Source: Alphaproteobacteria bacterium (GTDB lineage: Bacteria > Pseudomonadota > Alphaproteobacteria > Caulobacterales > Parvularculaceae). Taken from it: a stretch of DNA of 64,000 nucleotides. Shown piece after piece: positions 1 to 64,000 of this stretch. A program made the translations under genes and the position numbers. Positions within the stretch are counted from its first letter, which is position 1. Each line of letters opens with the position of its first letter. The notes below the pieces were generated by a model. The model was not told the DNA's origin, did not search any database, and saw nothing but the letters and a program-made list of their open reading frames with translations. Location of the stretch: positions 124,001 through 188,000 of the forward strand of contig JAUIMC010000002.1 in the NCBI GenBank assembly GCA_030433215.1. Reading direction: 5' to 3'.

Positions 1-13
1 TACGGTCCCTCTC

Positions 14-113
14 GTGTCATCACCGGCTTTATGCCGGTGATCCAGTCTGGATGCCCGGGCAAGTTTATCCTCGGGCCGCGCTTTGCGCGGACCCGGGGGC
101 CCGGGCATGACAC
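14..113. repeat. Palindromic intergenic repeat, copy A
   Basis: An imperfect palindromic element bounded by GTGTCAT (14-20) and its inverse ATGACAC (107-113). Inside are a hairpin around CCGGCTTTATGCCGG and a GCCCGGGC-rich arm. The same terminal repeats and inner hairpin recur at 9992-10064 and, truncated, at 172-207. Compared with the 9992 copy, this one carries an extra GC-rich segment (about 64-98). It resembles the REP-like repeats scattered between alphaproteobacterial genes; no function can be read from it. Confidence 0.75.
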
Positions 114-171
114 AGGAAGTGCGGATGCTTTGAAAAGCCCTCTGAAAGTACAGGAAAGCCGTCTCCCCCTT

Positions 172-207
172 GTGTCATCGTCGCCTTCATGCCTGCGACC
201 CAGACCC
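172..207. repeat. Truncated copy of the GTGTCAT palindromic repeat
   Basis: GTGTCATCG at 172 is followed by a degenerate form of the inner hairpin (CGCCTTCATGCCTGCG) and then CCAGACC, matching the left half of the copies at 14 and 9992. The right half with ATGACAC is missing. It lies just upstream of the RlpA-like gene, so it may have been cut off by later changes or overlap that gene's promoter. Confidence 0.5.
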
Positions 208-255
208 TTCCCGCGAAATATAGGCGCCGCGCCCCGGACGCCCTATATTAGCCCC

Positions 256-648
256 ATGAACCCTCGCGCCGTCATCGCCGCCGCCGTCAGCACCCTGATT
301 TTCGGGGCCGGCTGTTCGCGCGAGCAAATGGCCGTCCCCCCGGCGCCCAGCCTCAAGCCCCAATGCGGCGTCGCCTCCTATTATCACGACACCCTGGCGG
401 GGAACCTCACCGCCAATGGCGAGATCTACGACCCGGAAGAGATGACCGCCGCCCACAAAAGGCTGCCCTTCGACACCGAGCTCGTGGTGCGCCGGCGCGA
501 TACGGGCGAGACCGTGGAAGTGCGCGTCAATGACCGCGGCCCGTTCGTCAAGGGACGGATCATCGACCTCTCCCCCACCGCCGCCGAGGAAATCAGCCTT
601 ACGGAAGGCGATGGGGTGGCTGAGGTTTGTTTGGTGCGGGTGGGATGA
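256..648 (+). CDS. RlpA-like septal ring lytic transglycosylase domain lipoprotein
   Basis: A 130-residue protein with a lipoprotein signal peptide (lipobox around Gly-Ala-Gly-Cys, Cys near residue 19), followed by a double-psi beta-barrel domain. The family signature is visible in the G-x-AS-YY start (GVASYYHD), the T-A-x-G-E-x-Y region, a LPF(D)T segment and VRVNDRGPF. RlpA proteins act in the periplasm on peptidoglycan lacking stem peptides. It is short: there is no SPOR domain, only the catalytic-type domain. The start at 256 was chosen because it begins directly with the signal peptide; the reading frame extends further upstream through the repeats without coding character. A neighbour of the retron but base-composition typical of the host. 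Confidence 0.8.
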   Translation: MNPRAVIAAAVSTLIFGAGCSREQMAVPPAPSLKPQCGVASYYHDTLAGNLTANGEIYDPEEMTAAHKRLPFDTELVVRRRDTGETVEVRVNDRGPFVKGRIIDLSPTAAEEISLTEGDGVAEVCLVRVG

Positions 649-691
649 GATGAATGAGGCTGCAGGCAGTAACTAACACATTTTTCAGCAA

Positions 692-2152
692 TCATTTTGC
701 TAATGACATAATCTTTTTGATAACATTTGAATAACTCTTCAGCTCTGAAGACGCCGCCAATTCATCAAATCCTGATAGATAATTCAAATACCCCCGAAGT
801 TTTGGTAACTCTGCAATAGATGCCTCTGGCATGAGTGAAGCATTATGGAACGCAGCTCTGACTCGACGGCGAAAGACGCGTGGAGGGCGAACGCCAGAAT
901 TAGTAACTAGCCCAGTCACCCTTTGTTGAGCGTATCGACTTGCAATCCTAGTTTTTTCATCTTTTACTTTGAAGCCATTTTTGGATAAGCGTATTTTTGC
1001 GAATGTAAGCGCTGCAATAATTGTTTTGTGGCTTTCACCGCTAATGGTGATGTCATCTGCGTATCTAGTGTACTTTAAGCCCATTCTGAAACAGTACGCC
1101 GCCATCTCGGCGTCAAAATCAAACAGCACGGCATTGGAAATACTAGGGCTTGTGGGCGCTCCTTGAGGGAGGTGACCATCTTTGGTGCTTATAGCGGTCA
1201 ATAGAGATGATGACATCGTATCAAAGCCGCAGGCTACAAATAAGGAATGCACTTGGTTATGTGTTATTGATCCAAAGTAATTTTCTATATCTATATTAGC
1301 CACAAAACGCTTGCCAACATGTTGAGCTGCGTTTTCTTTAATACCACAGCGCGGTCGGTATGATGTCACAGACTCATGCACAGGTAATACATGAAAAAGA
1401 TAATCATTACAGAATTGCTGCGCTATCTTTAAGTACAAGCGTGGACTTTCAATGATGCGTTCGCCACCACACTTTTTCTTTAAAGAAAAGCTACGCCAAT
1501 GTTTTTCAGGCTTTCGAAGAAAGCTAACAATTAGCCCCGGAGATATTCCGATCATCAACCCCATTGTATTGGCGCTGATTTCGAGGGTTTCACTATGGCT
1601 ATTACTAGCCAAATTAAGCTGCTTGGCATTAGAGAATGAAAGATATTGATTGAAATCGGTGTCGCGTGAGGTTTGCAATGGACCAGTTTTAGATGAAAAC
1701 TGCTTTGAAAGGCGAGGCCAATAAATCTGGACTCTAGGGACGACGAGTCCAGATTTATTGGCCTCGCCCCTTTTTGTGAGTGTTCTTGCATCTACAGACG
1801 GCGAAACGCCGCCCGATTCCTTAACAAGCTCCTCACGCGACTTCCCTATTCTAGCGCGATGGGCCGTTTTTAACAAGTAGATACGCTCTCTATCACGAGC
1901 GTATCTATACTCGCGGTCAAAATAGGCATTACCCCCCAAGGTAAGCGAAAATAAATTCGGTGAGCGGCGGATTCTGAGAAGCCGGCCAAGCCTCTCTTGT
2001 TCAAAGCAAAATTTTTGAATTTCATCGATGGTTGGAAGAGATTCATCCTTATTGAATGCCGCTAATAGATAATTCCGAATTTCATTCGGTGCCGCCGGCT
2101 GAATTACTCCAATAATCCATAGAAGGGTTTGTTGATTAAATGCACGGCGCAT
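692..2152 (-). CDS. Retron reverse transcriptase with N-terminal winged-helix domain; frame runs through the msr-msd RNA
   Basis: 486 residues. Residues about 8-78 look like a winged helix (helix-rich start, L-x-x-L-x-x-x-G-R-L-x-R, then F-S-LT-x-x-G). Residues 105-164 are encoded by the msr-msd segment. RT homology starts around residue 166-200: NAAQH (274-278, the retron NAxxH motif), motif A with Asp288 in NIDIENYF, QGAPTSP (330-336), YADD (364-367) and VTG (412-414, retron region Y). There is no maturase or endonuclease domain, which argues against a group II intron. The ATG overlaps the effector stop (TAATG) and follows an AGGGGTGAG ribosome site. Inside the frame, the first ATG near the RT domain (Met197, 1564) has no ribosome site. 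Clearly AT-rich against the host genes. By family knowledge it makes msDNA for a tripartite anti-phage system; the fusion itself is read from the sequence. Confidence 0.92.
   Translation of the reverse strand: MRRAFNQQTLLWIIGVIQPAAPNEIRNYLLAAFNKDESLPTIDEIQKFCFEQERLGRLLRIRRSPNLFSLTLGGNAYFDREYRYARDRERIYLLKTAHRARIGKSREELVKESGGVSPSVDARTLTKRGEANKSGLVVPRVQIYWPRLSKQFSSKTGPLQTSRDTDFNQYLSFSNAKQLNLASNSHSETLEISANTMGLMIGISPGLIVSFLRKPEKHWRSFSLKKKCGGERIIESPRLYLKIAQQFCNDYLFHVLPVHESVTSYRPRCGIKENAAQHVGKRFVANIDIENYFGSITHNQVHSLFVACGFDTMSSSLLTAISTKDGHLPQGAPTSPSISNAVLFDFDAEMAAYCFRMGLKYTRYADDITISGESHKTIIAALTFAKIRLSKNGFKVKDEKTRIASRYAQQRVTGLVTNSGVRPPRVFRRRVRAAFHNASLMPEASIAELPKLRGYLNYLSGFDELAASSELKSYSNVIKKIMSLAK
1661..1841 (-). 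ncRNA. Retron msr-msd RNA, embedded in the RT reading frame
   Basis: Reading the minus strand: a1 is GTCGCGTGAGG (1841-1831) and a2 is its exact 11-bp complement (1671-1661). AGC follows a1 at once (1830-1828), placing the candidate branching G at 1829. The msr part has a GC-rich hairpin with a UUU loop (about 1797-1815). The msd part has a perfect 24-bp stem (1768-1745 with 1734-1711, 10-nt loop) and then a 7-bp hairpin (CAGTTTT/AAAACTG, about 1703-1685). This order of parts matches known retron RNAs. The whole stretch is open in the RT frame and encodes residues 105-164. Boundaries of the mature msDNA cannot be set from sequence alone. Confidence 0.85.
1711..1768 (-). repeat. msd long stem (24-bp perfect inverted repeat)
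   Basis: Arms 1711-1734 and 1745-1768 are perfectly complementary and leave the 10-nt loop 1735-1744. A perfect stem of this length within a coding frame is not expected by chance. It encodes the two stretches EANKSG and VQIYWP, related only through complementarity. This is the hallmark double-stranded part of an msDNA. Confidence 0.9.
1878..1907 (-). repeat. 11-bp hairpin just upstream of retron a1
   Basis: TAGATACGCTC (1878-1888) pairs perfectly with GAGCGTATCTA (1897-1907) across an 8-nt loop. It lies 36 bases 5' of a1 on the transcript, outside the a1/a2 unit and inside the winged-helix/RT frame. It could be a processing, translation-control or RNA-structure element of the retron transcript, or chance. 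Confidence 0.55.
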
Positions 2153-2727
2153 TACTCACCCCTTGGTCGTCCTCGTTTGTCCAGAATTTGAATGCTTCGT
2201 TTATTCGCCAATATTTTTGTGATTTCTTGGACCTCGTAAGACTCAAAATCGATGTAATAGGTGTGGCCAAACCCTAACAATGATCTGACAGGGCCTTCAT
2301 TGAAATAGCTTGCCCCGGTTTCATGCTGGTGACCGACAAGAACTATAAACGCTGGTTTTGGTGATTTGTTTAGATGCCCGTTCTCATGGACATAATGCCA
2401 ACTAAATAAGCCAAACTCACAAAACGAACCAACGCTATCGGCTATGATGATAATAGCGTTGCATTGGCCTTTAGCAAATTCCAGCTCGTTATCTTGAGCA
2501 TTGAGGCCAAAATCTAGCCGTTGATTCTCTAGCCCATCATCTTCACCCAAAACAACTTCAAACCCGTTCGCTTCTAATTCAGCGATAAGTTTTCCCCTCA
2601 ACTGAGCAGCTGGATTCGGACTGTCTTCCCTTAACGTTGGGCCACACAGAAAAACCGTGAAAGGCTCATCCTTTGCAAGTTCTTTTAATAGCTCTACATG
2701 GCGTTGCACTGATGGCTTAAGTGTCAT
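2152..2727 (-). CDS. Nucleoside deoxyribosyltransferase-like retron effector
   Basis: 191 residues. Features of the NDT-like fold: FLCGPT near residue 26, a DDGLENQRLDFG segment, then ELEFAKGQCNAIIIIAD leading to SVGSFCEFG with Glu104 at the place of the family's catalytic glutamate. In Ec86-type retrons an effector of this family is held inactive by RT-msDNA and released on phage attack; here that role is inferred from operon position. Characterised Ec86/Ec73-type effectors also carry a winged-helix DNA-binding domain; this one stops right after the NDT domain, and a winged helix opens the next gene. Its stop overlaps the RT start (TAATG), so translation is probably coupled. No strong ribosome site precedes its ATG. 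Confidence 0.85.
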   Translation of the reverse strand: MTLKPSVQRHVELLKELAKDEPFTVFLCGPTLREDSPNPAAQLRGKLIAELEANGFEVVLGEDDGLENQRLDFGLNAQDNELEFAKGQCNAIIIIADSVGSFCEFGLFSWHYVHENGHLNKSPKPAFIVLVGHQHETGASYFNEGPVRSLLGFGHTYYIDFESYEVQEITKILANKRSIQILDKRGRPRGE

Positions 2728-2757
2728 CGTATGGCTGATATCTAAGAGATACTGTGT

Positions 2758-2892
2758 TTAGATATGTATTACTCTACCATCTACATCAAGTACAGATTCG
2801 TGGATCATTTTCGAGAGGGTCGGGTGCGGGAAGGTGGCGTGCATCAGGTCTTCTTCCGTGCCCTCCATAAATCGCGCGATCCGCACCCCGTC
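2758..2892 (-). pseudogene. Duplicated 3' end of lpd (dihydrolipoamide dehydrogenase)
   Basis: On the minus strand this reads MEGTEEDLMHATFPHPTLSK and on to HESVLDVDGRVIHI then TAA, without a frameshift. It matches the C-terminus of the lpdA gene at 3524 (about 39 codons). The central 24 codons differ from lpdA at only 9 of 72 bases, but the last 13 codons keep the protein sequence in AT-rich codons. No start codon or upstream gene body is present, and the frame meets a stop at 2893. It ends 31 bases before the effector ATG. It looks like the edge of the imported retron cassette, which carried its own version of the lpd 3' end. Confidence 0.85.
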
Positions 2893-2905
2893 CTAATTCG
2901 CTAGC

Positions 2906-3439
2906 CTACTCCACCGTACCCGGCAACACGTCCGGGTCCCAGTGTTCGTCGGCCTTGCCGTCGACGAAGCGCCATGTGTCGAAGCCCGTGGTGGTGTAGG
3001 TCAGGGACGGGTCGTCGGGGTGCTGGACCTCGCGGCGGTAGAGCACGGTGACGAAGTCGCCCTCCGCGATGACCGCGACCACGGGCGTCTGCATCTTTTC
3101 AGGGATCGGCTTCGGCGCGTAGCCGGGGCGCTCGGTGAAATAGCGCACGAGGTTTTCGCGGCCCGGCGCCGCGCCCGGATGGTGCTGGATGTAGCGCTCG
3201 GTGAGGTACTGGTCCGCGCGGTCCCAGCGCCCGGCCTCCAGAAGCTCCTTGATGATCTTCATTGCCGTCTGCTTGTTGCGGTGCAGTTTCGGGTCGGGGC
3301 TGGTGAACAGCGACTCCGGGTCCGGATGCGCGACCACGGGAACATTGACCGACGTGGTCTGAGGCTCGGCGGCCGCCGGCGCGGCGAAGAGCGCCGTCGC
3401 GGCCAGCGCTGCGATAATCCGTTTGATGATCGGTTTCAT
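2906..3439 (-). CDS. Secreted SnoaL-like (NTF2 fold) protein
   Basis: 177 residues with an N-terminal signal peptide ending at about Ala-Ala-Ala-Glu (residue 25). The mature part has the SnoaL-like pattern: ...EGRWDRADQYLTERYIQHHP-type helix and loop, then strands ending in TTGFDTWRFVDGKADEHWD. The His-His pair and the WD near the end are typical of this fold. Substrate unknown. A GGAGG ribosome site stands before the ATG at 3439. It lies 84 bp downstream of lpdA on the same strand, between lpdA and its duplicated 3' fragment. Confidence 0.75.
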   Translation of the reverse strand: MKPIIKRIIAALAATALFAAPAAAEPQTTSVNVPVVAHPDPESLFTSPDPKLHRNKQTAMKIIKELLEAGRWDRADQYLTERYIQHHPGAAPGRENLVRYFTERPGYAPKPIPEKMQTPVVAVIAEGDFVTVLYRREVQHPDDPSLTYTTTGFDTWRFVDGKADEHWDPDVLPGTVE

Positions 3440-3523
3440 GAGAGCTCCTCCCTGCCGGCGCGCGGCGGTTTTCGCCGCAGCCTAACAGGCAAACGCCCCC
3501 CGCGTCTTGACGGGGCGCGAACC

Positions 3524-4939
3524 CTAGACGTGGATCACGCGCCCATAGGCGTCGAGGGTCGCTTCGTGCATCATCTCCGAGAGCGTCGGGTGCGGGAAGA
3601 TGGCGTGCATCAAATCTTCCTCCGTACCCTCCATGGAGCGCGCGAGGCCGAAGCCCTGGATCAGCTCGGTGACTTCCGCGCCGATCATGTGGGCGCCGAT
3701 AAGCTCGCCTGTCTTTTCGTCGAAGATGGTTTTGACCATGCCTTCGGGCTCGCCGAGCGCGATCGCCTTGCCGTTGCCCACAAAGGGAAAGCGCCCGATC
3801 TTGACCTTGCGGCCCGCCTCTTTGGCTTGGGCCTCGGTAAGCCCGACGCTCGCGACCTGCGGGTTCGAATAGGTGCAGCCCGGTATATTGTCGACCTCCA
3901 TGGGGTGAAGGCCTTTGACGCCGGCGATTTTCTCGACGCAGAGGACGCCTTCATGCGAGGCTTTGTGCGCGAGCCAGGGCGCGCCCACGAGATCGCCGAT
4001 GGCGTAGAGCCCCTTGACGCCCGTCTCCAGCCATTCATTGACGACCACATGGCCGCGCTCGACCTTGGCGCCGACCGCTTCGAGCCCGATATTCTCCGTG
4101 TTCCCCGTAATCCCGATGGCGAGGATGACGCGGTCGGCCTCCACGGTTTCGGTCTTGCCGTCTTTCAGCTTGACGGTCGCGGTCACCTTGTCGGCGCCCT
4201 TCTCCAGCTTGTCGACGCTGGCGGAGGTGAGGATCTTCATGCCCGCCTTCTTGAAGCGCTTCTCGGCGAACTTCGAAATCTCCGCGTCTTCGGCGGGCAG
4301 GATGCGGTCGACCATCTCCACCACCGTCGTCTCCGCGCCGAGCGCGTTATAGAAACTCGCGAACTCGATGCCGATGGCGCCGGACCCGATGACGAGGAGC
4401 TTTTTCGGCATGACGTCGGGGACCATCGCCTCTTTCGCCGTCCAGATGAACTTGCCGTCAGGCTCGAGGCCCGCCTGGGGGATGGTGCGCGCCCGCGCGC
4501 CGGTGGCGAGGATGACGTGTTTCGCTTTGATCGTGTCCTCTCCGCTCTCGGTCTTGACCTTGACCAGCGGCGCAGCGGCGCCCTTTTCGAGGCGCGCGGT
4601 TCCCTTGATGACCTCGACCTTGTTCTTCTTCATCAGGCCGGTGACGCCCTTCTCCATGCGCGCCGAGACGCCCCGCGAGCGCTTGACGACCGCCTCGAGG
4701 TCGAAGCTGATATTCTCGGCCTTGAGGCCGTACTCCTCGGCATGCTTCATGTTGGTGTAGACTTCCGCGGTGCGCAGGAGCGCCTTCGTGGGAATGCACC
4801 CCCAGTTGAGGCAGACCCCGCCGAGCGCGTCGCGCTCCACGATGACGGTCTTCAGCCCAAGCTGGCTGGCGCGGATCGCCGCCACATAGCCCCCGGGTCC
4901 CGATCCGATCACGGCGAGATCGCAAACATGTTCCGTCAT
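3524..4939 (-). CDS. lpdA: Dihydrolipoamide dehydrogenase (E3)
   Basis: 471 residues, normal for the family. FAD-binding GxGxxG (IGSGPGGYVAA) at the N-terminus, redox disulfide GGVCLNWGCIPTK (Cys43, Cys48), NAD-binding GSGAIGIEFA, a second FAD motif YAIGDL, and the C-terminal active-site His-Glu segment HPTLSEMMHE. It re-oxidises lipoamide in the 2-oxoacid dehydrogenase and glycine cleavage complexes, in the cytoplasm. The ATG at 4939 is preferred because the FAD motif begins directly after it; the frame extends upstream across the divergent promoter region. No E1/E2 genes are present beside it on this side. Its 3' end is duplicated at 2758-2892. Confidence 0.95.
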   Translation of the reverse strand: MTEHVCDLAVIGSGPGGYVAAIRASQLGLKTVIVERDALGGVCLNWGCIPTKALLRTAEVYTNMKHAEEYGLKAENISFDLEAVVKRSRGVSARMEKGVTGLMKKNKVEVIKGTARLEKGAAAPLVKVKTESGEDTIKAKHVILATGARARTIPQAGLEPDGKFIWTAKEAMVPDVMPKKLLVIGSGAIGIEFASFYNALGAETTVVEMVDRILPAEDAEISKFAEKRFKKAGMKILTSASVDKLEKGADKVTATVKLKDGKTETVEADRVILAIGITGNTENIGLEAVGAKVERGHVVVNEWLETGVKGLYAIGDLVGAPWLAHKASHEGVLCVEKIAGVKGLHPMEVDNIPGCTYSNPQVASVGLTEAQAKEAGRKVKIGRFPFVGNGKAIALGEPEGMVKTIFDEKTGELIGAHMIGAEVTELIQGFGLARSMEGTEEDLMHAIFPHPTLSEMMHEATLDAYGRVIHV

Positions 4940-5029
4940 TCTTACTGCCCTTCGCGGTTTACGTGTCTTTCCTCGCGCGCGACTATAGCCGCGCCGGCGC
5001 GGAAGAAAACAACCGGAGGGAATAATTTC

Positions 5030-5953
5030 ATGACAATCAACGCCTTGCGAACCCCCGACGAGCGCTTTCAGGACCTCCCCGACTGGCCCTATACGCCCCG
5101 CTATATCGACGATCTGCCCGGATACGAGGGCTTGCGGATGCATTATGTGGATCACGGCCAGCGCGAGGGGCCGACTTTCCTCATGATCCATGGCGAGCCG
5201 AGCTGGGCCTATCTCTTCCGCAAGATGATCCCGGTCTTCGCCGCCGCCGGCCATCGCGCCGTCGCCGTCGACATGTTCGGTTTCGGACGCTCCGACAAGC
5301 CCGTCGACGATGAGACGTATACATACCATTTTCACCGCGACGCCCTCCTCGCCTTTGTGGAGCGCATGGATTTGAAAGACGTCTGTCTCGTGGTGCAGGA
5401 CTGGGGCGGCGTTCTCGGCCTGACGCTCCCCATGGCGGCGCCGCAGCGTTATACGCGCGCCATCGTCATGAACACCGGCCTCCCTGCCGGAGAGGAAGCG
5501 CCCGAAGGTTTCGCCATGTGGCGCGCCTTCAACCGCTCCCAGCCCGATCTTGATGTGGCGGCGCTGATGAAGCGCGCGACGCCGGTTCTCACCGACGCAG
5601 AAGCCGCCGCCTACGCCGCGCCCTTCCCCGACAAGTCCTATAAGGGCGGCGTTCGGCGTTTCCCCGAACTCGTCATGCTGAAGGAGCAGGGCAAGGACCT
5701 GACGCCGGAGTCGAAAGAAGGCGTCGAAACATCGCTTGCCGCGCGGAAGTTCTGGTCAGAGGACTGGACGGGTGAGAGCTTTATGGCCGTCGGCATGCAG
5801 GACCCGGTGCTCGGCCCGCCCGCCATGAGGGCGCTTCAGAAAATGATCAAGGGCTGCCCCGAGCCGCTGGAAATCGCCAATGCCGGCCACTTCGTGCAGG
5901 AATGGGGCGAGCCCATCGCGAAAGCAGCGCTGGAGACGTTTGGGCTGGCTTAG
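5030..5953 (+). CDS. Haloalkane dehalogenase, DhlA-like subfamily
   Basis: 307 residues, alpha/beta hydrolase. HGEPSW oxyanion-hole region, nucleophile Asp124 in VQDWGG, Asp258 in MQDPV and His287 in AGHF form the triad. Trp125 and probably Trp164 would bind halide. These positions fit the subfamily I pattern (Asp-His-Asp with two Trp, as in DhlA/DhmA). Expected to hydrolyse haloalkanes to alcohol plus halide in the cytoplasm; the natural substrate is unknown. Starts at 5030 after a GGAGGGA ribosome site (5014-5020), divergent from lpdA. Confidence 0.85.
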   Translation: MTINALRTPDERFQDLPDWPYTPRYIDDLPGYEGLRMHYVDHGQREGPTFLMIHGEPSWAYLFRKMIPVFAAAGHRAVAVDMFGFGRSDKPVDDETYTYHFHRDALLAFVERMDLKDVCLVVQDWGGVLGLTLPMAAPQRYTRAIVMNTGLPAGEEAPEGFAMWRAFNRSQPDLDVAALMKRATPVLTDAEAAAYAAPFPDKSYKGGVRRFPELVMLKEQGKDLTPESKEGVETSLAARKFWSEDWTGESFMAVGMQDPVLGPPAMRALQKMIKGCPEPLEIANAGHFVQEWGEPIAKAALETFGLA

Positions 5954-5986
5954 CCTTGCGCGTCGAAACCTTTTAATGTCTCGCCT

Positions 5987-6056
5987 CCCCACGGCTTGAC
6001 CGTGGGGGCCAGTTTCAAAATGAAATGCTTATGGGCGCCACGCTTAAAGCGTGGCG
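5987..6056. terminator. Two strong hairpins between convergent genes
   Basis: CCCCACGG (5987-5994) pairs with CCGTGGGG (6000-6007), and CGCCACGCTT (6036-6045) pairs with AAGCGTGGCG (6047-6056). They fill the gap between the convergent dehalogenase and acylase genes. No clear T-run follows, so they may be stabilising 3' structures or a repeat relic rather than classical terminators. Confidence 0.5.
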
Positions 6057-6092
6057 AGTCGCAAACCGGTATCCAGGAGGAAAGCTTCAGTT

Positions 6093-8243
6093 TCACTCCT
6101 GCCCTTTTCCCACCCGGTAATCGCGCGTCGCTTCTTCCAGCAGCGCCTCCAATTCCATGGGCGGCTCTTTCCACTCTTCCGCCGCAAAGACCGGCGCCTG
6201 GTCGGCGTAGTGGGGCGAGGTTTTGTCGAGCGTCGCCGCGCCGAACTGGTGGATGGTCCTGATCTCGACGTCGCCCGCGCCGGACCAGTCCGCATAAAGA
6301 ATATAGGTGTCGCCGCCGACCGCCTTTAGCGGTCCGTCGCCGTCACGGTCGGGATAGACGGCGCGCAGCGTGTCCGGCCCGCCATTCAAAGGCAGCGAGA
6401 CCTCGCCGCGCTTCAAGCGCACGGCCTCGCCCCATTCAGGGTCGATGCGCCCGAATTTCTCTTTCAGCTCCGCGGCGGTCTCGCGCAGCGCGGTCTCATA
6501 GTCGGGCGTTTCCGGGTTTTCATCATTGAGGAGATAGCCCCGCGCCCGTTGTGCGGTCAGGACAGCAAGCGCCGCGCCGCGATTTTGTTCCGTCACGGCG
6601 CCGTCCCAGCCGGCGAGCACGGCGCGTTCTTCCTCGAGCCCTTCCCCGTCGCCGGCGGCGAGGTCGCGTACCAGCGCCATAACGCGGGAATCCTTGGCGT
6701 AAACATCGTCCATCTTGTAGGCGACGAACTCTTCCGAAGTGATGGAGGGATCGCCGCCGTATAGCGCCTGAATACGGATGCCGCGATTGGTGGTGCGCGT
6801 ATCGACGCCGTAATGGGGCGGAAAGTTTTCAGGATCGGGATTGTCGCCTTCGCCGGACGATTGAAACGGCGTGTGATTGGCGTTTACCACATAGCCGGAG
6901 CGCGGCATCACCACCTGGGGCGCGTCGTTGAGGCTGCGCGTTCCGTCCCAGAGGAGCGCCGGGTCGGACCCGTCCTGGGCTTTCGACCAGTCGGGCCCCG
7001 CCGCGCGTTTCGGGATCGCCGCATTGTAATAATAAGCGATGACGCCGTCGCCGTCGGCGTAAACGGCGTTGAGGCTCGGCAGCGCCAGCATCTCCATCGC
7101 CGCGCGCCATTCGGCGTAATCGCGGGCGCGGTTCATGCGGTAATATTGCTCAAGGGCGCGGATTTCGCCCCTCCCCGCATAGGAAACCGCGAACCAGCCC
7201 TTGTCGGTCTCGAAAACCGGTCCGTGAACGGAGGTTAAGGCCCGGCGCGTCACCGGCAGGCTGAACGGCCCCCACAGGTTCACCCGGAATTTGATTTTCT
7301 TGACGTCGAACTCGCGCCAGCCCCCGTCGAAACGGTACATGGACGGCTTCTTGGCGTCGTCGACCTCGAGCTTGTAGGCGTCCACGAGATCGGGCTTGTT
7401 GACCGTGAAGGCCCAGCCGAGATCAGGCCCGGCGCCGTGCAGGATCAGGGGCGCGCCGGGAAAGATCCCGCCGATCATGTCCCAGCCTTCTTCGGATTTG
7501 ACCCGCGCCTCATACCAGGCGACGGGGCCCGTATAGGGCTGATGCGAATTCACCATCAGCCGCGTATGGCCGTCGGCGGAACGCACCGGCGCAACGGCGA
7601 TAGCGTTCGATCCCGTCTCGAACGCTTTGGGAACCTGAAGCAGGGCTTCGCGCGCGTTGCCCGCGCGCTGTTCGACTTCCACCTCGCCGTCGAAAAGTTT
7701 CGTGAGCTCATCGTCGAGACCGTAGAAAAAGGGCTGGCGTGCGGCGAAGCCGGCGACCACGTCCTTGCCGCTGACGGGCAAGGCGAGCCGGCCGCAGCGC
7801 GCGCGGTCTTCGGCGCAATAGAAATTGATCCCTGCTGCATAGCTTTCCGCGAGCGCGCGGGTGCGCGAAACGAGATCGGTTTCATAGCGCGCGGCGATGT
7901 CGTCGGCGGAGCCCATGGCGCGCACCAGGTAATCAGTGATGGCGGCGTCCTTCCCGTCGCGGCAGGCAAGATCGCCTCGGGAGAAAAGAATAACCGTTTC
8001 GATGGTCGCCCAGTCGTCTTCGGCGTGGGCGTAGGCGAGCCCGAAAGCGACGTCGGCGTCGCGCGCGCCATAGATATGCGGGACGCCGAACGCGTCGCGG
8101 ATGATCCGCGCGTCATAGGCCGCCGCCGCGTCTTTTGCGGCTTCGGCGTCGAAGGCGCCCGGCGCCGGGGTTCTGAGGTAAAGCGCCGCGCCCGCCAGGA
8201 GGATGAGCAAGGCGATTCCGGCAAACTTCAACAGTTTCAACAT
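6093..8243 (-). CDS. Penicillin acylase family protein (Ntn hydrolase)
   Basis: 716 residues. An N-terminal membrane anchor or signal segment (about residues 5-24) is followed by the alpha chain with DAFGVPHIYG and FGLAYAHAEDDW, family hallmarks. ETGSNAIAVAP gives Ser212 as the expected N-terminal nucleophile of the beta chain after self-cleavage. Family members cleave amide bonds of penicillins, acyl-homoserine lactones or other N-acyl compounds in the periplasm; specificity cannot be read here. The ATG at 8243 was chosen since it starts just before the anchor; 45 more residues upstream are open but not signal-like. Divergent from the alkaline phosphatase gene. Confidence 0.88.
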   Translation of the reverse strand: MLKLLKFAGIALLILLAGAALYLRTPAPGAFDAEAAKDAAAAYDARIIRDAFGVPHIYGARDADVAFGLAYAHAEDDWATIETVILFSRGDLACRDGKDAAITDYLVRAMGSADDIAARYETDLVSRTRALAESYAAGINFYCAEDRARCGRLALPVSGKDVVAGFAARQPFFYGLDDELTKLFDGEVEVEQRAGNAREALLQVPKAFETGSNAIAVAPVRSADGHTRLMVNSHQPYTGPVAWYEARVKSEEGWDMIGGIFPGAPLILHGAGPDLGWAFTVNKPDLVDAYKLEVDDAKKPSMYRFDGGWREFDVKKIKFRVNLWGPFSLPVTRRALTSVHGPVFETDKGWFAVSYAGRGEIRALEQYYRMNRARDYAEWRAAMEMLALPSLNAVYADGDGVIAYYYNAAIPKRAAGPDWSKAQDGSDPALLWDGTRSLNDAPQVVMPRSGYVVNANHTPFQSSGEGDNPDPENFPPHYGVDTRTTNRGIRIQALYGGDPSITSEEFVAYKMDDVYAKDSRVMALVRDLAAGDGEGLEEERAVLAGWDGAVTEQNRGAALAVLTAQRARGYLLNDENPETPDYETALRETAAELKEKFGRIDPEWGEAVRLKRGEVSLPLNGGPDTLRAVYPDRDGDGPLKAVGGDTYILYADWSGAGDVEIRTIHQFGAATLDKTSPHYADQAPVFAAEEWKEPPMELEALLEEATRDYRVGKGQE

Positions 8244-8426
8244 GCTCCGCCCCGTTTCTGCGCCCCGGTCTGACGCCGGTCCGCGCGATACTGCCATGGT
8301 TTTTGAGGGCGGAACCAGCCTATAAAGCAGTCTGATCCGAAGGGCGGGGCCGCGCGGATCTACATAATTCTGTCGCATGGACGCGGCAGACAGAAGGCGA
8401 GTGAAGTCATGACAGGAAGCAAACCC

Positions 8427-9974
8427 ATGAAGTTATATGCAGCGCTGCTGATGAGCGCGAGCCTCGCCGCCTGCGCGAGCGCCGGTCCCGCAGGCGCCGG
8501 CGCGGCGCCGAAAGCGGCCGCCACCGGCGACGCCTGGTTCGACGGCGCGCAAGCGACCCTCGCCCAGAGGAAGACAGTGAAGCCCGTCAAAGGCGCGGCG
8601 AAAAACGTCATCCTTTTTGTCGCCGACGGCATGGACCCGACGACGGTTGCGGCGGCGCGCATCTATGACGGCCAGTCGCGGGGCGAAATCGGCGAGGAAA
8701 ATCTTCTCTCCTTTGAGCGCTTCCCAAGCCTCGCCATGTCGAAAACCTACAACACCGATGCGCAGGTGCCTGACTCCGCCGGCACCATGACGGCGATGTC
8801 CACAGGATTCAAAACCCGTGCAGGGTTGATCGCCGTCAGGAAGGAATCGCCGCGCAGCGACTGCGAAGCGAGCCTCAAGGTTCACGCGCCAACCTTCGTC
8901 GAGCTCGCCGAACAGGCCGGCAAGGCGACGGGTGTTATCTCGACCGCGCGCCTCACCCATGCGACTCCGGCGGCGACTTACGCCCATGTGCCCGACCGCG
9001 ACTGGGAAAAGGACGCGGACCTGCCCGAAGGCGCGTATGAAGCCGGCTGCCGCGACATCGCCAGCCAGCTCATCGATTTCCCCTATGGGGACGGCGTCGA
9101 TTTCGCCATGGGCGGCGGGCGCGCCAACTTCCTGCCCGAGGACGCCAAGGACCCGGAAGACGACGGGCGCAGCGGCGGGCGCAAGGACGGACGCAATCTC
9201 GCCGCCGAATGGGTCTCGAAATCGGACGCCCACGCTTTCGTCTGGAACAAGGCGCAGTTCGACGCCATCGATCCGGCGGCGGACCCGCGCGTGCTCGGCC
9301 TCTTTGAAGGCTCGCATATGGAATTCGAAGCGGACCGCGAAACCGATGCGGCGGGCGAGCCCTCCCTCGAAGAGATGACCCGCAAGGCGATCGAAATTCT
9401 GTCGCGCGACGATGACGGCTTCGTCCTGATGGTCGAGGCGGGCCGCGTCGATCACGCCCATCACGCAGGCAACGCCGCGCGCGCCCTCATCGACGCGCAG
9501 GAATACGCCCAGGCCGTCGCCGCAGCCGCCGAGATGACGGACGATGCGGAGACGCTGATCGTCGTCACAGCCGATCACGGCCATACGATGTCCTTCGCGG
9601 GCTATCCGGAAATCGGCAACAACATTCTCGGCCTCGCCGGTTATTTCGACGAAGACGGCAAGGCGGTTCCGTATGAGGCGCATGACGGCAAGCCCTACCC
9701 GACGCTGGGCTACGCCAACGGGCCGGGCGCGGTCTTCCATGACGGCGTCGATCTTTCCGGCGGGCGGCCCGTGGGCGACGCCGAAACCGTCGAAGGTCTC
9801 GACTACCATCAGCCCTCCCTCGTGCCCACGGGATCGGAGACCCATGGCGGTCAGGACGTGACGATCTACGCCTCGGGGCCCGGCGCTTATCTCTTCTCCG
9901 GCGTCGTCGAACAGAACTACATCTTCCACGTGATCATGGACGCCTTGCGCCTCGCTCCGCAGGCGGAGGAGTAG
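8427..9974 (+). CDS. Alkaline phosphatase (PhoA-type), lipoprotein
   Basis: 515 residues. Lipoprotein signal peptide with Leu-Ala-Ala-Cys lipobox near residue 16. Core motifs: NVILFVADGMD (metal Asp), VPDSAGTMTAMSTG with the nucleophilic Ser, VMVEAGRVDHAHH and VTADHGHTM (metal-binding His/Asp). It hydrolyses phosphomonoesters outside the cytoplasmic membrane. An in-frame ATG lies at 8409, but AGGAAG at 8413-8418 fits the ATG at 8427. No Pho box was recognised upstream. A repeat element and a terminator follow it. Confidence 0.9.
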   Translation: MKLYAALLMSASLAACASAGPAGAGAAPKAAATGDAWFDGAQATLAQRKTVKPVKGAAKNVILFVADGMDPTTVAAARIYDGQSRGEIGEENLLSFERFPSLAMSKTYNTDAQVPDSAGTMTAMSTGFKTRAGLIAVRKESPRSDCEASLKVHAPTFVELAEQAGKATGVISTARLTHATPAATYAHVPDRDWEKDADLPEGAYEAGCRDIASQLIDFPYGDGVDFAMGGGRANFLPEDAKDPEDDGRSGGRKDGRNLAAEWVSKSDAHAFVWNKAQFDAIDPAADPRVLGLFEGSHMEFEADRETDAAGEPSLEEMTRKAIEILSRDDDGFVLMVEAGRVDHAHHAGNAARALIDAQEYAQAVAAAAEMTDDAETLIVVTADHGHTMSFAGYPEIGNNILGLAGYFDEDGKAVPYEAHDGKPYPTLGYANGPGAVFHDGVDLSGGRPVGDAETVEGLDYHQPSLVPTGSETHGGQDVTIYASGPGAYLFSGVVEQNYIFHVIMDALRLAPQAEE

Positions 9975-9991
9975 GCGAAAAACGTTTTGAC

Positions 9992-10064
9992 GTGTCATCG
10001 CCGGCTTTATGCCGGCGATCCAGCCCTTAAGACTGGATGCCCGGGACAAGCCCGGGCATGACAC
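9992..10064. repeat. Palindromic intergenic repeat, copy B
   Basis: Bounded by GTGTCAT (9992-9998) and ATGACAC (10058-10064), with an inner CGCCGGCTTTATGCCGGCG hairpin and GCCCGGG arms. This is the compact form of the element at 14-113. It sits between the alkaline phosphatase stop and a terminator. Confidence 0.8.
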
Positions 10065-10083
10065 GCGGTGAAAACCGGCTCAA

Positions 10084-10120
10084 CAAAAAAGCGGATGCGA
10101 TTTCTCGCATCCGCCTTTTT
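10084..10120. terminator. Bidirectional Rho-independent terminator
   Basis: GCGGATGCGA (10091-10100) pairs perfectly with TCGCATCCGC (10105-10114) over a 4-base loop. An A-run (10084-10090) precedes and a T-run (10115-10120) follows, so it can end transcription from both the alkaline phosphatase gene and ilvE. Confidence 0.92.
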
Positions 10121-10143
10121 CATTGATCGGAATTTTGTGAGGC

Positions 10144-11070
10144 TTAGGCCACCGGGTCGAGCCAGCCCCATTCGTCCTTGGTCTCGCCGGAGAAGAGGCC
10201 GAAGAACATATCCTGAATTTGCGACGTGGCCGGACGATTGCCCTTGCCTACAGGCAGGCGGTCGATGGAGCGCACCGGCGTGATCTCCGCCGCGGTGCCC
10301 GTCAGGAACACTTCATCCGCCGCGTAAAGCATCTCGCGGGGGATCGACTGTTCGACGACCTCATAACCGGCTTTCTTCGCCAGCGTCATCACCGTGTCGC
10401 GCGTGATGCCGGAAAGGATCGAGGACGCCGCAGTCGGCGTATAGATCTTGCCGTTCAGCACCACGAAAATATTTTCGCCCGCGCCTTCCGACACAGTGCC
10501 GTCATGGGCGAGGCCCAGACCTTCGGCGAAGCCGGCGAGCTTTGCTTCCTGCGAGACAAGACGGCTCGACAGATAGTTGCCGCCGGCCTTGACGCCCGAA
10601 GGCGTTGTACCCGGCGCGTTGCGCCGCCAGCTTGAGAACGCGACGTCGATGCCGTTTTTGAGGCCCTCATCGCCGAGATAAGCGCCCCAGGGGAACGCCG
10701 CAACCATGAGTTCCGACGGCGCCTCGAAAGACGCCGGCCCCATCTCGCCATAACCTAGCCAGGCGAGCGGGCGGATATAAGCGCTGTCGAGATCATTCTT
10801 GGCGACGACATCCTTGCAGACCTGCATGATCTCATCGACGGAGTATTTGGTGATGTCGATGCGATAGACGCGCGCCGAAAAGAACAGCCGTTCAATATGT
10901 TCGCGGTTCCGGAAAATGCATACGCCCTTATGCTTCGTGTTATAGGCGCGCATCCCTTCGAACACCGAGGTCCCGTAGTGGAGACCGTGGGTCATTACGT
11001 GGGTTGTCGCCTCGGCCCAGGGGATCATTTCACCGTTGCGCCAGATATATTTGGCTTCCTGGATAGGCAT
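10144..11070 (-). CDS. ilvE: Branched-chain amino acid aminotransferase
   Basis: 308 residues, fold-type IV PLP enzyme. Visible landmarks: HGLHYGTSVFEGMRAY, RPLAWLGYG, the PLP lysine in SGVKAGGNYLSS, GLGLAHDGTVSEGAGENIF, and FLTGTAAEITPVRSID near the end. It transfers amino groups between glutamate and the keto acids of Leu, Ile and Val. The ATG at 11070 has AAGGA 9-13 bases upstream; an upstream in-frame start would add 21 residues not typical of the family. Confidence 0.93.
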   Translation of the reverse strand: MPIQEAKYIWRNGEMIPWAEATTHVMTHGLHYGTSVFEGMRAYNTKHKGVCIFRNREHIERLFFSARVYRIDITKYSVDEIMQVCKDVVAKNDLDSAYIRPLAWLGYGEMGPASFEAPSELMVAAFPWGAYLGDEGLKNGIDVAFSSWRRNAPGTTPSGVKAGGNYLSSRLVSQEAKLAGFAEGLGLAHDGTVSEGAGENIFVVLNGKIYTPTAASSILSGITRDTVMTLAKKAGYEVVEQSIPREMLYAADEVFLTGTAAEITPVRSIDRLPVGKGNRPATSQIQDMFFGLFSGETKDEWGWLDPVA

Positions 11071-11246
11071 GAGGGTCGTTCCTTCTACTGTTTTGAAGGT
11101 CGTCTGAATGGCTGAGCCACGCGGTAAATGCAAGCATTGTCGGACACTCCGACGGGCCCAAGGTGGCCTTTGACTGGAATGTTCTCTAATCCGGGCGGCA
11201 GGAGCAGATATCGCCCTCTTCGTAGTCAGACCGGAAAGTTCGCCCT

Positions 11247-12086
11247 ATGAGTGATGCAGCTTCCTCCCAACGCCAGACCGGCGCCCCTTCCGAGGACGCC
11301 CGGAAAATCGACGCCCTGTTGCAGGTGATGGCCCGTTTACGCGCCCCGGACGGCGGCTGCCCCTGGGATCTGGAGCAGAATTTCCGGACCATTGCGCCCT
11401 ATACGGTCGAAGAGGCCTATGAGGTCGCCGACGCCATCGAGCGTGGCGACATGGCCGGCCTCAAGGAAGAGCTGGGCGATCTTCTCTTCCAGTCGGTCTT
11501 CCACGCCCAGATGGCGAAGGAAGAAGGGCTCTTTACCTTTGGCGACGTGGCGCAGGCGATTGCGGACAAGATGATCCGCCGCCACCCCCATGTCTTCGGC
11601 GAGGGCGACATGCGGTCCGCGGAGGAACAGACGGCGGCCTGGGAAGAGCAGAAGGCGGCTGAGCGCAAGGCGAAAGGCGCCGACGGCCTCCTCGACGACG
11701 TGCCGGCGGGCCTGCCCGGCCTCACCCGCGCCGTGAAGCTGCAAAAGCGCGCGGGCCGCGTCGGCTTCGACTGGCCGGACGCGCGCGCGGTGCTCGACAA
11801 GATCGCCGAGGAAACCGGAGAGCTGACCGAGGCGATGGAAAGCGCCGACAAGGAGCACATCGAGGAAGAGTTCGGTGATCTTCTGTTCGTGCTCGCGAAC
11901 CTGTCGCGCCATCTCGACATCGATCCCGAAAGCGCGCTGCGCCGGGCGAATGAAAAATTCATCCGCCGCTTCCGCCATATCGAGAAGACTTTTGCGGAGC
12001 GCGGCGAAAGCCTGAAAGACGCAAGCCTCGACGAGATGGAGGCAGTCTGGAACGAGGCGAAAGCGCTGGATAAGAAAAAAGACTAA
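11247..12086 (+). CDS. mazG: Nucleoside triphosphate pyrophosphohydrolase MazG
   Basis: 279 residues with two MazG-type domains. The first has GGCPWDLEQNFRTIAPYTVE then EEAYEVADAI and EELGDLLFQ, and the second DKIAEETGELTEA and EEEFGDLLFVLANL, the acidic EExxE-ExxD metal-binding sets. It hydrolyses (d)NTPs to monophosphates and pyrophosphate, a house-cleaning role, and in E. coli lowers ppGpp-linked stress. Divergent from ilvE, convergent with the HxlR gene 12 bp away. Confidence 0.93.
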   Translation: MSDAASSQRQTGAPSEDARKIDALLQVMARLRAPDGGCPWDLEQNFRTIAPYTVEEAYEVADAIERGDMAGLKEELGDLLFQSVFHAQMAKEEGLFTFGDVAQAIADKMIRRHPHVFGEGDMRSAEEQTAAWEEQKAAERKAKGADGLLDDVPAGLPGLTRAVKLQKRAGRVGFDWPDARAVLDKIAEETGELTEAMESADKEHIEEEFGDLLFVLANLSRHLDIDPESALRRANEKFIRRFRHIEKTFAERGESLKDASLDEMEAVWNEAKALDKKKD

Positions 12087-12098
12087 AAGAGAAGTTCG

Positions 12099-12464
12099 CT
12101 ATCCTGGCTTATTTTGCCCCGATAACGCCGCGGCAATGGTCTCCGCGTTTTTCTCGCCCCACTCGCATAACGGCGCCATGGTCAAAATCAGGCTTTTGCC
12201 GCGCGGCGTCAGGGAATAATCCACGCGTGGCGGAATTTCTTTGTAATCCGTACGCTGTACGATCCCGTGCGCTTCAAGCTCCTTCAACTGCTGGATCAGC
12301 ACCTTGTCGCTGACGCCGCGCACCGCGCGCTTGAGTTCGCCATAGCGCTTCGGGTCGGGATTCAGGAAATAAAGGATGAGCGGTTTCCATTTCCCGCCAA
12401 CGACGCGAAGCGCAGCGTCGAGGCCGCAAATAAAAGGAAACGAAGCGTCAGATTTTTCGTCCAT
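12099..12464 (-). CDS. HxlR-family transcriptional regulator
   Basis: 121 residues. The HxlR winged helix is clear: ALRVVGGKWKPLILYFL, RYGELKRAVRGVSDKVLIQQ and LEAHGIVQRTDY, ending in YSLTPRG. A Cys near the N-terminus (FICGLD) matches the position often redox- or aldehyde-sensitive in this family. Divergent from the SDR gene at 12551, which is its likely target; the gap between them holds a possible operator. Confidence 0.9.
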   Translation of the reverse strand: MDEKSDASFPFICGLDAALRVVGGKWKPLILYFLNPDPKRYGELKRAVRGVSDKVLIQQLKELEAHGIVQRTDYKEIPPRVDYSLTPRGKSLILTMAPLCEWGEKNAETIAAALSGQNKPG

Positions 12465-12470
12465 TCTTAT

Positions 12471-12490
12471 TACTTACCAAAAGGTGCATA
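12471..12490. promoter_or_regulatory. Possible HxlR operator
   Basis: TACTTACC-AAAA-GGTGCATA is an imperfect palindrome, with 5 of 8 positions symmetric. It lies between the divergent HxlR and SDR genes, 7 bases from the regulator start. HxlR family members usually bind such short palindromes in their own promoter region. Assigned by position and symmetry only. Confidence 0.45.
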
Positions 12491-12550
12491 CTTGTTCATG
12501 GGAAACCACCCCTTAGCTTCGCGTTGTTCCCAACCATAGGAGATCGCAAG

Positions 12551-13300
12551 ATGGGAAAGCTCGAAGGAAAAATCGCTGTCATTACTGGCGGCGCAAGCGG
12601 GATCGGTCTCGCAACCGCCAAACGCTTTGTGGCTGAGGGCGCGTATGTTTATGTTTTTGGACGCCGGCAGGCCGCGCTCGACGCGGCTGTTTCAGAGCTT
12701 GGCTCCAATGCGCGCGCCATTCAGGGCGACACCACCAAACTTGAAGACCTTGAGCGACTGTTCGCGACGGTAAAATCCGAAAAGGGAGGCGTCGACATTC
12801 TGTTCGCCAATGCAGGCGTCGGAGAGTTCGCGCCGCTCGGCAGCATCACGCCTGAACACTACGCCATGACATTCGATATCAATGTCAAAGGCACGCTGTT
12901 CACCGTTCAAAAGGCGCTCCCGCATTTCAATAAAGGGGCTTCCATCATTCTGACCGGCTCGACCGTGGGCGTCACTGGAACGGAAGCGATGAGCATTTAC
13001 AGCGCTTCAAAAGCGGCGGTTCGCAATTTTGCCCGTAGTTGGGCGCTCGACCTCAAAGGCGCCGGGGTCAGGGTGAATGTCCTATCTCCAGGCGCGACGG
13101 CGACCCAATCCTTGACCGCGCTTTTCGATCAGACGGGCGCCGCCGACGAAATCGTCGCCGGTTTCGCCGACAAAACGCCGCTGGGCCGGCTCGGAGATCC
13201 AGCCGAAACAGCCGCTGTCGCCGCATTTCTAGCCTCTGACGACAGCAGCTTCATGACCGGAAGCGAGGTCTTCGTAGATGGTGGATATGCGCAAGTCTGA
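12551..13300 (+). CDS. SDR-family oxidoreductase, HxlR-controlled
   Basis: 249 residues, classical short-chain dehydrogenase. TGGASGIG nucleotide-binding motif, FANAG, Ser of ILTGS and the YSASK pair (Tyr-x-x-x-Lys), and a C-terminal GSEVFVDGG. FGRRQ after strand 2 suggests NADP(H). Substrate unknown; genes paired with HxlR often act on quinones or reactive aldehydes. The ATG at 12551 was preferred over an upstream in-frame ATG at 12524 because the homology starts with GKLEGK. Confidence 0.9.
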   Translation: MGKLEGKIAVITGGASGIGLATAKRFVAEGAYVYVFGRRQAALDAAVSELGSNARAIQGDTTKLEDLERLFATVKSEKGGVDILFANAGVGEFAPLGSITPEHYAMTFDINVKGTLFTVQKALPHFNKGASIILTGSTVGVTGTEAMSIYSASKAAVRNFARSWALDLKGAGVRVNVLSPGATATQSLTALFDQTGAADEIVAGFADKTPLGRLGDPAETAAVAAFLASDDSSFMTGSEVFVDGGYAQV

Positions 13301-13371
13301 GCGACAGTCGGCATCTGGCGGTCGCCATCTGTTTCGATGCTCTATATTTAGCTGTCACGCGCCCCTCTCCA

Positions 13372-13395
13372 GCAACGGAGAGGGGTGTTTGCATT
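13372..13395 (+). terminator. Hairpin terminator after the SDR gene
   Basis: CCCCTCTCC (13372-13380) pairs with GGAGAGGGG (13387-13395) over AGCAAC, followed by TGTTTGCATTT. The T-run is broken, but the stem is strong and lies 72 bp after the SDR stop. The rest of the 13301-13538 gap holds only the upstream region of cysK; no gene is seen. Confidence 0.65.
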
Positions 13396-13538
13396 TCCAG
13401 CGTAAATCCCTACCGACACCATATCTCCGCCCCTTTTTAGAAATACTGCCTTCAAACTCCTGCGAGGATTGGGCTATTTCCCCTCAATCGTTTTATAAGA
13501 CCAGTCATCAGCCTATACCCGCCGGAGTTTGCTTTCCC

Positions 13539-14552
13539 ATGACCGCCGCCCCCAACGCCCCTCAAGAGATGCTCGACCTCATCGGCAATACGCCGCTCAT
13601 CAAACTGAAGCGGGCTTCCGAAGAGACCGGCTGCACGATCCTCGGCAAGGCGGAGTTTTTGAACCCCGGCCAGTCGGTGAAGGACCGCGCGGCGCTCGGC
13701 ATCATCCGCGACGCGGAAAAGCGCGGGGTTTTAAAGCCCGGCGGCGTCATCGTTGAAGGCACGGCCGGCAATACCGGCATCGGCCTCGCCATGGTCGGCG
13801 CGGCGCTCGGCTACAAGACCAAGATCGTGATGCCGCGCACCCAGAGCGAGGAGAAGAAAACCGCCGTGCGCCTGCACGGGGCCGAGCTCGTTGAAGTGGA
13901 CGCCGTCCCCTACGCCAATCCCGGCAATTATGTTCATTACTCCCGCCGCCTCGCCGAAGAGCTCGCGGAAACGGAAGAGAACGGCGCGCTCTGGGCGAAC
14001 CAGTTCGACAATGTCGCGAACCGCGACATTCATGTCGCGACGACCGGCCCTGAAATCTGGGAGCAGACCGGCGGCAAGGTCGACGGCTTCACCTGCGCAG
14101 TCGGCACCGGCGGCACGCTGGCCGGCGTTTCCATGGCGTTGAAAGAGCGCAACGGCGACATCAAGACTGCCGTCAGCGATCCGGGCGGCTCGAAAATCTA
14201 CTCCCTCATCAAATTCGGCAAGGACGAGACCGAGGGCGGCTCGATCACGGAAGGCATCGGCCAGGGCCGCATCACCGCCAATCTCGAGGGCGCGCCCATT
14301 GATGACGGCTTCCGCATCAATGACGCGGACATGCTGGAAGTGCTGTTCCGGCTGGTGCGCGAGGAAGGTCTGTGCCTTGGCGGCTCCTCGGGCATCAATA
14401 TCTGCGGCGCCATCAAGCTGGCGAAGGAACTCGGACCCGGGCACACCGTCGTCACCATCCTCTGCGATTACGGCAACCGCTACGCCTCGAAGATCTACAA
14501 TCCGGCGTTCCTGAAGGAAAAAGGCCTCCCGACCCCGCCCTGGATGGGCTAA
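13539..14552 (+). CDS. cysK: Cysteine synthase A family protein
   Basis: 337 residues, fold-type II PLP enzyme. LIGNTPLIKL, the PLP lysine in NPGQSVKDRAA, the EGTAGNTGIG phosphate/substrate loop, VGTGGTLAG and LGGSSGIN. It makes cysteine from O-acetylserine and sulfide; the EGTAGNTG loop and extended C-terminal tail also occur in cystathionine-beta-synthase-like members, so the exact donor is not certain. Start at 13539 with GGAG about 12 bases upstream. First gene of a sulfur-related run reaching metC. Confidence 0.9.
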   Translation: MTAAPNAPQEMLDLIGNTPLIKLKRASEETGCTILGKAEFLNPGQSVKDRAALGIIRDAEKRGVLKPGGVIVEGTAGNTGIGLAMVGAALGYKTKIVMPRTQSEEKKTAVRLHGAELVEVDAVPYANPGNYVHYSRRLAEELAETEENGALWANQFDNVANRDIHVATTGPEIWEQTGGKVDGFTCAVGTGGTLAGVSMALKERNGDIKTAVSDPGGSKIYSLIKFGKDETEGGSITEGIGQGRITANLEGAPIDDGFRINDADMLEVLFRLVREEGLCLGGSSGINICGAIKLAKELGPGHTVVTILCDYGNRYASKIYNPAFLKEKGLPTPPWMG

Positions 14553-14562
14553 CCTGGCCTTG

Positions 14563-14805
14563 ATGGCCCCGCGCCCGAAGAAATTCACCCAACATCACAA
14601 GGACGGCAGCCTCTGGGCGACCGGCCAGACGGTGAACGACGTCCCTGAAGGCTATTGGGAATGGTTCCGCAAGGACGGGACCCGGCTGCGCTCCGGTTAT
14701 TTCGAAAACGGCGAACAGACAGGCGAGTGGACGACCTATGACAAGAAGGGCGAGGTCTATAAGGTGACGGCCATCAAGCCGAAATCGAAGCCGAAAAAGA
14801 AATAA
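14563..14805 (+). CDS. Small MORN-like repeat protein
   Basis: 80 residues. Two MORN-like units of the form DGSLWATGQ...G-x-W-x-x-F and DGTRLRSGYFENGEQTGEWTTY, then a Lys-Pro-rich tail (KPKSKPKKK). Similar short repeats occur in YwqK-type proteins; function unknown. The ATG at 14563 follows a TTG at 14560. It sits 10 bp after cysK and 5 bp before sseA, so it is very likely in the same transcript. Confidence 0.8.
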   Translation: MAPRPKKFTQHHKDGSLWATGQTVNDVPEGYWEWFRKDGTRLRSGYFENGEQTGEWTTYDKKGEVYKVTAIKPKSKPKKK

Positions 14806-14810
14806 CGCCC

Positions 14811-15662
14811 ATGACCTTTGGCCCCCTCGTCTCTACCGACTGGCTCGTTGAAAATCTTGGCGAGAAGGATCTGAAAATCATCGACGGGTCCTGGCGCATG
14901 CCCGGACAAGGCGACGCCGTCGAGAATTACAGGACGCAGCATATTCCCGGCGCCGTCTTTTTCGACATCGACGCCATCGCAGACCAGTCAACGGACTTGC
15001 CCCACATGCTGCCCGAACCGGAAGCGTTCGAAGCCGCCATCGGTGAAATGGGGATCAGCGACAAGGACCGCATCGTCGTCTATGACGAAAAGGGTCTTTT
15101 CTCCGCCGCGCGGGTCTGGTGGACCTTCCGGGTCATGGGCCATGACAATGTCGCTGTCCTCGACGGCGGCCTGCCGAAATGGCTGAAGGAAGGAAAACCC
15201 GTCACGGCGGAGGAAACCGTCTTGACCCGGACGGCCTACAGGACCGATCCGAAACCGCATTATTTCGCAGACGCGGAAGACGTCCGCGCCGCCCTCGCCG
15301 AGGGCGCCGTGGTGCTCGACGCGCGCTCCGAAGACCGCTTTTCCGGCCGGGCGAGCGAGCCCCGGGCGGGGCTGCGCTCCGGCCACATGCCGGGGGCGAC
15401 CTGCCTGCCCTTCGGCCTCGTCCTTGACGAGAGCGGCTCCTTGCGCCCCCGGGAGGAGCTGGAGCTCCTTTTCGCCAATGCCGGCGCGGCCCCAGGCTCC
15501 CGCGTTGTCACAAGCTGTGGATCGGGCGTCACGGCTGCGATATTGTTCTTTGCGCTGGAAACGATTGGCGCGCGCAACGCCGCCGTCTATGACGGCTCCT
15601 GGAGCGAATGGGGAGACGAGAGACATGACGACGCGGCGTTCCCCGTTGTCACTGACGCCTGA
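14811..15662 (+). CDS. sseA: 3-mercaptopyruvate sulfurtransferase
   Basis: 283 residues with two rhodanese domains. The inactive first domain has IDGSWRMPGQG and HIPGAVFFDID; the second carries the active loop CGSGVTA, the mercaptopyruvate-type signature (CG[ST]GVT). It transfers sulfur from 3-mercaptopyruvate to thiol acceptors in the cytoplasm. Placed between cysteine synthesis and cystathionine lyase genes, in keeping with cysteine breakdown or sulfur transfer. Its last 38 bases overlap the GNAT gene. Confidence 0.92.
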   Translation: MTFGPLVSTDWLVENLGEKDLKIIDGSWRMPGQGDAVENYRTQHIPGAVFFDIDAIADQSTDLPHMLPEPEAFEAAIGEMGISDKDRIVVYDEKGLFSAARVWWTFRVMGHDNVAVLDGGLPKWLKEGKPVTAEETVLTRTAYRTDPKPHYFADAEDVRAALAEGAVVLDARSEDRFSGRASEPRAGLRSGHMPGATCLPFGLVLDESGSLRPREELELLFANAGAAPGSRVVTSCGSGVTAAILFFALETIGARNAAVYDGSWSEWGDERHDDAAFPVVTDA

Positions 15663-16206
15663 GGATGCTGACCAGATTGCGGTGACCATCACCTATCTGG
15701 AGCAGTCCGCGCGTCCGCATCTGCCGCCTGCCCCGCCCCTCGGGGAGAAGATGAAACTCGCCCTGATGCGCGCCGAAAAGCCGCCGGTGCATTTCTACCG
15801 TTATCTCTACGACCTTGTCGGCGCGCCGTATAACTGGGTGAGCCGGCGCAAGCTGAGCGACGCTGATCTCGCCTCGGTCATTCAGGACGAGGACGTCTAT
15901 CTTTACGTGCTTTATGCCGGGGGCGCGCCGGCGGGCATGGCGGAAATCGACGCCCGCGACCGATCGATTCACGAAGTGAAATTCTTCGGGCTGACGCCGG
16001 ACTTCACCGGCCGGGGGCTCGGGCGCTATTTCCTCACCCACGTCATCGAGCTCGCCTGGTCGCGCGCGCCGGAAAAACTGCGGCTCGAGACCTGCACCCT
16101 CGACCATCCGGCGGCCCTGCCCCTCTATCAACGGCTGGGCTTTTCGGTGATCGACCGGCGTTCCGGCTATGTGGAGCGCCACCGGCCCGATAATTCGCGG
16201 GGATAA
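15625..16206 (+). CDS. GNAT-family N-acetyltransferase
   Basis: 193 residues. The acetyl-CoA loop is visible as FFGLTPDFTGRGLGRYFLTH, preceded by AGMAEID and followed by LETCTLDHPAALPLYQRLGF, the full GNAT core. Substrate unknown. The start at 15625 lies inside the 3' end of sseA (38-base overlap), which points to coupled translation and a sulfur-amino-acid-related substrate, though that is inference. Confidence 0.88.
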   Translation: MTTRRSPLSLTPEDADQIAVTITYLEQSARPHLPPAPPLGEKMKLALMRAEKPPVHFYRYLYDLVGAPYNWVSRRKLSDADLASVIQDEDVYLYVLYAGGAPAGMAEIDARDRSIHEVKFFGLTPDFTGRGLGRYFLTHVIELAWSRAPEKLRLETCTLDHPAALPLYQRLGFSVIDRRSGYVERHRPDNSRG

Positions 16207-16255
16207 GCTGAGAAGACGCCTTCATGCGGCGTCCGACTTCCGTTAGAAAAACCCC

Positions 16256-17419
16256 ATGAAAGACAAGACGAAACTGACGGTTGCGGGGCGCCCGCATCAA
16301 CGCCCGTCGCACCCGGTGAACACGCCCGTGGAGCGCGCCTCCACCTATCTTTTCCCGACTTATGACGACTATCTCGAAGGCGCGAAGTCGATCTGTTACG
16401 GTCGGCTCGGCACGCCGACCCATCGCGCCTTTGAGGAGGCGGTGACGGCGCTTGAAGGCGGTTTCGAGACCCGGCTCGCGCCGTCGGGCCTTCAAGCCTG
16501 CACGGCCGCCCTCCTCGCCTTTGTCGAGGCGGGCGATCATGTCCTGATGACGGACGCGGCCTACGATCCGACGCGCAAATTCTGCGAGCGGTTCCTGAAG
16601 CGCTTCGGCGTCGAGACGACATTCTACAACCCTGTCGCCGGCGAAGAAGAGATCGCCGCGCTGATGCGGCCCAATACGAAAGTGGTCTTCGCGGAATCGC
16701 CGGGCTCGCTCACCTTCGAGGTGCAGGACTTGCCGGCGCTGGCCCGGGCGGCCCATGCGGGCGGCGCCAAGCTTGTCGTCGACAACACCTGGGCGGCCGG
16801 CTATTTCTGCAAGCCCATCGCCCTCGGCGCCGATGTTTCCTTGCAGGCGGCGACGAAATATCTCGTCGGCCATGCGGATTGCCTTGTCGGCACGCTCACC
16901 TCCGCCGACGAACAGACGGCGCAGAAAATCTATTACGCACTTTTGCAACTCGGCTCGAATGTCTCGGCGGACGACGCCTATCTCGCCTTGCGCGGGATGC
17001 GCACGCTTTCGACCCGCCTCGAGCGCCATCAGGAAAACGCCGAGGATCTCGTCAAATGGCTGAAGAAGCGCGACGAGGTGGCGCGCATTCTCCATCCGGC
17101 GCAGAAGAGCTGTCCCGGCCATGCCGTCTGGAAGCGCGACTTCACGGGCGCCTCGGGGCTTTTCGGCGTCGTCCTGAAGCCGGCCCCTCTCAAGGCGGTG
17201 AAAGTCTTTTTCAACGCCTTCAAGCTTTTCGGCATCGGTTTTTCCTGGGGCGGCTATGAAAGCCTTGTCCTGCCCGTGAAGCCTGAGGCTTACCGCACCG
17301 CGACCGACTGGAAAGAGGAAGGCCCGGTGCTGCGCATCCACGCCGGGCTCGAGGATATCGAGGATTTGAAAACCGACCTCGAACGTGCCTTTATAGCCAT
17401 GGCGGGGGCCCGGAAATAA
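16256..17419 (+). CDS. metC: Cystathionine beta-lyase
   Basis: 387 residues, Cys/Met-metabolism PLP family. GRLGTPTHRAFEEAV substrate region, APSGLQACT, VDNTWAAGYF, the PLP lysine in SLQAATKYLVGHAD and the C-terminal RIHAGLEDIEDL. The SLQAATKY and W-rich features match the proteobacterial MetC branch. It splits cystathionine to homocysteine, pyruvate and ammonia. Last enzyme of the 13539-17419 sulfur run. Confidence 0.92.
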   Translation: MKDKTKLTVAGRPHQRPSHPVNTPVERASTYLFPTYDDYLEGAKSICYGRLGTPTHRAFEEAVTALEGGFETRLAPSGLQACTAALLAFVEAGDHVLMTDAAYDPTRKFCERFLKRFGVETTFYNPVAGEEEIAALMRPNTKVVFAESPGSLTFEVQDLPALARAAHAGGAKLVVDNTWAAGYFCKPIALGADVSLQAATKYLVGHADCLVGTLTSADEQTAQKIYYALLQLGSNVSADDAYLALRGMRTLSTRLERHQENAEDLVKWLKKRDEVARILHPAQKSCPGHAVWKRDFTGASGLFGVVLKPAPLKAVKVFFNAFKLFGIGFSWGGYESLVLPVKPEAYRTATDWKEEGPVLRIHAGLEDIEDLKTDLERAFIAMAGARK

Positions 17420-17439
17420 TCCCTTGAGGGAGGCGGCAT

Positions 17440-17769
17440 TTGCGTATTCTGGCGGTTCTGGTCCTGGCTCCGGCCCTGTTTGCGGCGAGCGGTTGCATGT
17501 CGACCTTTAGCGGCCTCGGGGACGGCCCCCGGCAGGTGACGGTGAATACCGAGCCCACAGGCGCGCTCTTGGCGATCGACGGGGCCGGCGAATGCGAGAC
17601 CCCCTGCCGGGTGAAGCTCGATGGGCCCCGCAAGGCGCGCCTCGCCAAGGCCGGCTTCGTGACTCGGACCATCACCCTCACCCCGGACCGGCGCTCGCTG
17701 ACCGTCCCCATGGAGCTCGCCGCGGCCACCGACGACGTGGACTCTGTCGCCCTGCCGTCGCTGGACTGA
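17440..17769 (+). CDS. PEGA-domain lipoprotein
   Basis: 109 residues. Signal peptide with lipobox Ala-Ser-Gly-Cys (Cys near 19). One PEGA repeat: VTVNTEPTGALLAIDGAG followed by CETPCRVKLD and a KAGFVT strand. PEGA domains occur on surface proteins; role here unknown. The start is TTG (17440), supported by GAGGGAGG about 6-13 bases upstream and by the signal peptide starting there; no in-frame ATG fits. Confidence 0.8.
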   Translation: MRILAVLVLAPALFAASGCMSTFSGLGDGPRQVTVNTEPTGALLAIDGAGECETPCRVKLDGPRKARLAKAGFVTRTITLTPDRRSLTVPMELAAATDDVDSVALPSLD

Positions 17770-17829
17770 CCTCTAAACCCTTTACATCGCCGCCGAGATG
17801 ACCGATCAGAGCGCCTTTGAGGCCGTTGG

Positions 17830-17906
<77 letters not shown>

Positions 17907-17938
17907 TGCGGAAGCAGAAAAGGAAAATGCGGAGAGCC

Positions 17939-18247
17939 ATGTTCGCACGCATCTACAAGCCGCCGAAAAACGCCATGCAGTCAGGCAGGGCGAACACCGC
18001 CCGCTGGGTGCTGGAATTCGAGCCAGACATGGCGCGCCGGGTCGATCCGCTGATGGGCTGGACCTCCGGCGACGAGACGACCTCCGGCCAGGTGCGGATC
18101 AAGTTCGACACCCAGGAAGAGGCGGTCGCCTACGCCGAACGCCACGGTCTGCCTTTCACGATCGAGGCCGAGCATCAGGCCGCGCCGCAGCCCAAAGCCT
18201 ATTCCGACAATTTCTCTTTCAAGCGCCGCAAGCCCTGGACGCATTAG
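17939..18247 (+). CDS. ETC complex I subunit (NDUFS4-type accessory protein)
   Basis: 102 residues. The family pattern is clear: ARIYKPPKNAMQSG, W(V)LEFEP, the DPLMGWTSGDETTSGQ core, and KFDTQEEAVAYAERHGL, ending in YSDNFSFKRRKPWTH. This is the 18-kDa accessory subunit of complex I kept by alphaproteobacteria and mitochondria, placed at the NADH-oxidising arm. The ATG at 17939 has GGAG just upstream. It follows tRNA-Pro by 32 bp and lies away from the nuo genes, as is usual. Confidence 0.93.
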   Translation: MFARIYKPPKNAMQSGRANTARWVLEFEPDMARRVDPLMGWTSGDETTSGQVRIKFDTQEEAVAYAERHGLPFTIEAEHQAAPQPKAYSDNFSFKRRKPWTH

Positions 18248-18282
18248 GTTCGTCAACGATTCGGATTTAAGCTTGCCTGACC

Positions 18283-18359
18283 GGCCCCGTAGCTCAGCTG
18301 GATAGAGCACCGGCCTTCTAAGCCGATGGTCGCAGGTTCGAATCCTGCCGGGGTCGCCA
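18283..18359 (+). tRNA. tRNA-Arg (TCT)
   Basis: Cloverleaf with acceptor GGCCCCG/CGGGGTC (one G-T pair), anticodon loop CTTCTAA with TCT, T-loop TTCGAAT and encoded CCA. A second, degenerate copy with 71 of 77 identical bases lies at 19653-19729. Confidence 0.94.
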
Positions 18360-18456
18360 TTTCTATCTCGCGCCGGCTCGCTGCGCTCGCGGCTCCGATG
18401 GGCGTCCTCGCCGGCAGGCGCGCCGTCGCGCTTTTCTTCTCGCCAGTGTCGTCTCT

Positions 18457-19494
18457 CTACTCGCCATTGTCGTTGGTTTCGTCGCGGCGCAGGGGCCATG
18501 CCCCGCCTTCCGCTTGCGGCGCGGGGCTGTCTGCTTCCGCCTCGATGGGCGTTGCGATTTTCTGCTCCCGGTAATCGACGGCGAGGCGCAACACGTCGGG
18601 GCGCGCATAATGGCCGGCGCTGTCCGAGACATATTTGAAGTTGACGATGTCTGCGAGGTCGAGATCGGCGATCAGCATGTGCTCGTCGTCGCGATGCGGC
18701 CCCTCCATGATATTGCCGAACGGGCCGATGATCGCGCTCCAGCCGCCGCCCTCGCGCATCATCTCCGGTTTGTCGGCGAAGCCGAGGCGCTCCAGCGTCG
18801 CCTTGTCGATGCGCGACTGCACATTGATGACGAAGCACTGGCCCGCCGCGGCGTGATGGCGCGACGCCGCTTCTGAAAGATCGTCGAAGACCCCGGAGCT
18901 CGGATCGTGGCTCAGGGCCGACCCCGCCGGCCAGGCGGCAATGTGAATCTGTTCGCCCTGGCTCGTCAGCGCATAGCGCGCGAGATCCATGGAATGCTCC
19001 CAGCAGATCAGCCCGCCGAGCTTGCCGAAAGGCGTGTCGATGACGCGCAGGCCCGAGCCGTCGCCGCGCCCCCATACGGTGCGCTCGACGCAGGTCGGCT
19101 GCAATTTGCGGTGGCGCGCGGCGATCTCGCCATTGTCGTCGAACGTCAGCAGCGTGTTGTAAAGCGTGCCGCCCTCGCGCTCGGATATTCCAACCACGAC
19201 ATACGCGCCGGCCTTGCGCGCCGCCTCGCCGATGGCGCGCGTCGCCTCGCTGTCGACTTCAACGCTGTTGGCGAAAAGCTCGAAGAAGAACGGCCCGCCT
19301 GTCGCCGGCGTATGCGTCCAGATCCAGAACGGATAGCCGGGAATGAAGGTCTCCGGAAAGACGATCAGTTGCGCGCCCTCGCGCGCGGCGTCGGCGATCA
19401 GTTTGCAGCATTTCTCGACGCAGGCGTCGCGATCGAGAAACGGCGATGCGACATGAAATGCGGCGACACGGACTTTCGGAAATACATCTCCCAC
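18457..19494 (-). CDS. Nitrilase-family carbon-nitrogen hydrolase
   Basis: 345 residues. Catalytic Glu48 in FPETFIPGYP, Lys130 in RHRKLQPT and Cys164 in LICWEHSMD; length and WEH-type motif match aliphatic nitrilases/cyanide-degrading enzymes rather than amidases. Converts nitriles to acids (or amides) in the cytoplasm; substrate unknown. It lies between the two tRNA-Arg copies and points opposite to them, so it may be part of a tRNA-linked insertion, but its base composition looks host-like. Confidence 0.9.
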   Translation of the reverse strand: MGDVFPKVRVAAFHVASPFLDRDACVEKCCKLIADAAREGAQLIVFPETFIPGYPFWIWTHTPATGGPFFFELFANSVEVDSEATRAIGEAARKAGAYVVVGISEREGGTLYNTLLTFDDNGEIAARHRKLQPTCVERTVWGRGDGSGLRVIDTPFGKLGGLICWEHSMDLARYALTSQGEQIHIAAWPAGSALSHDPSSGVFDDLSEAASRHHAAAGQCFVINVQSRIDKATLERLGFADKPEMMREGGGWSAIIGPFGNIMEGPHRDDEHMLIADLDLADIVNFKYVSDSAGHYARPDVLRLAVDYREQKIATPIEAEADSPAPQAEGGAWPLRRDETNDNGE

Positions 19495-19591
19495 GGAACT
19501 CGGCCTTTCTTCTTGCTGGCGAAGGGCGAGTGTATACGCAAAAGCGGAGATTGGCAGTGCTGTCGGAGAACTGGCTGTTTAGGGCGGTATC

Positions 19592-19647
19592 GCGCCTTTC
19601 GCGTAAGAGACATGAACGCGCGCGCCCTGCTGCAACTCGCCGAGGCC
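19592..19647 (-). pseudogene. 56-bp duplicated fragment of the cold-shock gene
   Basis: This segment is identical at 54 of 56 positions to 21564-21619 inside the cold-shock gene, same orientation. In frame it encodes [19 protein letters not shown]. It stands directly before the second tRNA-Arg copy and has no start or domain of its own. The near-identity marks a recent duplication or recombination junction. Confidence 0.88.
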
Positions 19648-19652
19648 TGACC

Positions 19653-19729
19653 GGCTCCCTAGCTCAGCCGGATAGAGCGCCGGCCTTCTAAGCCGATGGC
19701 CGCAGGTTCGAATCCTGCCGGGGGCGCCA
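19653..19729 (+). tRNA. Degenerate second copy of tRNA-Arg (TCT)
   Basis: Same length, anticodon (TCT), T-arm and CCA as the copy at 18283, with 6 differences. Two of them break the acceptor stem (positions 2-71 G/G and 7-66 C/C) and one gives a T-G pair, so the stem GGCTCCC/CGGGGGC is weak. The other three lie outside the acceptor stem and look harmless. Possibly a decaying copy or an integration-site remnant; may still be charged. Confidence 0.7.
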
Positions 19730-19939
19730 ACACCTAAATTATTGAAGGTGTAAGTTTTTTCGACCACCAATGCAGCGAGAAAGCACCCGGAAGCCTACCC
19801 GCTGCAATCGGCCTTTATTTGCGATGACAGTTCTTTGTGCTTTAATTGGCATAGTTATTTTTCAATTAGGGCATTCACGAATGGGTGCTTTCTACTGTAC
19901 CTTTTTGGTAGCGACCCAATCTTCAAGCGGTTGTCGTTC

Positions 19940-20503
19940 ATGGACAAAAAACAGAGTCTATTCGGTTATTCCTTTCGAAGCGCTCAGTTATTGGTGAGTA
20001 CAGCAATTGGCGGAACTTCTCTAGCCGCCTTGTTTGCCCGCTGGCTCGGACTAGAATTGCCAGAGTTTCCATCAACATTAATCGGAATGTACGAATCCAT
20101 CAGGTCGGCTTTGTTCATTTGGACAAACTGGCTGCCGTTTTCATGGCCGGAATGGCTGAGTGATGCGATTTTTTTGTATTTTGTAAGTGGTTTTGCCATT
20201 GCACGAGCTGAACTTTTCGACGCTCTCAATTCAGGTGCCCAGAAAAAATTCAGCACAGTACTATTTTCAGCTGTCATGTGGCCAAGAACATTTTATCAGT
20301 TTTGGTTTAACCGCCCCTCTAAGAGACAGCGAAAAGAAGAGGCCCTAGCGTATCAGGTTGCCAGCGAAGAAAACAAACAAAAACTTCGAACTTTGGCCAA
20401 AATGGAGCGCAGACTTTTTTGGATAGTGCATGGTGTCTTTATACTTACTTTTATTTTTGCTATAGTTTTACTCAAATGGGAGTCTATCAAGGCACTGACT
20501 TAA
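19940..20503 (+). CDS. AT-rich putative membrane protein of unknown function
   Basis: 187 residues from the ATG at 19940; the frame is open further upstream only from a TTG at 19835. Three hydrophobic segments can be seen at about residues 15-33, 77-97 and 160-180, with a charged, probably coiled-coil stretch (RPSKRQRKEEALAYQ onward) before the last. No family recognised. Codon use and composition are AT-rich and foreign to the neighbourhood. A second frame at 19770-19997 also encodes a hydrophobic stretch and overlaps it; a frameshift or a small upstream gene is possible. It sits right behind the degenerate tRNA-Arg, a typical place for imported genes. Confidence 0.55.
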   Translation: MDKKQSLFGYSFRSAQLLVSTAIGGTSLAALFARWLGLELPEFPSTLIGMYESIRSALFIWTNWLPFSWPEWLSDAIFLYFVSGFAIARAELFDALNSGAQKKFSTVLFSAVMWPRTFYQFWFNRPSKRQRKEEALAYQVASEENKQKLRTLAKMERRLFWIVHGVFILTFIFAIVLLKWESIKALT

Positions 20504-20677
20504 TTTCATCGAATTAGACGTGCATTAGGCCTTTTAAAATACTTGGAGAGTGGCGAATATTGGGCAGCTATGCCGCTCGATCACCCTAAAAACAAGTCAA
20601 TTTCTTAGCTCTCGTCTTCACCGCCAACCAATACTGTTTTTCCCCCGCTCCGGCGCGCCGTTTGTCTTCGTCTCTTG

Positions 20678-21478
20678 TCACGACCGGCCAAGCGCGTCCG
20701 CCAGCGCCGGTTCGATCCAGGCCATCACCTCCGTCCACCACGGGCTGTACCAGACCAAGAGCGCGATCGCCTGATAGACGGCGAAAATAACGAGCCCGAT
20801 GACCGTCGCCCGTGACAGGCGCCCGAGCGTCCTGAAATCATAGATGAGGAGCGGCGTCAGCAGGAAAACGTCCAGATAGAAATACTGCGCCTTCAAGAAG
20901 GTGCTGTTGTCCGCCATGCCCGGCAGGAAGGTCATCCGGCTCGCCGCCGCTTCGAGCAGGAAGAAGGTCACAAAATACATGTAGCGCTTGTGATGATCGG
21001 GGCGCTTTCGCCGCGCCGCCAAGGCTAGCACGAAGAAAACCGGCGTCAGGAAGAAGGCGACCAGTTGCAGGAAGAAAATATTGTCGAGCAGGATCTCCAC
21101 GGGCGGCGGCACAGGCGCCAGGACGCTGTTCACCGAAATCGTTACGATGGAAATCATCAGCGCCGGGAATATGACAACAGAACTCAGCCCAAGCGCTTTA
21201 TGCAGACGATGGCGGTGCGCAGCGATCAGTCCCGCCTGGGCGATATAGAGAAAAAGCCATCCGAACATGATGATGGCGTGTGCATAAACCCGGAAAGGGA
21301 AATCAAAGTCGCCTGAAAAGACCGGAAAAACGAATGACGGGCCAAACCCGGCGAGTGCGACCGCAAGGAAAACAAGCCCCATAAAGAAGAAAAAGCCGCG
21401 ACCGCGCGGCTGCTTTCTTGCAGCTCTTGATCGATCACCGTCTGACCTGACGCCAGCAGACCTTTCGTTGCGCTGCAC
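20678..21478 (-). CDS. Multi-pass membrane protein of unknown function
   Basis: 266 residues with about seven hydrophobic helices. Conserved-looking polar points are AHAIIMFGWLFLYIAQAG, then HRHRLHKALG, and later RPDHHKRYMYF; the histidines at helix ends could bind a metal or haem, but this is a guess. A GTG start at 21478 is chosen because GGGGGAG lies 9-15 bases upstream; a TTG at 21496 and an ATG at 21382 are alternatives. Host-like composition. The 20504-20677 gap before it marks the change from AT-rich island to GC-rich host DNA; nothing else is seen there. Confidence 0.7.
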   Translation of the reverse strand: MQRNERSAGVRSDGDRSRAARKQPRGRGFFFFMGLVFLAVALAGFGPSFVFPVFSGDFDFPFRVYAHAIIMFGWLFLYIAQAGLIAAHRHRLHKALGLSSVVIFPALMISIVTISVNSVLAPVPPPVEILLDNIFFLQLVAFFLTPVFFVLALAARRKRPDHHKRYMYFVTFFLLEAAASRMTFLPGMADNSTFLKAQYFYLDVFLLTPLLIYDFRTLGRLSRATVIGLVIFAVYQAIALLVWYSPWWTEVMAWIEPALADALGRS

Positions 21479-21517
21479 CGATAAGCACTCCCCCAAGCGC
21501 TGACATGACCGGCCCGG

Positions 21518-22063
21518 TCAGTTTTCCGGATCGGCCTTGACGTCCATGGCGAGAAGGCCCTTGGCGCCTTTCGCGTAAGAGACCTGGACGCGCGCGCCCT
21601 GCTGCAACTCGCCGAGGCCGGCGCGGCGCAGGGTCTCCATATGCACGAAGATGTCTTCGGTGCCGTCGCCGCGCGTCAGAAAGCCATAGCCTTTGGCGCG
21701 GTTGAACCACTTCACGGTCGCCCGCTCGAAATCGCCGGCTGGCGTCTGGTTGAGAATTGGCGCCGCCGGCGCCAGAGGCGCGGCCGTCGATTCATCGATG
21801 TGAATGAGTTTCGACGCCTGCAAGCCTTTCTCGCGCCGCACCACTTCGCACTCGACGGTGGCGCCTTCGCGCGCCGTGGTCATGCCGGCGGCTTTCAGGC
21901 AGGTGGAATGAATGAGGATGTCGCCCTCGGCTTCGTCCGTGATGATGAAACCGTAGCCCTTCGCGGGATCAAACCACTTCACGACGCCCTTGATGGTGAA
22001 CCGTTCTTCGTCGGCGCCGGTCGTATCATCCTCCCCGCGCGATGGATCAAACCGCTCGTCCAT
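21518..22063 (-). CDS. Cold-shock protein with two CSD domains
   Basis: 181 residues. Two cold-shock domains: the first with [15 protein letters not shown] (RNP1) and DILIHSTCL, the second with [17 protein letters not shown] and [10 protein letters not shown]. Tandem-CSD proteins are common in alphaproteobacteria and bind single-stranded nucleic acid in the cytoplasm. An acidic, low-complexity N-terminus precedes the first domain. A 56-bp piece of its 3' half is duplicated at 19592-19647. Confidence 0.92.
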
Positions 22064-22264
22064 GATGCTCTTGGTACCCCTGTCGCGCCCTAAAACTAGT
22101 CTTCTTTTTCGTTAACTATAATCCGCCCGCAAGCAAACACTAATCCCTTCGTGCAAAAAATGCACTATTTTAGTTTGTGATTCGGGTTTTTTCGCCGCTT
22201 GGTTGTGGGCGCTGGTTATTAGATAACATTACGGCGTCATGACGCGCCGAATGAAATCGTCCGC
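22064..22264 (-). promoter_or_regulatory. AT-rich leader region upstream of the cold-shock gene
   Basis: This 201-bp gap is much more AT-rich than the flanking genes. On the minus strand it holds GTGCA-TTTTT-TGCAC (a hairpin around 22152-22166) and TTATAGTTAACG closer to the gene. It probably contains the cold-shock promoter and an mRNA leader; exact -10/-35 boxes are not clear. Confidence 0.4.
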
Positions 22265-22714
22265 TTACGCCACAATCTGCGATTCCAGATGATCCATGAA
22301 GGAACTTATCAGCATCAAGAAGACGTCGAAATCGGATTCGATGTTTTTGATGGAAGCGCCGCCCGCGCCATTGCGGTCCATCTGCAAGGTCACGTCGCCG
22401 TCGTCGTCGACATAGACGCGGCCGAATTTCACATCGTTATTGAACTGATTGAGGACGTTATAGCTGACATTGCTTGAATCCACCTCGAAGAGCCAGGTGC
22501 GGTAGGAGATGTCGCCATCAGGCCCGATGATGTCGATGCGGATGTCGTAATCGGCGACGCGCACGAAGAGCGTGTTCGGACCGACGTCCTGAACCGAATA
22601 GCCCTGCGATGACAGCGTCTCGGCGATTTCGGATTTGGAAAGGTTTCCCGCCATGGCCGTCACCGGCGCAAACACGACGAAAACGGCGGCTGCGATTGCG
22701 AGAATTCCCCTCAT
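22265..22714 (-). CDS. Secreted YbjN-domain protein
   Basis: 149 residues with a signal peptide ending at Ala-Met-Ala-Gly (about residue 22). The rest matches the YbjN fold: SKSEIAETLSSQGYSVQ, then alternating strands, an N-x-F-N-x-D-x-K-F-x-R segment and a C-terminal helix. YbjN-like proteins resemble type III secretion chaperones in fold; the role of secreted ones is unknown. Confidence 0.85.
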   Translation of the reverse strand: MRGILAIAAAVFVVFAPVTAMAGNLSKSEIAETLSSQGYSVQDVGPNTLFVRVADYDIRIDIIGPDGDISYRTWLFEVDSSNVSYNVLNQFNNDVKFGRVYVDDDGDVTLQMDRNGAGGASIKNIESDFDVFLMLISSFMDHLESQIVA

Positions 22715-22866
22715 GACCCTGACCCCTCTGTCGGAACTCGGTTAACAAGCCTTAATACTAGGCAAATCAGCTTTGGAATCAATGACGATATGGGGGCGCC
22801 GCCCGCATCGCGGCGCGCGTGGGACGCGCGCCCTGCAAGCAAAGCGGGAATATTTCGGAAGGAAAA

Positions 22867-22941
22867 TGGCAGGCCCTAGGGGAATCGAACCCCTCTTTCC
22901 AGGTTGAAAACCTGGCGTCCTAACCGATAGACGAAGGGCCC
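22867..22941 (-). tRNA. tRNA-Glu (TTC)
   Basis: On the minus strand: acceptor GGGCCCT/AGGGCCT, D-arm CGTCTATCGGTTAGGACG, anticodon loop TTTTCAA with TTC, T-arm GGGGTTCGATTCCCC and encoded CCA ending at 22867. Confidence 0.94.
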
Positions 22942-23024
22942 GCACGAGGAAGCGCTGTATAGGCGCCTCCCCGCGCCCATGCAAGCCCAATCGTGACGCG
23001 GAATGCAAAAGTTTTCAGCCGGTT

Positions 23025-24833
23025 TCAAAGGGCCGGGGCGGCGTCCGAAATCTGGATTTGCCCGGCGTCGCCGCCGCGCCAGTCGTCCGCCCGGATTTTG
23101 CCCGCCACATGAAAGCGCCGCCCGGAGCGCAGGATTTCGCCCAGGGGGCCGCCCTCGGCCCGGAAGGCGATGGCGCGGGCGGTCTCGCCTGTCTCGCTGA
23201 CGAGCGTCAGGGAAAGGTGGCCCTTGCCCACGGTCTTCAGATACTCCGCGCGGCAGTCGGTGAGCGCGAATTGGGGCTCGGGATTGCCGGGGCCGTACGG
23301 GCCGGCGCAGGCGATCAGATCGGCGAAGCTCTTGGTGACGGCGCTTGGGGAGACGACGGCGTCGATTTCGAGGGTGCGATTGGTCCGGGCGAGCACAACG
23401 GCGCGGGCGAGCTTTTCGTTGAGGCAGCGCCGGAAATCGGGGATCCGGGCTGCGTCGATGGTGAGCCCCGCAGCCATGGCGTGGCCGCCCCCCGCGGCGA
23501 GAACGCCCTCCTCGCGCGCCGCCGACACCGCCGCGCCGAGATCGACCCCGGTGATCGACCGTCCGGAGCCCTTGCCGGTCTCTTCGTCGACCCCGATGAC
23601 CACAACCGGCCGGTCGTAGATTTCCTTCAGGCGCCCGGCGACGATCCCGATGACGCCCGGATGCCAGCCCTCGCCCGCCGTCACGATGACGTCGTCGGCA
23701 TGGCGCTGATTGCTCTCGATGTCGCGCAGGGCCGCGGCCTGCACATCGGCCTCGATCTCCTGGCGCTCGGCGTTGAGGACGTGGAGGCGCTCCACCAGCG
23801 CCTCCCGGCGTTCCGGGTCCTGCGTCGTCATCAGCTCGAAAGCGAGGCGCGCATGGCCGATCCGCCCCGCCGCGTTGATGCGCGGGCCGATGAGAAAGCC
23901 GAGATGATAGGCCGAGGGCGGGCCCTTCATGCCGGCGCGCATGCCCAGGGATTTAAGGCCCTGATTGCCCTCGCCGCCCAGCACTTTAAGGCCCTGCGCC
24001 ACCATCACCCGGGTCAGCCCGGTGATCGGCATGACGTCGCAGACGAGGCCCAGCGCTGCGAGATCGAGGAGGCTCAAAAGATTGGGCTCCGGTTTGTCCT
24101 TGAAAAAGCCGTCGCTGCGCAGGGCCCGGTTCAGTGCGACGAGCCCCATGAAGACGACGCCCGCCGCGGAAAGCCCGCCAAGCCCGGACGCATCGTCCGG
24201 ACGGTTCGGGTTGACGACGGCGGCGGCGCCGTCCGGCGGCGGCCCCGACATCTGGTGGTGGTCGAACACGACGATGTCGACGCCGTCTTGCGCCGCGGCT
24301 TCGACGGGCTCATGCGCGGCGGCGCCGCAATCGACGGTGACGATAAGATCCGCGCCGTCCTTGTGGAGTTGCCTGAAGGCGTCGGCGGTGGGCCCGTATC
24401 CTTCCGTGATGCGGTCCGGCAGATAGATGAGCGACTTGGCGCCGATGGCGTCGAAATAAAGCTTCAGCATGGCGGACGCGGTTGTTCCGTCCACGTCGTA
24501 ATCGCCGAAAACCCCGATGGTCTCGCCGTCGCGAACGGCTTTGGCGAGCCGCGCCGCCGCGCGCTCCATGTCTTTCAGAACGAACGGATCGGGCAGCGCG
24601 TCGCGCAAGGACGGGTTGAGATAGCTTTGCGTATCGTCCGCGCCGACTCCTCTCGAGGCCAGAATCCTCGCCAGCACTGGGTCGAGGCCGCCGGCCCCGG
24701 CGATCGCCGCGGCGACGCCCTCATCGGCGTAGCGCAGGCGCCAGCGCCGTCCCGAGGCGCTCTCGCCCATGGCGGGCAGATCGATCAGCGGCATGGCGGC
24801 GTCGGCGTTCGTAAGGGCTGCTTGTGCGGTCAT
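23025..24833 (-). CDS. recJ: Single-stranded-DNA-specific exonuclease RecJ
   Basis: 602 residues. DHH phosphoesterase motifs: FGDYDVDGTTA (motif I), VTVDCGAAAHEPV, FDHHQM (DHH), and the DHHA1 part with GEGWHPGVIGIVAGRLKE and GGGHAMAAG, followed by an OB-like domain at the C-terminus. A 5'-3' exonuclease in mismatch repair and recombination. The N-terminus has the RYADEG start common to alphaproteobacterial RecJ. No strong ribosome site before the ATG at 24833, but homology starts shortly after it. Confidence 0.95.
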   Translation of the reverse strand: MTAQAALTNADAAMPLIDLPAMGESASGRRWRLRYADEGVAAAIAGAGGLDPVLARILASRGVGADDTQSYLNPSLRDALPDPFVLKDMERAAARLAKAVRDGETIGVFGDYDVDGTTASAMLKLYFDAIGAKSLIYLPDRITEGYGPTADAFRQLHKDGADLIVTVDCGAAAHEPVEAAAQDGVDIVVFDHHQMSGPPPDGAAAVVNPNRPDDASGLGGLSAAGVVFMGLVALNRALRSDGFFKDKPEPNLLSLLDLAALGLVCDVMPITGLTRVMVAQGLKVLGGEGNQGLKSLGMRAGMKGPPSAYHLGFLIGPRINAAGRIGHARLAFELMTTQDPERREALVERLHVLNAERQEIEADVQAAALRDIESNQRHADDVIVTAGEGWHPGVIGIVAGRLKEIYDRPVVVIGVDEETGKGSGRSITGVDLGAAVSAAREEGVLAAGGGHAMAAGLTIDAARIPDFRRCLNEKLARAVVLARTNRTLEIDAVVSPSAVTKSFADLIACAGPYGPGNPEPQFALTDCRAEYLKTVGKGHLSLTLVSETGETARAIAFRAEGGPLGEILRSGRRFHVAGKIRADDWRGGDAGQIQISDAAPAL

Positions 24834-24924
24834 GGGGACACTGGGCGGTGATTCGGGCGCCGCCGAAGCGGGGAAGTTTTCCAGAGCCCGCCCAGAGCCC
24901 CCATGGCCTCGTCCCCTGATTGTA

Positions 24925-24940
24925 AGGTTATTGGTAACCT
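24925..24940. promoter_or_regulatory. Perfect short palindrome between recJ and the PAS gene
   Basis: AGGTTA-TTGG-TAACCT is a perfect 6+4+6 inverted repeat in the 253-bp gap between the divergent recJ and PAS genes. The gap turns AT-rich just after it (24942-24975), consistent with a promoter. The binding protein is unknown. Nothing else is recognised in this gap. Confidence 0.4.
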
Positions 24941-25086
24941 AACTCGTCAAAAACTTAAGAAAATTATCAGCTTGCAGTCGTTTACTCAGCCTCGTGCCGA
25001 TCCGGCTCGCGGGGGGTGAAGGATAGCGAAGATGCTGTTTTCAAAAGCGTTTGAAGTCCCGTTGGATTGCGCCCGGATGGCCGGCC

Positions 25087-25557
25087 ATGTCTGACAAAAT
25101 CGCCTATGCCGCCGGGTTTGCGGGCTATGACGCCTTCCTGAAGGGCCTGATGACGGCCGCGCCGGACATGATCGTCGCCTGCGACGGGAATTTCAGCATT
25201 CTAAGCGGCAACGACCCCGCGCGCGCCTGTCTGGGGCGCCGGGACAGCGCCTTTCTGGGCCGGACCATCGACGATTTCCTGCCCGGCATCAGCGCGGACC
25301 TGAAAGAGCAAAGGCGCGGGCCTTTCCTGATCGCGGGCCGGCGCGCCTGCCGCCATAACGGCGACACCTTCCCCGTCGAAATCCGCGGCTATGCGGGGGC
25401 CGCGGAAGGCGAAACCCGTTACCTGCTTTTCATCTGCGATATCTCGAAACTGACCGCAGGCGAAGAGCATCGCGCACGGGTGCAGGAGCTCATCGAAGAA
25501 GGGCGCATGCACAACGACATCGTGCTGGAAAAGGTTCGGCCTCAAGAAGCGTCGTGA
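25087..25557 (+). CDS. Single PAS-domain protein
   Basis: 156 residues. One PAS fold: TAAPDMIVACDGNFSILSGN, FLGRTIDDFLPG and a PAC-like end GETRYLLFICDISKLTAGE, then a short helix. There is no kinase, cyclase or HTH domain, so it would act as a stand-alone sensor or partner protein. The ATG at 25087 is preferred over an in-frame TTG at 25051. Its last 16 bases overlap the convergent Ada/2OG-oxygenase gene. Confidence 0.8.
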   Translation: MSDKIAYAAGFAGYDAFLKGLMTAAPDMIVACDGNFSILSGNDPARACLGRRDSAFLGRTIDDFLPGISADLKEQRRGPFLIAGRRACRHNGDTFPVEIRGYAGAAEGETRYLLFICDISKLTAGEEHRARVQELIEEGRMHNDIVLEKVRPQEAS

Positions 25558-26501
25558 AAGATGACGCCGAGGCAGTAGCGGGCGGCGCTTCTCACTTCTG
25601 AAACCCCGTGACGCATCTTCACGCGATAGGTTCCGCGCGCGCCTTCCATGGGGCGCTCATTCACCGCAAAGGCGATTGCCGAGCCTTTCTCTAAAGGCGC
25701 GACCATGGCGCGCGACTGGCGGCGCGGCGTCTGCTCGGTCATCACGAACTCGCCGCCCTCGAAATCGCGGCCGGGCTCTGACAGCAGGATAGCGACCTGG
25801 ATCGGAAATACTTCGCCGCCATAAAGGTCCTGGTGCAGACGATTATAATCGCCGGGCCCGTATTTGAGGATGAGCGGCGTTGGGCGCTTCTGCCCGGCTT
25901 TCGCGCAGACTTTGCGATAGGCCACGTGATCGCGCGGATAGGCGCGGTCCTGTTTCAGCGCCTGCGCCCATTCATTGGCGAGGGGCGCAAGACGGTCGTA
26001 GAGCTTCGTTCTTAATGCCGAGACGATCTCCGGCGCGGGGTCGGCGAAATAGCGATATTCCCCTTCCCCGAAGCCGTGCCGGCGCATGACGACGCGCGAG
26101 CGGTAAAGCGCGTCTTCCTCATATGCCGCGATCAGCGCCGCGCATTCACCATCGCTCAACAAACGCCCGAGCCTCGCCCAGCCGTCTGCCTTGAGCGCGG
26201 CATGCGCCCTCGCCCAGTCGATCTCGCTTATGCGGTCCTGAAGCGCGCCCATGACGAAGCGGTCGGGGCGGCAGCGCTTGCAGGGTCGAAAACCGGCGGC
26301 TTCCGCTTCGGCCCGCGTCTCCACGAAAACCACATTCTCGCGCTTGGGCCGGCCGGCGCAGGACGGCAGGCAGTAAACGCCCGTGGTTTTCACGCAGGAC
26401 CAGAAGGTTCCGTCCGCCGCGGCGTCGCGGCGCGCAACGGCGTCCCAGCGCGCGCTGTCGGGGGCTTCAGGCGGGTGAACGAGACGCAAGGATGCGGACA
26501 T
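25542..26501 (-). CDS. Ada N-terminal (Zn, methyl-acceptor) domain fused to a 2OG-Fe(II) oxygenase
   Basis: 319 residues. Residues about 18-82 form the Ada metal-binding domain: FWSCVKTTGVYCLPSC, then GRPKRENV and GFRPCKRCRPD, with the cysteines that in Ada hold zinc and accept methyl from phosphotriesters. From about 95 on is a 2OG-Fe(II) dioxygenase: RLHQDLYGG gives HxD, and RVKMRHGVSEV a distal His with Arg. In Ada the first domain is joined to AraC and methyltransferase parts; here it replaces them with an oxygenase. A role in alkylated-DNA repair is a fair inference. Overlaps the PAS gene by 16 bases, tail to tail. Confidence 0.88.
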   Translation of the reverse strand: MSASLRLVHPPEAPDSARWDAVARRDAAADGTFWSCVKTTGVYCLPSCAGRPKRENVVFVETRAEAEAAGFRPCKRCRPDRFVMGALQDRISEIDWARAHAALKADGWARLGRLLSDGECAALIAAYEEDALYRSRVVMRRHGFGEGEYRYFADPAPEIVSALRTKLYDRLAPLANEWAQALKQDRAYPRDHVAYRKVCAKAGQKRPTPLILKYGPGDYNRLHQDLYGGEVFPIQVAILLSEPGRDFEGGEFVMTEQTPRRQSRAMVAPLEKGSAIAFAVNERPMEGARGTYRVKMRHGVSEVRSAARYCLGVIFHDAS

Positions 26502-26572
26502 GAACGGCCTCCATCAGGTGAGGCCGCCAGCCTAACAGGCGGCGTCTAAGCGCGCCGCCCGGTTCTTGCGGG

Positions 26573-26824
26573 CTATTTGCGTTCCTTGATGTATGGCTCG
26601 ACCGTCCCTTTGAGCGTGATCGTCAGGGGATTGCCCTTGCGGTCGAGGCTCTTGCCCGCAGCGACCTTTATCCAGCCTTCGGAAATGCAATATTCCTCGA
26701 CATTGGTCTTTTCCGCGCCGTTGAAGCGGATGCCCACCTCATGCTCGAGAATCTGAGCGTTGAAATGGGGGCTTTTCGGATTGACCGAAAGGCGGTCGGG
26801 CAGTTCGGGAAGTTCTTCTGACAT
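26573..26824 (-). CDS. DUF3297 family protein
   Basis: 83 residues, the normal length. Family pattern: LPDRLSVNPKSPHFN, GIRFNGAEKTNVEEYC, EGWIKVAAGK and GNPLTITLKGTVEPY. Function unknown; widespread in proteobacteria. It lies 9 bp after glpX on the same strand and is likely co-transcribed. A small hairpin (GCCGCC/GGCGGC, 26523-26543) follows it. Confidence 0.9.
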   Translation of the reverse strand: MSEELPELPDRLSVNPKSPHFNAQILEHEVGIRFNGAEKTNVEEYCISEGWIKVAAGKSLDRKGNPLTITLKGTVEPYIKERK

Positions 26825-26833
26825 GGGCTTTTC

Positions 26834-27793
26834 CTAGCGCTCCGAGCGCGCCCGGATATAGCGGATGGTGCGGGTTTTCGAGCGCATCACGACCGTATGG
26901 GTGTGGACATAGCCCGGCTCCCAGCGGACGCCGTTCAGCATGGTGCCGTCGGTGACGCCCGTCGCCGCGAAGAAGACGTCGCCCGAAGCGAGATCCATCA
27001 GCCCGTATTTCTTGTCGAGCTCGGTGACGCCGAGACGTTCGGCGCGGGCGCGCTCGTCGTCATTGCGGAAATGCAGGCGGCCCTGCATCTGGCCGCCGAC
27101 GCAGCGAAGCGCGGCCGCCGCGAGCACGCCTTCCGGCGCCCCGCCCTGCCCGATATAAAGATCGATGCCGGTGGTTTTTTCCGTCGTATGGAACACGCCG
27201 GCGACGTCGCCGTCGGGAATGAGGAAGACGCGCGAGCCCATCTTGCGGGCGCCGTCGATCAGCGGCTGGTGGCGTTCGCGGTCGAGAATGCACACGGTGA
27301 TGTCGTCGGTCCCGACATTCTTTTCCTTGGCGAGGGCGGCGATATTGTCTTCCACCGACGCATCGAGATCGATGATCCCGTCCGGATAACCGGGGCCGCA
27401 GGCAATCTTGTCCATGTAAACATCGGGCGCGTGAAGCATGGTGCCGCCCTGGGCCATGGCGACCACCGCCAGCGCGTTCGACATGGCCTTGGCGGTCAGC
27501 GTCGTGCCTTCCAGCGGGTCGAGGGCGATGTCGACCTTCGGCCCGTCGCCGAGCCCCACCTTCTCGCCAATGTATAGCATCGGCGCTTCGTCGCGTTCGC
27601 CCTCGCCGATCACGACCTTGCCGTCGATATGCAGCTTGTTCAGCGCGTCGCGCAGGGCCGTCACCGCCGCATCATCGGCGCCTTCCTTGTCGCCGCGTCC
27701 GATCATCTTGGAAGCGGCGATCGCCGCGGCCTCGGTGCAGCGGCCCACTTCCATGGTCAATACGCGGTCTAGAAACTGTTCATCTGTGGCCAT
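26834..27793 (-). CDS. glpX: Class II fructose-1,6-bisphosphatase
   Basis: 319 residues. Motifs: GEGERDEAPMLYIGE (metal-binding acidic residues), DIALDPLEGTTLTA (DPxEGT), YIGQGGAPEGVLAAAAL and TGVTDGTMLNGV. Releases phosphate from fructose-1,6-bisphosphate in gluconeogenesis. The ATG at 27793 is chosen because the family start MATDEQFLDRVL follows it and AGGAAAG-like bases precede; an upstream start would overlap the lipoprotein gene. Confidence 0.94.
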   Translation of the reverse strand: MATDEQFLDRVLTMEVGRCTEAAAIAASKMIGRGDKEGADDAAVTALRDALNKLHIDGKVVIGEGERDEAPMLYIGEKVGLGDGPKVDIALDPLEGTTLTAKAMSNALAVVAMAQGGTMLHAPDVYMDKIACGPGYPDGIIDLDASVEDNIAALAKEKNVGTDDITVCILDRERHQPLIDGARKMGSRVFLIPDGDVAGVFHTTEKTTGIDLYIGQGGAPEGVLAAAALRCVGGQMQGRLHFRNDDERARAERLGVTELDKKYGLMDLASGDVFFAATGVTDGTMLNGVRWEPGYVHTHTVVMRSKTRTIRYIRARSER

Positions 27794-27843
27794 TTCGTTC
27801 TTTCCATATGCAGTAGCGCCGGACGCCATCGCCCGGCGGATCG

Positions 27844-28320
27844 TCATTGCGCCTCGGGCGGCGCTTCCAGCTTGTCGCGCCGCTCGCGCGCCGCCGCCTC
27901 GTTGTCGCGCTTGACCCGCTCCTTGAGGGCGTCGCCCTCAGCGTGCAAGTCATCGGCCAGTTCGGCGTCGGCGGCCGCGCGGTCGGCCGCAACCTGTCCG
28001 TCCAGCGTCTCGCGCATGTCGATCAGCTCGTCCGTCTCCCGCTCGACCTGCCGCAGGGTCGGCTTTTCCGGCCGGTCCTCTTCGCCGGGGGTGCGGGATA
28101 GTTCGGGGAACTCGCCGCCGCCCCGCTCGGCCCGGCGTTCGGCGATGCGGGCGGCCACGGCCGGATTCTGGGGCTTCTCGCCGGCGATCTCTTCATACTT
28201 AACGATGCCGGGCGGCGCGAACCGGGAAAGGTCGGTGTTCGAGCAGCCTGCGGACGCCAGGAGCCCGGCGGTCACATAGACGCAGGACATGAAGAGGCGA
28301 GACGGTTTTACAGCAGACAC
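27844..28320 (-). CDS. Lipoprotein with charged coiled-coil tail
   Basis: 158 residues. Lipobox Ala-Ser-Ala-Gly-Cys (Cys near 26) after a hydrophobic stretch. The mature part is short, very charged and probably helical (repeated Glu, Arg, Asp), with no recognised domain. Upstream of glpX on the same strand. A start at the internal Met (SCVYV) is also possible. Confidence 0.7.
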   Translation of the reverse strand: MSAVKPSRLFMSCVYVTAGLLASAGCSNTDLSRFAPPGIVKYEEIAGEKPQNPAVAARIAERRAERGGGEFPELSRTPGEEDRPEKPTLRQVERETDELIDMRETLDGQVAADRAAADAELADDLHAEGDALKERVKRDNEAAARERRDKLEAPPEAQ

Positions 28321-28364
28321 GCGGCCATCCTATAAGGGCCTGAAAACGATGCGAACAGAACTCT

Positions 28365-28396
28365 TTAACCCTTAACCGGGCATGGGGCGCAAGTGA
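28365..28396 (+). promoter_or_regulatory. phaC leader: TTAACC repeats and a 4-codon mini-frame
   Basis: TTAACC is repeated directly at 28365-28370 and 28372-28377, like CtrA half-sites. ATG at 28382 opens MGRK and its TGA (28394-28396) overlaps the phaC GTG start (28393) as GTGA. This could couple phaC translation to the mini-frame, or the mini-frame may be accidental. Confidence 0.4.
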
Positions 28397-30351
28397 AAGA
28401 CGAATCCGGCAAAAAACCCTCTCCGAAGAAGCCCAAAAAGGCGAAAAAGAAGGCTGCCGGCGCCGGCGCGTCCGGCCCGAAGGCGGACAAGCACGAGGCT
28501 GCGGGCAAGGGCGAGCCCGGCCGCCAATCGGGCGCCGGCGACAAAGCGCGCCCGCGCTCGCTTTATGAGGATTTCGACGCCCTTTCCGAATATCTCACCG
28601 ATGTTAGCGGCAGGAGCCAGGAAGTCCTGCGGGAATTCGCCGTGCGAAATCAGGACATGCGCCGCCTGACCGGCGAGATTCCCGCCGACCCGCTAAATGT
28701 CGGCGAGGCCTTTCAGGAAATGATGAGGGGGCTCTCGATCGATCCCGGCCTCGTGATGCAGCGCCAGTTCATCCTCTGGGGCGATTACGCGCGGCTGATG
28801 GCCAATATGTCTCTCAGGCTTGCCGGAGACGAGCATGTAAAGCCCGCCATCGAGCCGGAAAAAACGGATAAGCGCTTTGCGCATGCGGCATGGAAAGAAA
28901 ATCCCATGCTGGACTTCGTCAAGCAGTCCTATCTGATCTTCGCGCGCTGGCTCGAAAAGACGGTCGCCGAAATCGAGTTCGAGGACGAGCACGAAAAGAA
29001 AAAGGCGGAGTTTTTCACGCGCCAGTTCATCGACGCCTGCGCGCCGTCCAACTTCGCCATGTTCAATCCGGAAGTGATCGAGGCGACGCTCGATTCCAAG
29101 GGCGAAAATCTTCTGAAAGGGCTGAAGAACTTTCTCGAAGACATCGACCGCGGCCATGGCGAGTTGGCGATCCGTCAGGCGGATCTCAACTACTTCAAGC
29201 TCGGCGAGAATATCGCGACAACGCCGGGCAAGGTGGTTTTCCAGAACGAGATCTTCCAGCTCATCCAGTATTCGCCGACGACGGAAACCGTCGCGAAGAC
29301 GCCGATGCTGATCGTCCCGCCCTGGATCAACAAGTTCTACATCCTCGACTTACAGCCGCAGAACTCCTTCATCCACTGGCTCGTGGACCAGGGGCGCACG
29401 GTGTTCGTCATGTCCTGGGTCAATCCCGGCCCGGAACTGAAGGACAAGACCTTCGAGGATTATATCAAGCAGGGCTTTTTCGAAGCGCTCGACGCCGTCA
29501 AAGAGGCCACAGGCGAGGAAAAGGCCGATACGATCGGCTATTGCATCGGCGGCACCATGCTGTCGACCGCGCTCAGCCTGATGGCGAAACAGCGCGACAA
29601 CCGCGTCAATTCCGCAACGTTCTTCACTGCGCAGGCGGATTTCAAGGAATCCGGCGACCTCCTTCTGTTCGTCGACGACGAGCAGCTCGACGCGATCGAA
29701 AGGCAGATGGATGCGGCGGGCGGCGTGCTTGAGGGGCGCGCCATGGCCACGACCTTCAACATGCTGCGCTCGAACGACCTTATCTGGTCCTTCGTCATCA
29801 ACAACTATCTGAAAGGCAAGGACCCGGCGCGCTTTGATCTTCTTTTCTGGAACTCCGACGCGACACGCATGCCGAAAAAGGTGCACCTGTTCTATCTGCG
29901 CGAGTTCTACCAGCATAACCGTCTCGCCAAGGGCGACATGGTGATGGACAATTACAAGCTCGATCTCGGCGACGTGAATCTTCCCATTTTCATGCAGGCC
30001 GGCGAGACCGACCACATTGCGCCGCATAACTCCGTCTACAGAACGGCGCGCCTTTACGCCTCGGGCGAAAACAAAAAGGTCGAATACATGCTCGCCGGCT
30101 CTGGCCATATCGCCGGCGTCATCAACCATCCGGACAAGCACAAATATCATCACTCCATCAATACCAAGCTGCCGAAGACGCTCGATGAATGGAAAGCCGG
30201 CGCCGAACGTCGCCCCGGTTCCTGGTGGCCTTACTGGTTGGAATGGCTGAAAGGCGTCAGTCCCGGCGAAACCGAGCCGCGCCAGCCCGGCGACGGCGCG
30301 CTGGAGGTCATCGAGGATGCGCCGGGCAGTTATGTGAAGGTCCAGGCCTGA
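28393..30351 (+). CDS. phaC: Class I poly(3-hydroxyalkanoate) synthase
   Basis: 652 residues. Lysine/alanine-rich, probably unstructured N-terminus (about 1-55), then the PhaC N domain and alpha/beta hydrolase part. The lipase-like box GYCIGGT gives catalytic Cys384; GETDHIAPH supplies the Asp and GSGHIAGVINHP the His. Polymerises hydroxyacyl-CoA on granules. Start is GTG at 28393; the basic extension makes it longer than the usual 580-600. No phaA/phaB nearby. Confidence 0.93.
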   Translation: MKDESGKKPSPKKPKKAKKKAAGAGASGPKADKHEAAGKGEPGRQSGAGDKARPRSLYEDFDALSEYLTDVSGRSQEVLREFAVRNQDMRRLTGEIPADPLNVGEAFQEMMRGLSIDPGLVMQRQFILWGDYARLMANMSLRLAGDEHVKPAIEPEKTDKRFAHAAWKENPMLDFVKQSYLIFARWLEKTVAEIEFEDEHEKKKAEFFTRQFIDACAPSNFAMFNPEVIEATLDSKGENLLKGLKNFLEDIDRGHGELAIRQADLNYFKLGENIATTPGKVVFQNEIFQLIQYSPTTETVAKTPMLIVPPWINKFYILDLQPQNSFIHWLVDQGRTVFVMSWVNPGPELKDKTFEDYIKQGFFEALDAVKEATGEEKADTIGYCIGGTMLSTALSLMAKQRDNRVNSATFFTAQADFKESGDLLLFVDDEQLDAIERQMDAAGGVLEGRAMATTFNMLRSNDLIWSFVINNYLKGKDPARFDLLFWNSDATRMPKKVHLFYLREFYQHNRLAKGDMVMDNYKLDLGDVNLPIFMQAGETDHIAPHNSVYRTARLYASGENKKVEYMLAGSGHIAGVINHPDKHKYHHSINTKLPKTLDEWKAGAERRPGSWWPYWLEWLKGVSPGETEPRQPGDGALEVIEDAPGSYVKVQA

Positions 30352-30445
30352 TATTTCCCGCTGGGACGGGCGCAGGCCGCCCGGCGCGATAGAAGCGCTG
30401 GCGGGGCCGTGCTAGGAGCGTGGGACAGCCGCCACAGAGAAACCC

Positions 30446-31258
30446 ATGGATCTCGCCGCCTATTTCGAGCGCATCGGCTATCGCGGCGCGCCTCGCCCCG
30501 ATCTCGCCACCCTGAAAGCCATTCACCGGGCCCATGTCCTGGCGATCCCGTTCGAAAATCTCGACGTGCAGTTCGGGCGCTCCGTGAGCCGGTCGCGCGA
30601 CCGGATTTACGACAAGCTCGTCACGCGCCGGCGCGGCGGCTGGTGCTTTGAAATGAACGGCCTTCTCGGCTGGGCGCTGGAGGAAATCGGGTTTGACGTT
30701 ATTCGTCTCGCCGCCGGCGTCGATCGCGAGACCCGTGGCGACAATGCGATTGGCAATCATCTCGCGCTGATCGTTATGCTCGACGAGCCGTGGCTCGCCG
30801 ACGCAGGTTTCGGCAAGGGGCTGATCGAACCGACGCCGATCCGCGAAGGCGCCTTCGACAATGGCTTCCTGCCCTTCCGGCTCGACCGCCTCGAGGATGG
30901 CTGGTGGCGCTTTCGCAGCGAGCCTGAAGGCGAAGCCTCGAGTTTCGATTTCCATCCCGAGATGCGCGACGACGCCTTGCTCGAAAAGCGCTGCGCCTGG
31001 CTGCAAAGCGACGCGGAGTCGCCTTTCGTCCTGAACGCCGTCATCCAGCGCTGGCGCGAGGACGGGCATCTGTGCCTGCGCGGGCGCGTCTTGCAGCGCC
31101 ATGGACCGGCGGGCGTGCAGACGCAAACCCTTGATAGCGAAGACGCGTTCGTGCGGCTTTTACAGGACGAGTTCGGTCTTGATCTGCCGGACGCCGCATC
31201 GCTATGGCCGAAAATCTGCGCGCGTCACGACGCGCTCTTCGATGCTTGTGCAAATTAA
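30446..31258 (+). CDS. Arylamine N-acetyltransferase
   Basis: 270 residues, the normal size. Catalytic triad: Cys in RRGGWCFEMN, His in GNHLALIV and Asp in LADAGFG. IPFENLDVQ near the N-terminus is also typical. Transfers acetyl (or other acyl) from CoA to arylamines and hydrazines. Its stop codon is part of the CtrA-type box at 31255. Confidence 0.93.
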   Translation: MDLAAYFERIGYRGAPRPDLATLKAIHRAHVLAIPFENLDVQFGRSVSRSRDRIYDKLVTRRRGGWCFEMNGLLGWALEEIGFDVIRLAAGVDRETRGDNAIGNHLALIVMLDEPWLADAGFGKGLIEPTPIREGAFDNGFLPFRLDRLEDGWWRFRSEPEGEASSFDFHPEMRDDALLEKRCAWLQSDAESPFVLNAVIQRWREDGHLCLRGRVLQRHGPAGVQTQTLDSEDAFVRLLQDEFGLDLPDAASLWPKICARHDALFDACAN

Positions 31259-31273
31259 CTTTTCGTTAACCAT
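31255..31273 (+). promoter_or_regulatory. Perfect CtrA-type box
   Basis: TTAACTTTTCGTTAACCAT contains TTAA-N7-TTAA and ends in the TTAACCAT half-site, the consensus of the alphaproteobacterial cell-cycle regulator CtrA. It begins within the stop of the NAT gene and lies about 45 bp before the small gene at 31318. Confidence 0.75.
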
Positions 31274-31317
31274 ATCGAATCACCTTTCCTGTCTGACTTG
31301 TAAGCCGGGGGCGATGC

Positions 31318-31527
31318 ATGAGCCGGATGGACGTCACAACGCAGGAGCTGTTCCTGCGACTGGGAACGACTTCGCTGTCGCGCAGCGCGCGCGCCGACGC
31401 ACTGTTCCGGAGATTGCGATCAACCGAGCAGGATCAATTGGCCGGCGATCTTATGCGTGCGCCCAAGCGCGCCAGCCTCTCCTCTTCCGACATTTCTGAA
31501 AAGAAAAGGCCCTCGCGCGGAAGCTGA
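31318..31527 (+). CDS. Small basic protein of unknown function, likely CtrA-controlled
   Basis: 69 residues. Rich in Arg, Ser, Leu; an N-terminal part (DVTTQELFLRLG) and a middle helix (ARADALFRRLRS) look folded, the tail is polar. No family recognised. The start at 31318 follows GGGGG-CG; a CtrA-type box stands just upstream. Its last codons overlap the terminator hairpin at 31508-31537. Confidence 0.5.
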   Translation: MSRMDVTTQELFLRLGTTSLSRSARADALFRRLRSTEQDQLAGDLMRAPKRASLSSSDISEKKRPSRGS

Positions 31528-31537
31528 CGCGAGGGCC
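31508..31537 (-). terminator. Rho-independent terminator for the rhodanese-like gene
   Basis: GGCCCTCGCG (31508-31517) pairs perfectly with CGCGAGGGCC (31528-31537). On the minus strand the stem is followed by CCTTTTCTT, fitting termination of the 31569 gene. It also forms part of the 3' end of the small gene on the plus strand. Confidence 0.8.
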
Positions 31538-31568
31538 CGGCTTTGTCTGGGGACTGACGAAACAAAGC

Positions 31569-32423
31569 CTAATATGGTTGCGGCGCTTGCTGCTGGATCT
31601 GTTGTTGCATCTGCTGCGGCGTCACGGTCTGCTGGCCCGCCGCTTTCCATGCCTCGACGCCGCCGCGATACCAGAGCACGTTCTTGTAGCCGAGATTGAT
31701 GGCGCGCAGCGCGGCGTTGTAGGACATCCAGCACTGGTTCGACTGGCAATATAGGATCAGCGGGATTTCCTTGTTGCCTTGCGTCATCTGCTGCAGGAAG
31801 CCGCCGAATTCCTTTTGCGTGGCGTCGTTGAAAGCGCCGGCCTGATGCGCGGGCACGGCGTAGGTCGCTCCTGGAAGCAATTCCTGCCCGCCAAGAACGT
31901 CGAGAATGATAAAAGGCGTCTGGCGCCCCTGAACGAGCTCGACAATGCCCTTGGTGGTGATCACCTGGCCGCCGGGAATGCTCGCAGGCGTCGGACCATG
32001 CATCGCTCCAGAATGGAGCTGGCTGGTCGGCGGAACGCCGAAGTCCTGCCGCTCCTTCTGGGCGAGTTGGTCCAGCGATGTTCCCCCCTGCTGCTGTGGT
32101 TGCGGATAGCCCTGTTGCTGCTGATAGGGCTGTTGTTGCGGATAAGGCTGGGGTCCCTGCGGTTGCGGGCCTTGTTGCGGATAAGGCTGCTGCTGGGGAT
32201 AGCCTTGCTGTGGGTATTGTCCTTGCGGATATTGTTGCTGCGGATACTGACCCTGCGGCGGGTATCCCTGTTGCTGGGGATAGGATTGCTGCTGCTGTTG
32301 TTGCTGCGGAGCGGCGCCGAAACTGTCCTGCGCAAAGCCGGATGCGGGCGCCAAGGCTAGTCCCGGGGCGAGCGCCGCTGCGGCGGCGAGCATCGTCTTG
32401 TTCATTGTCTTCATCCTTGTCAT
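31569..32423 (-). CDS. Secreted PQ-rich rhodanese-like protein (CxxxxCW motif)
   Basis: 284 residues. Signal peptide (cut near Gly-Phe-Ala-Gln, about residue 32), then about 85 residues dominated by Pro, Gln, Tyr and Gly in short repeats (PQQGYPQQQ style), then a rhodanese-like domain. PFIILDVLGG and LPGATYAVP start the domain; YCQSNQCWMSYNAAL is the active loop, similar to PQQ-linked CXXCW proteins but with four residues between the cysteines. Ends in another Gln-rich tail. Its ATG overlaps the stop of the upstream gene (ATGA), so the two are coupled. Confidence 0.8.
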   Translation of the reverse strand: MTRMKTMNKTMLAAAAALAPGLALAPASGFAQDSFGAAPQQQQQQQSYPQQQGYPPQGQYPQQQYPQGQYPQQGYPQQQPYPQQGPQPQGPQPYPQQQPYQQQQGYPQPQQQGGTSLDQLAQKERQDFGVPPTSQLHSGAMHGPTPASIPGGQVITTKGIVELVQGRQTPFIILDVLGGQELLPGATYAVPAHQAGAFNDATQKEFGGFLQQMTQGNKEIPLILYCQSNQCWMSYNAALRAINLGYKNVLWYRGGVEAWKAAGQQTVTPQQMQQQIQQQAPQPY

Positions 32424-33577
32424 TGCGCCGCCTCGAGCTGCCGGCCGTCTATGCCGAGATCGCGATAGGGCTCAAAGCTGGCGTCGTCGGTGAGCACATA
32501 GCTGCCGTCATTGAGCTGCCAGGCGTTGTCATAAGTCTGGTCGAGTTCGACCGTGCCGCCATAATAGGGGTCGTTATAGGTCTCGACGCCGCGGATCGCT
32601 TCGGAGGATTCGCGTTGCATCCGGTCGGAGCTGTTATTGGAATTGCGCCATGTCTCCATTTGCATGTCGAGAATGTCGCTTCCCGTTTTCGCGATGACAT
32701 CTGACCGGTCACGCGCGCCCTTCTGATTGGCGGCGGAGATTTTCGCATTATGCTGTGTGATGCGCCGGCCCCATTCAGGCGCGATGCGCAGCGTCTTGCG
32801 GACCATTTCCGCAAAAGTGAAATCGAGTTGCCCCTTTGGCGCGCGCATGGCGTAGGCGGGCATCGCCGAGCCGGAGAGCACTTGCATGTCCGGCCCCATG
32901 CCTGTCCCGTCGCGAAACAGGCTGTAATTCATATAAACAATGGCCGCGATCGTTTCGCGTATCTCGGCGCCGTTCACATTGCCGCTGATAAGAACTTCTC
33001 CGGCTTCGATCCATGTACGCATTTCGCTGCCGCCGCCCATGGGCATGTTGGAATTGAGCTGCTTATAGGGTTCAACAAGATCCGCCCGGGGACGGAAATC
33101 GATGATCTGCGCGCCGGGCCGCGTTTGCGATACGAGATATTGGAGATATTGCTGGACGCTGCTGATCTGCACGAAGGGGCAGCCGGATTGACCCGGGCCG
33201 GAAAAATTGTTCCAGACCCAGCTGAAGGACGGGATGATCTGCACGCCTGACCGGCCGTCGGCCGACGACGCGGAATAGTTCGTATTATAGCCGCTCCCTC
33301 CGCAGCCCGTATTTTGACCCCAGACAACGCCGCCTTCGCCCTGCCAGTCCGCCGGGATCATCAGCGTGAAGGCGACGAGCGGTTTTTCAAAGCCGATGCG
33401 GTCGATGATCTCGACGCGTTTGACCCGGTGTGCGCCTTGAGGAAGCGGCCTCGCCGCGGCGGAGATGTTCGCCTGCGCGGGACCGGGTGGCGGATTTTGC
33501 GCCTGGGCCCCGCTCTCGCCAGAGCAGGAGAGCATGGCGAGCGCCGAGATGAGTCCGAAAAGCCTGCCGCCCGCCAT
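32420..33577 (-). CDS. Secreted protein of unknown function coupled to the rhodanese-like gene
   Basis: 385 residues with an N-terminal signal sequence (possible lipobox-like Leu-Ser-Cys at about 18). Residues 50-90 include VEIIDRIGFEKPLVAFTLMI and a WGQN-x-GCG-Y segment; two Cys occur before residue 140. The C-terminal 60 residues, with a Y-N-D-P-Y-Y-G-G-x-V-E-L-D segment and DGSYVLTDD, look well conserved. No family recognised. Coupled to the next gene by ATGA. Confidence 0.7.
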   Translation of the reverse strand: MAGGRLFGLISALAMLSCSGESGAQAQNPPPGPAQANISAAARPLPQGAHRVKRVEIIDRIGFEKPLVAFTLMIPADWQGEGGVVWGQNTGCGGSGYNTNYSASSADGRSGVQIIPSFSWVWNNFSGPGQSGCPFVQISSVQQYLQYLVSQTRPGAQIIDFRPRADLVEPYKQLNSNMPMGGGSEMRTWIEAGEVLISGNVNGAEIRETIAAIVYMNYSLFRDGTGMGPDMQVLSGSAMPAYAMRAPKGQLDFTFAEMVRKTLRIAPEWGRRITQHNAKISAANQKGARDRSDVIAKTGSDILDMQMETWRNSNNSSDRMQRESSEAIRGVETYNDPYYGGTVELDQTYDNAWQLNDGSYVLTDDASFEPYRDLGIDGRQLEAAQ

Positions 33578-33701
33578 GAAGAAGTCCCTGCCCTGACGCC
33601 GGGCAAGAAAAATTCTCGCCCCTATTTATTATTGCGTATTCGGGGACGAAAACGGCTCACGGGCGAACCGCTTTTTTCTGAAAATTTTTATACAAGGCCG
33701 C

Positions 33702-34031
33702 CTAAGCTGCGACGGGCACGCCTTTTTCTTCAAGGAAAGGCCGTAATTCGCCCTGCTCGAACATCTCGCGGATGATGTCGCAGCCGCCGACAAACTCGCC
33801 CTTCACATAGAGCTGAGGAATGGTCGGCCAGTCGGAAAAGGTCTTGATGCCTTGGCGCAGGTCGTCGGATTCAAGCACATTGGCGGTGTTATAATCGACG
33901 CCGAGATGATCGAGGATCTGCACCACGACCGACGAGAACCCGCATTGCGGGAATTGCGGCGTGCCCTTCATGAAAACCATGACGGGATTGGCGTCGATCT
34001 GGGCTTTGATCGCCTCGTGAATATCGCTCAT
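33702..34031 (-). CDS. grxD: Monothiol glutaredoxin, Grx4 type
   Basis: 109 residues. Monothiol site CGFS in FMKGTPQFPQCGFSS, glutathione-binding WPTIPQLYV and GGCDIIREM. Carries or transfers Fe-S clusters, working with BolA proteins. The ATG at 34031 has AGGAG about 6 bases upstream. In many alphaproteobacteria grxD lies directly after purL-bolA; here five genes stand between. Confidence 0.95.
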   Translation of the reverse strand: MSDIHEAIKAQIDANPVMVFMKGTPQFPQCGFSSVVVQILDHLGVDYNTANVLESDDLRQGIKTFSDWPTIPQLYVKGEFVGGCDIIREMFEQGELRPFLEEKGVPVAA

Positions 34032-34081
34032 GTCAAACTCCTGAACAGGCGTCATCTAGCTAGGCGCCGGGACCTGACCCG

Positions 34082-34939
34082 TCAAGGGGAGCCCATCGCC
34101 GCCGCCAGCGCCCGCAGGCCGTCGCAGAGCGGCGTTTCGCCCAGCAGCGCCGCGCCTTCCGGCGTTTTGTCCCGCCCGGCCCGGGCGAGCTGTGCGGCGC
34201 TCACGGGAAGTTCAAGTCCGGCTTTTTCCAGAACCCCCGCCGCCGCCGCGAATAGACCAGTGGGCAGCGGCAGCAGGAACGGGCTGGCGCCGGCCGCCGC
34301 CCCGGCTTCGCGGTAAAGCGCGCGCGTCGTCACGGGCTCCGGGCCGGCAACCGAACGCACCGCTCCCGCCAGGTTGGCGTCATCAAGCGCTGCGGCGGCG
34401 ATTGCCGCGAGGTCCTTGATGTAAACGGGCTGTTGCAAGGCGCCGGACGCCGCCGGGATCGGCGTCACGGGCCGGGCGCGCATGGCCGCCATCAGCCGCG
34501 AAAGATTGCCGTCGCCCGGATAGCCATAGATCATGGTCGGGCGCAGGATGACCGCATGGGGCGCGGCCTGCCGCGCCGCCTCTTCGGTCTTTCGAAGGGC
34601 CGCGTAAATCTCCGCCTGCGGATCGATCGCGACATTATTCGAGGAAAAGAAGACGACCGGCTGGTCCGCGCGCAACAGCGCGGCCGCCGGCGCCGAGACC
34701 GTAAGGATCGGCGTGAAGACCGCCGCGCCTGCCTGCGCCAGCGCGTCCCGCAGGGCGGGTCCGTCTTCTAGATCGAGGCGCATGGCGGTCGCGCCCGCCG
34801 CCTCGATGGCTTCGCGCACGCCTGCGCGCTCCGTGCGATAAGCGCCGGTCACCATGCGGCCCCGCGCCCGCAATGCCCGCACGATCTCCAGACCGAGCGC
34901 GCCGCCCGCCCCGGCCACAAGCACTGACTTGTCATTCAT
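34082..34939 (-). CDS. NAD(P)-dependent epimerase/dehydratase-like (atypical SDR)
   Basis: 285 residues. N-terminal VLVAGAGGALGLEIV nucleotide-binding motif, FFSSNNVA, then LRPTMIYGYPGDGNLSRL as in extended/atypical SDRs that sense or reduce. A canonical YxxxK is replaced by YAALRKTEE, so it may bind nucleotide without classic catalysis. Substrate unknown. Confidence 0.75.
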   Translation of the reverse strand: MNDKSVLVAGAGGALGLEIVRALRARGRMVTGAYRTERAGVREAIEAAGATAMRLDLEDGPALRDALAQAGAAVFTPILTVSAPAAALLRADQPVVFFSSNNVAIDPQAEIYAALRKTEEAARQAAPHAVILRPTMIYGYPGDGNLSRLMAAMRARPVTPIPAASGALQQPVYIKDLAAIAAAALDDANLAGAVRSVAGPEPVTTRALYREAGAAAGASPFLLPLPTGLFAAAAGVLEKAGLELPVSAAQLARAGRDKTPEGAALLGETPLCDGLRALAAAMGSP

Positions 34940-35136
34940 GGGAGAAGAGTAGCGCCCTTCGCCGCCCGCTGCCAAAGCGCGGGTCCCATGATTCGCGGCG
35001 TCCCGGCAGGCGGATTTCGCCGCCATGCGGGAGAATGCTTGAAAAGCCAAGGGAAAATCCGTTGCGCTGGCGCGGCGCGGCGCCCTGGGATAGATTTTCC
35101 TAGAGGCGGCGCGCGCAGAAAACTGGGGCGGAACGC

Positions 35137-36231
35137 ATGCGATATGTCTGGATGGGTCTGGCGGCCCTGCTTGTTTTTGTCGCCGGCTGGTTTGCCTATC
35201 ACATCATTCCCGCATCGGGCGCGTTCGCCGATCTCGAGCCGAAGCTCGTGCATGATTGCCGCCATGTGGAGGTCGCGCCGGGGACAGAAGATGTCGCCAT
35301 CGATCCGTCCCTGAACGCCGCCTTCATCTCCGCCGCGGACCGGCGCGGCTGGTTCAACGCCGATGGCGACGGAACCGTCAATCCGCGCAATGGCATTTAC
35401 ACGCTCTCCCTCGACGGCTCGGACACGGTGCGGCGCGTCTCCCCGGCCATGGAGAATTTCCTGCCCCATGGGATCAGCCTGTGGGAAGGCGACGACGGCG
35501 AACAGCGGCTGTTCGTGGTCAATCACCCGCCGGGCGGCGAGGAACTGGTCGAGATCTTTTCGGTGGGCGAGGCCGGGACGCTGACCCATCTCGAAACCGT
35601 CTCCTTCCCGGCCATGCGCTCGCCCAACGACATCGTCGCCGTGGGCCCGCGCCAGTTCTACGCCACCAATGACCGGCGCTTTAAGACCGGCCTCTTGTCG
35701 ACGCTCGAAGCTTATCTGGCGCTGCCGGTGACGGATGTCGTTTATTTTGACGGCGAGACCGGCCGTTCCGTGGTCAAGGGCATGACCTACGCCAACGGGA
35801 TCAACAAATCCGCGGACGGATCGGCGATCTATGTCGCCGAGCTTTTAAAGCGGCGCGTGGATGTCTTTTCGCGCAACGGGGAAACCGGCGCGCTGAAGCG
35901 GGTTAAAACCCTCCCCGTCAACACCGCGCCCGACAATATCGACGTCGCCGGCGACGGCGCGCTCTGGATCGCCGGCCATTCGAGAATTTTCGATTTCGTC
36001 AAGCACGCCGAAGACCCCGAGGCGATTGCGCCGTCTCACATTATCCGCGTCGATCCGCGCACCGGGCGCAGGGCTGACGTCTTCATCGACGTGGAGGGCG
36101 AGATCAACGGCTCGTCGGTGGGCGCGGCCTGGGACAACACGCTGATCGTCGGCGCGGTGTTCGACAGCCATGTCATGGTCTGCCCGATGCTGGAAATTCT
36201 CCTGCGCGGGCCGGCCATGGACGCGCGCTGA
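35137..36231 (+). CDS. Paraoxonase/arylesterase-like beta-propeller protein
   Basis: 364 residues with an N-terminal membrane anchor or signal segment (about 5-22). Family marks: NFLPHGISLWEGDDG, LFVVNHPPGGE, MRSPNDIVAV and KGMTYANGINKSADG, ending in a strand repeat; the HG-I-S-LW and SPNDI Asn match the calcium-binding propeller of paraoxonases. Likely hydrolyses lactones or aryl esters on the periplasmic side. Its end touches the convergent peptidase gene. Confidence 0.85.
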   Translation: MRYVWMGLAALLVFVAGWFAYHIIPASGAFADLEPKLVHDCRHVEVAPGTEDVAIDPSLNAAFISAADRRGWFNADGDGTVNPRNGIYTLSLDGSDTVRRVSPAMENFLPHGISLWEGDDGEQRLFVVNHPPGGEELVEIFSVGEAGTLTHLETVSFPAMRSPNDIVAVGPRQFYATNDRRFKTGLLSTLEAYLALPVTDVVYFDGETGRSVVKGMTYANGINKSADGSAIYVAELLKRRVDVFSRNGETGALKRVKTLPVNTAPDNIDVAGDGALWIAGHSRIFDFVKHAEDPEAIAPSHIIRVDPRTGRRADVFIDVEGEINGSSVGAAWDNTLIVGAVFDSHVMVCPMLEILLRGPAMDAR

Positions 36232-36232
36232 T

Positions 36233-38185
36233 CTATTCTCCGAAAATCCCGTCAATGCGCCGCTGGGCGATAGGATGATAGCCGGGCCGCGCGGCCTGAT
36301 AGACGGCGTAGCCCCAGTCCCGGTAGCCATTGTCCACGAGGCTCTGATAGAGCGGATAGATAAACTTGCCGCGCCCGACGCTGGTCAGGAAAATGTCGAG
36401 CGGCTCGAAGACCGGCTCATATCCCGCAGCCAGGGCTTTCAGATACCACGCGCAGGCGATTTCCGCATTTTCGGACTCAGAGAGGCTGAAGCGCTGGTCG
36501 AGCGCCGCCAGCTGTTCCGCCGTCACTGAATTCGGCAGGACGCGCAGGAAATAGAGCCACTCATGGGTGGTCCAGGCGCTGGTTTCGAGCCCGTCGACAT
36601 CGCCGCCGCCAAGCCATGCGTCGAGCTGGGCCTGGACTTTTTCGAAGGCGTCCGACTGCGGGTCCTCGATGCTGTCCGGGAAGCCGGGCTCGTAAACCCA
36701 GGCGTCGATTTCTGCCTTGGTGACCGCGTCAGGATCGTTCTCCCAGAGATTGTCCTCGAAATAGGAAAGGAAATCTTCCGTCGTCACCGACTGAAAGGCG
36801 TAGTGCTCGAAATAGGATTTCAGGAAGGGATCGAAGGCGTCACGGCCGAACCGTGTTTCAAGAAACTTCAGGAAGAACATGCCGCCCACATAGGAAACAT
36901 CCGTGAACGCATCGTCGGGATGGGCGAGATCCGCCGGCATCTTGAGTGTGGTCAGCGCAGGGTCCGGCGCAATGTCGACGTCGTTCACAAGGGATTTCTT
37001 GTCGAGCGCGCGCTCCATCACCGCCCGGTCGACGCCATAGAGCGCCTCCATGGTGCGGTTCTCCACATAGGACGTGAAGCCTTCATTGAGCCACGCATCG
37101 CGCCAGGTCGCATTGGTGACGAGATTGCCTGACCAGGAATGGGCGAGTTCATGCGCCACCACATTGGTGAGGCTCTTGTCGCCGGCGATCAGCGTCGGCG
37201 TCATGAAGGAAAGGCGCGGGTTCTCCATGCCGCCAAAGGGAAAGCTCGGCGGCAGGACGATGAGATCGTAGCGGCCCCAGCGGTAAGGCCCGTAAAGCGC
37301 CTCGATGGCGTCCATCATTTTCGGCGTGTCTTCGAATTCGGCGGCCGCGTCGTCGACGATATAGGCTTCCGAATAAACCCCGACCTTGTCGCTGATGGCG
37401 CGGAACTCGATATCCCCGACCGCAAGCGCCAGCAGATAGGACGGGATGGGCTGCGACATCTTGAAGGAATAATCGCCGTCGCGCGTCCCATCTTCATCCT
37501 GGCGCGCGCTCATCACGGCGATCAGTTCCGGCGGCGTCGTGATATGCGCGTCATAGGTGATGCGCACCGCCGGGGTGTCTTGCAACGGAACCATAGTGCG
37601 CGCGTAAAGCGGCTGGAACTGCGTGAAGAGATAGGGAAACTCGCCGCCTTTCGTCTGTTCCGGAGACAGCCATTGAACCCCTTCGGCTTCCGGGCTGGTG
37701 GCGTACCCGATGCGCACGCTGTCGGCGCCGCCGGGCAATTCGATTTCGAATTTCGAGCCCATGGCTTCGTCGTCGGGGCCCATTTCGTAATCGGTTTCGA
37801 CCCATTCGCCGCCGACATTCGCTTCGACGGTGTTGATGGTCAGGTCGTTGGCGTCGAGCACCAGCGTATCGGCTTCGCTGTTGCGCCGTTCAAAATCGAG
37901 CACCGCCGCGCCGGAAATGATTTTCGTCTCGAAATCCACATTGAGATCGAGATCCACATGCGTGACCGTGATCTCCTCGTAATTGGCGTAGGTGAACTTG
38001 TCGCGGGCGGCCTCGCCGCTCAGCGCGGTCCAGCTCGCTTCCTTCTCGGTGCCGGGCGTATTATCGCTGGCGTCGTCCTCCACATAGGAGATTTCCTCCT
38101 CCGGCTCGCCGTCGCCCCCCGAACAAGCGCCAAGCGCTGCGGTCAAAGCCAGAACACTCGTTCCGGCGGCCATACGAACGGACAT
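36233..38185 (-). CDS. M1-family aminopeptidase, lipoprotein
   Basis: 650 residues. Lipobox Leu-Gly-Ala-Cys (Cys21). GGMEN (318-322) for the peptide N-terminus, zinc site HELAH (345-349) with third ligand Glu368 in WLNEGFT, so a gluzincin of the leukotriene-A4-hydrolase-like branch. Removes N-terminal residues from peptides outside the cytoplasm. AGGAGG sits 5-10 bases before the ATG at 38185. Confidence 0.93.
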   Translation of the reverse strand: MSVRMAAGTSVLALTAALGACSGGDGEPEEEISYVEDDASDNTPGTEKEASWTALSGEAARDKFTYANYEEITVTHVDLDLNVDFETKIISGAAVLDFERRNSEADTLVLDANDLTINTVEANVGGEWVETDYEMGPDDEAMGSKFEIELPGGADSVRIGYATSPEAEGVQWLSPEQTKGGEFPYLFTQFQPLYARTMVPLQDTPAVRITYDAHITTPPELIAVMSARQDEDGTRDGDYSFKMSQPIPSYLLALAVGDIEFRAISDKVGVYSEAYIVDDAAAEFEDTPKMMDAIEALYGPYRWGRYDLIVLPPSFPFGGMENPRLSFMTPTLIAGDKSLTNVVAHELAHSWSGNLVTNATWRDAWLNEGFTSYVENRTMEALYGVDRAVMERALDKKSLVNDVDIAPDPALTTLKMPADLAHPDDAFTDVSYVGGMFFLKFLETRFGRDAFDPFLKSYFEHYAFQSVTTEDFLSYFEDNLWENDPDAVTKAEIDAWVYEPGFPDSIEDPQSDAFEKVQAQLDAWLGGGDVDGLETSAWTTHEWLYFLRVLPNSVTAEQLAALDQRFSLSESENAEIACAWYLKALAAGYEPVFEPLDIFLTSVGRGKFIYPLYQSLVDNGYRDWGYAVYQAARPGYHPIAQRRIDGIFGE

Positions 38186-38252
38186 GAAACCTCCTGAAAT
38201 CAGCTGGCCGGAACCTATCTCCCGCATGGGAAGACGGCAAGCGCGGGGCGCC

Positions 38253-38804
38253 TTACGGGCGCGCTTCAGGGGGAATGCAGCCGCCGCGCGCCACAGCCAG
38301 GGCTAGATCATTGCCGAAACATTGGGGTCCGAAGCCCGGCGTGTTCTGGAAGGCTTCGATCTTCCAGCCGTCGTCCTGTTTCGCCAGCACGGCGATGGGC
38401 TTTGAGACCGCCGGCGTTTCGGGACGCGTTTCGCCGGCCCCATAGACCCAGCCATTAAGATGGGCGATGGCGGCGCCGTCCGCGATCAGGCGAACGGACT
38501 CAATTTCCAGATCGAAAACGCTGCCGCCGTAGAAATTATCCCAGATGTCCTGATGGCCTGAGCCGATGGCGTCCGCGCCATGCAGCCGCAAGCCGAACCA
38601 GACGGTGAAGTCTGCGTCATCCGTGAACTGATCGGCCCAGGCTTTGCCGTCGGCGTCTTTCCAGGCCTCTTCGAGACCGGTGATGACGGCGTCGATCTCA
38701 TCGTGAAGGGACGTTTCCGCCGCGCTTTTCGAACAGCCCGACAGTCCGGCGGCGCCAAGGGCCAGCACTGCAAGGCAGGTCCGGCCAATTTTTAAGTGCA
38801 GCAT
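38253..38804 (-). CDS. SnoaL/DUF4440-like lipoprotein
   Basis: 183 residues. Lipobox Leu-Ser-Gly-Cys near residue 24. Mature part is an NTF2-like fold: DEIDAVITGLEEAWKDADGKAW, DFTVWFGLRLHG and KQDDGWKIEAFQNTP. Similar to SgcJ/EcaC-type proteins; ligand unknown. The ATG at 38804 has GGGGGAG upstream. It lies 21 bp downstream of purL-bolA and may share its transcript. Confidence 0.8.
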   Translation of the reverse strand: MLHLKIGRTCLAVLALGAAGLSGCSKSAAETSLHDEIDAVITGLEEAWKDADGKAWADQFTDDADFTVWFGLRLHGADAIGSGHQDIWDNFYGGSVFDLEIESVRLIADGAAIAHLNGWVYGAGETRPETPAVSKPIAVLAKQDDGWKIEAFQNTPGFGPQCFGNDLALAVARGGCIPPEARP

Positions 38805-38825
38805 CAAACTCCCCCTTTGAATGCT

Positions 38826-41567
<2,742 letters not shown>

Positions 41568-41675
41568 GATGGGTCCAGCTGGCTAACGCCGCTTCCTTAG
41601 GCCGGTTGGGCGCTTGGCGCAAATGCCCGCCGGCCCCTGAGGGGAACTTGAAAACCGCCGGACTGTTCGCCCGGC

Positions 41676-42236
41676 ATGAGCGCAGATCGCGAGATTTTCC
41701 GGGTCGTCCTGCTGGCTGGCGCAGCCGCTCTTTTCGCCGCCTGCGGCGGGGGCGACCGCCAAGACGCCCCGGCCGGAGAAGAGACCGCCGCGGGCGGGAC
41801 GGATGCGGCCGCCGAGGCCGAGGATGCCGCGCCCCCACCGGCCCCCGCATCAGGCGACGTGGCCGAGGGCGACTGGTTCTACAAGGAAAGCAACGGCTAT
41901 CCCTGGGCGGGCTACGGGCCGCCGCGCAGCGAAGCCTTTTTCGTGATCGCCTGCGAGGACGGACGCCTTTCCCTGCAGCGCGCCGGCGGGCGCGATCCTG
42001 CCGCGGGAGACGAGCGGTTCACTGTTCGGTTCAAGGAAGGCGAGGAAGACATCGTCATGGCGGACGCCGGGACCGAGCTGCCGATGATGACCGTGTCGCT
42101 CTCGCCGGACGCGCGTCTCGCGGGGATGTTGCTTGAAACCCGTGCGCCCTTCGCAATCGAGGGCGGCGCCCGCGCGCTGATATTGCCGCCGGACGACAGC
42201 TATCGCCGCGTCATTCGTTCCTGCCGCGGCGCCTGA
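41676..42236 (+). CDS. Lipoprotein of unknown function
   Basis: 186 residues. Lipobox Phe-Ala-Ala-Cys (Cys near 23), then an Ala/Glu/Pro-rich linker to about residue 60, then a small mostly beta domain (WFYKESNGYPWAGYGPP, FFVIACEDGRLSLQR). No family recognised. Divergent from purL. Confidence 0.75.
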   Translation: MSADREIFRVVLLAGAAALFAACGGGDRQDAPAGEETAAGGTDAAAEAEDAAPPPAPASGDVAEGDWFYKESNGYPWAGYGPPRSEAFFVIACEDGRLSLQRAGGRDPAAGDERFTVRFKEGEEDIVMADAGTELPMMTVSLSPDARLAGMLLETRAPFAIEGGARALILPPDDSYRRVIRSCRGA

Positions 42237-42245
42237 GTGGCGGTT

Positions 42246-44924
42246 CTATGCGGCGCCCCGCGCGGCGTCTTGCGCCGCGTCTTTCAGATGGCGCGAAATT
42301 TTCTGGTTGAGGATCTTCGGCGAAACGGGCTTCGGCATGTAATCATCCATGCCGGAAGAAATGCACTGATCCATGTCGCCTTTGACGGCGTGGGCGGTCA
42401 CGCCGATGATCGGCGTGCGCCGGCCTGCATTCGCTTCAAGGGCCCGGATTGCCGCCGTCGCTTCATAGCCGTTCATTTCCGGCATGGAGACATCCATGAG
42501 GATGAGTTTCGGGCTGAAGCGCTGGAAAGCCTCCACGGCTTCCCGGCCATTGGTCGCCATTTCGAAGGTAAAGCCTTCGGCTTTGAGGATATGGGAAATC
42601 ACCAGCCTGTTGACCTCATTGTCCTCGGCGACCAGCACGTCGATTTCACAGCTTTCCTGCGACTCGGCGTCTTCAGAGTCTTCCGGCGCCGCCAATGCCG
42701 CTTCCGCGCCGGGATCGGCCACATCCGGCTTGACCGGCGTATTCCGCGCCTTATGCACGACGGCGCTGATGGTTCGCAAAAGCGCGCCCGACCGGACGGG
42801 TTTTGTCAGATGGGCGCTGACCCCGAGCGCCATGAAGCGCTCGCCGGCGTCCCCCTGATCGACGGAGGTCAGCAGGATGACCGGCGTCGCGGCGATATCG
42901 GCGTCGGCGCGGATGCGCTGCACGGCCTGTGCGCCGTTCATCCCGGGCATGTGATAATCCATGATGACGGCGTCATAGGGCGCGCCGTCTGTCTGCGCCT
43001 TGTCGAGAAGCCTTAAAGCCGCGGCGCCGCTGTCGCAGGCGATGCAGGGAAAGCCCCAGGCGGCGGCCTGTTCTTCGAGAATGCGCCGGTTCACCTCATT
43101 GTCGTCAACGATGAGGATCTTGGCGTTCACCGGTTCCGGGGCGTCTTCTTCATTTTCCAGCGGCTCTTCGCTCACCGGCAGGGCCACCGTAAACCAGAAG
43201 ACGGAGCCGAGCCCTGGCGTTGAGTCCACGCCGATGTCGCCGCCCATCAGCTCCACGAGGGCTTTCGCGATGGCGAGGCCAAGTCCGGTGCCTTCATAAG
43301 AGCGGGTCGAGGAAACATCGGCCTGGCTGAATTTCTCGAAAATTTGCGCGCGCTTGTTTTCCGCAATGCCGATGCCGGTGTCCTTGACGCTGAATTTGAG
43401 CGCGACCCGTTCCTCGCCCGGTTCCGATGCGGGGGAAACGTCCACCAGGACATAGCCCTTGTCGGTGAACTTCACGGCGTTGCCGGCGAGATTGATGAGG
43501 ATCTGACGCAGGCGCCCGGCGTCTCCGCGGAAGGCCGGCGGCAGGCTCGGATCGATGCGCACCGCGATTTCGACGTCTTTGGCCTGCGCCCTTGCAGCGA
43601 TCAGGGTCGACACGTCTTCGACGATGTCGGCGATGAGAAACGGCCCCGGATTGAGCGAGGCCATGCCGGCGTCGAGTTTCGAGAAATCGAGAATGTCATT
43701 GATGATGGTGAGGAGCGCATCGCTCGACTTGACGATGACGTCGACGAAAGTCTTCTGGGTTTCCGTGAGCTTGGTGTTATTCAACAGGTCGGCCATGCCC
43801 ATCACGCCATTCATGGGCGTACGGATTTCATGGCTCATATTGGCGAGAAACTGCGTCTTTGCCCGCTCCGCCGACTCGGCGGCGTCGAGCGCGGCGGCGA
43901 GTTCGCCCGTGCGCTCTTCAACGCGCCCGATAAGGTTGGTGAAGCTGTTATAGAGAATGCCGATTTCGTCCTTGCGCGCAGCGAGCGCGGCGTCGCGTTC
44001 GGCCTTGTCGGCGTTTGCTGAAGAAATGATCTGCGTGAGCCGCTTCACGGGCCTGACGGCGATGCGCGACAGCAGTGCGCTCACAATGCCGATAAACAGA
44101 AGAACGACCGCCGTCAGCCAGGCGAATGCAGAGAGCAGCGTGCGCTCTCCAATGGCGGTAATGTCGCGGGGCGTCGCCGCCGTTAAGAGAGCGACGGGCA
44201 TCCCGTCAGCGCCGGCGATCGGTTTTGAGATGGTGAGGAAGCCGTCCTGCCGGGAGACCGACTGTTGTGTCTGCGCGGAAACCGCCGCAGCGCCGGTCAT
44301 GGGGATCAGGTCTAGCGCAACCCGGGTCTGCCGGCTTAACTGATCGAGAAAGGCTTTGTCGACAATGCGCCCGGTCAGGAGGTGACCGACATAGTCGCCG
44401 CCGCCGTCGGTGCGGGTGACCGGCGCATAGGCGACAAGCATCAGGCCCGATGGCGTCTGCATGATGGTCTGATTGATGTCGTCGCGGGAGAGTTCGGCGC
44501 GGAACGCCGCCCAGCCGCCATAGCGCGAAGGGGCATAAGCAGCCGCATCGACTTCGTTTTCCATTTCGCCGTCAATGGCGACGCCCTGGATCAACGACCC
44601 GTCGGCGTTCATGTACAGATAAATATTGAGGCTCAACTCTTTCAGAAGAGACTGCGGCAATTCTTCCTGGATGAAGTCCGGATTGGCGCCGCGCACGAAA
44701 TCATAAGCGTCGTCCCAGACGCCGTAATCGCGGCGATAGGCTTCGAGCTGCTGCAATTCGCGGTCGATGACGTTCTGGGCGCGCTCAAAATTGTCGGAAG
44801 CTTTTTCGAATTCGAACGCAGCAAATTTCGGTGCGACCGACGCGTGAAGCGCGGTCCACAACAGCGCACACAGGGCGATAAACGCCGCCCCAAGCGCAAG
44901 CGAAACCTTTTGCGTAATCCGCAT
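42246..44924 (-). CDS. Hybrid sensor histidine kinase with CHASE4-like sensor and two receiver domains
   Basis: 892 residues. One N-terminal and one later membrane helix (about 10-30 and 270-290) flank a periplasmic CHASE4-like sensor (DNFERAQNVID, YGVWDDAYDFV). HAMP, then HisKA with FLANMSHEIRTPMNGVMG, an ATPase domain (NLAGNAVKFTDKG, DTGIGI, GTGLGLAI), and two receivers with phospho-Asp in VIMDYHMPGMNG and LILMDVSMPEMNG. No Hpt domain, so phosphate probably passes to an outside partner. The ATG at 44924 has GGGGGAG upstream. Signal unknown. Confidence 0.92.
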   Translation of the reverse strand: MRITQKVSLALGAAFIALCALLWTALHASVAPKFAAFEFEKASDNFERAQNVIDRELQQLEAYRRDYGVWDDAYDFVRGANPDFIQEELPQSLLKELSLNIYLYMNADGSLIQGVAIDGEMENEVDAAAYAPSRYGGWAAFRAELSRDDINQTIMQTPSGLMLVAYAPVTRTDGGGDYVGHLLTGRIVDKAFLDQLSRQTRVALDLIPMTGAAAVSAQTQQSVSRQDGFLTISKPIAGADGMPVALLTAATPRDITAIGERTLLSAFAWLTAVVLLFIGIVSALLSRIAVRPVKRLTQIISSANADKAERDAALAARKDEIGILYNSFTNLIGRVEERTGELAAALDAAESAERAKTQFLANMSHEIRTPMNGVMGMADLLNNTKLTETQKTFVDVIVKSSDALLTIINDILDFSKLDAGMASLNPGPFLIADIVEDVSTLIAARAQAKDVEIAVRIDPSLPPAFRGDAGRLRQILINLAGNAVKFTDKGYVLVDVSPASEPGEERVALKFSVKDTGIGIAENKRAQIFEKFSQADVSSTRSYEGTGLGLAIAKALVELMGGDIGVDSTPGLGSVFWFTVALPVSEEPLENEEDAPEPVNAKILIVDDNEVNRRILEEQAAAWGFPCIACDSGAAALRLLDKAQTDGAPYDAVIMDYHMPGMNGAQAVQRIRADADIAATPVILLTSVDQGDAGERFMALGVSAHLTKPVRSGALLRTISAVVHKARNTPVKPDVADPGAEAALAAPEDSEDAESQESCEIDVLVAEDNEVNRLVISHILKAEGFTFEMATNGREAVEAFQRFSPKLILMDVSMPEMNGYEATAAIRALEANAGRRTPIIGVTAHAVKGDMDQCISSGMDDYMPKPVSPKILNQKISRHLKDAAQDAARGAA

Positions 44925-45094
44925 TCTCTCCCCCAGACTGGGATGCATAAATCTAGGCGGTAATCATTAACCGGGCCTGAAAACTTGAACTTCAGGCCCC
45001 GCCGCATGTCTCCACGCATCGGCCGGAAAAAAGCACGGCGAATCTTTCCAAATCGCGGACAAAAAGCCTGCAATTTTAACGATTGCGGCCAGAC

Positions 45095-46030
45095 TCAGGT
45101 CGCTTCGCCGCGCCGATAGAGATAGCCCTCTGAAAGACCGAGACGACGGCAACTGGTCGCAGCCGGCCCGGATCTGAGGATGAGACGATCGGCCCGGCGG
45201 CCCATGCGCCGCACAATGCGTCCCTCGAAGGGTCTCAAGCCGTAGGCAGGCCCCAGCCCCAGCCTCTCGCGCACTGGGGCCGGCGTCAGCTCGACCGCGG
45301 CGCGCACCAGGGAGTGCTGGGCGAGCTGCGCCGGCTGCGGGAAGGCCTCGGCGCGTTTCATGATCTTGAGGAAGTCGAACACGATTTCGGACGCTTCGAG
45401 CTTCGGCGTCATGCGGGCAAACAGCGCCTGCTGGTCTGCGAGCGAGCCCGGCGCGCCAGTTGCGCCGTAAAGCGCGGCGCTCTTGCGGCTCTCGGCGTAA
45501 TAGCGGTCGCGCTCCGCATCGCTCAAGGACGCGGCGTAAGCGTTGTAGGCCTCGAGAAAGCCATAAGCGGCCGTCGCCTGAACCCAGGTGAGAAGCTCGG
45601 GATCATCGGCGCGGAATGCAACGCCGGCGGGGGTTTCGCCGGCGATGCGAGCATGGATGGCGTTGACCCGCGCGATCATCTCCACGGCGGCGCTGCGCGG
45701 CCCATAGACCGTCGCCATGGCGGCAAGCCCCGTGCGCTTGAGCCGCCCGACCGGATCGCTGCGGAAACTCGTATTCTCCCACACCCCGGTGCGCACGCGC
45801 GGTTCGGCAAGCTCCAAGATCACCGCCGCGACGCCGCCGATGAACAGCGTCACCGGATTTTTGAATATCCGCCAGGAAACCGAATCCGGACCGGAGAGCG
45901 CCGGCTCGCCAGACGGCGCGGCGAAGTCGAAGCGCGCCAGCGCCTTGTCCCCGAGATAGCTCTGCGCGGCCCGGTCGAGATGGTCCTCGACGCTTCTTCG
46001 CAGGGTCGATTTCAGCGCTGTGACAGACAT
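45095..46030 (-). CDS. MpaB/DUF2236-family oxygenase-like protein
   Basis: 311 residues. Family marks: GPDSVSWRIFKNPVTLFIGG, LAEPRVRTGVWENTSF, ATVYGPRSAA, DDPELLTWVQATAAYGFLEAY (the W-V-x-A segment). Related proteins bind haem b through a histidine and include the latex-clearing Lcp branch and MpaB. Substrate unknown. Divergent from arsM. Confidence 0.85.
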   Translation of the reverse strand: MSVTALKSTLRRSVEDHLDRAAQSYLGDKALARFDFAAPSGEPALSGPDSVSWRIFKNPVTLFIGGVAAVILELAEPRVRTGVWENTSFRSDPVGRLKRTGLAAMATVYGPRSAAVEMIARVNAIHARIAGETPAGVAFRADDPELLTWVQATAAYGFLEAYNAYAASLSDAERDRYYAESRKSAALYGATGAPGSLADQQALFARMTPKLEASEIVFDFLKIMKRAEAFPQPAQLAQHSLVRAAVELTPAPVRERLGLGPAYGLRPFEGRIVRRMGRRADRLILRSGPAATSCRRLGLSEGYLYRRGEAT

Positions 46031-46204
46031 GACGGATCCCGCTCTTTTTCGCCCTCTCCTATCTTACCCAGCAACATAGCAGGATTAAGACACTTCCCGG
46101 GCCTTATGGCGGCGCTTCACTTTTCCGCGCGAGGCCGGCTTTCCCGTTGCCGGCGCGCGCGATATGCGCATGCTCTGGTTTTTGGCGGCGGAAAAGGCGG
46201 TTTC

Positions 46205-47254
46205 ATGACCCTTCAGGACAATGTGAAAGACTATTACGGCAAAGTGCTGACGGGCACGCAAGACCTGCAAACCGACGCCTGCTGCACGGTCGCCGACACG
46301 CCCGGCTATCTCAAGGCCGCCCTCGCCAATGTCCATTCCGAGGTGAAGGCGCGGTATTATGGCTGCGGGCTTATCGCGCCCCTCGCCTTGCGCGGCGCGC
46401 GCATCATCGATCTCGGCGCGGGCGCCGGCCAGGACGCCTACGCCCTCGCCCAGCTGGCCGGCCCCAGAGGCGAGGTCATCGGCGTCGACATGACGCCGGA
46501 ACAGCTCGCCGTGGCGCGCGCCCACGAAGACTGGCATGCGGAGACATTCGGCTATCGCAATGTGCGGTTTCTCGAAGGCGATATTGAAAGGCTGGATGCC
46601 CTCGATCTCGAGCCCGGCTCCTTCGACGTCATCGTCTCGAACTGCGTTATCAATCTCGTCGAGGACAAACCTGCCGTGTTTCGCGCCGCGTTCGAGCTGC
46701 TAAAACCCGGCGGCGAGCTCTACTTTTCGGACGTCTATGCCGACCGGCGTCTCGATGAAGCGTTGCGTCATGATCCGGCGGCGCAAGGCGAATGTCTTGG
46801 CGGCGCCTTGTACTGGAATGATTTTCTGAGCGTGGCGAAGGAGGCCGGATTTGCAGATCCGCGCCTCGTGACCGACCGCCCGCTTTCCATCAATAATCCT
46901 GAATTGAAAGCAAAACTGGAGCCGGCGCAGTTTCATTCCGCCACCTATCGCCTGTTCAGGATCGAAGGGTTGGAGCCGTCATGCGAGGATTACGGCCAGG
47001 CAGTCGTCTATCGCGGCGGCGTGCCCCACAGCGAAACGCAATTCATGCTCGACAATCATCATGTCATCGGCAAGGGGCGCGTCTTTCCCGTCTGCGGCAA
47101 TACGTTTCGCATGCTGAGCGAGTCGCGTTTTGCGCCCTATTTCGAATTTATCGGCGACTGGTCGACGCATTACGGGATTTTTCCGGGATGCGGGACGGTC
47201 TCGCCTTTCGGGCGGGCGGCGGCGGAGATCGCGGCCAGCGGCGGCTGTTGCTGA
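46205..47254 (+). CDS. arsM: Arsenite S-adenosylmethionine methyltransferase
   Basis: 349 residues. SAM site IDLGAGAGQDAYAL. Cys26/27, Cys54, Cys147 (SNCVINL) and Cys197 (GECLGGA) have the spacing of the four conserved cysteines of characterised ArsM enzymes (28 and 50 residues apart in each pair), and the protein ends in Gly-Cys-Cys. Turns arsenite into methylated, partly volatile forms. No arsR or other ars gene is beside it. ATG at 46205. Confidence 0.88.
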   Translation: MTLQDNVKDYYGKVLTGTQDLQTDACCTVADTPGYLKAALANVHSEVKARYYGCGLIAPLALRGARIIDLGAGAGQDAYALAQLAGPRGEVIGVDMTPEQLAVARAHEDWHAETFGYRNVRFLEGDIERLDALDLEPGSFDVIVSNCVINLVEDKPAVFRAAFELLKPGGELYFSDVYADRRLDEALRHDPAAQGECLGGALYWNDFLSVAKEAGFADPRLVTDRPLSINNPELKAKLEPAQFHSATYRLFRIEGLEPSCEDYGQAVVYRGGVPHSETQFMLDNHHVIGKGRVFPVCGNTFRMLSESRFAPYFEFIGDWSTHYGIFPGCGTVSPFGRAAAEIAASGGCC

Positions 47255-48277
47255 TTAGCGCACAGGCTCTACGTAAACCGCGCGCGACATCACGAGACCG
47301 CCGCAGCGGGCGCGCGCAGGGGCGTCTTCCGCCCAGATCGTCGCATATTTGCCGAGGAGATCCACCGGCGCGAGGTCGACCCCGACGCGGCGCGTCGCGC
47401 CGTCATCGGTCATCAGCGTAACGCAGTCCGCATCCGCGGCGCTCACATAGCCCTTGAGCACGGTCATCCCCTCAAGCGCCGGAAGGCCTTGATGGCCCGC
47501 GCGTGAGAATATGGCTGCGCCGTCCGGGCCCATCGCCGCGCGCTCAACCACGGCGCAATGGGACGGCGTATCGCGGCCTTCGGGGAGCGGCTTGAATTCG
47601 CGGACCTGTTTGATCTTACCGTCGGGCTGGCGGCGCAGGACCGAGCACTCCATCACCGGCGACAGGGCGTCGCCATAGAGCGTTTCAGGCAGGTCGCTGT
47701 CGGCGGAAATGACGACCGCGCCGGGCCCGGACACGCGTCCCGGCGTCAGCATGGCCGGCGCCGCGGGCTGTCCCGCATGGCGGATCCGCGCCGCGGAAAG
47801 CTGCTGATAGCTCAAATTCCGGTCATCTATAAAAATCCCGGGCGCATTGGCGCTTGCGCGCACGAAATAGGGTGACGCATTCGCGGCGTAGCCGGCGCTT
47901 GCAAGGCTCGGCGAGGGAGCGGGTTTTTTCCGGGGCGCGGGTTCGGTATATTCAGCATACCGATAAACTGATGCTTGCGCGTAATCCTCGGCGGCGGCGA
48001 CATTGGCGTAGCCCGGCGGGATGTCCGTCGCGGCCTCGATTTCGTCGGGCACGGCGAGATGATGGCCCGGCCGGACAGCATCGGGATTGACCCCGGGATT
48101 GGCTTCTTTCAGGGCCGCCAGCGAGACGTTGCAGGCGCGCGCCACTTCGGCGAGGCTCACCGGCGCGTCGACGGGATAGGAATGGCCGCAGCGGCCCGCC
48201 ATGGCGGGGCTCGCGGCAAGCGTGAGCATGGTCGCCCCGGCGATCAGGCCGATTTTCAAGGTTGGTTTGGAAGCCAT
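47255..48277 (-). CDS. Secreted LysM-domain protein
   Basis: 340 residues with a signal peptide (cut after Ala-Met-Ala, about 27). Residues about 30-80 form a LysM-like repeat (VSLAEVARACNVSLAALKEANPG...PGHHLAVP), expected to bind peptidoglycan. The rest is a Pro/Ala-rich linker and a C-terminal beta-rich domain with several Cys. Its stop directly abuts the arsM stop (convergent). A CtrA half-site lies 28 bases upstream of the start. Confidence 0.8.
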   Translation of the reverse strand: MASKPTLKIGLIAGATMLTLAASPAMAGRCGHSYPVDAPVSLAEVARACNVSLAALKEANPGVNPDAVRPGHHLAVPDEIEAATDIPPGYANVAAAEDYAQASVYRYAEYTEPAPRKKPAPSPSLASAGYAANASPYFVRASANAPGIFIDDRNLSYQQLSAARIRHAGQPAAPAMLTPGRVSGPGAVVISADSDLPETLYGDALSPVMECSVLRRQPDGKIKQVREFKPLPEGRDTPSHCAVVERAAMGPDGAAIFSRAGHQGLPALEGMTVLKGYVSAADADCVTLMTDDGATRRVGVDLAPVDLLGKYATIWAEDAPARARCGGLVMSRAVYVEPVR

Positions 48278-48304
48278 TTCCCCCCTCCGTTCTCAGCAGA
48301 CAAC

Positions 48305-48312
48305 ATGGTTAA
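48305..48312 (-). promoter_or_regulatory. CtrA half-site before the LysM gene
   Basis: On the minus strand TTAACCAT, the CtrA half-site, lies 28 bases upstream of the LysM gene start; no second TTAA follows at 7 bases. A cell-wall-binding protein is a plausible CtrA target. Inferred from motif only. Confidence 0.45.
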
Positions 48313-48450
48313 TAACACGGATTCACAGGACTTGTTCAGCCCCCGGCGGCCGGCGGGCGTGAAAAGCCCGGGCAAAGCTCGGGCGGGCTCTCCGCTTTCA
48401 CCTTCAAGCCGTTGTTTCGGTTGGTATTCAGGGAAAGAAAAGCGCGCCGC

Positions 48451-48738
48451 CTAAAGGACGTCCTGAAATTCCGGATGTTTCTGGATTGTCGCCTTGGCGA
48501 AGGGGCATAAGGGCGTGATCTTGCGTCCCTCCGCCCGGGCGTCCTCGACAGCGCGGCGCACGAGGATGAGGCCGAGGCCTCGCCCGCGCAGGGCGTCCGG
48601 CACGCCGGTATGGTCGATGATGATCATCTTTTCGCCGGCGCGCGAATAGGTCATCTCCGCTTCGGCGCCGTCAAGACGGATGACATAGCGGCCCTTCGTC
48701 TCGGTTTCCTCCCGCTCGACTGTGACCTCGTCGCTCAA
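48451..48738 (-). CDS. Short GNAT (YjdJ-type) acetyltransferase
   Basis: 95 residues, the size of the minimal GNAT group. MTYSRAGEKMIIIDHTGVP, then LRGRGLGLILVRRAVEDAR and CPFAKATIQKHPEFQDVL with the conserved Cys-Pro-Phe. Targets unknown. Its start overlaps the amidohydrolase stop (48735-48738, ATGA), so they are coupled. Confidence 0.9.
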   Translation of the reverse strand: MSDEVTVEREETETKGRYVIRLDGAEAEMTYSRAGEKMIIIDHTGVPDALRGRGLGLILVRRAVEDARAEGRKITPLCPFAKATIQKHPEFQDVL

Positions 48739-50027
48739 TCCGCGCGCTCCTCTTTGTAAACGACGCCCTCTCTCATCACGAAGTCGACCGTTTCAAGAAC
48801 CGATATGTCCGTTAACGGATCACCTGTGACCGCGATCAGATCGGCGCTGCATTCGGCGCTCACGCAGCCAAGGCTTCCTTCCTTGTCCAGGGCTTCGGCG
48901 GCGAGCGAAGTAGCGGCCTGAATGGCCTGCATCTCGTTCATGCCGAAGCGCACCATGCGCGAGAATTGCTTGGCGTTGTCGCCATGGGGGAAGATCGCCG
49001 CGTCGGTGCCGAACACGACTTTCGCGCCTGCTTTCACCGCTTTGGTGAAGCTTTCGCGCTGAACGCCGCCGACCTGGCGCTCCTTGTCGATGGATTCCTG
49101 AAGAACGCCGTTTTTCTCGCCCTCTGCGAGGGTGTATTCAGTGTTGTAGATGTCCATGGAGAAATAGACGCCCTCGCGCTTGGCCATTCTGATGGCTTCG
49201 TCGTCGAGATAGCTGGCGTGCTCGATCGTATCGACCCCGGCCGTGATGGCGTTCTTGATGCCGATATTTCCGTGCGCGTGCGACGCGACCTTGAGGCCGC
49301 GCATATGGGCTTCGTCGACAATCGCCCGGAGCTCCTCGACCGTGCCTTGCGGCGCGCCGAGCAGCGTGCCCTTGGAAAAGACGCCGCCCGTGGAGCAGGT
49401 CTTGATGAAGTCGACGCCGTATTTGATGTTCTGGCGGACTTTGGCGCGCATCTCCCAGGGGCCTGTGGCGACGCCTTCGCCGGTCGCTTCATATTCCGGC
49501 GGCAGATAGGTGTTGTCGGAACAATGGCCGCCGACGATGCCGATCGGCGGGCCGGCGACATAGATGCGCGGCCCGGGGATCTCCCCTTCGTTCACCGCGT
49601 CGCGAACCGCGAGCATCTCGTAGCGTTCGGAACCGATATCGCGCACCGTGGTGAAGCCCGCCATCAGCGTGCGTTCGGCGTTGATCACGGCCCAGACGAC
49701 TGCGCGCTCTTTCTGAAATGCAAAGCCCGAATACCCGCCGCCTTTCGTGGCGTCGCTGGTCAGGTGGACATGCATGTCGATAAGGCCCGGCAGCAAGGTC
49801 TTGCCGTCAAGCGCCACTGGTCTCGCGCCCTCTGGCGCCGGCAGGTTTTGGGCCGCGCCGGCCTGCGTGATGACGCCGTCGGTGATGATGAGGGCCGGAT
49901 TTTCGATGACGCGCCCGGCGGCGGGATCGATCATGCGGTCCGCCGTGACATAGACCGTTTCAGCGGCGGATGCGCCCGCCACAGACCAGAGCATGCCGCA
50001 AAGGCAAACAGACAGGTTCTTTTTCAT
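48735..50027 (-). CDS. Secreted metal-dependent amidohydrolase
   Basis: 430 residues with a signal peptide (cut near Ala-Ser-Ala-Ala, about 22). Amidohydrolase motifs: DMHVHL, the bridging Lys in FIKTC, HAH and IEHAS, and Asp in FGTDA. Resembles imidazolonepropionase/Xaa-Pro dipeptidase-like members (prolidase group) acting on dipeptides. Probably two zinc ions, in the periplasm. Confidence 0.88.
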   Translation of the reverse strand: MKKNLSVCLCGMLWSVAGASAAETVYVTADRMIDPAAGRVIENPALIITDGVITQAGAAQNLPAPEGARPVALDGKTLLPGLIDMHVHLTSDATKGGGYSGFAFQKERAVVWAVINAERTLMAGFTTVRDIGSERYEMLAVRDAVNEGEIPGPRIYVAGPPIGIVGGHCSDNTYLPPEYEATGEGVATGPWEMRAKVRQNIKYGVDFIKTCSTGGVFSKGTLLGAPQGTVEELRAIVDEAHMRGLKVASHAHGNIGIKNAITAGVDTIEHASYLDDEAIRMAKREGVYFSMDIYNTEYTLAEGEKNGVLQESIDKERQVGGVQRESFTKAVKAGAKVVFGTDAAIFPHGDNAKQFSRMVRFGMNEMQAIQAATSLAAEALDKEGSLGCVSAECSADLIAVTGDPLTDISVLETVDFVMREGVVYKEERAD

Positions 50028-50366
50028 GGTTTTTATGTGCGCCCCTCGAGAGAATGCGGTCTATATTCGTCTTAACCATGCGGTCCGTCAACAGAGTGAA
50101 CCAGGCGCCAAGAACAGGTTGCGACCAGAAAAAACTCGCTTTCAAAGCCCATCTTTTTTTGCCGGTATAAAAATTGTCGCCTCGCTGTTAACGCCATGTT
50201 TTATCTTAAAACCAATCTTTCCCCAGTGAAATGGCGGAGCGCTGCACTTCGGGCGGCGCCTACATTTTTATCTTTTGCTTAGCTGTTAACTACGTTTCCT
50301 TACGGCCCTTTAACGCCGTTTGGCGCACTGTTGCATTTGCAAGAGTAGTATTGCGGGGAGTTTCCT
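50028..50366. promoter_or_regulatory. 339-bp AT-rich intergenic region with CtrA-like sites
   Basis: No gene is seen. TTAACCAT (CtrA half-site) lies at 50072-50079, with only CTAT where a second TTAA would be. Further TTAA clusters are at 50188-50191, 50206-50209 and 50286-50289. The sequence is AT-rich near 50150-50290, fitting promoters for the divergent amidohydrolase and tad genes; exact -10/-35 boxes are not clear. Confidence 0.4.
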
Positions 50367-52475
50367 ATGCTGGTCAAAAACACCGGTGTAGCCGGCAAAG
50401 ACAGAGCAAACAGATTTCAACGCGCGGCGCGCGGCCTGAAACCGACGATCAGGAATTTCGCGGGCGCGCGAGACGGGAACATCGTGTTCCTGTTTGCGTT
50501 CATGTCCACCGTTCTGTTCCTGTTTGCGGGCGGCGCTGTGGATTATTCCCGCTGGAACGCCGTGCGGGCGGACATGATCGAGTCGATGGACGCCGCGTCG
50601 CTGGCGCTGGCCCAGCTCGCCGCCGCCGATCCGGACCTCACCGAGACCGAGCTCAAGGAATACGGCCGCAAATTCTTCGAAGCGAACTTCAACTACGAAA
50701 ACAATCTCGAGCCTGGTTGGAACATCGTCTTTGCGCTGGACGACGCCGCCGTCGTATCCACCTGCATTACCGGCAAGATCGACACCTATCTGCTCGGCGT
50801 CGCCGGCGTGAAAAGCCTCAATATCGACAAATGCGTGGAGATCACGAAAAAAGGCTCTGGCCGCGTCGAGCTGGCGCTGGTTCTGGACGTCACAGGCTCC
50901 ATGGATGATGAGATCGACGGCAAGGAGAAGATCGAGAGCCTGAAAGACGCGGTCGACACCATGCTGGACGTTATGTTCGGCAGTGATCCCATCAGCGAAA
51001 ACATCAAGATCGGCGTCGTGCCTTTCAACGCCAACGTCAATCCGGGCGCCTCGACGGGATGGTCGAGCGCATGGTCCGACACGACGGCGAGCGCCTATTA
51101 CCATGGCCGCCGTTTCTTCCATGTCGACGAAAGCGGCAATGTCGATATGAACACCAAGGTCAACCACTTCACGCTGTACGACACGACGCCCGGCGCCGAC
51201 TGGCAGGGCTGCGTGGAGGCGCGGCCCTATCCGCTGGACGAACTCGACATTCCTCCGGGCGGCTCCGTTTCGAGCTCGGATATCACCGCCTATATGGACA
51301 TTCCGACGGACGACGAAGGAAGCTCCGACTTCCTCGCTGACGAAACCTATGACGCCTATGACGATGCGCCGGCATACAGCGTCGCTTCGAGCGTCTTGAC
51401 CGATCCCGTCAATTTCAACTGGGTTCCGGTGTTTCTCCCCGACATGGTGGACTGCAATAACGAAGAGGACTGTGAAACCGACAGCAGCTATTACAGCAAG
51501 AGCGGCACGACCTCTTATGGAACCCCCTGGGCCGGATATTATTTCGACGACCCTGATAGCGACACGTCACACGTTTCCGGGCGTGACATTGATGAAGGCG
51601 ATTACGGCCAGAACCACTACTACTTCGTCAATGACAATAACTACACTCATTACGGCAACGCCCAGTTCGACAAATATGCAAAGGTCGTTCACTATTTCCG
51701 CGAAGTGCTTCAGGGCATCGTCACGGATACGGCGTTCGTCAATTTCCTGAACGAAAGGTCGGTCACCACCTCGCCCCTCTCGGGTTCGAATTACGGCTAC
51801 GGCAAGCAGGAATACCTCCTGCGCATGGCCTATGTCGGCTGGTGGGACCCGGCGAGCGGCACATACAAAGGCAAGTATGACACGCCGAATTCGAGCTATA
51901 TCTCTTCGGAAGTCGATTGCCCGCGGCCGATCCTGCCGCTCACCAACAAGCGGGCGGATGTTGAGGATCACGTCGACCTGCTTACTCCCAACGGCAACAC
52001 GGACATCGCCCATGGCGCGGCCTGGGGCTGGCGCGTGCTGTCCAAGCAGGCGCCGTTTACAGAAGGCATCGGTCCCGGCGATCCGGATTTCGAGAAATGG
52101 CAAAAAGCGGTCGTCATCATGACCGACGGCGAGCAGGTTGTCGGTTCGGACGAAGACACCCATTGGGGCTCGACGCAGGGCCAGTACGGGTTTGCTATTG
52201 AAGAACGCATGGGCGCCGGCAAGGACAGCTGGTGGGAAATGCGCGACGAGCTCAATAACAAGCTCTTGCGAATCTGTCAGCGGATGAAAGACGAAGGCTA
52301 TCTGGTCTATACGATCATGTTCGGCCTCGACAGCACCAGCGTCCGCAACAACTTCAAGGCCTGCGCGACGGAACCGAATGCGCCCTACTTCCAGGACGCC
52401 GCCACAGGCAACGACCTGGAAGACGCCTTCGGCGATATCGCGGCCGACCTCGTCGATCTTCACATCAGTAAATAG
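50367..52475 (+). CDS. tadG: TadG-like protein with von Willebrand A domain
   Basis: 702 residues. A Tad-type N-terminus (RDGNIVFLFAFMSTVLFLFA) gives one membrane helix at about 40-60, followed by a large outside part with a VWA domain: MIDAS start ALVLDVTGSMDD near 170-180 and VVIMTDGEQVVGS later. An Asp/Tyr/Ser-rich insertion lies in between. TadG-like proteins help Flp/Tad pilus assembly or adhesion. First gene of three; GGGGAG precedes the ATG. Confidence 0.85.
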   Translation: MLVKNTGVAGKDRANRFQRAARGLKPTIRNFAGARDGNIVFLFAFMSTVLFLFAGGAVDYSRWNAVRADMIESMDAASLALAQLAAADPDLTETELKEYGRKFFEANFNYENNLEPGWNIVFALDDAAVVSTCITGKIDTYLLGVAGVKSLNIDKCVEITKKGSGRVELALVLDVTGSMDDEIDGKEKIESLKDAVDTMLDVMFGSDPISENIKIGVVPFNANVNPGASTGWSSAWSDTTASAYYHGRRFFHVDESGNVDMNTKVNHFTLYDTTPGADWQGCVEARPYPLDELDIPPGGSVSSSDITAYMDIPTDDEGSSDFLADETYDAYDDAPAYSVASSVLTDPVNFNWVPVFLPDMVDCNNEEDCETDSSYYSKSGTTSYGTPWAGYYFDDPDSDTSHVSGRDIDEGDYGQNHYYFVNDNNYTHYGNAQFDKYAKVVHYFREVLQGIVTDTAFVNFLNERSVTTSPLSGSNYGYGKQEYLLRMAYVGWWDPASGTYKGKYDTPNSSYISSEVDCPRPILPLTNKRADVEDHVDLLTPNGNTDIAHGAAWGWRVLSKQAPFTEGIGPGDPDFEKWQKAVVIMTDGEQVVGSDEDTHWGSTQGQYGFAIEERMGAGKDSWWEMRDELNNKLLRICQRMKDEGYLVYTIMFGLDSTSVRNNFKACATEPNAPYFQDAATGNDLEDAFGDIAADLVDLHISK

Positions 52476-52485
52476 GCTGGGGATC

Positions 52486-53079
52486 ATGAGTTTGTTCGCA
52501 AAAAACAGAAAGGGATTGCGGCGCCGGCGTCTCGGCGTCGTATCCGATAAAAGCGGGTCCACGGCGGTCGAGTTTGCGATTGTCGCGCCCCTCTTCCTGA
52601 TGATGATGTTCTCGACATTCGAGGTTGGCTGGTTTTACTTTGCCAACTCCGCCGTCGACGCCGCCGTCGGCGATGCGGCGCGCCTCGTCAAGACCGGGCA
52701 GGTCGACGGGTGGGGCGGCACGGATGATGACAAATACGACGCCCTTTACGATGATATCTGCAGCGTCGTGCGGTCATTCGGCGGCTGCGATAACCGCCTG
52801 ACCCTGGAGGTCAGCACCTATACGACCTTCGCGGAGCTTGCGGATGACGTTTCGCCGGCGACATGCGCTGACGCGCCGCCGGACGATCTGGCCGCCATTC
52901 CCTTTAATTACGGCGACGAACTTCAGATCATCCGCGTGCGCGTTTGCTACATCTACACCACGCTCAATCCCGCGATCGGCATCAATATGGCCGAGCCCGG
53001 CACCAATCACCGCCGCCTGATTTCAACGATGATCTTCCGCAACGAGCCTTATGAGCTCAATAAACGTGACGATACGTGA
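52486..53079 (+). CDS. tadE: TadE-like pseudopilin
   Basis: 197 residues. Short basic N-terminus, then GSTAVEFAIVAPLFLMMMF, the TadE/prepilin-like stretch with Glu at +5 of the hydrophobic segment. The outside part has four or more Cys and ends in a polar tail. Ten bp after tadG; processed by a TadV-type peptidase elsewhere, by family knowledge. Confidence 0.85.
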   Translation: MSLFAKNRKGLRRRRLGVVSDKSGSTAVEFAIVAPLFLMMMFSTFEVGWFYFANSAVDAAVGDAARLVKTGQVDGWGGTDDDKYDALYDDICSVVRSFGGCDNRLTLEVSTYTTFAELADDVSPATCADAPPDDLAAIPFNYGDELQIIRVRVCYIYTTLNPAIGINMAEPGTNHRRLISTMIFRNEPYELNKRDDT

Positions 53080-53086
53080 GGCAGTG

Positions 53087-53662
53087 ATGATGAAACGCCT
53101 GACATCATACTTCAGACAATGGCGCGACAGCGCGGACGGCATCGCCGCCGTCGAGTTCGCCATGCTGTTGCCCGTCCTGGTGATCATCTTTTTCGGTCTT
53201 GTGGAAACGTCCAACGCCATGACGGTCAACCGCAAGGTGGCGATCTCCGCGAACACCCTCGCCGACCTCGCTGCGCAGTCTGAGAAGCTTTATGAAGCCG
53301 ATCTCGACGATCTGTTCGAAGGCGTGATGACAATCGTGGAGCCGAACGACCCGACGGGAATGGAGCTGCGTCTCGTCAGTGTCGTGCTCGACGGGGACGG
53401 CGATCCCATCGTTCACTGGAGTCGCGACCGCACAGGCTCGGAGCCATACACGGCCGGCGCCGATTACGCCTCTTTGGATGACAATACGGTGCTGAGCACG
53501 CACGGATCGCTGATTGTCGTCGAGATGGTCTATACCTATACGCCGGGCCTGACGAGCCACTTCATCAAGTCGCCGATCACCTTCGAGCGTGAATCGATCC
53601 GCTGGCCGCGCCTTACAAGCCGCGTACAGCTTTGCGACGACGAGGACGTCTGCACCACCTGA
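53087..53662 (+). CDS. Second TadE-like pseudopilin
   Basis: 191 residues from the ATG at 53087 (an upstream in-frame ATG at 53051 overlaps tadE). DGIAAVEFAMLLPVLVIIFFG is the prepilin-like segment, followed by ANTLADLAAQ as in TadE/TadG-like proteins. Eight bp after tadE. Convergent with ettA. Confidence 0.85.
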   Translation: MMKRLTSYFRQWRDSADGIAAVEFAMLLPVLVIIFFGLVETSNAMTVNRKVAISANTLADLAAQSEKLYEADLDDLFEGVMTIVEPNDPTGMELRLVSVVLDGDGDPIVHWSRDRTGSEPYTAGADYASLDDNTVLSTHGSLIVVEMVYTYTPGLTSHFIKSPITFERESIRWPRLTSRVQLCDDEDVCTT

Positions 53663-53689
53663 CGGCCGTTTGCGGAGTTAGTGCTTCGC

Positions 53690-55357
<1,668 letters not shown>

Positions 55358-55556
55358 ATGGCCGTTTGGGCTCCTTGAGGGCCGTTTTGCGTTGCGTGAG
55401 GGGAACAGCGCCGCGTCTTATCCCTGAAATCGGGGCATTTCAACGCAAAGCATCGTTTCCGAGCCGGGGCGCATCGCCTATATGGTATTGAGAAGCCGGG
55501 CAAGCGCCCGGCAGGGCTTCGGGCGGGGCCTGGACGAAAAAGCGGGGAAGCGCGTT

Positions 55557-56096
55557 ATGGGTTATGTGGACAAGACGCTGGCGGGAGGCGAGGAAATCAT
55601 CCACCGCGCCAATTTCAACTGGACCTACAGCTTCTTTCCCGTGATGTGGTTTTCGCTGGGGGCGGCCGCGGTCGTCTTTTTCGTGCTGCTCCAGTTCGCC
55701 GCCGAAATTCCCTATTCGCAATTGCGCGTGGGCTGGTGGTCCGCCGGCGTCGGCTTTGTCTGCGGGACGATCATCCTCATCAATCACCTGATCATCCTGA
55801 TCACCACGGAAATCGTCGTCACCACCTATCGCTTCGTCTTCAAGAAAGGCCTGATCTCGCGCAACACGCAGGAAGTGAGCCTCAACAAGATTGAGGAGAT
55901 CACGCTTCACCAGTCGATCTGGGGGCGTCTGTTGAGTTACGGCAAGCTGGTGCTGCGGGGCACGGGCGTCGGCGTCATCGAACTTCCCGATCTCGATAAT
56001 CCGATCAATCTCCGCAAGATCATCGAGAACGCGAAGTCGGCGCTCCGCGAAGACTCACGCGAGCGCAAGCGCATCAATTCCGACGACGACGACTAG
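55557..56096 (+). CDS. Bacterial PH-domain membrane protein
   Basis: 179 residues. Two membrane helices (about 25-45 and 58-82), then a bPH2 domain: TTYRFVFKKGLISRNTQEVSL, KIEEITLHQSIWGRLLSYG and VLRGTGVGVIELPDLDNP. Ends in a very acidic tail (DDDD). Function unknown. The ATG at 55557 is preferred; the longer frame upstream lacks a ribosome site. Confidence 0.85.
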   Translation: MGYVDKTLAGGEEIIHRANFNWTYSFFPVMWFSLGAAAVVFFVLLQFAAEIPYSQLRVGWWSAGVGFVCGTIILINHLIILITTEIVVTTYRFVFKKGLISRNTQEVSLNKIEEITLHQSIWGRLLSYGKLVLRGTGVGVIELPDLDNPINLRKIIENAKSALREDSRERKRINSDDDD

Positions 56097-56105
56097 GCGG
56101 CGGCG

Positions 56106-57425
56106 CTACTCGCTGATCGCGCTATAGGCGACCGCCTTCAGAACATCATTGGCCCGCGAGGGCGGCATATGCGGTCCTGGCTGCGCCTGCTTCATCAGGA
56201 TGGCGCCGACATTCTTGTCAGGATTGACGAAGAACTGGGTGTCCCAATAGCCGCCCCAGCCCCACTCGCCTTTGCCCCGGTATTCGCCGGTATAGCCGGG
56301 CTTCAGGACGACATAGCCGCCGAGCCCGAAACTTGTGCTATCGCCCCAGTAAGGAGGGCGGGCTTCCAGTTTGGTATGATCCTGCATCATTAGCCGCACG
56401 GTCTCAGGGCCCAGAATGCGCGCGCCGTCGAGCTCGCCGCCATTCAGCAGCATACGCATGAAGCGGGAATAATCGTTGATATCGGAGACAAGCCCCGCCC
56501 CGCCGGACGCCACGCCGAACGCCTGCTCATTCACGGGCGAACTCAACCCCGACGCGTCGCTGCGGTACATTTCCCCGGCGTCATTGAATTCCACGACCAC
56601 GGCCAGGCCGTCGAAATCGCTCTCGTCGATAAAGAACTCGGTGCGGTCCATGCCGAGCGGTTCGAAAATATTTTCGGCCATATAGGCTTCGAGCGACAGG
56701 CCGCTCGCCGCTTCAATGACGCGGCCGAGAATGTCGGTGGAATAGCTGTAGCTCCAGACCGTTCCCGGATCGTTATAGAGCGGCAGCGCCGCGATCACGT
56801 TGATGCGCTCTTCCAGCGTTCCTTCTTTAATCAGAAGATTGGCGTCGAGATAGGCCTTATCGAGATCGGACGCGCCCGCGAAGACATAGCCGATGCCCGA
56901 CTGGTGCGTCAGGAGATCGTGAATGGTGATTTCGCGTGCGGCGGGACGTGTTTCAAACTCGCCGTCTTCATTGCGGTCCTGATTGGTGACGACCTGCGGA
57001 TCGGCGAAGGCCGGAATGAACCGCGACAGCGGATCATTGAGGCGAATGGCCCCGCGCTCAACAAGCTGCATGACCGCGACGGAAATGACCGGTTTGGTCA
57101 TGGAGGCGATGCGGAACCGCGTATCCGTCGTCATGGGCGCATCATTGAAGGGGTCGGCCATGCCGAAGGCTTTTTTGTAGACGACGCCCTCGCCGGTCAT
57201 CACCGCGGCGACGAAGCCGGCGCGCACGCCCTCTTCGATTTCCGCCTCGAGCACTGCATCGATGGCCTGAAGGCGGTCTGCAAGCAGATGCGGCCCGGCG
57301 TTTGCCAGCCCCTCGGCGGCGACAGCGCTTTCCGCCCGGGTCCCGCCGTCCGGCATGCAGCCGCTCAGCGCCGTCAGGACGGCCGCCGCCGCAGCCCCAA
57401 TCAGGCCCGCTTTATTGATCTTCAT
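56106..57425 (-). CDS. Beta-lactamase class C-like serine hydrolase, lipoprotein
   Basis: 439 residues. Lipobox Leu-Ser-Gly-Cys (Cys23). Catalytic SxxK in RIASMTKPVIS, YSY in WSYSYSTDI at the second site (Tyr-x-Ser rather than Tyr-x-Asn), and a WGWGGYWDTQF-type region near the third. More likely an esterase/peptidase than a drug-degrading lactamase. Outside the cytoplasmic membrane. Confidence 0.88.
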   Translation of the reverse strand: MKINKAGLIGAAAAAVLTALSGCMPDGGTRAESAVAAEGLANAGPHLLADRLQAIDAVLEAEIEEGVRAGFVAAVMTGEGVVYKKAFGMADPFNDAPMTTDTRFRIASMTKPVISVAVMQLVERGAIRLNDPLSRFIPAFADPQVVTNQDRNEDGEFETRPAAREITIHDLLTHQSGIGYVFAGASDLDKAYLDANLLIKEGTLEERINVIAALPLYNDPGTVWSYSYSTDILGRVIEAASGLSLEAYMAENIFEPLGMDRTEFFIDESDFDGLAVVVEFNDAGEMYRSDASGLSSPVNEQAFGVASGGAGLVSDINDYSRFMRMLLNGGELDGARILGPETVRLMMQDHTKLEARPPYWGDSTSFGLGGYVVLKPGYTGEYRGKGEWGWGGYWDTQFFVNPDKNVGAILMKQAQPGPHMPPSRANDVLKAVAYSAISE

Positions 57426-57443
57426 CGTCCCCTCCCCAGGCTT

Positions 57444-57920
57444 TTAGGTTGTTGCAAAGCTTTCCTTGAGTATGCGCTCGATCCCGGCGCGGTCAATTTC
57501 GTCGAACATCGCCTTCTTGTCGCTGTCGACGTCAAAGACGGCGATCAGCGCGCCCTGCCCGTCAAAGACCGGCGCCACGATTTCGGATTCGGAGCGCGCG
57601 TCGCAGGCGATATGGCCCGGAAAAGCGTGGACGTCCTCGACCAGCTGGGTCTCGCGGCTCGCCGCCGCGGCGCCGCAAACGCCCTTGCCGAAGGGAATGC
57701 GAAGGCAGCCAAGGGTCCCCTGATACGGGCCAATCACGAGTTCGTCCGGCTTGTCCGGATCGACGAGATAAAAGCCGGTCCAGAAATAGTGCTCGAAAGC
57801 GTGATGCAGGATGTTCGAGACCGTCGCCATGCGCGCAACGAGATTGGTCTCGCCTTCGATAACGGCCGCGATTTCCTTTGCGGCTTCGTCGTACCGGTCT
57901 TGTTTGGCCGTGTCGTTCAT
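57444..57920 (-). CDS. Free methionine-(R)-sulfoxide reductase (GAF domain)
   Basis: 158 residues. fRMsr pattern: FWTGFYLV, LVIGPYQGTLGCLRIPFGKGVCG and FPGHIACDARSESEIV, with Cys72, Cys82 and Cys106 spaced 10 and 24 as in the E. coli enzyme. Reduces free Met-R-SO in the cytoplasm. It is 3 bp upstream of the next gene pair's end and on the same strand as the EamA and FAH genes. Confidence 0.92.
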   Translation of the reverse strand: MNDTAKQDRYDEAAKEIAAVIEGETNLVARMATVSNILHHAFEHYFWTGFYLVDPDKPDELVIGPYQGTLGCLRIPFGKGVCGAAAASRETQLVEDVHAFPGHIACDARSESEIVAPVFDGQGALIAVFDVDSDKKAMFDEIDRAGIERILKESFATT

Positions 57921-57923
57921 GGC

Positions 57924-58862
57924 TCAAACTTCCGGCGAGGCGATAAGGATGGCAAGCCCGAGTACGGTCACAAGCGCGCCAGCCATGACCTGGAGGCTGA
58001 CCCAGCCCGATCCTGCAAGCCCTTCCATGACGATCACATAGCTCGGCGTTAAGAGCATATAGGCGTTGGCTTTGGCGGCTGGTATGCGCAGGAGGCCGAA
58101 TTGCAACAGGAAATAAGATCCCGCTGTCGCGATGACGCCAAGATAGGCGATGCACAGCCACACGATCGCAGGCAAGTGCAGCCAGTCCGTCGACAGCAAG
58201 GACGGCGCGCCGAAAATAAGCAGGCATAAACCGGCGCCGATGGCGGACCACAGGGCGAAGACAATCGTCGACTCGCCGCGATTGAATTTCTTGACCAGCG
58301 GGTTGTGAAGGGCGTGCGCTATGACGCCGAGAAAGAAGAGCAGTTCGCCCCTGCCGATTGCGAAGGACAGAATGGCGCCGATGTCGCCGCGGAAAATCAC
58401 CCAGACCGCGCCCAGCGCCGCCAGCGTCAGGCTGCCCATGACCGTCACGCCCGCCTTCTGGCGCAGGAGAAAGAAACTCAGGACCGCCGTCATCAGCGGC
58501 ATGAGCGTCAGAACGGCGCCGGTTGACACCGAACTAGTCAGGCGCAGCGCCACGAACATCATGATGAAATAGAAGCCCATCAGCCCGCCCAGAATGGGAA
58601 AACGCCAGAGCGCTTTCGGGCGCATCAGCGCGCCCCGCGCCGAGGCCGGCGTCACGGCAAAGGCGATCGCGCCGAGAATGGGAATGGCGACCATGTAGCG
58701 GACGGCGTTCAGCGCCGCGGGATCGATATGCGGCGCTGCGCGCTTGCCGATGAAAAAGGAAATGGAAATCAGGAAAGCGAAGAGCGCCATGGCGAGATGG
58801 CCCTGCAATTTCGGGCTGATCGCGCCAGTTTTTTTGGCGGCGTCTTCACGCGTTGCGTTCAC
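57924..58862 (-). CDS. EamA-type (DMT superfamily) transporter
   Basis: 312 residues, about ten helices in two EamA repeats (ALNAVRYMVAIPILGAIAF, LMPLMTAVLSFFLLRQKAG; later VFALWSAIGAGL, ANAYMLLTPSYVIVMEGL). Exports or imports small metabolites; substrate unknown. Start is GTG at 58862, whose last bases form the FAH gene stop (GTGA, 4-base overlap), supporting it over upstream starts. Confidence 0.85.
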   Translation of the reverse strand: MNATREDAAKKTGAISPKLQGHLAMALFAFLISISFFIGKRAAPHIDPAALNAVRYMVAIPILGAIAFAVTPASARGALMRPKALWRFPILGGLMGFYFIMMFVALRLTSSVSTGAVLTLMPLMTAVLSFFLLRQKAGVTVMGSLTLAALGAVWVIFRGDIGAILSFAIGRGELLFFLGVIAHALHNPLVKKFNRGESTIVFALWSAIGAGLCLLIFGAPSLLSTDWLHLPAIVWLCIAYLGVIATAGSYFLLQFGLLRIPAAKANAYMLLTPSYVIVMEGLAGSGWVSLQVMAGALVTVLGLAILIASPEV

Positions 58863-59542
58863 GCTGAAATCCTGAACGCAAGGGAAAGAGGACCGATAGC
58901 GATGTTGACCGCATCGCCTGGCTGCAAGGCCCCCACGCCTTCGGGCGTTCCCGTGAAGATGAGATCGCCGGCCTGAAGCTCGAATTGCTGGGACAGCGTG
59001 ACGATAATGTCCTCGACGGACCAGATCATGTCCTCGAGCGACGCATCCTGGCGCGTCTCGCCATTGACCACGGTTTGGAGGCGGGCCCCGGACAGATCGC
59101 CCGCCTTTTCGGCGGGCAGGATGTCGCCGAGCGGCGCGGAGGCGTCGAACGCTTTCGCCGTGTCCCAGGGCGCGCCTGCGTCCTTGGCCCTGGCCTGATG
59201 ATCGCGACGGGTGAGATCGCATCCCGCAGCGTATCCGTAAATCGCCGCGCGCGCGGCGGCTGCGTCGAGCGCCTTGCCGCCGGATTTGAGGGCGACCACG
59301 AGCTCGCCCTCGAAATGGAGATTATCCGTCGCCTGCGCATAAGGGATGAGCGCGCCGTCAGGAACAACCGCATCGGCGGGCTTGGTGAAAAACACCGGCG
59401 GGTTGGCCTTCGGGTCGCCGCCCATTTCACGCACATGCTCGGCGTAATTGCGGCCGATGCAGAAGATGCGGCGAACCGGAAACAGCCCGCCCCCGGCGAC
59501 GGGCGCGGCGGCTTGTTGCAGCGGGTCGATGACGTAATCCAT
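58859..59542 (-). CDS. Fumarylacetoacetate hydrolase family protein
   Basis: 227 residues. FCIGRNYAEHVREMG, FTKPADAVV, HFEGELVVAL (metal-binding E-x-E), AAGCDLTRRD and LIFTGTPEGVG. FAH-type enzymes cleave C-C bonds of beta-diketo acids or decarboxylate oxaloacetate; the short single-domain form here often does the latter. Coupled to the EamA gene by GTGA. Confidence 0.92.
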   Translation of the reverse strand: MDYVIDPLQQAAAPVAGGGLFPVRRIFCIGRNYAEHVREMGGDPKANPPVFFTKPADAVVPDGALIPYAQATDNLHFEGELVVALKSGGKALDAAAARAAIYGYAAGCDLTRRDHQARAKDAGAPWDTAKAFDASAPLGDILPAEKAGDLSGARLQTVVNGETRQDASLEDMIWSVEDIIVTLSQQFELQAGDLIFTGTPEGVGALQPGDAVNIAIGPLSLAFRISA

Positions 59543-59556
59543 TGAATTTCCTTATC

Positions 59557-59982
59557 TCAACTATAACCGAGGGCCATGCCGACAGCGATCAGGGATACCC
59601 CCAGACCGGAAACGGCGAGCGGGATGACAAACCAGAATGTCCTTGCGATCAGCACATAGGCCGCGCCGACCACGACCAATGCAAGGCGCACATGCATGTC
59701 GTAAAGAATATCCGGCCGGGCGAGCGCGCAATAAAGCACGGCCAGGGCGTAGAAGATGACGCCGATGCTGTGACTGAGGTGGAAGCCCAAATAGGACAGC
59801 CAGAAATTCTTGACGTCCTTGCGCATGGCGATGCGCGTCGCCTTCATCTCTTCCAGCAGTTCGCGCTTTTCCGGAACGAAATGCTTCGGCGCTTTCATGT
59901 CGGCGACGGTCAGGCGGAAATGCAGCGCGCCCAAGATCAAGAACAATAATGCGCCGGTCGCCGTGATCCATTGAGAGAGCAT
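59557..59982 (-). CDS. Small four-helix membrane protein of unknown function
   Basis: 141 residues. Hydrophobic segments at about 5-22, 62-85, 93-112 and 118-138. The stretch RIAMRKDVKNFWLSYLGFHLSHSIG carries polar residues (Arg, Asn, His) in the second helix region. No named family recognised. On the same strand as the FAH and MscS-like genes. Confidence 0.7.
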   Translation of the reverse strand: MLSQWITATGALLFLILGALHFRLTVADMKAPKHFVPEKRELLEEMKATRIAMRKDVKNFWLSYLGFHLSHSIGVIFYALAVLYCALARPDILYDMHVRLALVVVGAAYVLIARTFWFVIPLAVSGLGVSLIAVGMALGYS

Positions 59983-59993
59983 GGAAACGCTTT

Positions 59994-62399
59994 CTATTTT
60001 TCGGATTTGGCGTCTGTTTCCGAAATCGTTCCTGAAGACGCGTCAGGCGTGACTTGGAGGACGGAAACCTTTCCACTCTCCGTGTCCGGCAGCGATTTGA
60101 TATAGACATCCTGCTGCGGGAACGGAATTTCGATTCCCTCCTCATGGAACGCCTTGAAGATCGCAAAGCGAAGCTGTGTGCGCACCTGCAGGCCTTTGGA
60201 GATATCGTTCAGAAAGGCCCGCAGTTCGAAATCGAGCGAAGACGCGCCGAAATCGTTCCACACCACGAAGGGTTCGGGATAGGCGACGACCAAGGGGTTC
60301 TCGCGGGCGCATTTCAGCAGGATCGCTTCCACCTTTTCCGGATCGGAATGGTAGGCGACGCCGACCGGCACCCTGATGCGGCCGATTTTGTCCTTATGCG
60401 TCCAGTTGGTGACCGTGGAGGAAATGAGTTCCGAATTCGGCACGATGATAGAGGAGCGGTCGAAGGTTTCGATCTCCGTGGAGCGCACGCTGATCTTTTT
60501 GACCATGCCCTCCCCCGATGTCGTCACGATCCAGTCGCCGACCTTGATCGGCCGCTCGAAGAGAAGAATGAGTCCCGAGACGAAATTGTTGACGATGGAC
60601 TGCAATCCGAAACCGATGCCGACGGACAGCGCGCCGGCAATGAGAGCGAGATTACCGAGATCAAAGCCGAGCGCCGAGACCGACGTGACGAGCGCGATCA
60701 CGAGCCCGGCATAGCCGAGCAGCGTGATCAGTGAATTCTGGACCCCGATATCGGCGCGCGAGTGTGCGAGCGGACCCCGCTGCACCGCGCCCTGAATGAG
60801 TTTCGTGGCGGCCATGACTGCAAAAAACACCAGCACCGCGGCAAACAGCTTTGCAAAGGGCGGAATACGGACCCCGCCGATGCTGAAGCCGAACATGCCC
60901 TGGACCGCGATATCGCGAACCGTCGCCGCCGGCACGCCGAAAAGAACCAGCACGGCGGGCAGGAGAATGACCACAAGGATGGTGTTGATAATGAGCCGCG
61001 ACCAGAAGCCGAAAATGTCGGTTTCCGCTTCCGCGGTGCCGGCGGCGCCAGCGCCGGAAAAGCGCCGGCGCGCGCCGAGCGCGAATTCCACGAGCATGGC
61101 GCGCAGCAGCCAGGCGAGCCCGATGACGAGCGCAAGAAACACAATGCGCGTTGCGGCGAAGTCAGCCAGCGGCGCATAGCCCGCAAGCGCAGCGACGATG
61201 ATTCCGGCCCCGAGCGCCTGTCCGAGCCGGCGCAGAATGCGCCAACCGCCGCCGGGCGACGCATCCTCGACTCGCCACAGACGGCCGCGGCACAACAGGA
61301 TCATGCAGACGCCGATGGCGGTTGCTGCGAGGCCCGTTATGAGGCGGATCAGGGCGGGATCGGCCTTCGCCGCAACGCCCACAGCGGTCAGCAGGATCTT
61401 CAGCGAAAACACAATGACGATGGCGAGCGCGATCCGGCTGACGGCGCGGCCGCGTTCCGCGTCGATGGGCGCGATCCGCCATTTCGAAGAGGACGGCGCG
61501 AAAAAACCAGCGGTGAAGCCCGAGACGATCAGCGCCGACAGGACGCCGATCCAGAAGGCGCGCGCGACGGTTTCCCCTTGTTCCGTCAGAACCCCTTGCG
61601 CGCGCATGGTCTCGATGATGATGAGGCCGCCGATAATGCCCGGCGCCGTACGCGCCGCCATTTTCAGCGCCGCCGCCACGACCCGGCGCGCCGGACTGGG
61701 CTGGCGTTTTTCTAGCGCGACGGAAAAAGTGTTGAGGATCCAGCGGTCGGCCGGCCCGAACAGAATGACCGAAAGCGTCAGCGCCGCAATGATGATGGCG
61801 AGACTGATGCCGAAAGAGCCGTTTGCGCCGCGCTCAGAGCCCCAATTGCTGAAATAGCCGCCGATGCGCCCGGCGACGTCTCGCGCCGACGCCCAGGCGA
61901 GCGTCCATTGCTGCGGCTCCAGCGGCGTCGGGCCGCGTTCGGCCAACCGGCTGTAAAGCGCGCCAACCTGGGCGCCGGACAATCGCGCCAGGAGCTCGCC
62001 GGATTCATAGATATTCGCGAGGACGCGCGTACGCTGACCGTTGAGCCGGGCCCGCTCGGTCTCGAGAGAGCCGCGCTCCTGAGCCACAAGCTCGCTCTCG
62101 GCAGGCTCGTTTTCGCCCGGCGCCGGCCCCAGAATATCGATCTGCGCCCGGACCTCTTCAAGTTCGTGTTCGATGGCCGCGAGGCGGTCGCGGCTTTCAA
62201 GACGCAAAGCGCGCAGTTGGTCTTCGTAAAGCGACGGCGTTTCCACGGCGTCCGCATTGAGGGCCGTCCTGACTTCGGCTATGGCGCGGCTTGCCTCTTC
62301 GATCTGCGCCGTGCGGTCAGGCTGCGCCGCCGCCATGGGCAGAGCGCACAGCAATAGCGCCAGGGCGAGAAGGCCGCGCAGGAGCGACGTCAAAGCCAT
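59994..62399 (-). CDS. MscS-like mechanosensitive channel, large DUF3772 type
   Basis: 801 residues. Signal peptide (to about 25), a periplasmic coiled coil with two helices of Glu/Arg/Leu heptads (about 30-140), then about ten hydrophobic helices. The MscS core is at about 540-760: ALSVGIGFGLQSIVNNFVSGLILLFE, GDWIV, TSGEGMVKKISVRSTEIET and IVPNSELISSTVTNW. Opens on membrane tension. Its first 10 bases overlap the CorA-like gene upstream. Confidence 0.9.
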   Translation of the reverse strand: MALTSLLRGLLALALLLCALPMAAAQPDRTAQIEEASRAIAEVRTALNADAVETPSLYEDQLRALRLESRDRLAAIEHELEEVRAQIDILGPAPGENEPAESELVAQERGSLETERARLNGQRTRVLANIYESGELLARLSGAQVGALYSRLAERGPTPLEPQQWTLAWASARDVAGRIGGYFSNWGSERGANGSFGISLAIIIAALTLSVILFGPADRWILNTFSVALEKRQPSPARRVVAAALKMAARTAPGIIGGLIIIETMRAQGVLTEQGETVARAFWIGVLSALIVSGFTAGFFAPSSSKWRIAPIDAERGRAVSRIALAIVIVFSLKILLTAVGVAAKADPALIRLITGLAATAIGVCMILLCRGRLWRVEDASPGGGWRILRRLGQALGAGIIVAALAGYAPLADFAATRIVFLALVIGLAWLLRAMLVEFALGARRRFSGAGAAGTAEAETDIFGFWSRLIINTILVVILLPAVLVLFGVPAATVRDIAVQGMFGFSIGGVRIPPFAKLFAAVLVFFAVMAATKLIQGAVQRGPLAHSRADIGVQNSLITLLGYAGLVIALVTSVSALGFDLGNLALIAGALSVGIGFGLQSIVNNFVSGLILLFERPIKVGDWIVTTSGEGMVKKISVRSTEIETFDRSSIIVPNSELISSTVTNWTHKDKIGRIRVPVGVAYHSDPEKVEAILLKCARENPLVVAYPEPFVVWNDFGASSLDFELRAFLNDISKGLQVRTQLRFAIFKAFHEEGIEIPFPQQDVYIKSLPDTESGKVSVLQVTPDASSGTISETDAKSEK

Positions 62400-63397
62400 T
62401 TGATCATCCTGAATATGGCGAGAAGCCCTAATCCGATCACGCCGCAGGCCAGCGCCACGAGCCAGAACCCGGCCGGCGTGTCGACCCATGGCATGCCGCC
62501 CACATTGATGCCGAACAGTCCCGTCAGAAAGCCGAGCGGCAAAAAGATCGCGGCGACGACGGAAAGCACCATCATGTTGCGGTTCATCTCCTCGGCGCGC
62601 TGGTCGGTAAGCTGGTCCTGGAGCACCATGGCCCGTTCCCGCGCCGCATCGATGTCTTCTGTCATGCGCGTCACCCGGTCGGCGACTTCACGCAATTCGA
62701 TTTTCGAGTGATGTTCGAAAAGACTGCTTTCATCGGTGGCGAGACGGTTCAGCGCATCGCGCTGAGGGGCGATAAAGCGGCGGAAATGCACAGCCGCCTG
62801 GCGCGTATCGGCGAGCTTGGCGCGCAGGCCCGGGACCCCGCCTTGCAGGATCTCGGCCTCCAATTGGTCGACCTGCTCCTCCACTTCCATCACATAAGGC
62901 TCGGTCCGGTCGGTGAGCTTGGCGGCGATCCGCGCCAGCAGCATGCCCGTGCTGTCGACGCGCAAGCCGCCATTGATGTCGCTGCGCAGATCCTGCGCCG
63001 CCTTGAGGCGCCGGCGGCGCGTGGTGACAAGCATCTTGTCGCTGAGCCAGATGCGGATCGAGACCATGTCTTCAGGTTCGGCGCCTTCGTTCAGGTTGAC
63101 GCCGCGCAGATTGACGACGAGGCCTTTCTCAAAGCCGGTCACGCGGGGGCGGGTTTCATCGGCGAGGAGCGCCGAAGCGGCGGCGAAAGGAATATCGGCG
63201 CGCGAGCGGATCCACTCCCGCGCTTCCGCGTTAAGCATGTTGAGATGCAGCCAGATGAAATCGTAGTCGGCGCCGTGGCTTACCGCGTCTTCCCAGCGGG
63301 TTTCCGTGGCGACCCCGTCTTTAAAGCCGAAGCCGAAAACAAAAGGCGGGCCTGAATCGGTTTCGCCGCGATTGATCTGCGTCGGATCGTCTGACAT
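62390..63397 (-). CDS. ZntB/CorA-like metal ion transporter
   Basis: 335 residues. A soluble N-terminal domain (WLHLNMLNAEAREWI), long helices (QVDQLEAEILQGG, FRRFIAPQRDALNRLA), and two membrane helices at the end flanking FLTGLFGINVGGMP, where GIN replaces the CorA GMN, as in ZntB. Likely zinc or other divalent cation transport. Its start lies 9 bases past the transaldolase stop, same strand. Confidence 0.9.
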   Translation of the reverse strand: MSDDPTQINRGETDSGPPFVFGFGFKDGVATETRWEDAVSHGADYDFIWLHLNMLNAEAREWIRSRADIPFAAASALLADETRPRVTGFEKGLVVNLRGVNLNEGAEPEDMVSIRIWLSDKMLVTTRRRRLKAAQDLRSDINGGLRVDSTGMLLARIAAKLTDRTEPYVMEVEEQVDQLEAEILQGGVPGLRAKLADTRQAAVHFRRFIAPQRDALNRLATDESSLFEHHSKIELREVADRVTRMTEDIDAARERAMVLQDQLTDQRAEEMNRNMMVLSVVAAIFLPLGFLTGLFGINVGGMPWVDTPAGFWLVALACGVIGLGLLAIFRMIKWL

Positions 63398-63406
63398 GGC
63401 GTCTTC

Positions 63407-64000
63407 TTAAAGTATTTTCTGTCCCGTTTTCGCCCAGTCGTCGAGAAACGCCTTCAGTCCCTTATCCGTAAGCGGATGATTGACGAGGGACTTCAGCACC
63501 GAGGGCGGGACGGTCGCCACATCGGCGCCCGCCAACGCGGAATCCTTGACATGGTTCGGCGAGCGGATCGAGGCCGCCAGGATTTCCGTGCGGAAGTCGT
63601 AATTGTCATAGATCACGCGGATATCGCGGATCAGCTCCATGCCGTCGACATTGATGTCGTCGAGCCTGCCGATGAAGGGCGAGATGAAGGTCGCGCCGGC
63701 TTTCGCCGCGAGCAGCGCCTGGTTCGCGGAAAAGCACAGCGTCACATTGGTCTTGATCCCCTCGCCCGTGAGCGCCTTGCAGGCGATGAGCCCGTCGAGA
63801 GTGAGCGGCAGCTTCACCGTCACATTGTCGGCGATCTTGGCCAGCGACTTTCCCTCGGAAACCATCTTGTCGGCCTCGAGCGCCGTCACCTCGGCGCTGA
63901 CCGGGCCCGGCGTCAGGGCGCAGATTTCGGCCACGACCTCGCGGAAATCGCGGCCTGATTTCATCACGAGGCTCGGATTGGTGGTGACCCCGTCCACGAG
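63407..64000 (-). CDS. tal: Transaldolase (TalC/FSA-like), 5' end outside the window
   Basis: At least 197 residues; the frame continues off the right edge. DGVTTNPSL start-near segment, KLPLT with the Schiff-base Lys, [32 protein letters not shown] and ASIRSPNHV; the C-terminal [15 protein letters not shown] is the usual TalC-type end. Interconverts sugar phosphates in the pentose phosphate pathway; FSA-type activity is an alternative. Confidence 0.93.

Follow-up and report, generated by a model that had tools for sequence, protein, structure and literature searches.

How can a retron reverse transcriptase (RT) be made from a gene that holds the retron's own RNA in the middle of its reading frame? 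In a typical retron the msr-msd is non-coding and lies outside the RT ORF, which is the usual arrangement and not a mechanistic requirement. In the window (the whole 64,000-nucleotide stretch analysed here, positions 124,001 to 188,000 of contig JAUIMC010000002.1 from a member of the Parvularculaceae), a reading made from the sequence alone had placed an msr-msd inside an open frame, between a winged-helix (wHTH) domain and the RT, and had proposed that one RNA serves as mRNA, template and structural scaffold. Our analysis confirms the placement in the window and in 11 relatives, 12 intact loci in all, and does not support the single RNA as it was stated: a conserved promoter-like motif before a1, the 5′ arm of the a1/a2 stem, suggests that the msr-msd has a transcript of its own. 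We consider it probable that these loci represent a type II-A variant in which a sense msr-msd is nested in the wHTH/RT frame, the RNA is read through as a linker and a second transcript arises from a hidden promoter.

The ORF of 486 residues (692..2152, minus strand) matches the PADLOC model RT_II-A (PDLC02940) from protein residue 1 to 483 and over model positions 1-474 of 477 (E 4.7e-146); the second-best PADLOC model is RT_III-A (E 2.2e-67), so that the II-A models are the closest to the window RT in PADLOC. Its RT part (residues 188-486; 692..1591, minus strand), with YADD at 364-367, matches Pfam RVT_1 (E 4.1e-24), and the RT of Ec86 (retron-Eco1) is both the nearest PDB sequence and the nearest solved structure. 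Across the 12 members H278 and G414 are invariant and N274, A275, V412 and T413 nearly so; we take these to be the retron RT motifs named NAxxH and VTG, which the RT carries together with YxDD. The wHTH domain (residues 1-103; 1844..2152, minus strand) gave a mean pLDDT of 90.5 when modelled alone with AlphaFold2. It had no significant match in the PDB by sequence profile and none in Foldseek at E 0.001; the top Foldseek matches (E 0.03-0.05) were wHTH-type regulators and chain 8qbl_G of the retron-Eco1 filament. In the structure model of the full protein, residues 1-100 and 188-486 are mostly confident and residues 101-187 fall below a pLDDT of 50. Ahead of the ORF on the same strand lies an effector gene of NDT type (191 aa; 2152..2727, minus strand), whose stop overlaps the ORF start (TAATG) and whose product matches PADLOC NDT_II-A (PDLC02929, E 4.7e-36) and no Pfam family. 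GC content is 0.43 over window positions 651-2760 and 0.64-0.65 outside. Adjoining the retron on its effector side is a 121-bp diverged copy (76%; window 2759-2879 versus 3525-3645) of the 3′ end of a gene that we name by eye as a putative dihydrolipoamide dehydrogenase, and the copy is still translatable in frame to a stop. Horizontal acquisition would account for the stretch 651-2760, which seems to be an insert that carried in a foreign gene end.

The complete msr-msd occupies 181 bases of the ORF (1661-1841, minus strand; ORF positions 312-492, codons 104/105-164), all of them open in the 486-residue frame as first described. Every structural element of the sequence-only reading was found again, all on the minus strand: an 11-bp perfect stem between a1 (1831..1841) and a2 (1661..1671, the 3′ arm), an msr hairpin with a three-nucleotide UUU loop (1795..1815), an msd stem-loop (1708..1771) with 24 perfect pairs (1711-1734 with 1745-1768) and, 3′ of it, a small 7-bp hairpin (1684..1702; 1684-1690 with 1696-1702). 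The AGC directly after a1, listed with these elements, stands in the window and does not generalise, since it is missing from this place in the six relatives whose a1 is clear (L031, L045, L046, L047, L049 and L050). In retrons a branch G beside a1 primes the 2′-5′-linked msDNA, and on this comparison the AGC does not assign it. None of the Rfam retron families matched the window at the gathering score.

Relatives were collected with PDLC02940 and an N-terminal alignment, and the resulting fused set has 12 distinct intact members: the window, L031, L044 (a gammaproteobacterial MAG), L045 (Desulfobacteraceae), L046 (Sessilibacter), L047 (Parvularcula maris), L048 (Paraglaciecola), L049 (Alteromonadales), L050 (Duganella), L051 (IMG/VR), L060 and L061. 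They span alpha-, beta- and gammaproteobacteria and the Desulfobacteraceae, and the relatives are 32-41% identical to the window protein over its full length. Duplicates were dropped before counting (L001, L062 and L063 of the window, L002 of L047, L030 of L049, and L055-L059 of L048, L044, L050, L045 and L046, respectively). Because the search relied on a model of the whole protein or on an alignment running from wHTH to RT, it favoured continuous forms in the sample. The fused family is rare: scans of relatives, class and phylum covering 883 genomes gave full-length matches only in the window, G052, G768 and G780, and the protein of G052, a genome of the same family as that of the window, reads as identical to that of Parvularcula maris. 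A scan of genome contigs with the single protein returned no relatives, the alignment scan had 7 of 30 matched stretches confirmed, and two scans of viral contigs led to the single locus L051 both times. Scans of the genomes around relatives added L060 and L061, and further such scans brought nothing new; their limit of E 1e-80 selects for matches over the full length, and stops were read through and counted. Searches of plasmids, phages and E. coli yielded no intact copy among the matches listed and one damaged copy, L043; in some of them no record had a match covering 80% of the query.

The RNA fold is conserved across this set. The order of elements is identical in the ten members folded singly, and RNAfold gives the expected a1/a2 pairing in L044. 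With the 12 loci aligned by plain MAFFT, RNAalifold placed 42 pairs, 33 of them with compensatory double changes, at 6 of 7 pairs in the a1/a2 helix, 4 of 8 in the msr hairpin (99.0% of cells paired), 20 of 22 in the msd stem and 3 of 5 in the small 3′ hairpin (93.0% of cells paired). Paired cells amounted to 91.4%, against 67.9% in shuffled and 34-45% in slid controls, and cells with double changes to 130 against 42 in shuffled alignments; none of 500 shuffles reached the real alignment on any of five measures. A covariance model of the RNA recovered L043, which lay outside the model-building set, at 92.6 bits. In the window's own genome it found one place and a weak match on the opposite strand, owing to the palindromic msd stem, and it matched the non-fused locus L027 weakly (21.4 bits, E 0.0037). 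The RNA thus has the a1/a2 stem, the msr hairpin and the msd stem that mark a retron msr-msd.

The frame across this RNA is open in every case. The ORF frame has no stop within the ncRNA segment in any of the 12 loci, and the other two sense frames have at least one stop in 23 of 24 cases, a count made with the L044 segment off-place (recounted on the aligned segment, L044 has 0 stops). Taken by itself, the open frame of the window is unremarkable (P = 0.129 under a dinucleotide shuffle and 0.037 under a fold-keeping shuffle), and the case becomes strong only with the relatives. Per locus, P lies at 0.03-0.20 and 0.02-0.10 under the two shuffles, and the joint log10 P over 12 loci is -13.5 and, with the fold kept, -16.2, values that overstate independence because the loci share ancestry. 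From the Leu-Leu of the wHTH domain to the 'IG' motif of the RT there are 100-110 codons, in phase in every locus. The earlier suggestion of selection for openness thus gains from the relatives, and an open frame coexists with covarying stems, the combination for which an alignment of homologs had been proposed; the frameshifts or stops in the ncRNA that were to speak against it are absent from the 12 intact loci, and the damaged L043 is broken outside the ncRNA. One could argue that the window holds an inactive or misassembled retron that lacks stops by luck, as its own P of 0.04-0.13 would permit, but the same arrangement with covariation in 12 separate assemblies makes chance or artefact scarcely credible.

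Where, then, does translation of the RT begin? Five of the 12 loci (L031, L045, L048, L049 and L050) lack any ATG, GTG or TTG on the way from a2 to the 'IG' motif of the RT, and the other seven have no conserved start codon between a2 and the RT core. The internal start codons of the window are TTG159, TTG181, ATG197, TTG199 and ATG200; inspection by eye of the 18 nt upstream of each found no Shine-Dalgarno-like motif at a usable distance, which agrees with the earlier remark that no ribosome site precedes an internal RT start. The reading of the wHTH domain is ended by a stop in none of the 12 loci. A start inside the ncRNA was considered separately and rejected, as the candidate starts are not conserved. 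The lack of any start codon between a2 and the RT core in five loci makes it very probable that the RT is made by reading through the RNA, and translation through the msr-msd to give a wHTH-linker-RT protein is, judged from start codons and the open frame in 12 of 12 loci, most likely, as had been supposed for the window. An RT that starts after a2 as a separate protein, with the continuous frame a matter of chance, has something to recommend it in L032, a relative with split genes whose RT ATG (position 1360) sits, in the predicted fold, within the a2 arm, and in TTG181 and ATG197 of the window. We nonetheless judge it very unlikely: start codons are missing or unconserved, the wHTH reading runs on without a stop, and substitution of the coding type is seen directly after a2. 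The 12 intact loci give no sign of such a start.

This last point comes from the closest pair of loci, L048 and L049, which are 64% identical. Their differences at codon positions 1, 2 and 3 are.30/.19/.55 in the wHTH domain,.19/.17/.16 in the ncRNA,.44/.19/.67 after a2 and.26/.16/.53 in the RT, so that codon periodicity is gone inside the RNA and is back directly after a2. (Amino-acid similarity in frame 0 was not used because the alignment had been made at the protein level.) This pattern indicates that the RNA appears to dictate the nested bases and that coding rules resume at a2. Taken with the low confidence of the structure model, it makes the sequence of the linker (residues 105-164; 1661..1841, minus strand) look like a by-product of the RNA. 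Within the linker Trp145 is invariant across the 12 loci and Gln151 almost so, and a short low-confidence helix (146-153) overlaps this part; the constraint may act on the RNA or on the protein. Ribosomes are known to bypass messenger segments in phage T4 gene 60 and at the mitochondrial byps, and bypassing of the structured segment, which would leave it untranslated, would likewise agree with the absence of codon-type selection on its amino acids in L048 and L049. Bypassing, however, would not require the segment to stay open and in phase, as it does in all 12 loci, and we regard this explanation as highly improbable.

Reading through the RNA leaves the question of what serves as template. 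Within the final wHTH codons, the window has a -35-like hexamer, TTGTTA (1871..1876, minus strand; codons Leu93-Leu94), and 17 nt past it a -10-like hexamer, TAGAAT (1848..1853, minus strand), 6 nt before a1. A consensus promoter scan of the window locus found 4 sites against 4.3 expected, and such a scan alone means little. Comparison of the loci is more telling. On the sense strand of the 12 ORFs the pattern TTG-N20-TANNNT has 11 matches, 10 of them at Leu93 just before a1, each in a different locus. Leu93 is encoded by TTG in 11 of 12 loci (P = 1.3e-7 given each gene's own Leu usage, the TTG share of Leu codons per gene being about 14-26%), and nine other conserved Leu columns use TTG 0-3 times. 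Against a synonymous-codon null, the strict pattern occurs at the right distance from a1 nine times where 0.45 are expected, and promoter scores combined by Fisher's method give p = 1.3e-6. Taken singly, the score is unremarkable in L046, L047, L048, L049 and L060 (P 0.13-0.47, synonymous null); L031 (TAGAAA) and L051 lack the strict pattern, which in L060 stands 10 nt away from a1. The sigma-70 consensus behind the scoring matrices may not suit all hosts. The damaged L043 carries TTGACA-16-TAAATT 8 nt before a1, and among four split relatives a similar motif precedes a1 in three, being weak in L032 and absent from L052; for this comparison a1 was set by eye in L052, L054 and L043. The simplest reading is that the Leu93 motif is a sigma-70-like promoter whose transcript would start at or near a1, and the similar motif in three of the four split relatives suggests that a separate transcript is ancestral.

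These observations bear directly on the proposal of a single RNA, in which the operon mRNA would be both message and template, the msr-msd would fold in ribosome-free mRNA and msDNA synthesis would use up the RT message in a self-limiting loop. Any mRNA for the whole RT protein necessarily contains the msr-msd, and no separate 3′ end is marked for a shorter RNA: a terminator-like site after a2 was not found on the minus strand of the scanned stretch, and coding-type substitution resumes at a2. However, the conserved motif would start transcription near a1, and three of the four split relatives have such a motif. The promoter-like motif therefore favours a separate nested ncRNA transcript, and we think a single all-purpose RNA rather unlikely. 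Equally doubtful, in our estimate, is a version in cis, in which the RT would copy its own message and destroy it, ribosome transit and msDNA synthesis would be mutually exclusive, the complex would count itself and the promoter would only top up the template.

We thus favour a scheme with a nested second transcript. An operon mRNA would encode the effector and then, across the overlapping stop and start, the wHTH-linker-RT protein, with ribosomes reading straight through the msr-msd. The ~60 RNA-encoded residues would form an unstructured linker whose sequence is set by the RNA and which chiefly needs to be free of stops. A second transcript, from the sigma-70-like promoter in the last wHTH codons and starting at or next to a1, would fold as the msr-msd RNA and provide the main msDNA template for the RT. 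For retrons in general, PMC12548924 describes a complex that keeps the effector in check until a phage sets it off. We infer that msDNA is produced here and that RT-wHTH, msDNA and effector may assemble into the usual defence complex, with the effector held until a phage trigger.

How the nested arrangement could have arisen is suggested by loci in which it is not found. One branch (99/99) of an RT tree with 45 rows separates the 12 fused members plus L043 from the 32 others, which fits one origin of the fused form. The split relative L032 has an NDT-type gene, a wHTH gene, a gap and an RT gene, with 3 nt between the wHTH stop and a1; in L052, L053 and L054 a gene annotated as phosphoribosyltransferase or hypothetical is followed by a small hypothetical gene, a gap and the RT. 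All share with the fused clade the gene order and a folded stretch before the RT. Unlike in the fused clade, this stretch lies between genes, and both candidate frames contain stops in four of four; the covariance model of the fused clade finds no match in L032 or L052-L054 at E up to 1. Judged by its layout, L032 is plausibly of the forerunner type, from which in-phase loss of the wHTH stop would yield the fused form. Among 32 non-fused RTs (a comparison that left out L013, L020 and L029 as weak, duplicate or broken), the frame is open for 8-197 codons ahead of the 'IG' column, against at least 193 in fused members. The longest of these, in L035 (178) and L026 (197), belong to a different N-terminal extension; a 16-bp pair begins 204 nt before the frame of L035, and L026 has none of at least 10 bp. 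In L005 and L011 inverted pairs of 13-14 bp lie across the point where the open frame begins, and part of an msr-msd possibly overlaps the RT frame there. The damaged copy L043 (3001-4402), on a K. pneumoniae IncFIB plasmid, has lost the frame in both the wHTH and RT parts and keeps the ncRNA and the promoter-like motif; its ncRNA is open in one frame, and the breaks lie upstream and downstream of it.

The effectors of the fused loci vary. A PADLOC effector scan covered seven of these loci, and six (the window, L031, L044, L046, L048 and L050) matched PDLC02929. In L031 (95-1504) the NDT-type domain is fused to an alpha/beta-hydrolase-like (DUF676) domain, a combination that replaces NDT alone, and in L048 (1685-3001) and L049 (1721-3001) an extra N-terminal domain stands ahead of the NDT-type part. 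That of L048 matches PADLOC LmuA (E 1.1e-10) and no Pfam family and is protease-like by eye. The neighbour of the RT in L060 did not match PDLC02929, and no NDT gene was seen beside this locus; at 642-1610 (minus strand) a gene for a pentapeptide-repeat protein, whose N-terminus looks hydrophobic by eye, overlaps the RT at its 3′ end and may encode an alternative effector.

All 12 fused members match PDLC02940, and by these profile matches the fused clade is a variant of type II-A retrons whose distinguishing feature is the msr-msd inside the ORF. The family itself is already represented in PADLOC, a public library that models the fused protein as a single RT, and nothing consulted here identifies the central stretch as the msr-msd gene. 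Retron-Eco1 resembles the window locus in its RT fold (Ec86; 7v9u, 7v9x, 8qbl; Foldseek E 2.9e-20) and, weakly, in the fold of the wHTH domain, which matched one chain of its filament structure (E 0.044). Eco1 itself has its msr-msd outside the genes, and there the effector, rather than the RT, carries the wHTH as a fusion. Another retron RT gene with an RNA element inside is that of retron-Bth1, which holds a self-splicing group II intron (PMC12548924) and not, as here, the retron's own RNA. No description of an in-ORF msr-msd appears in the literature searched, consisting of titles and abstracts and of portions of PMC6868368, PMC9252829 and PMC12548924; prior mention in the classification paper of Mestre 2020 (gkaa1149) or in the 2024 retron census is possible. 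The promoter-like motif before a1 is new here.

Searches for ncRNAs confined to intergenic sequence would miss retrons of this kind, and an RT moved to another host would carry its own template along unless the gene is recoded. If a single RNA did serve all purposes, that would be more remarkable than a nested transcript. What separates translation from reverse transcription where the RNAs overlap, and whether the linker is inert, can now be tested. Across wide divergence an RT template, a structural RNA and a protein code share the same bases in this family, which would make it a natural example of a nested functional RNA gene.
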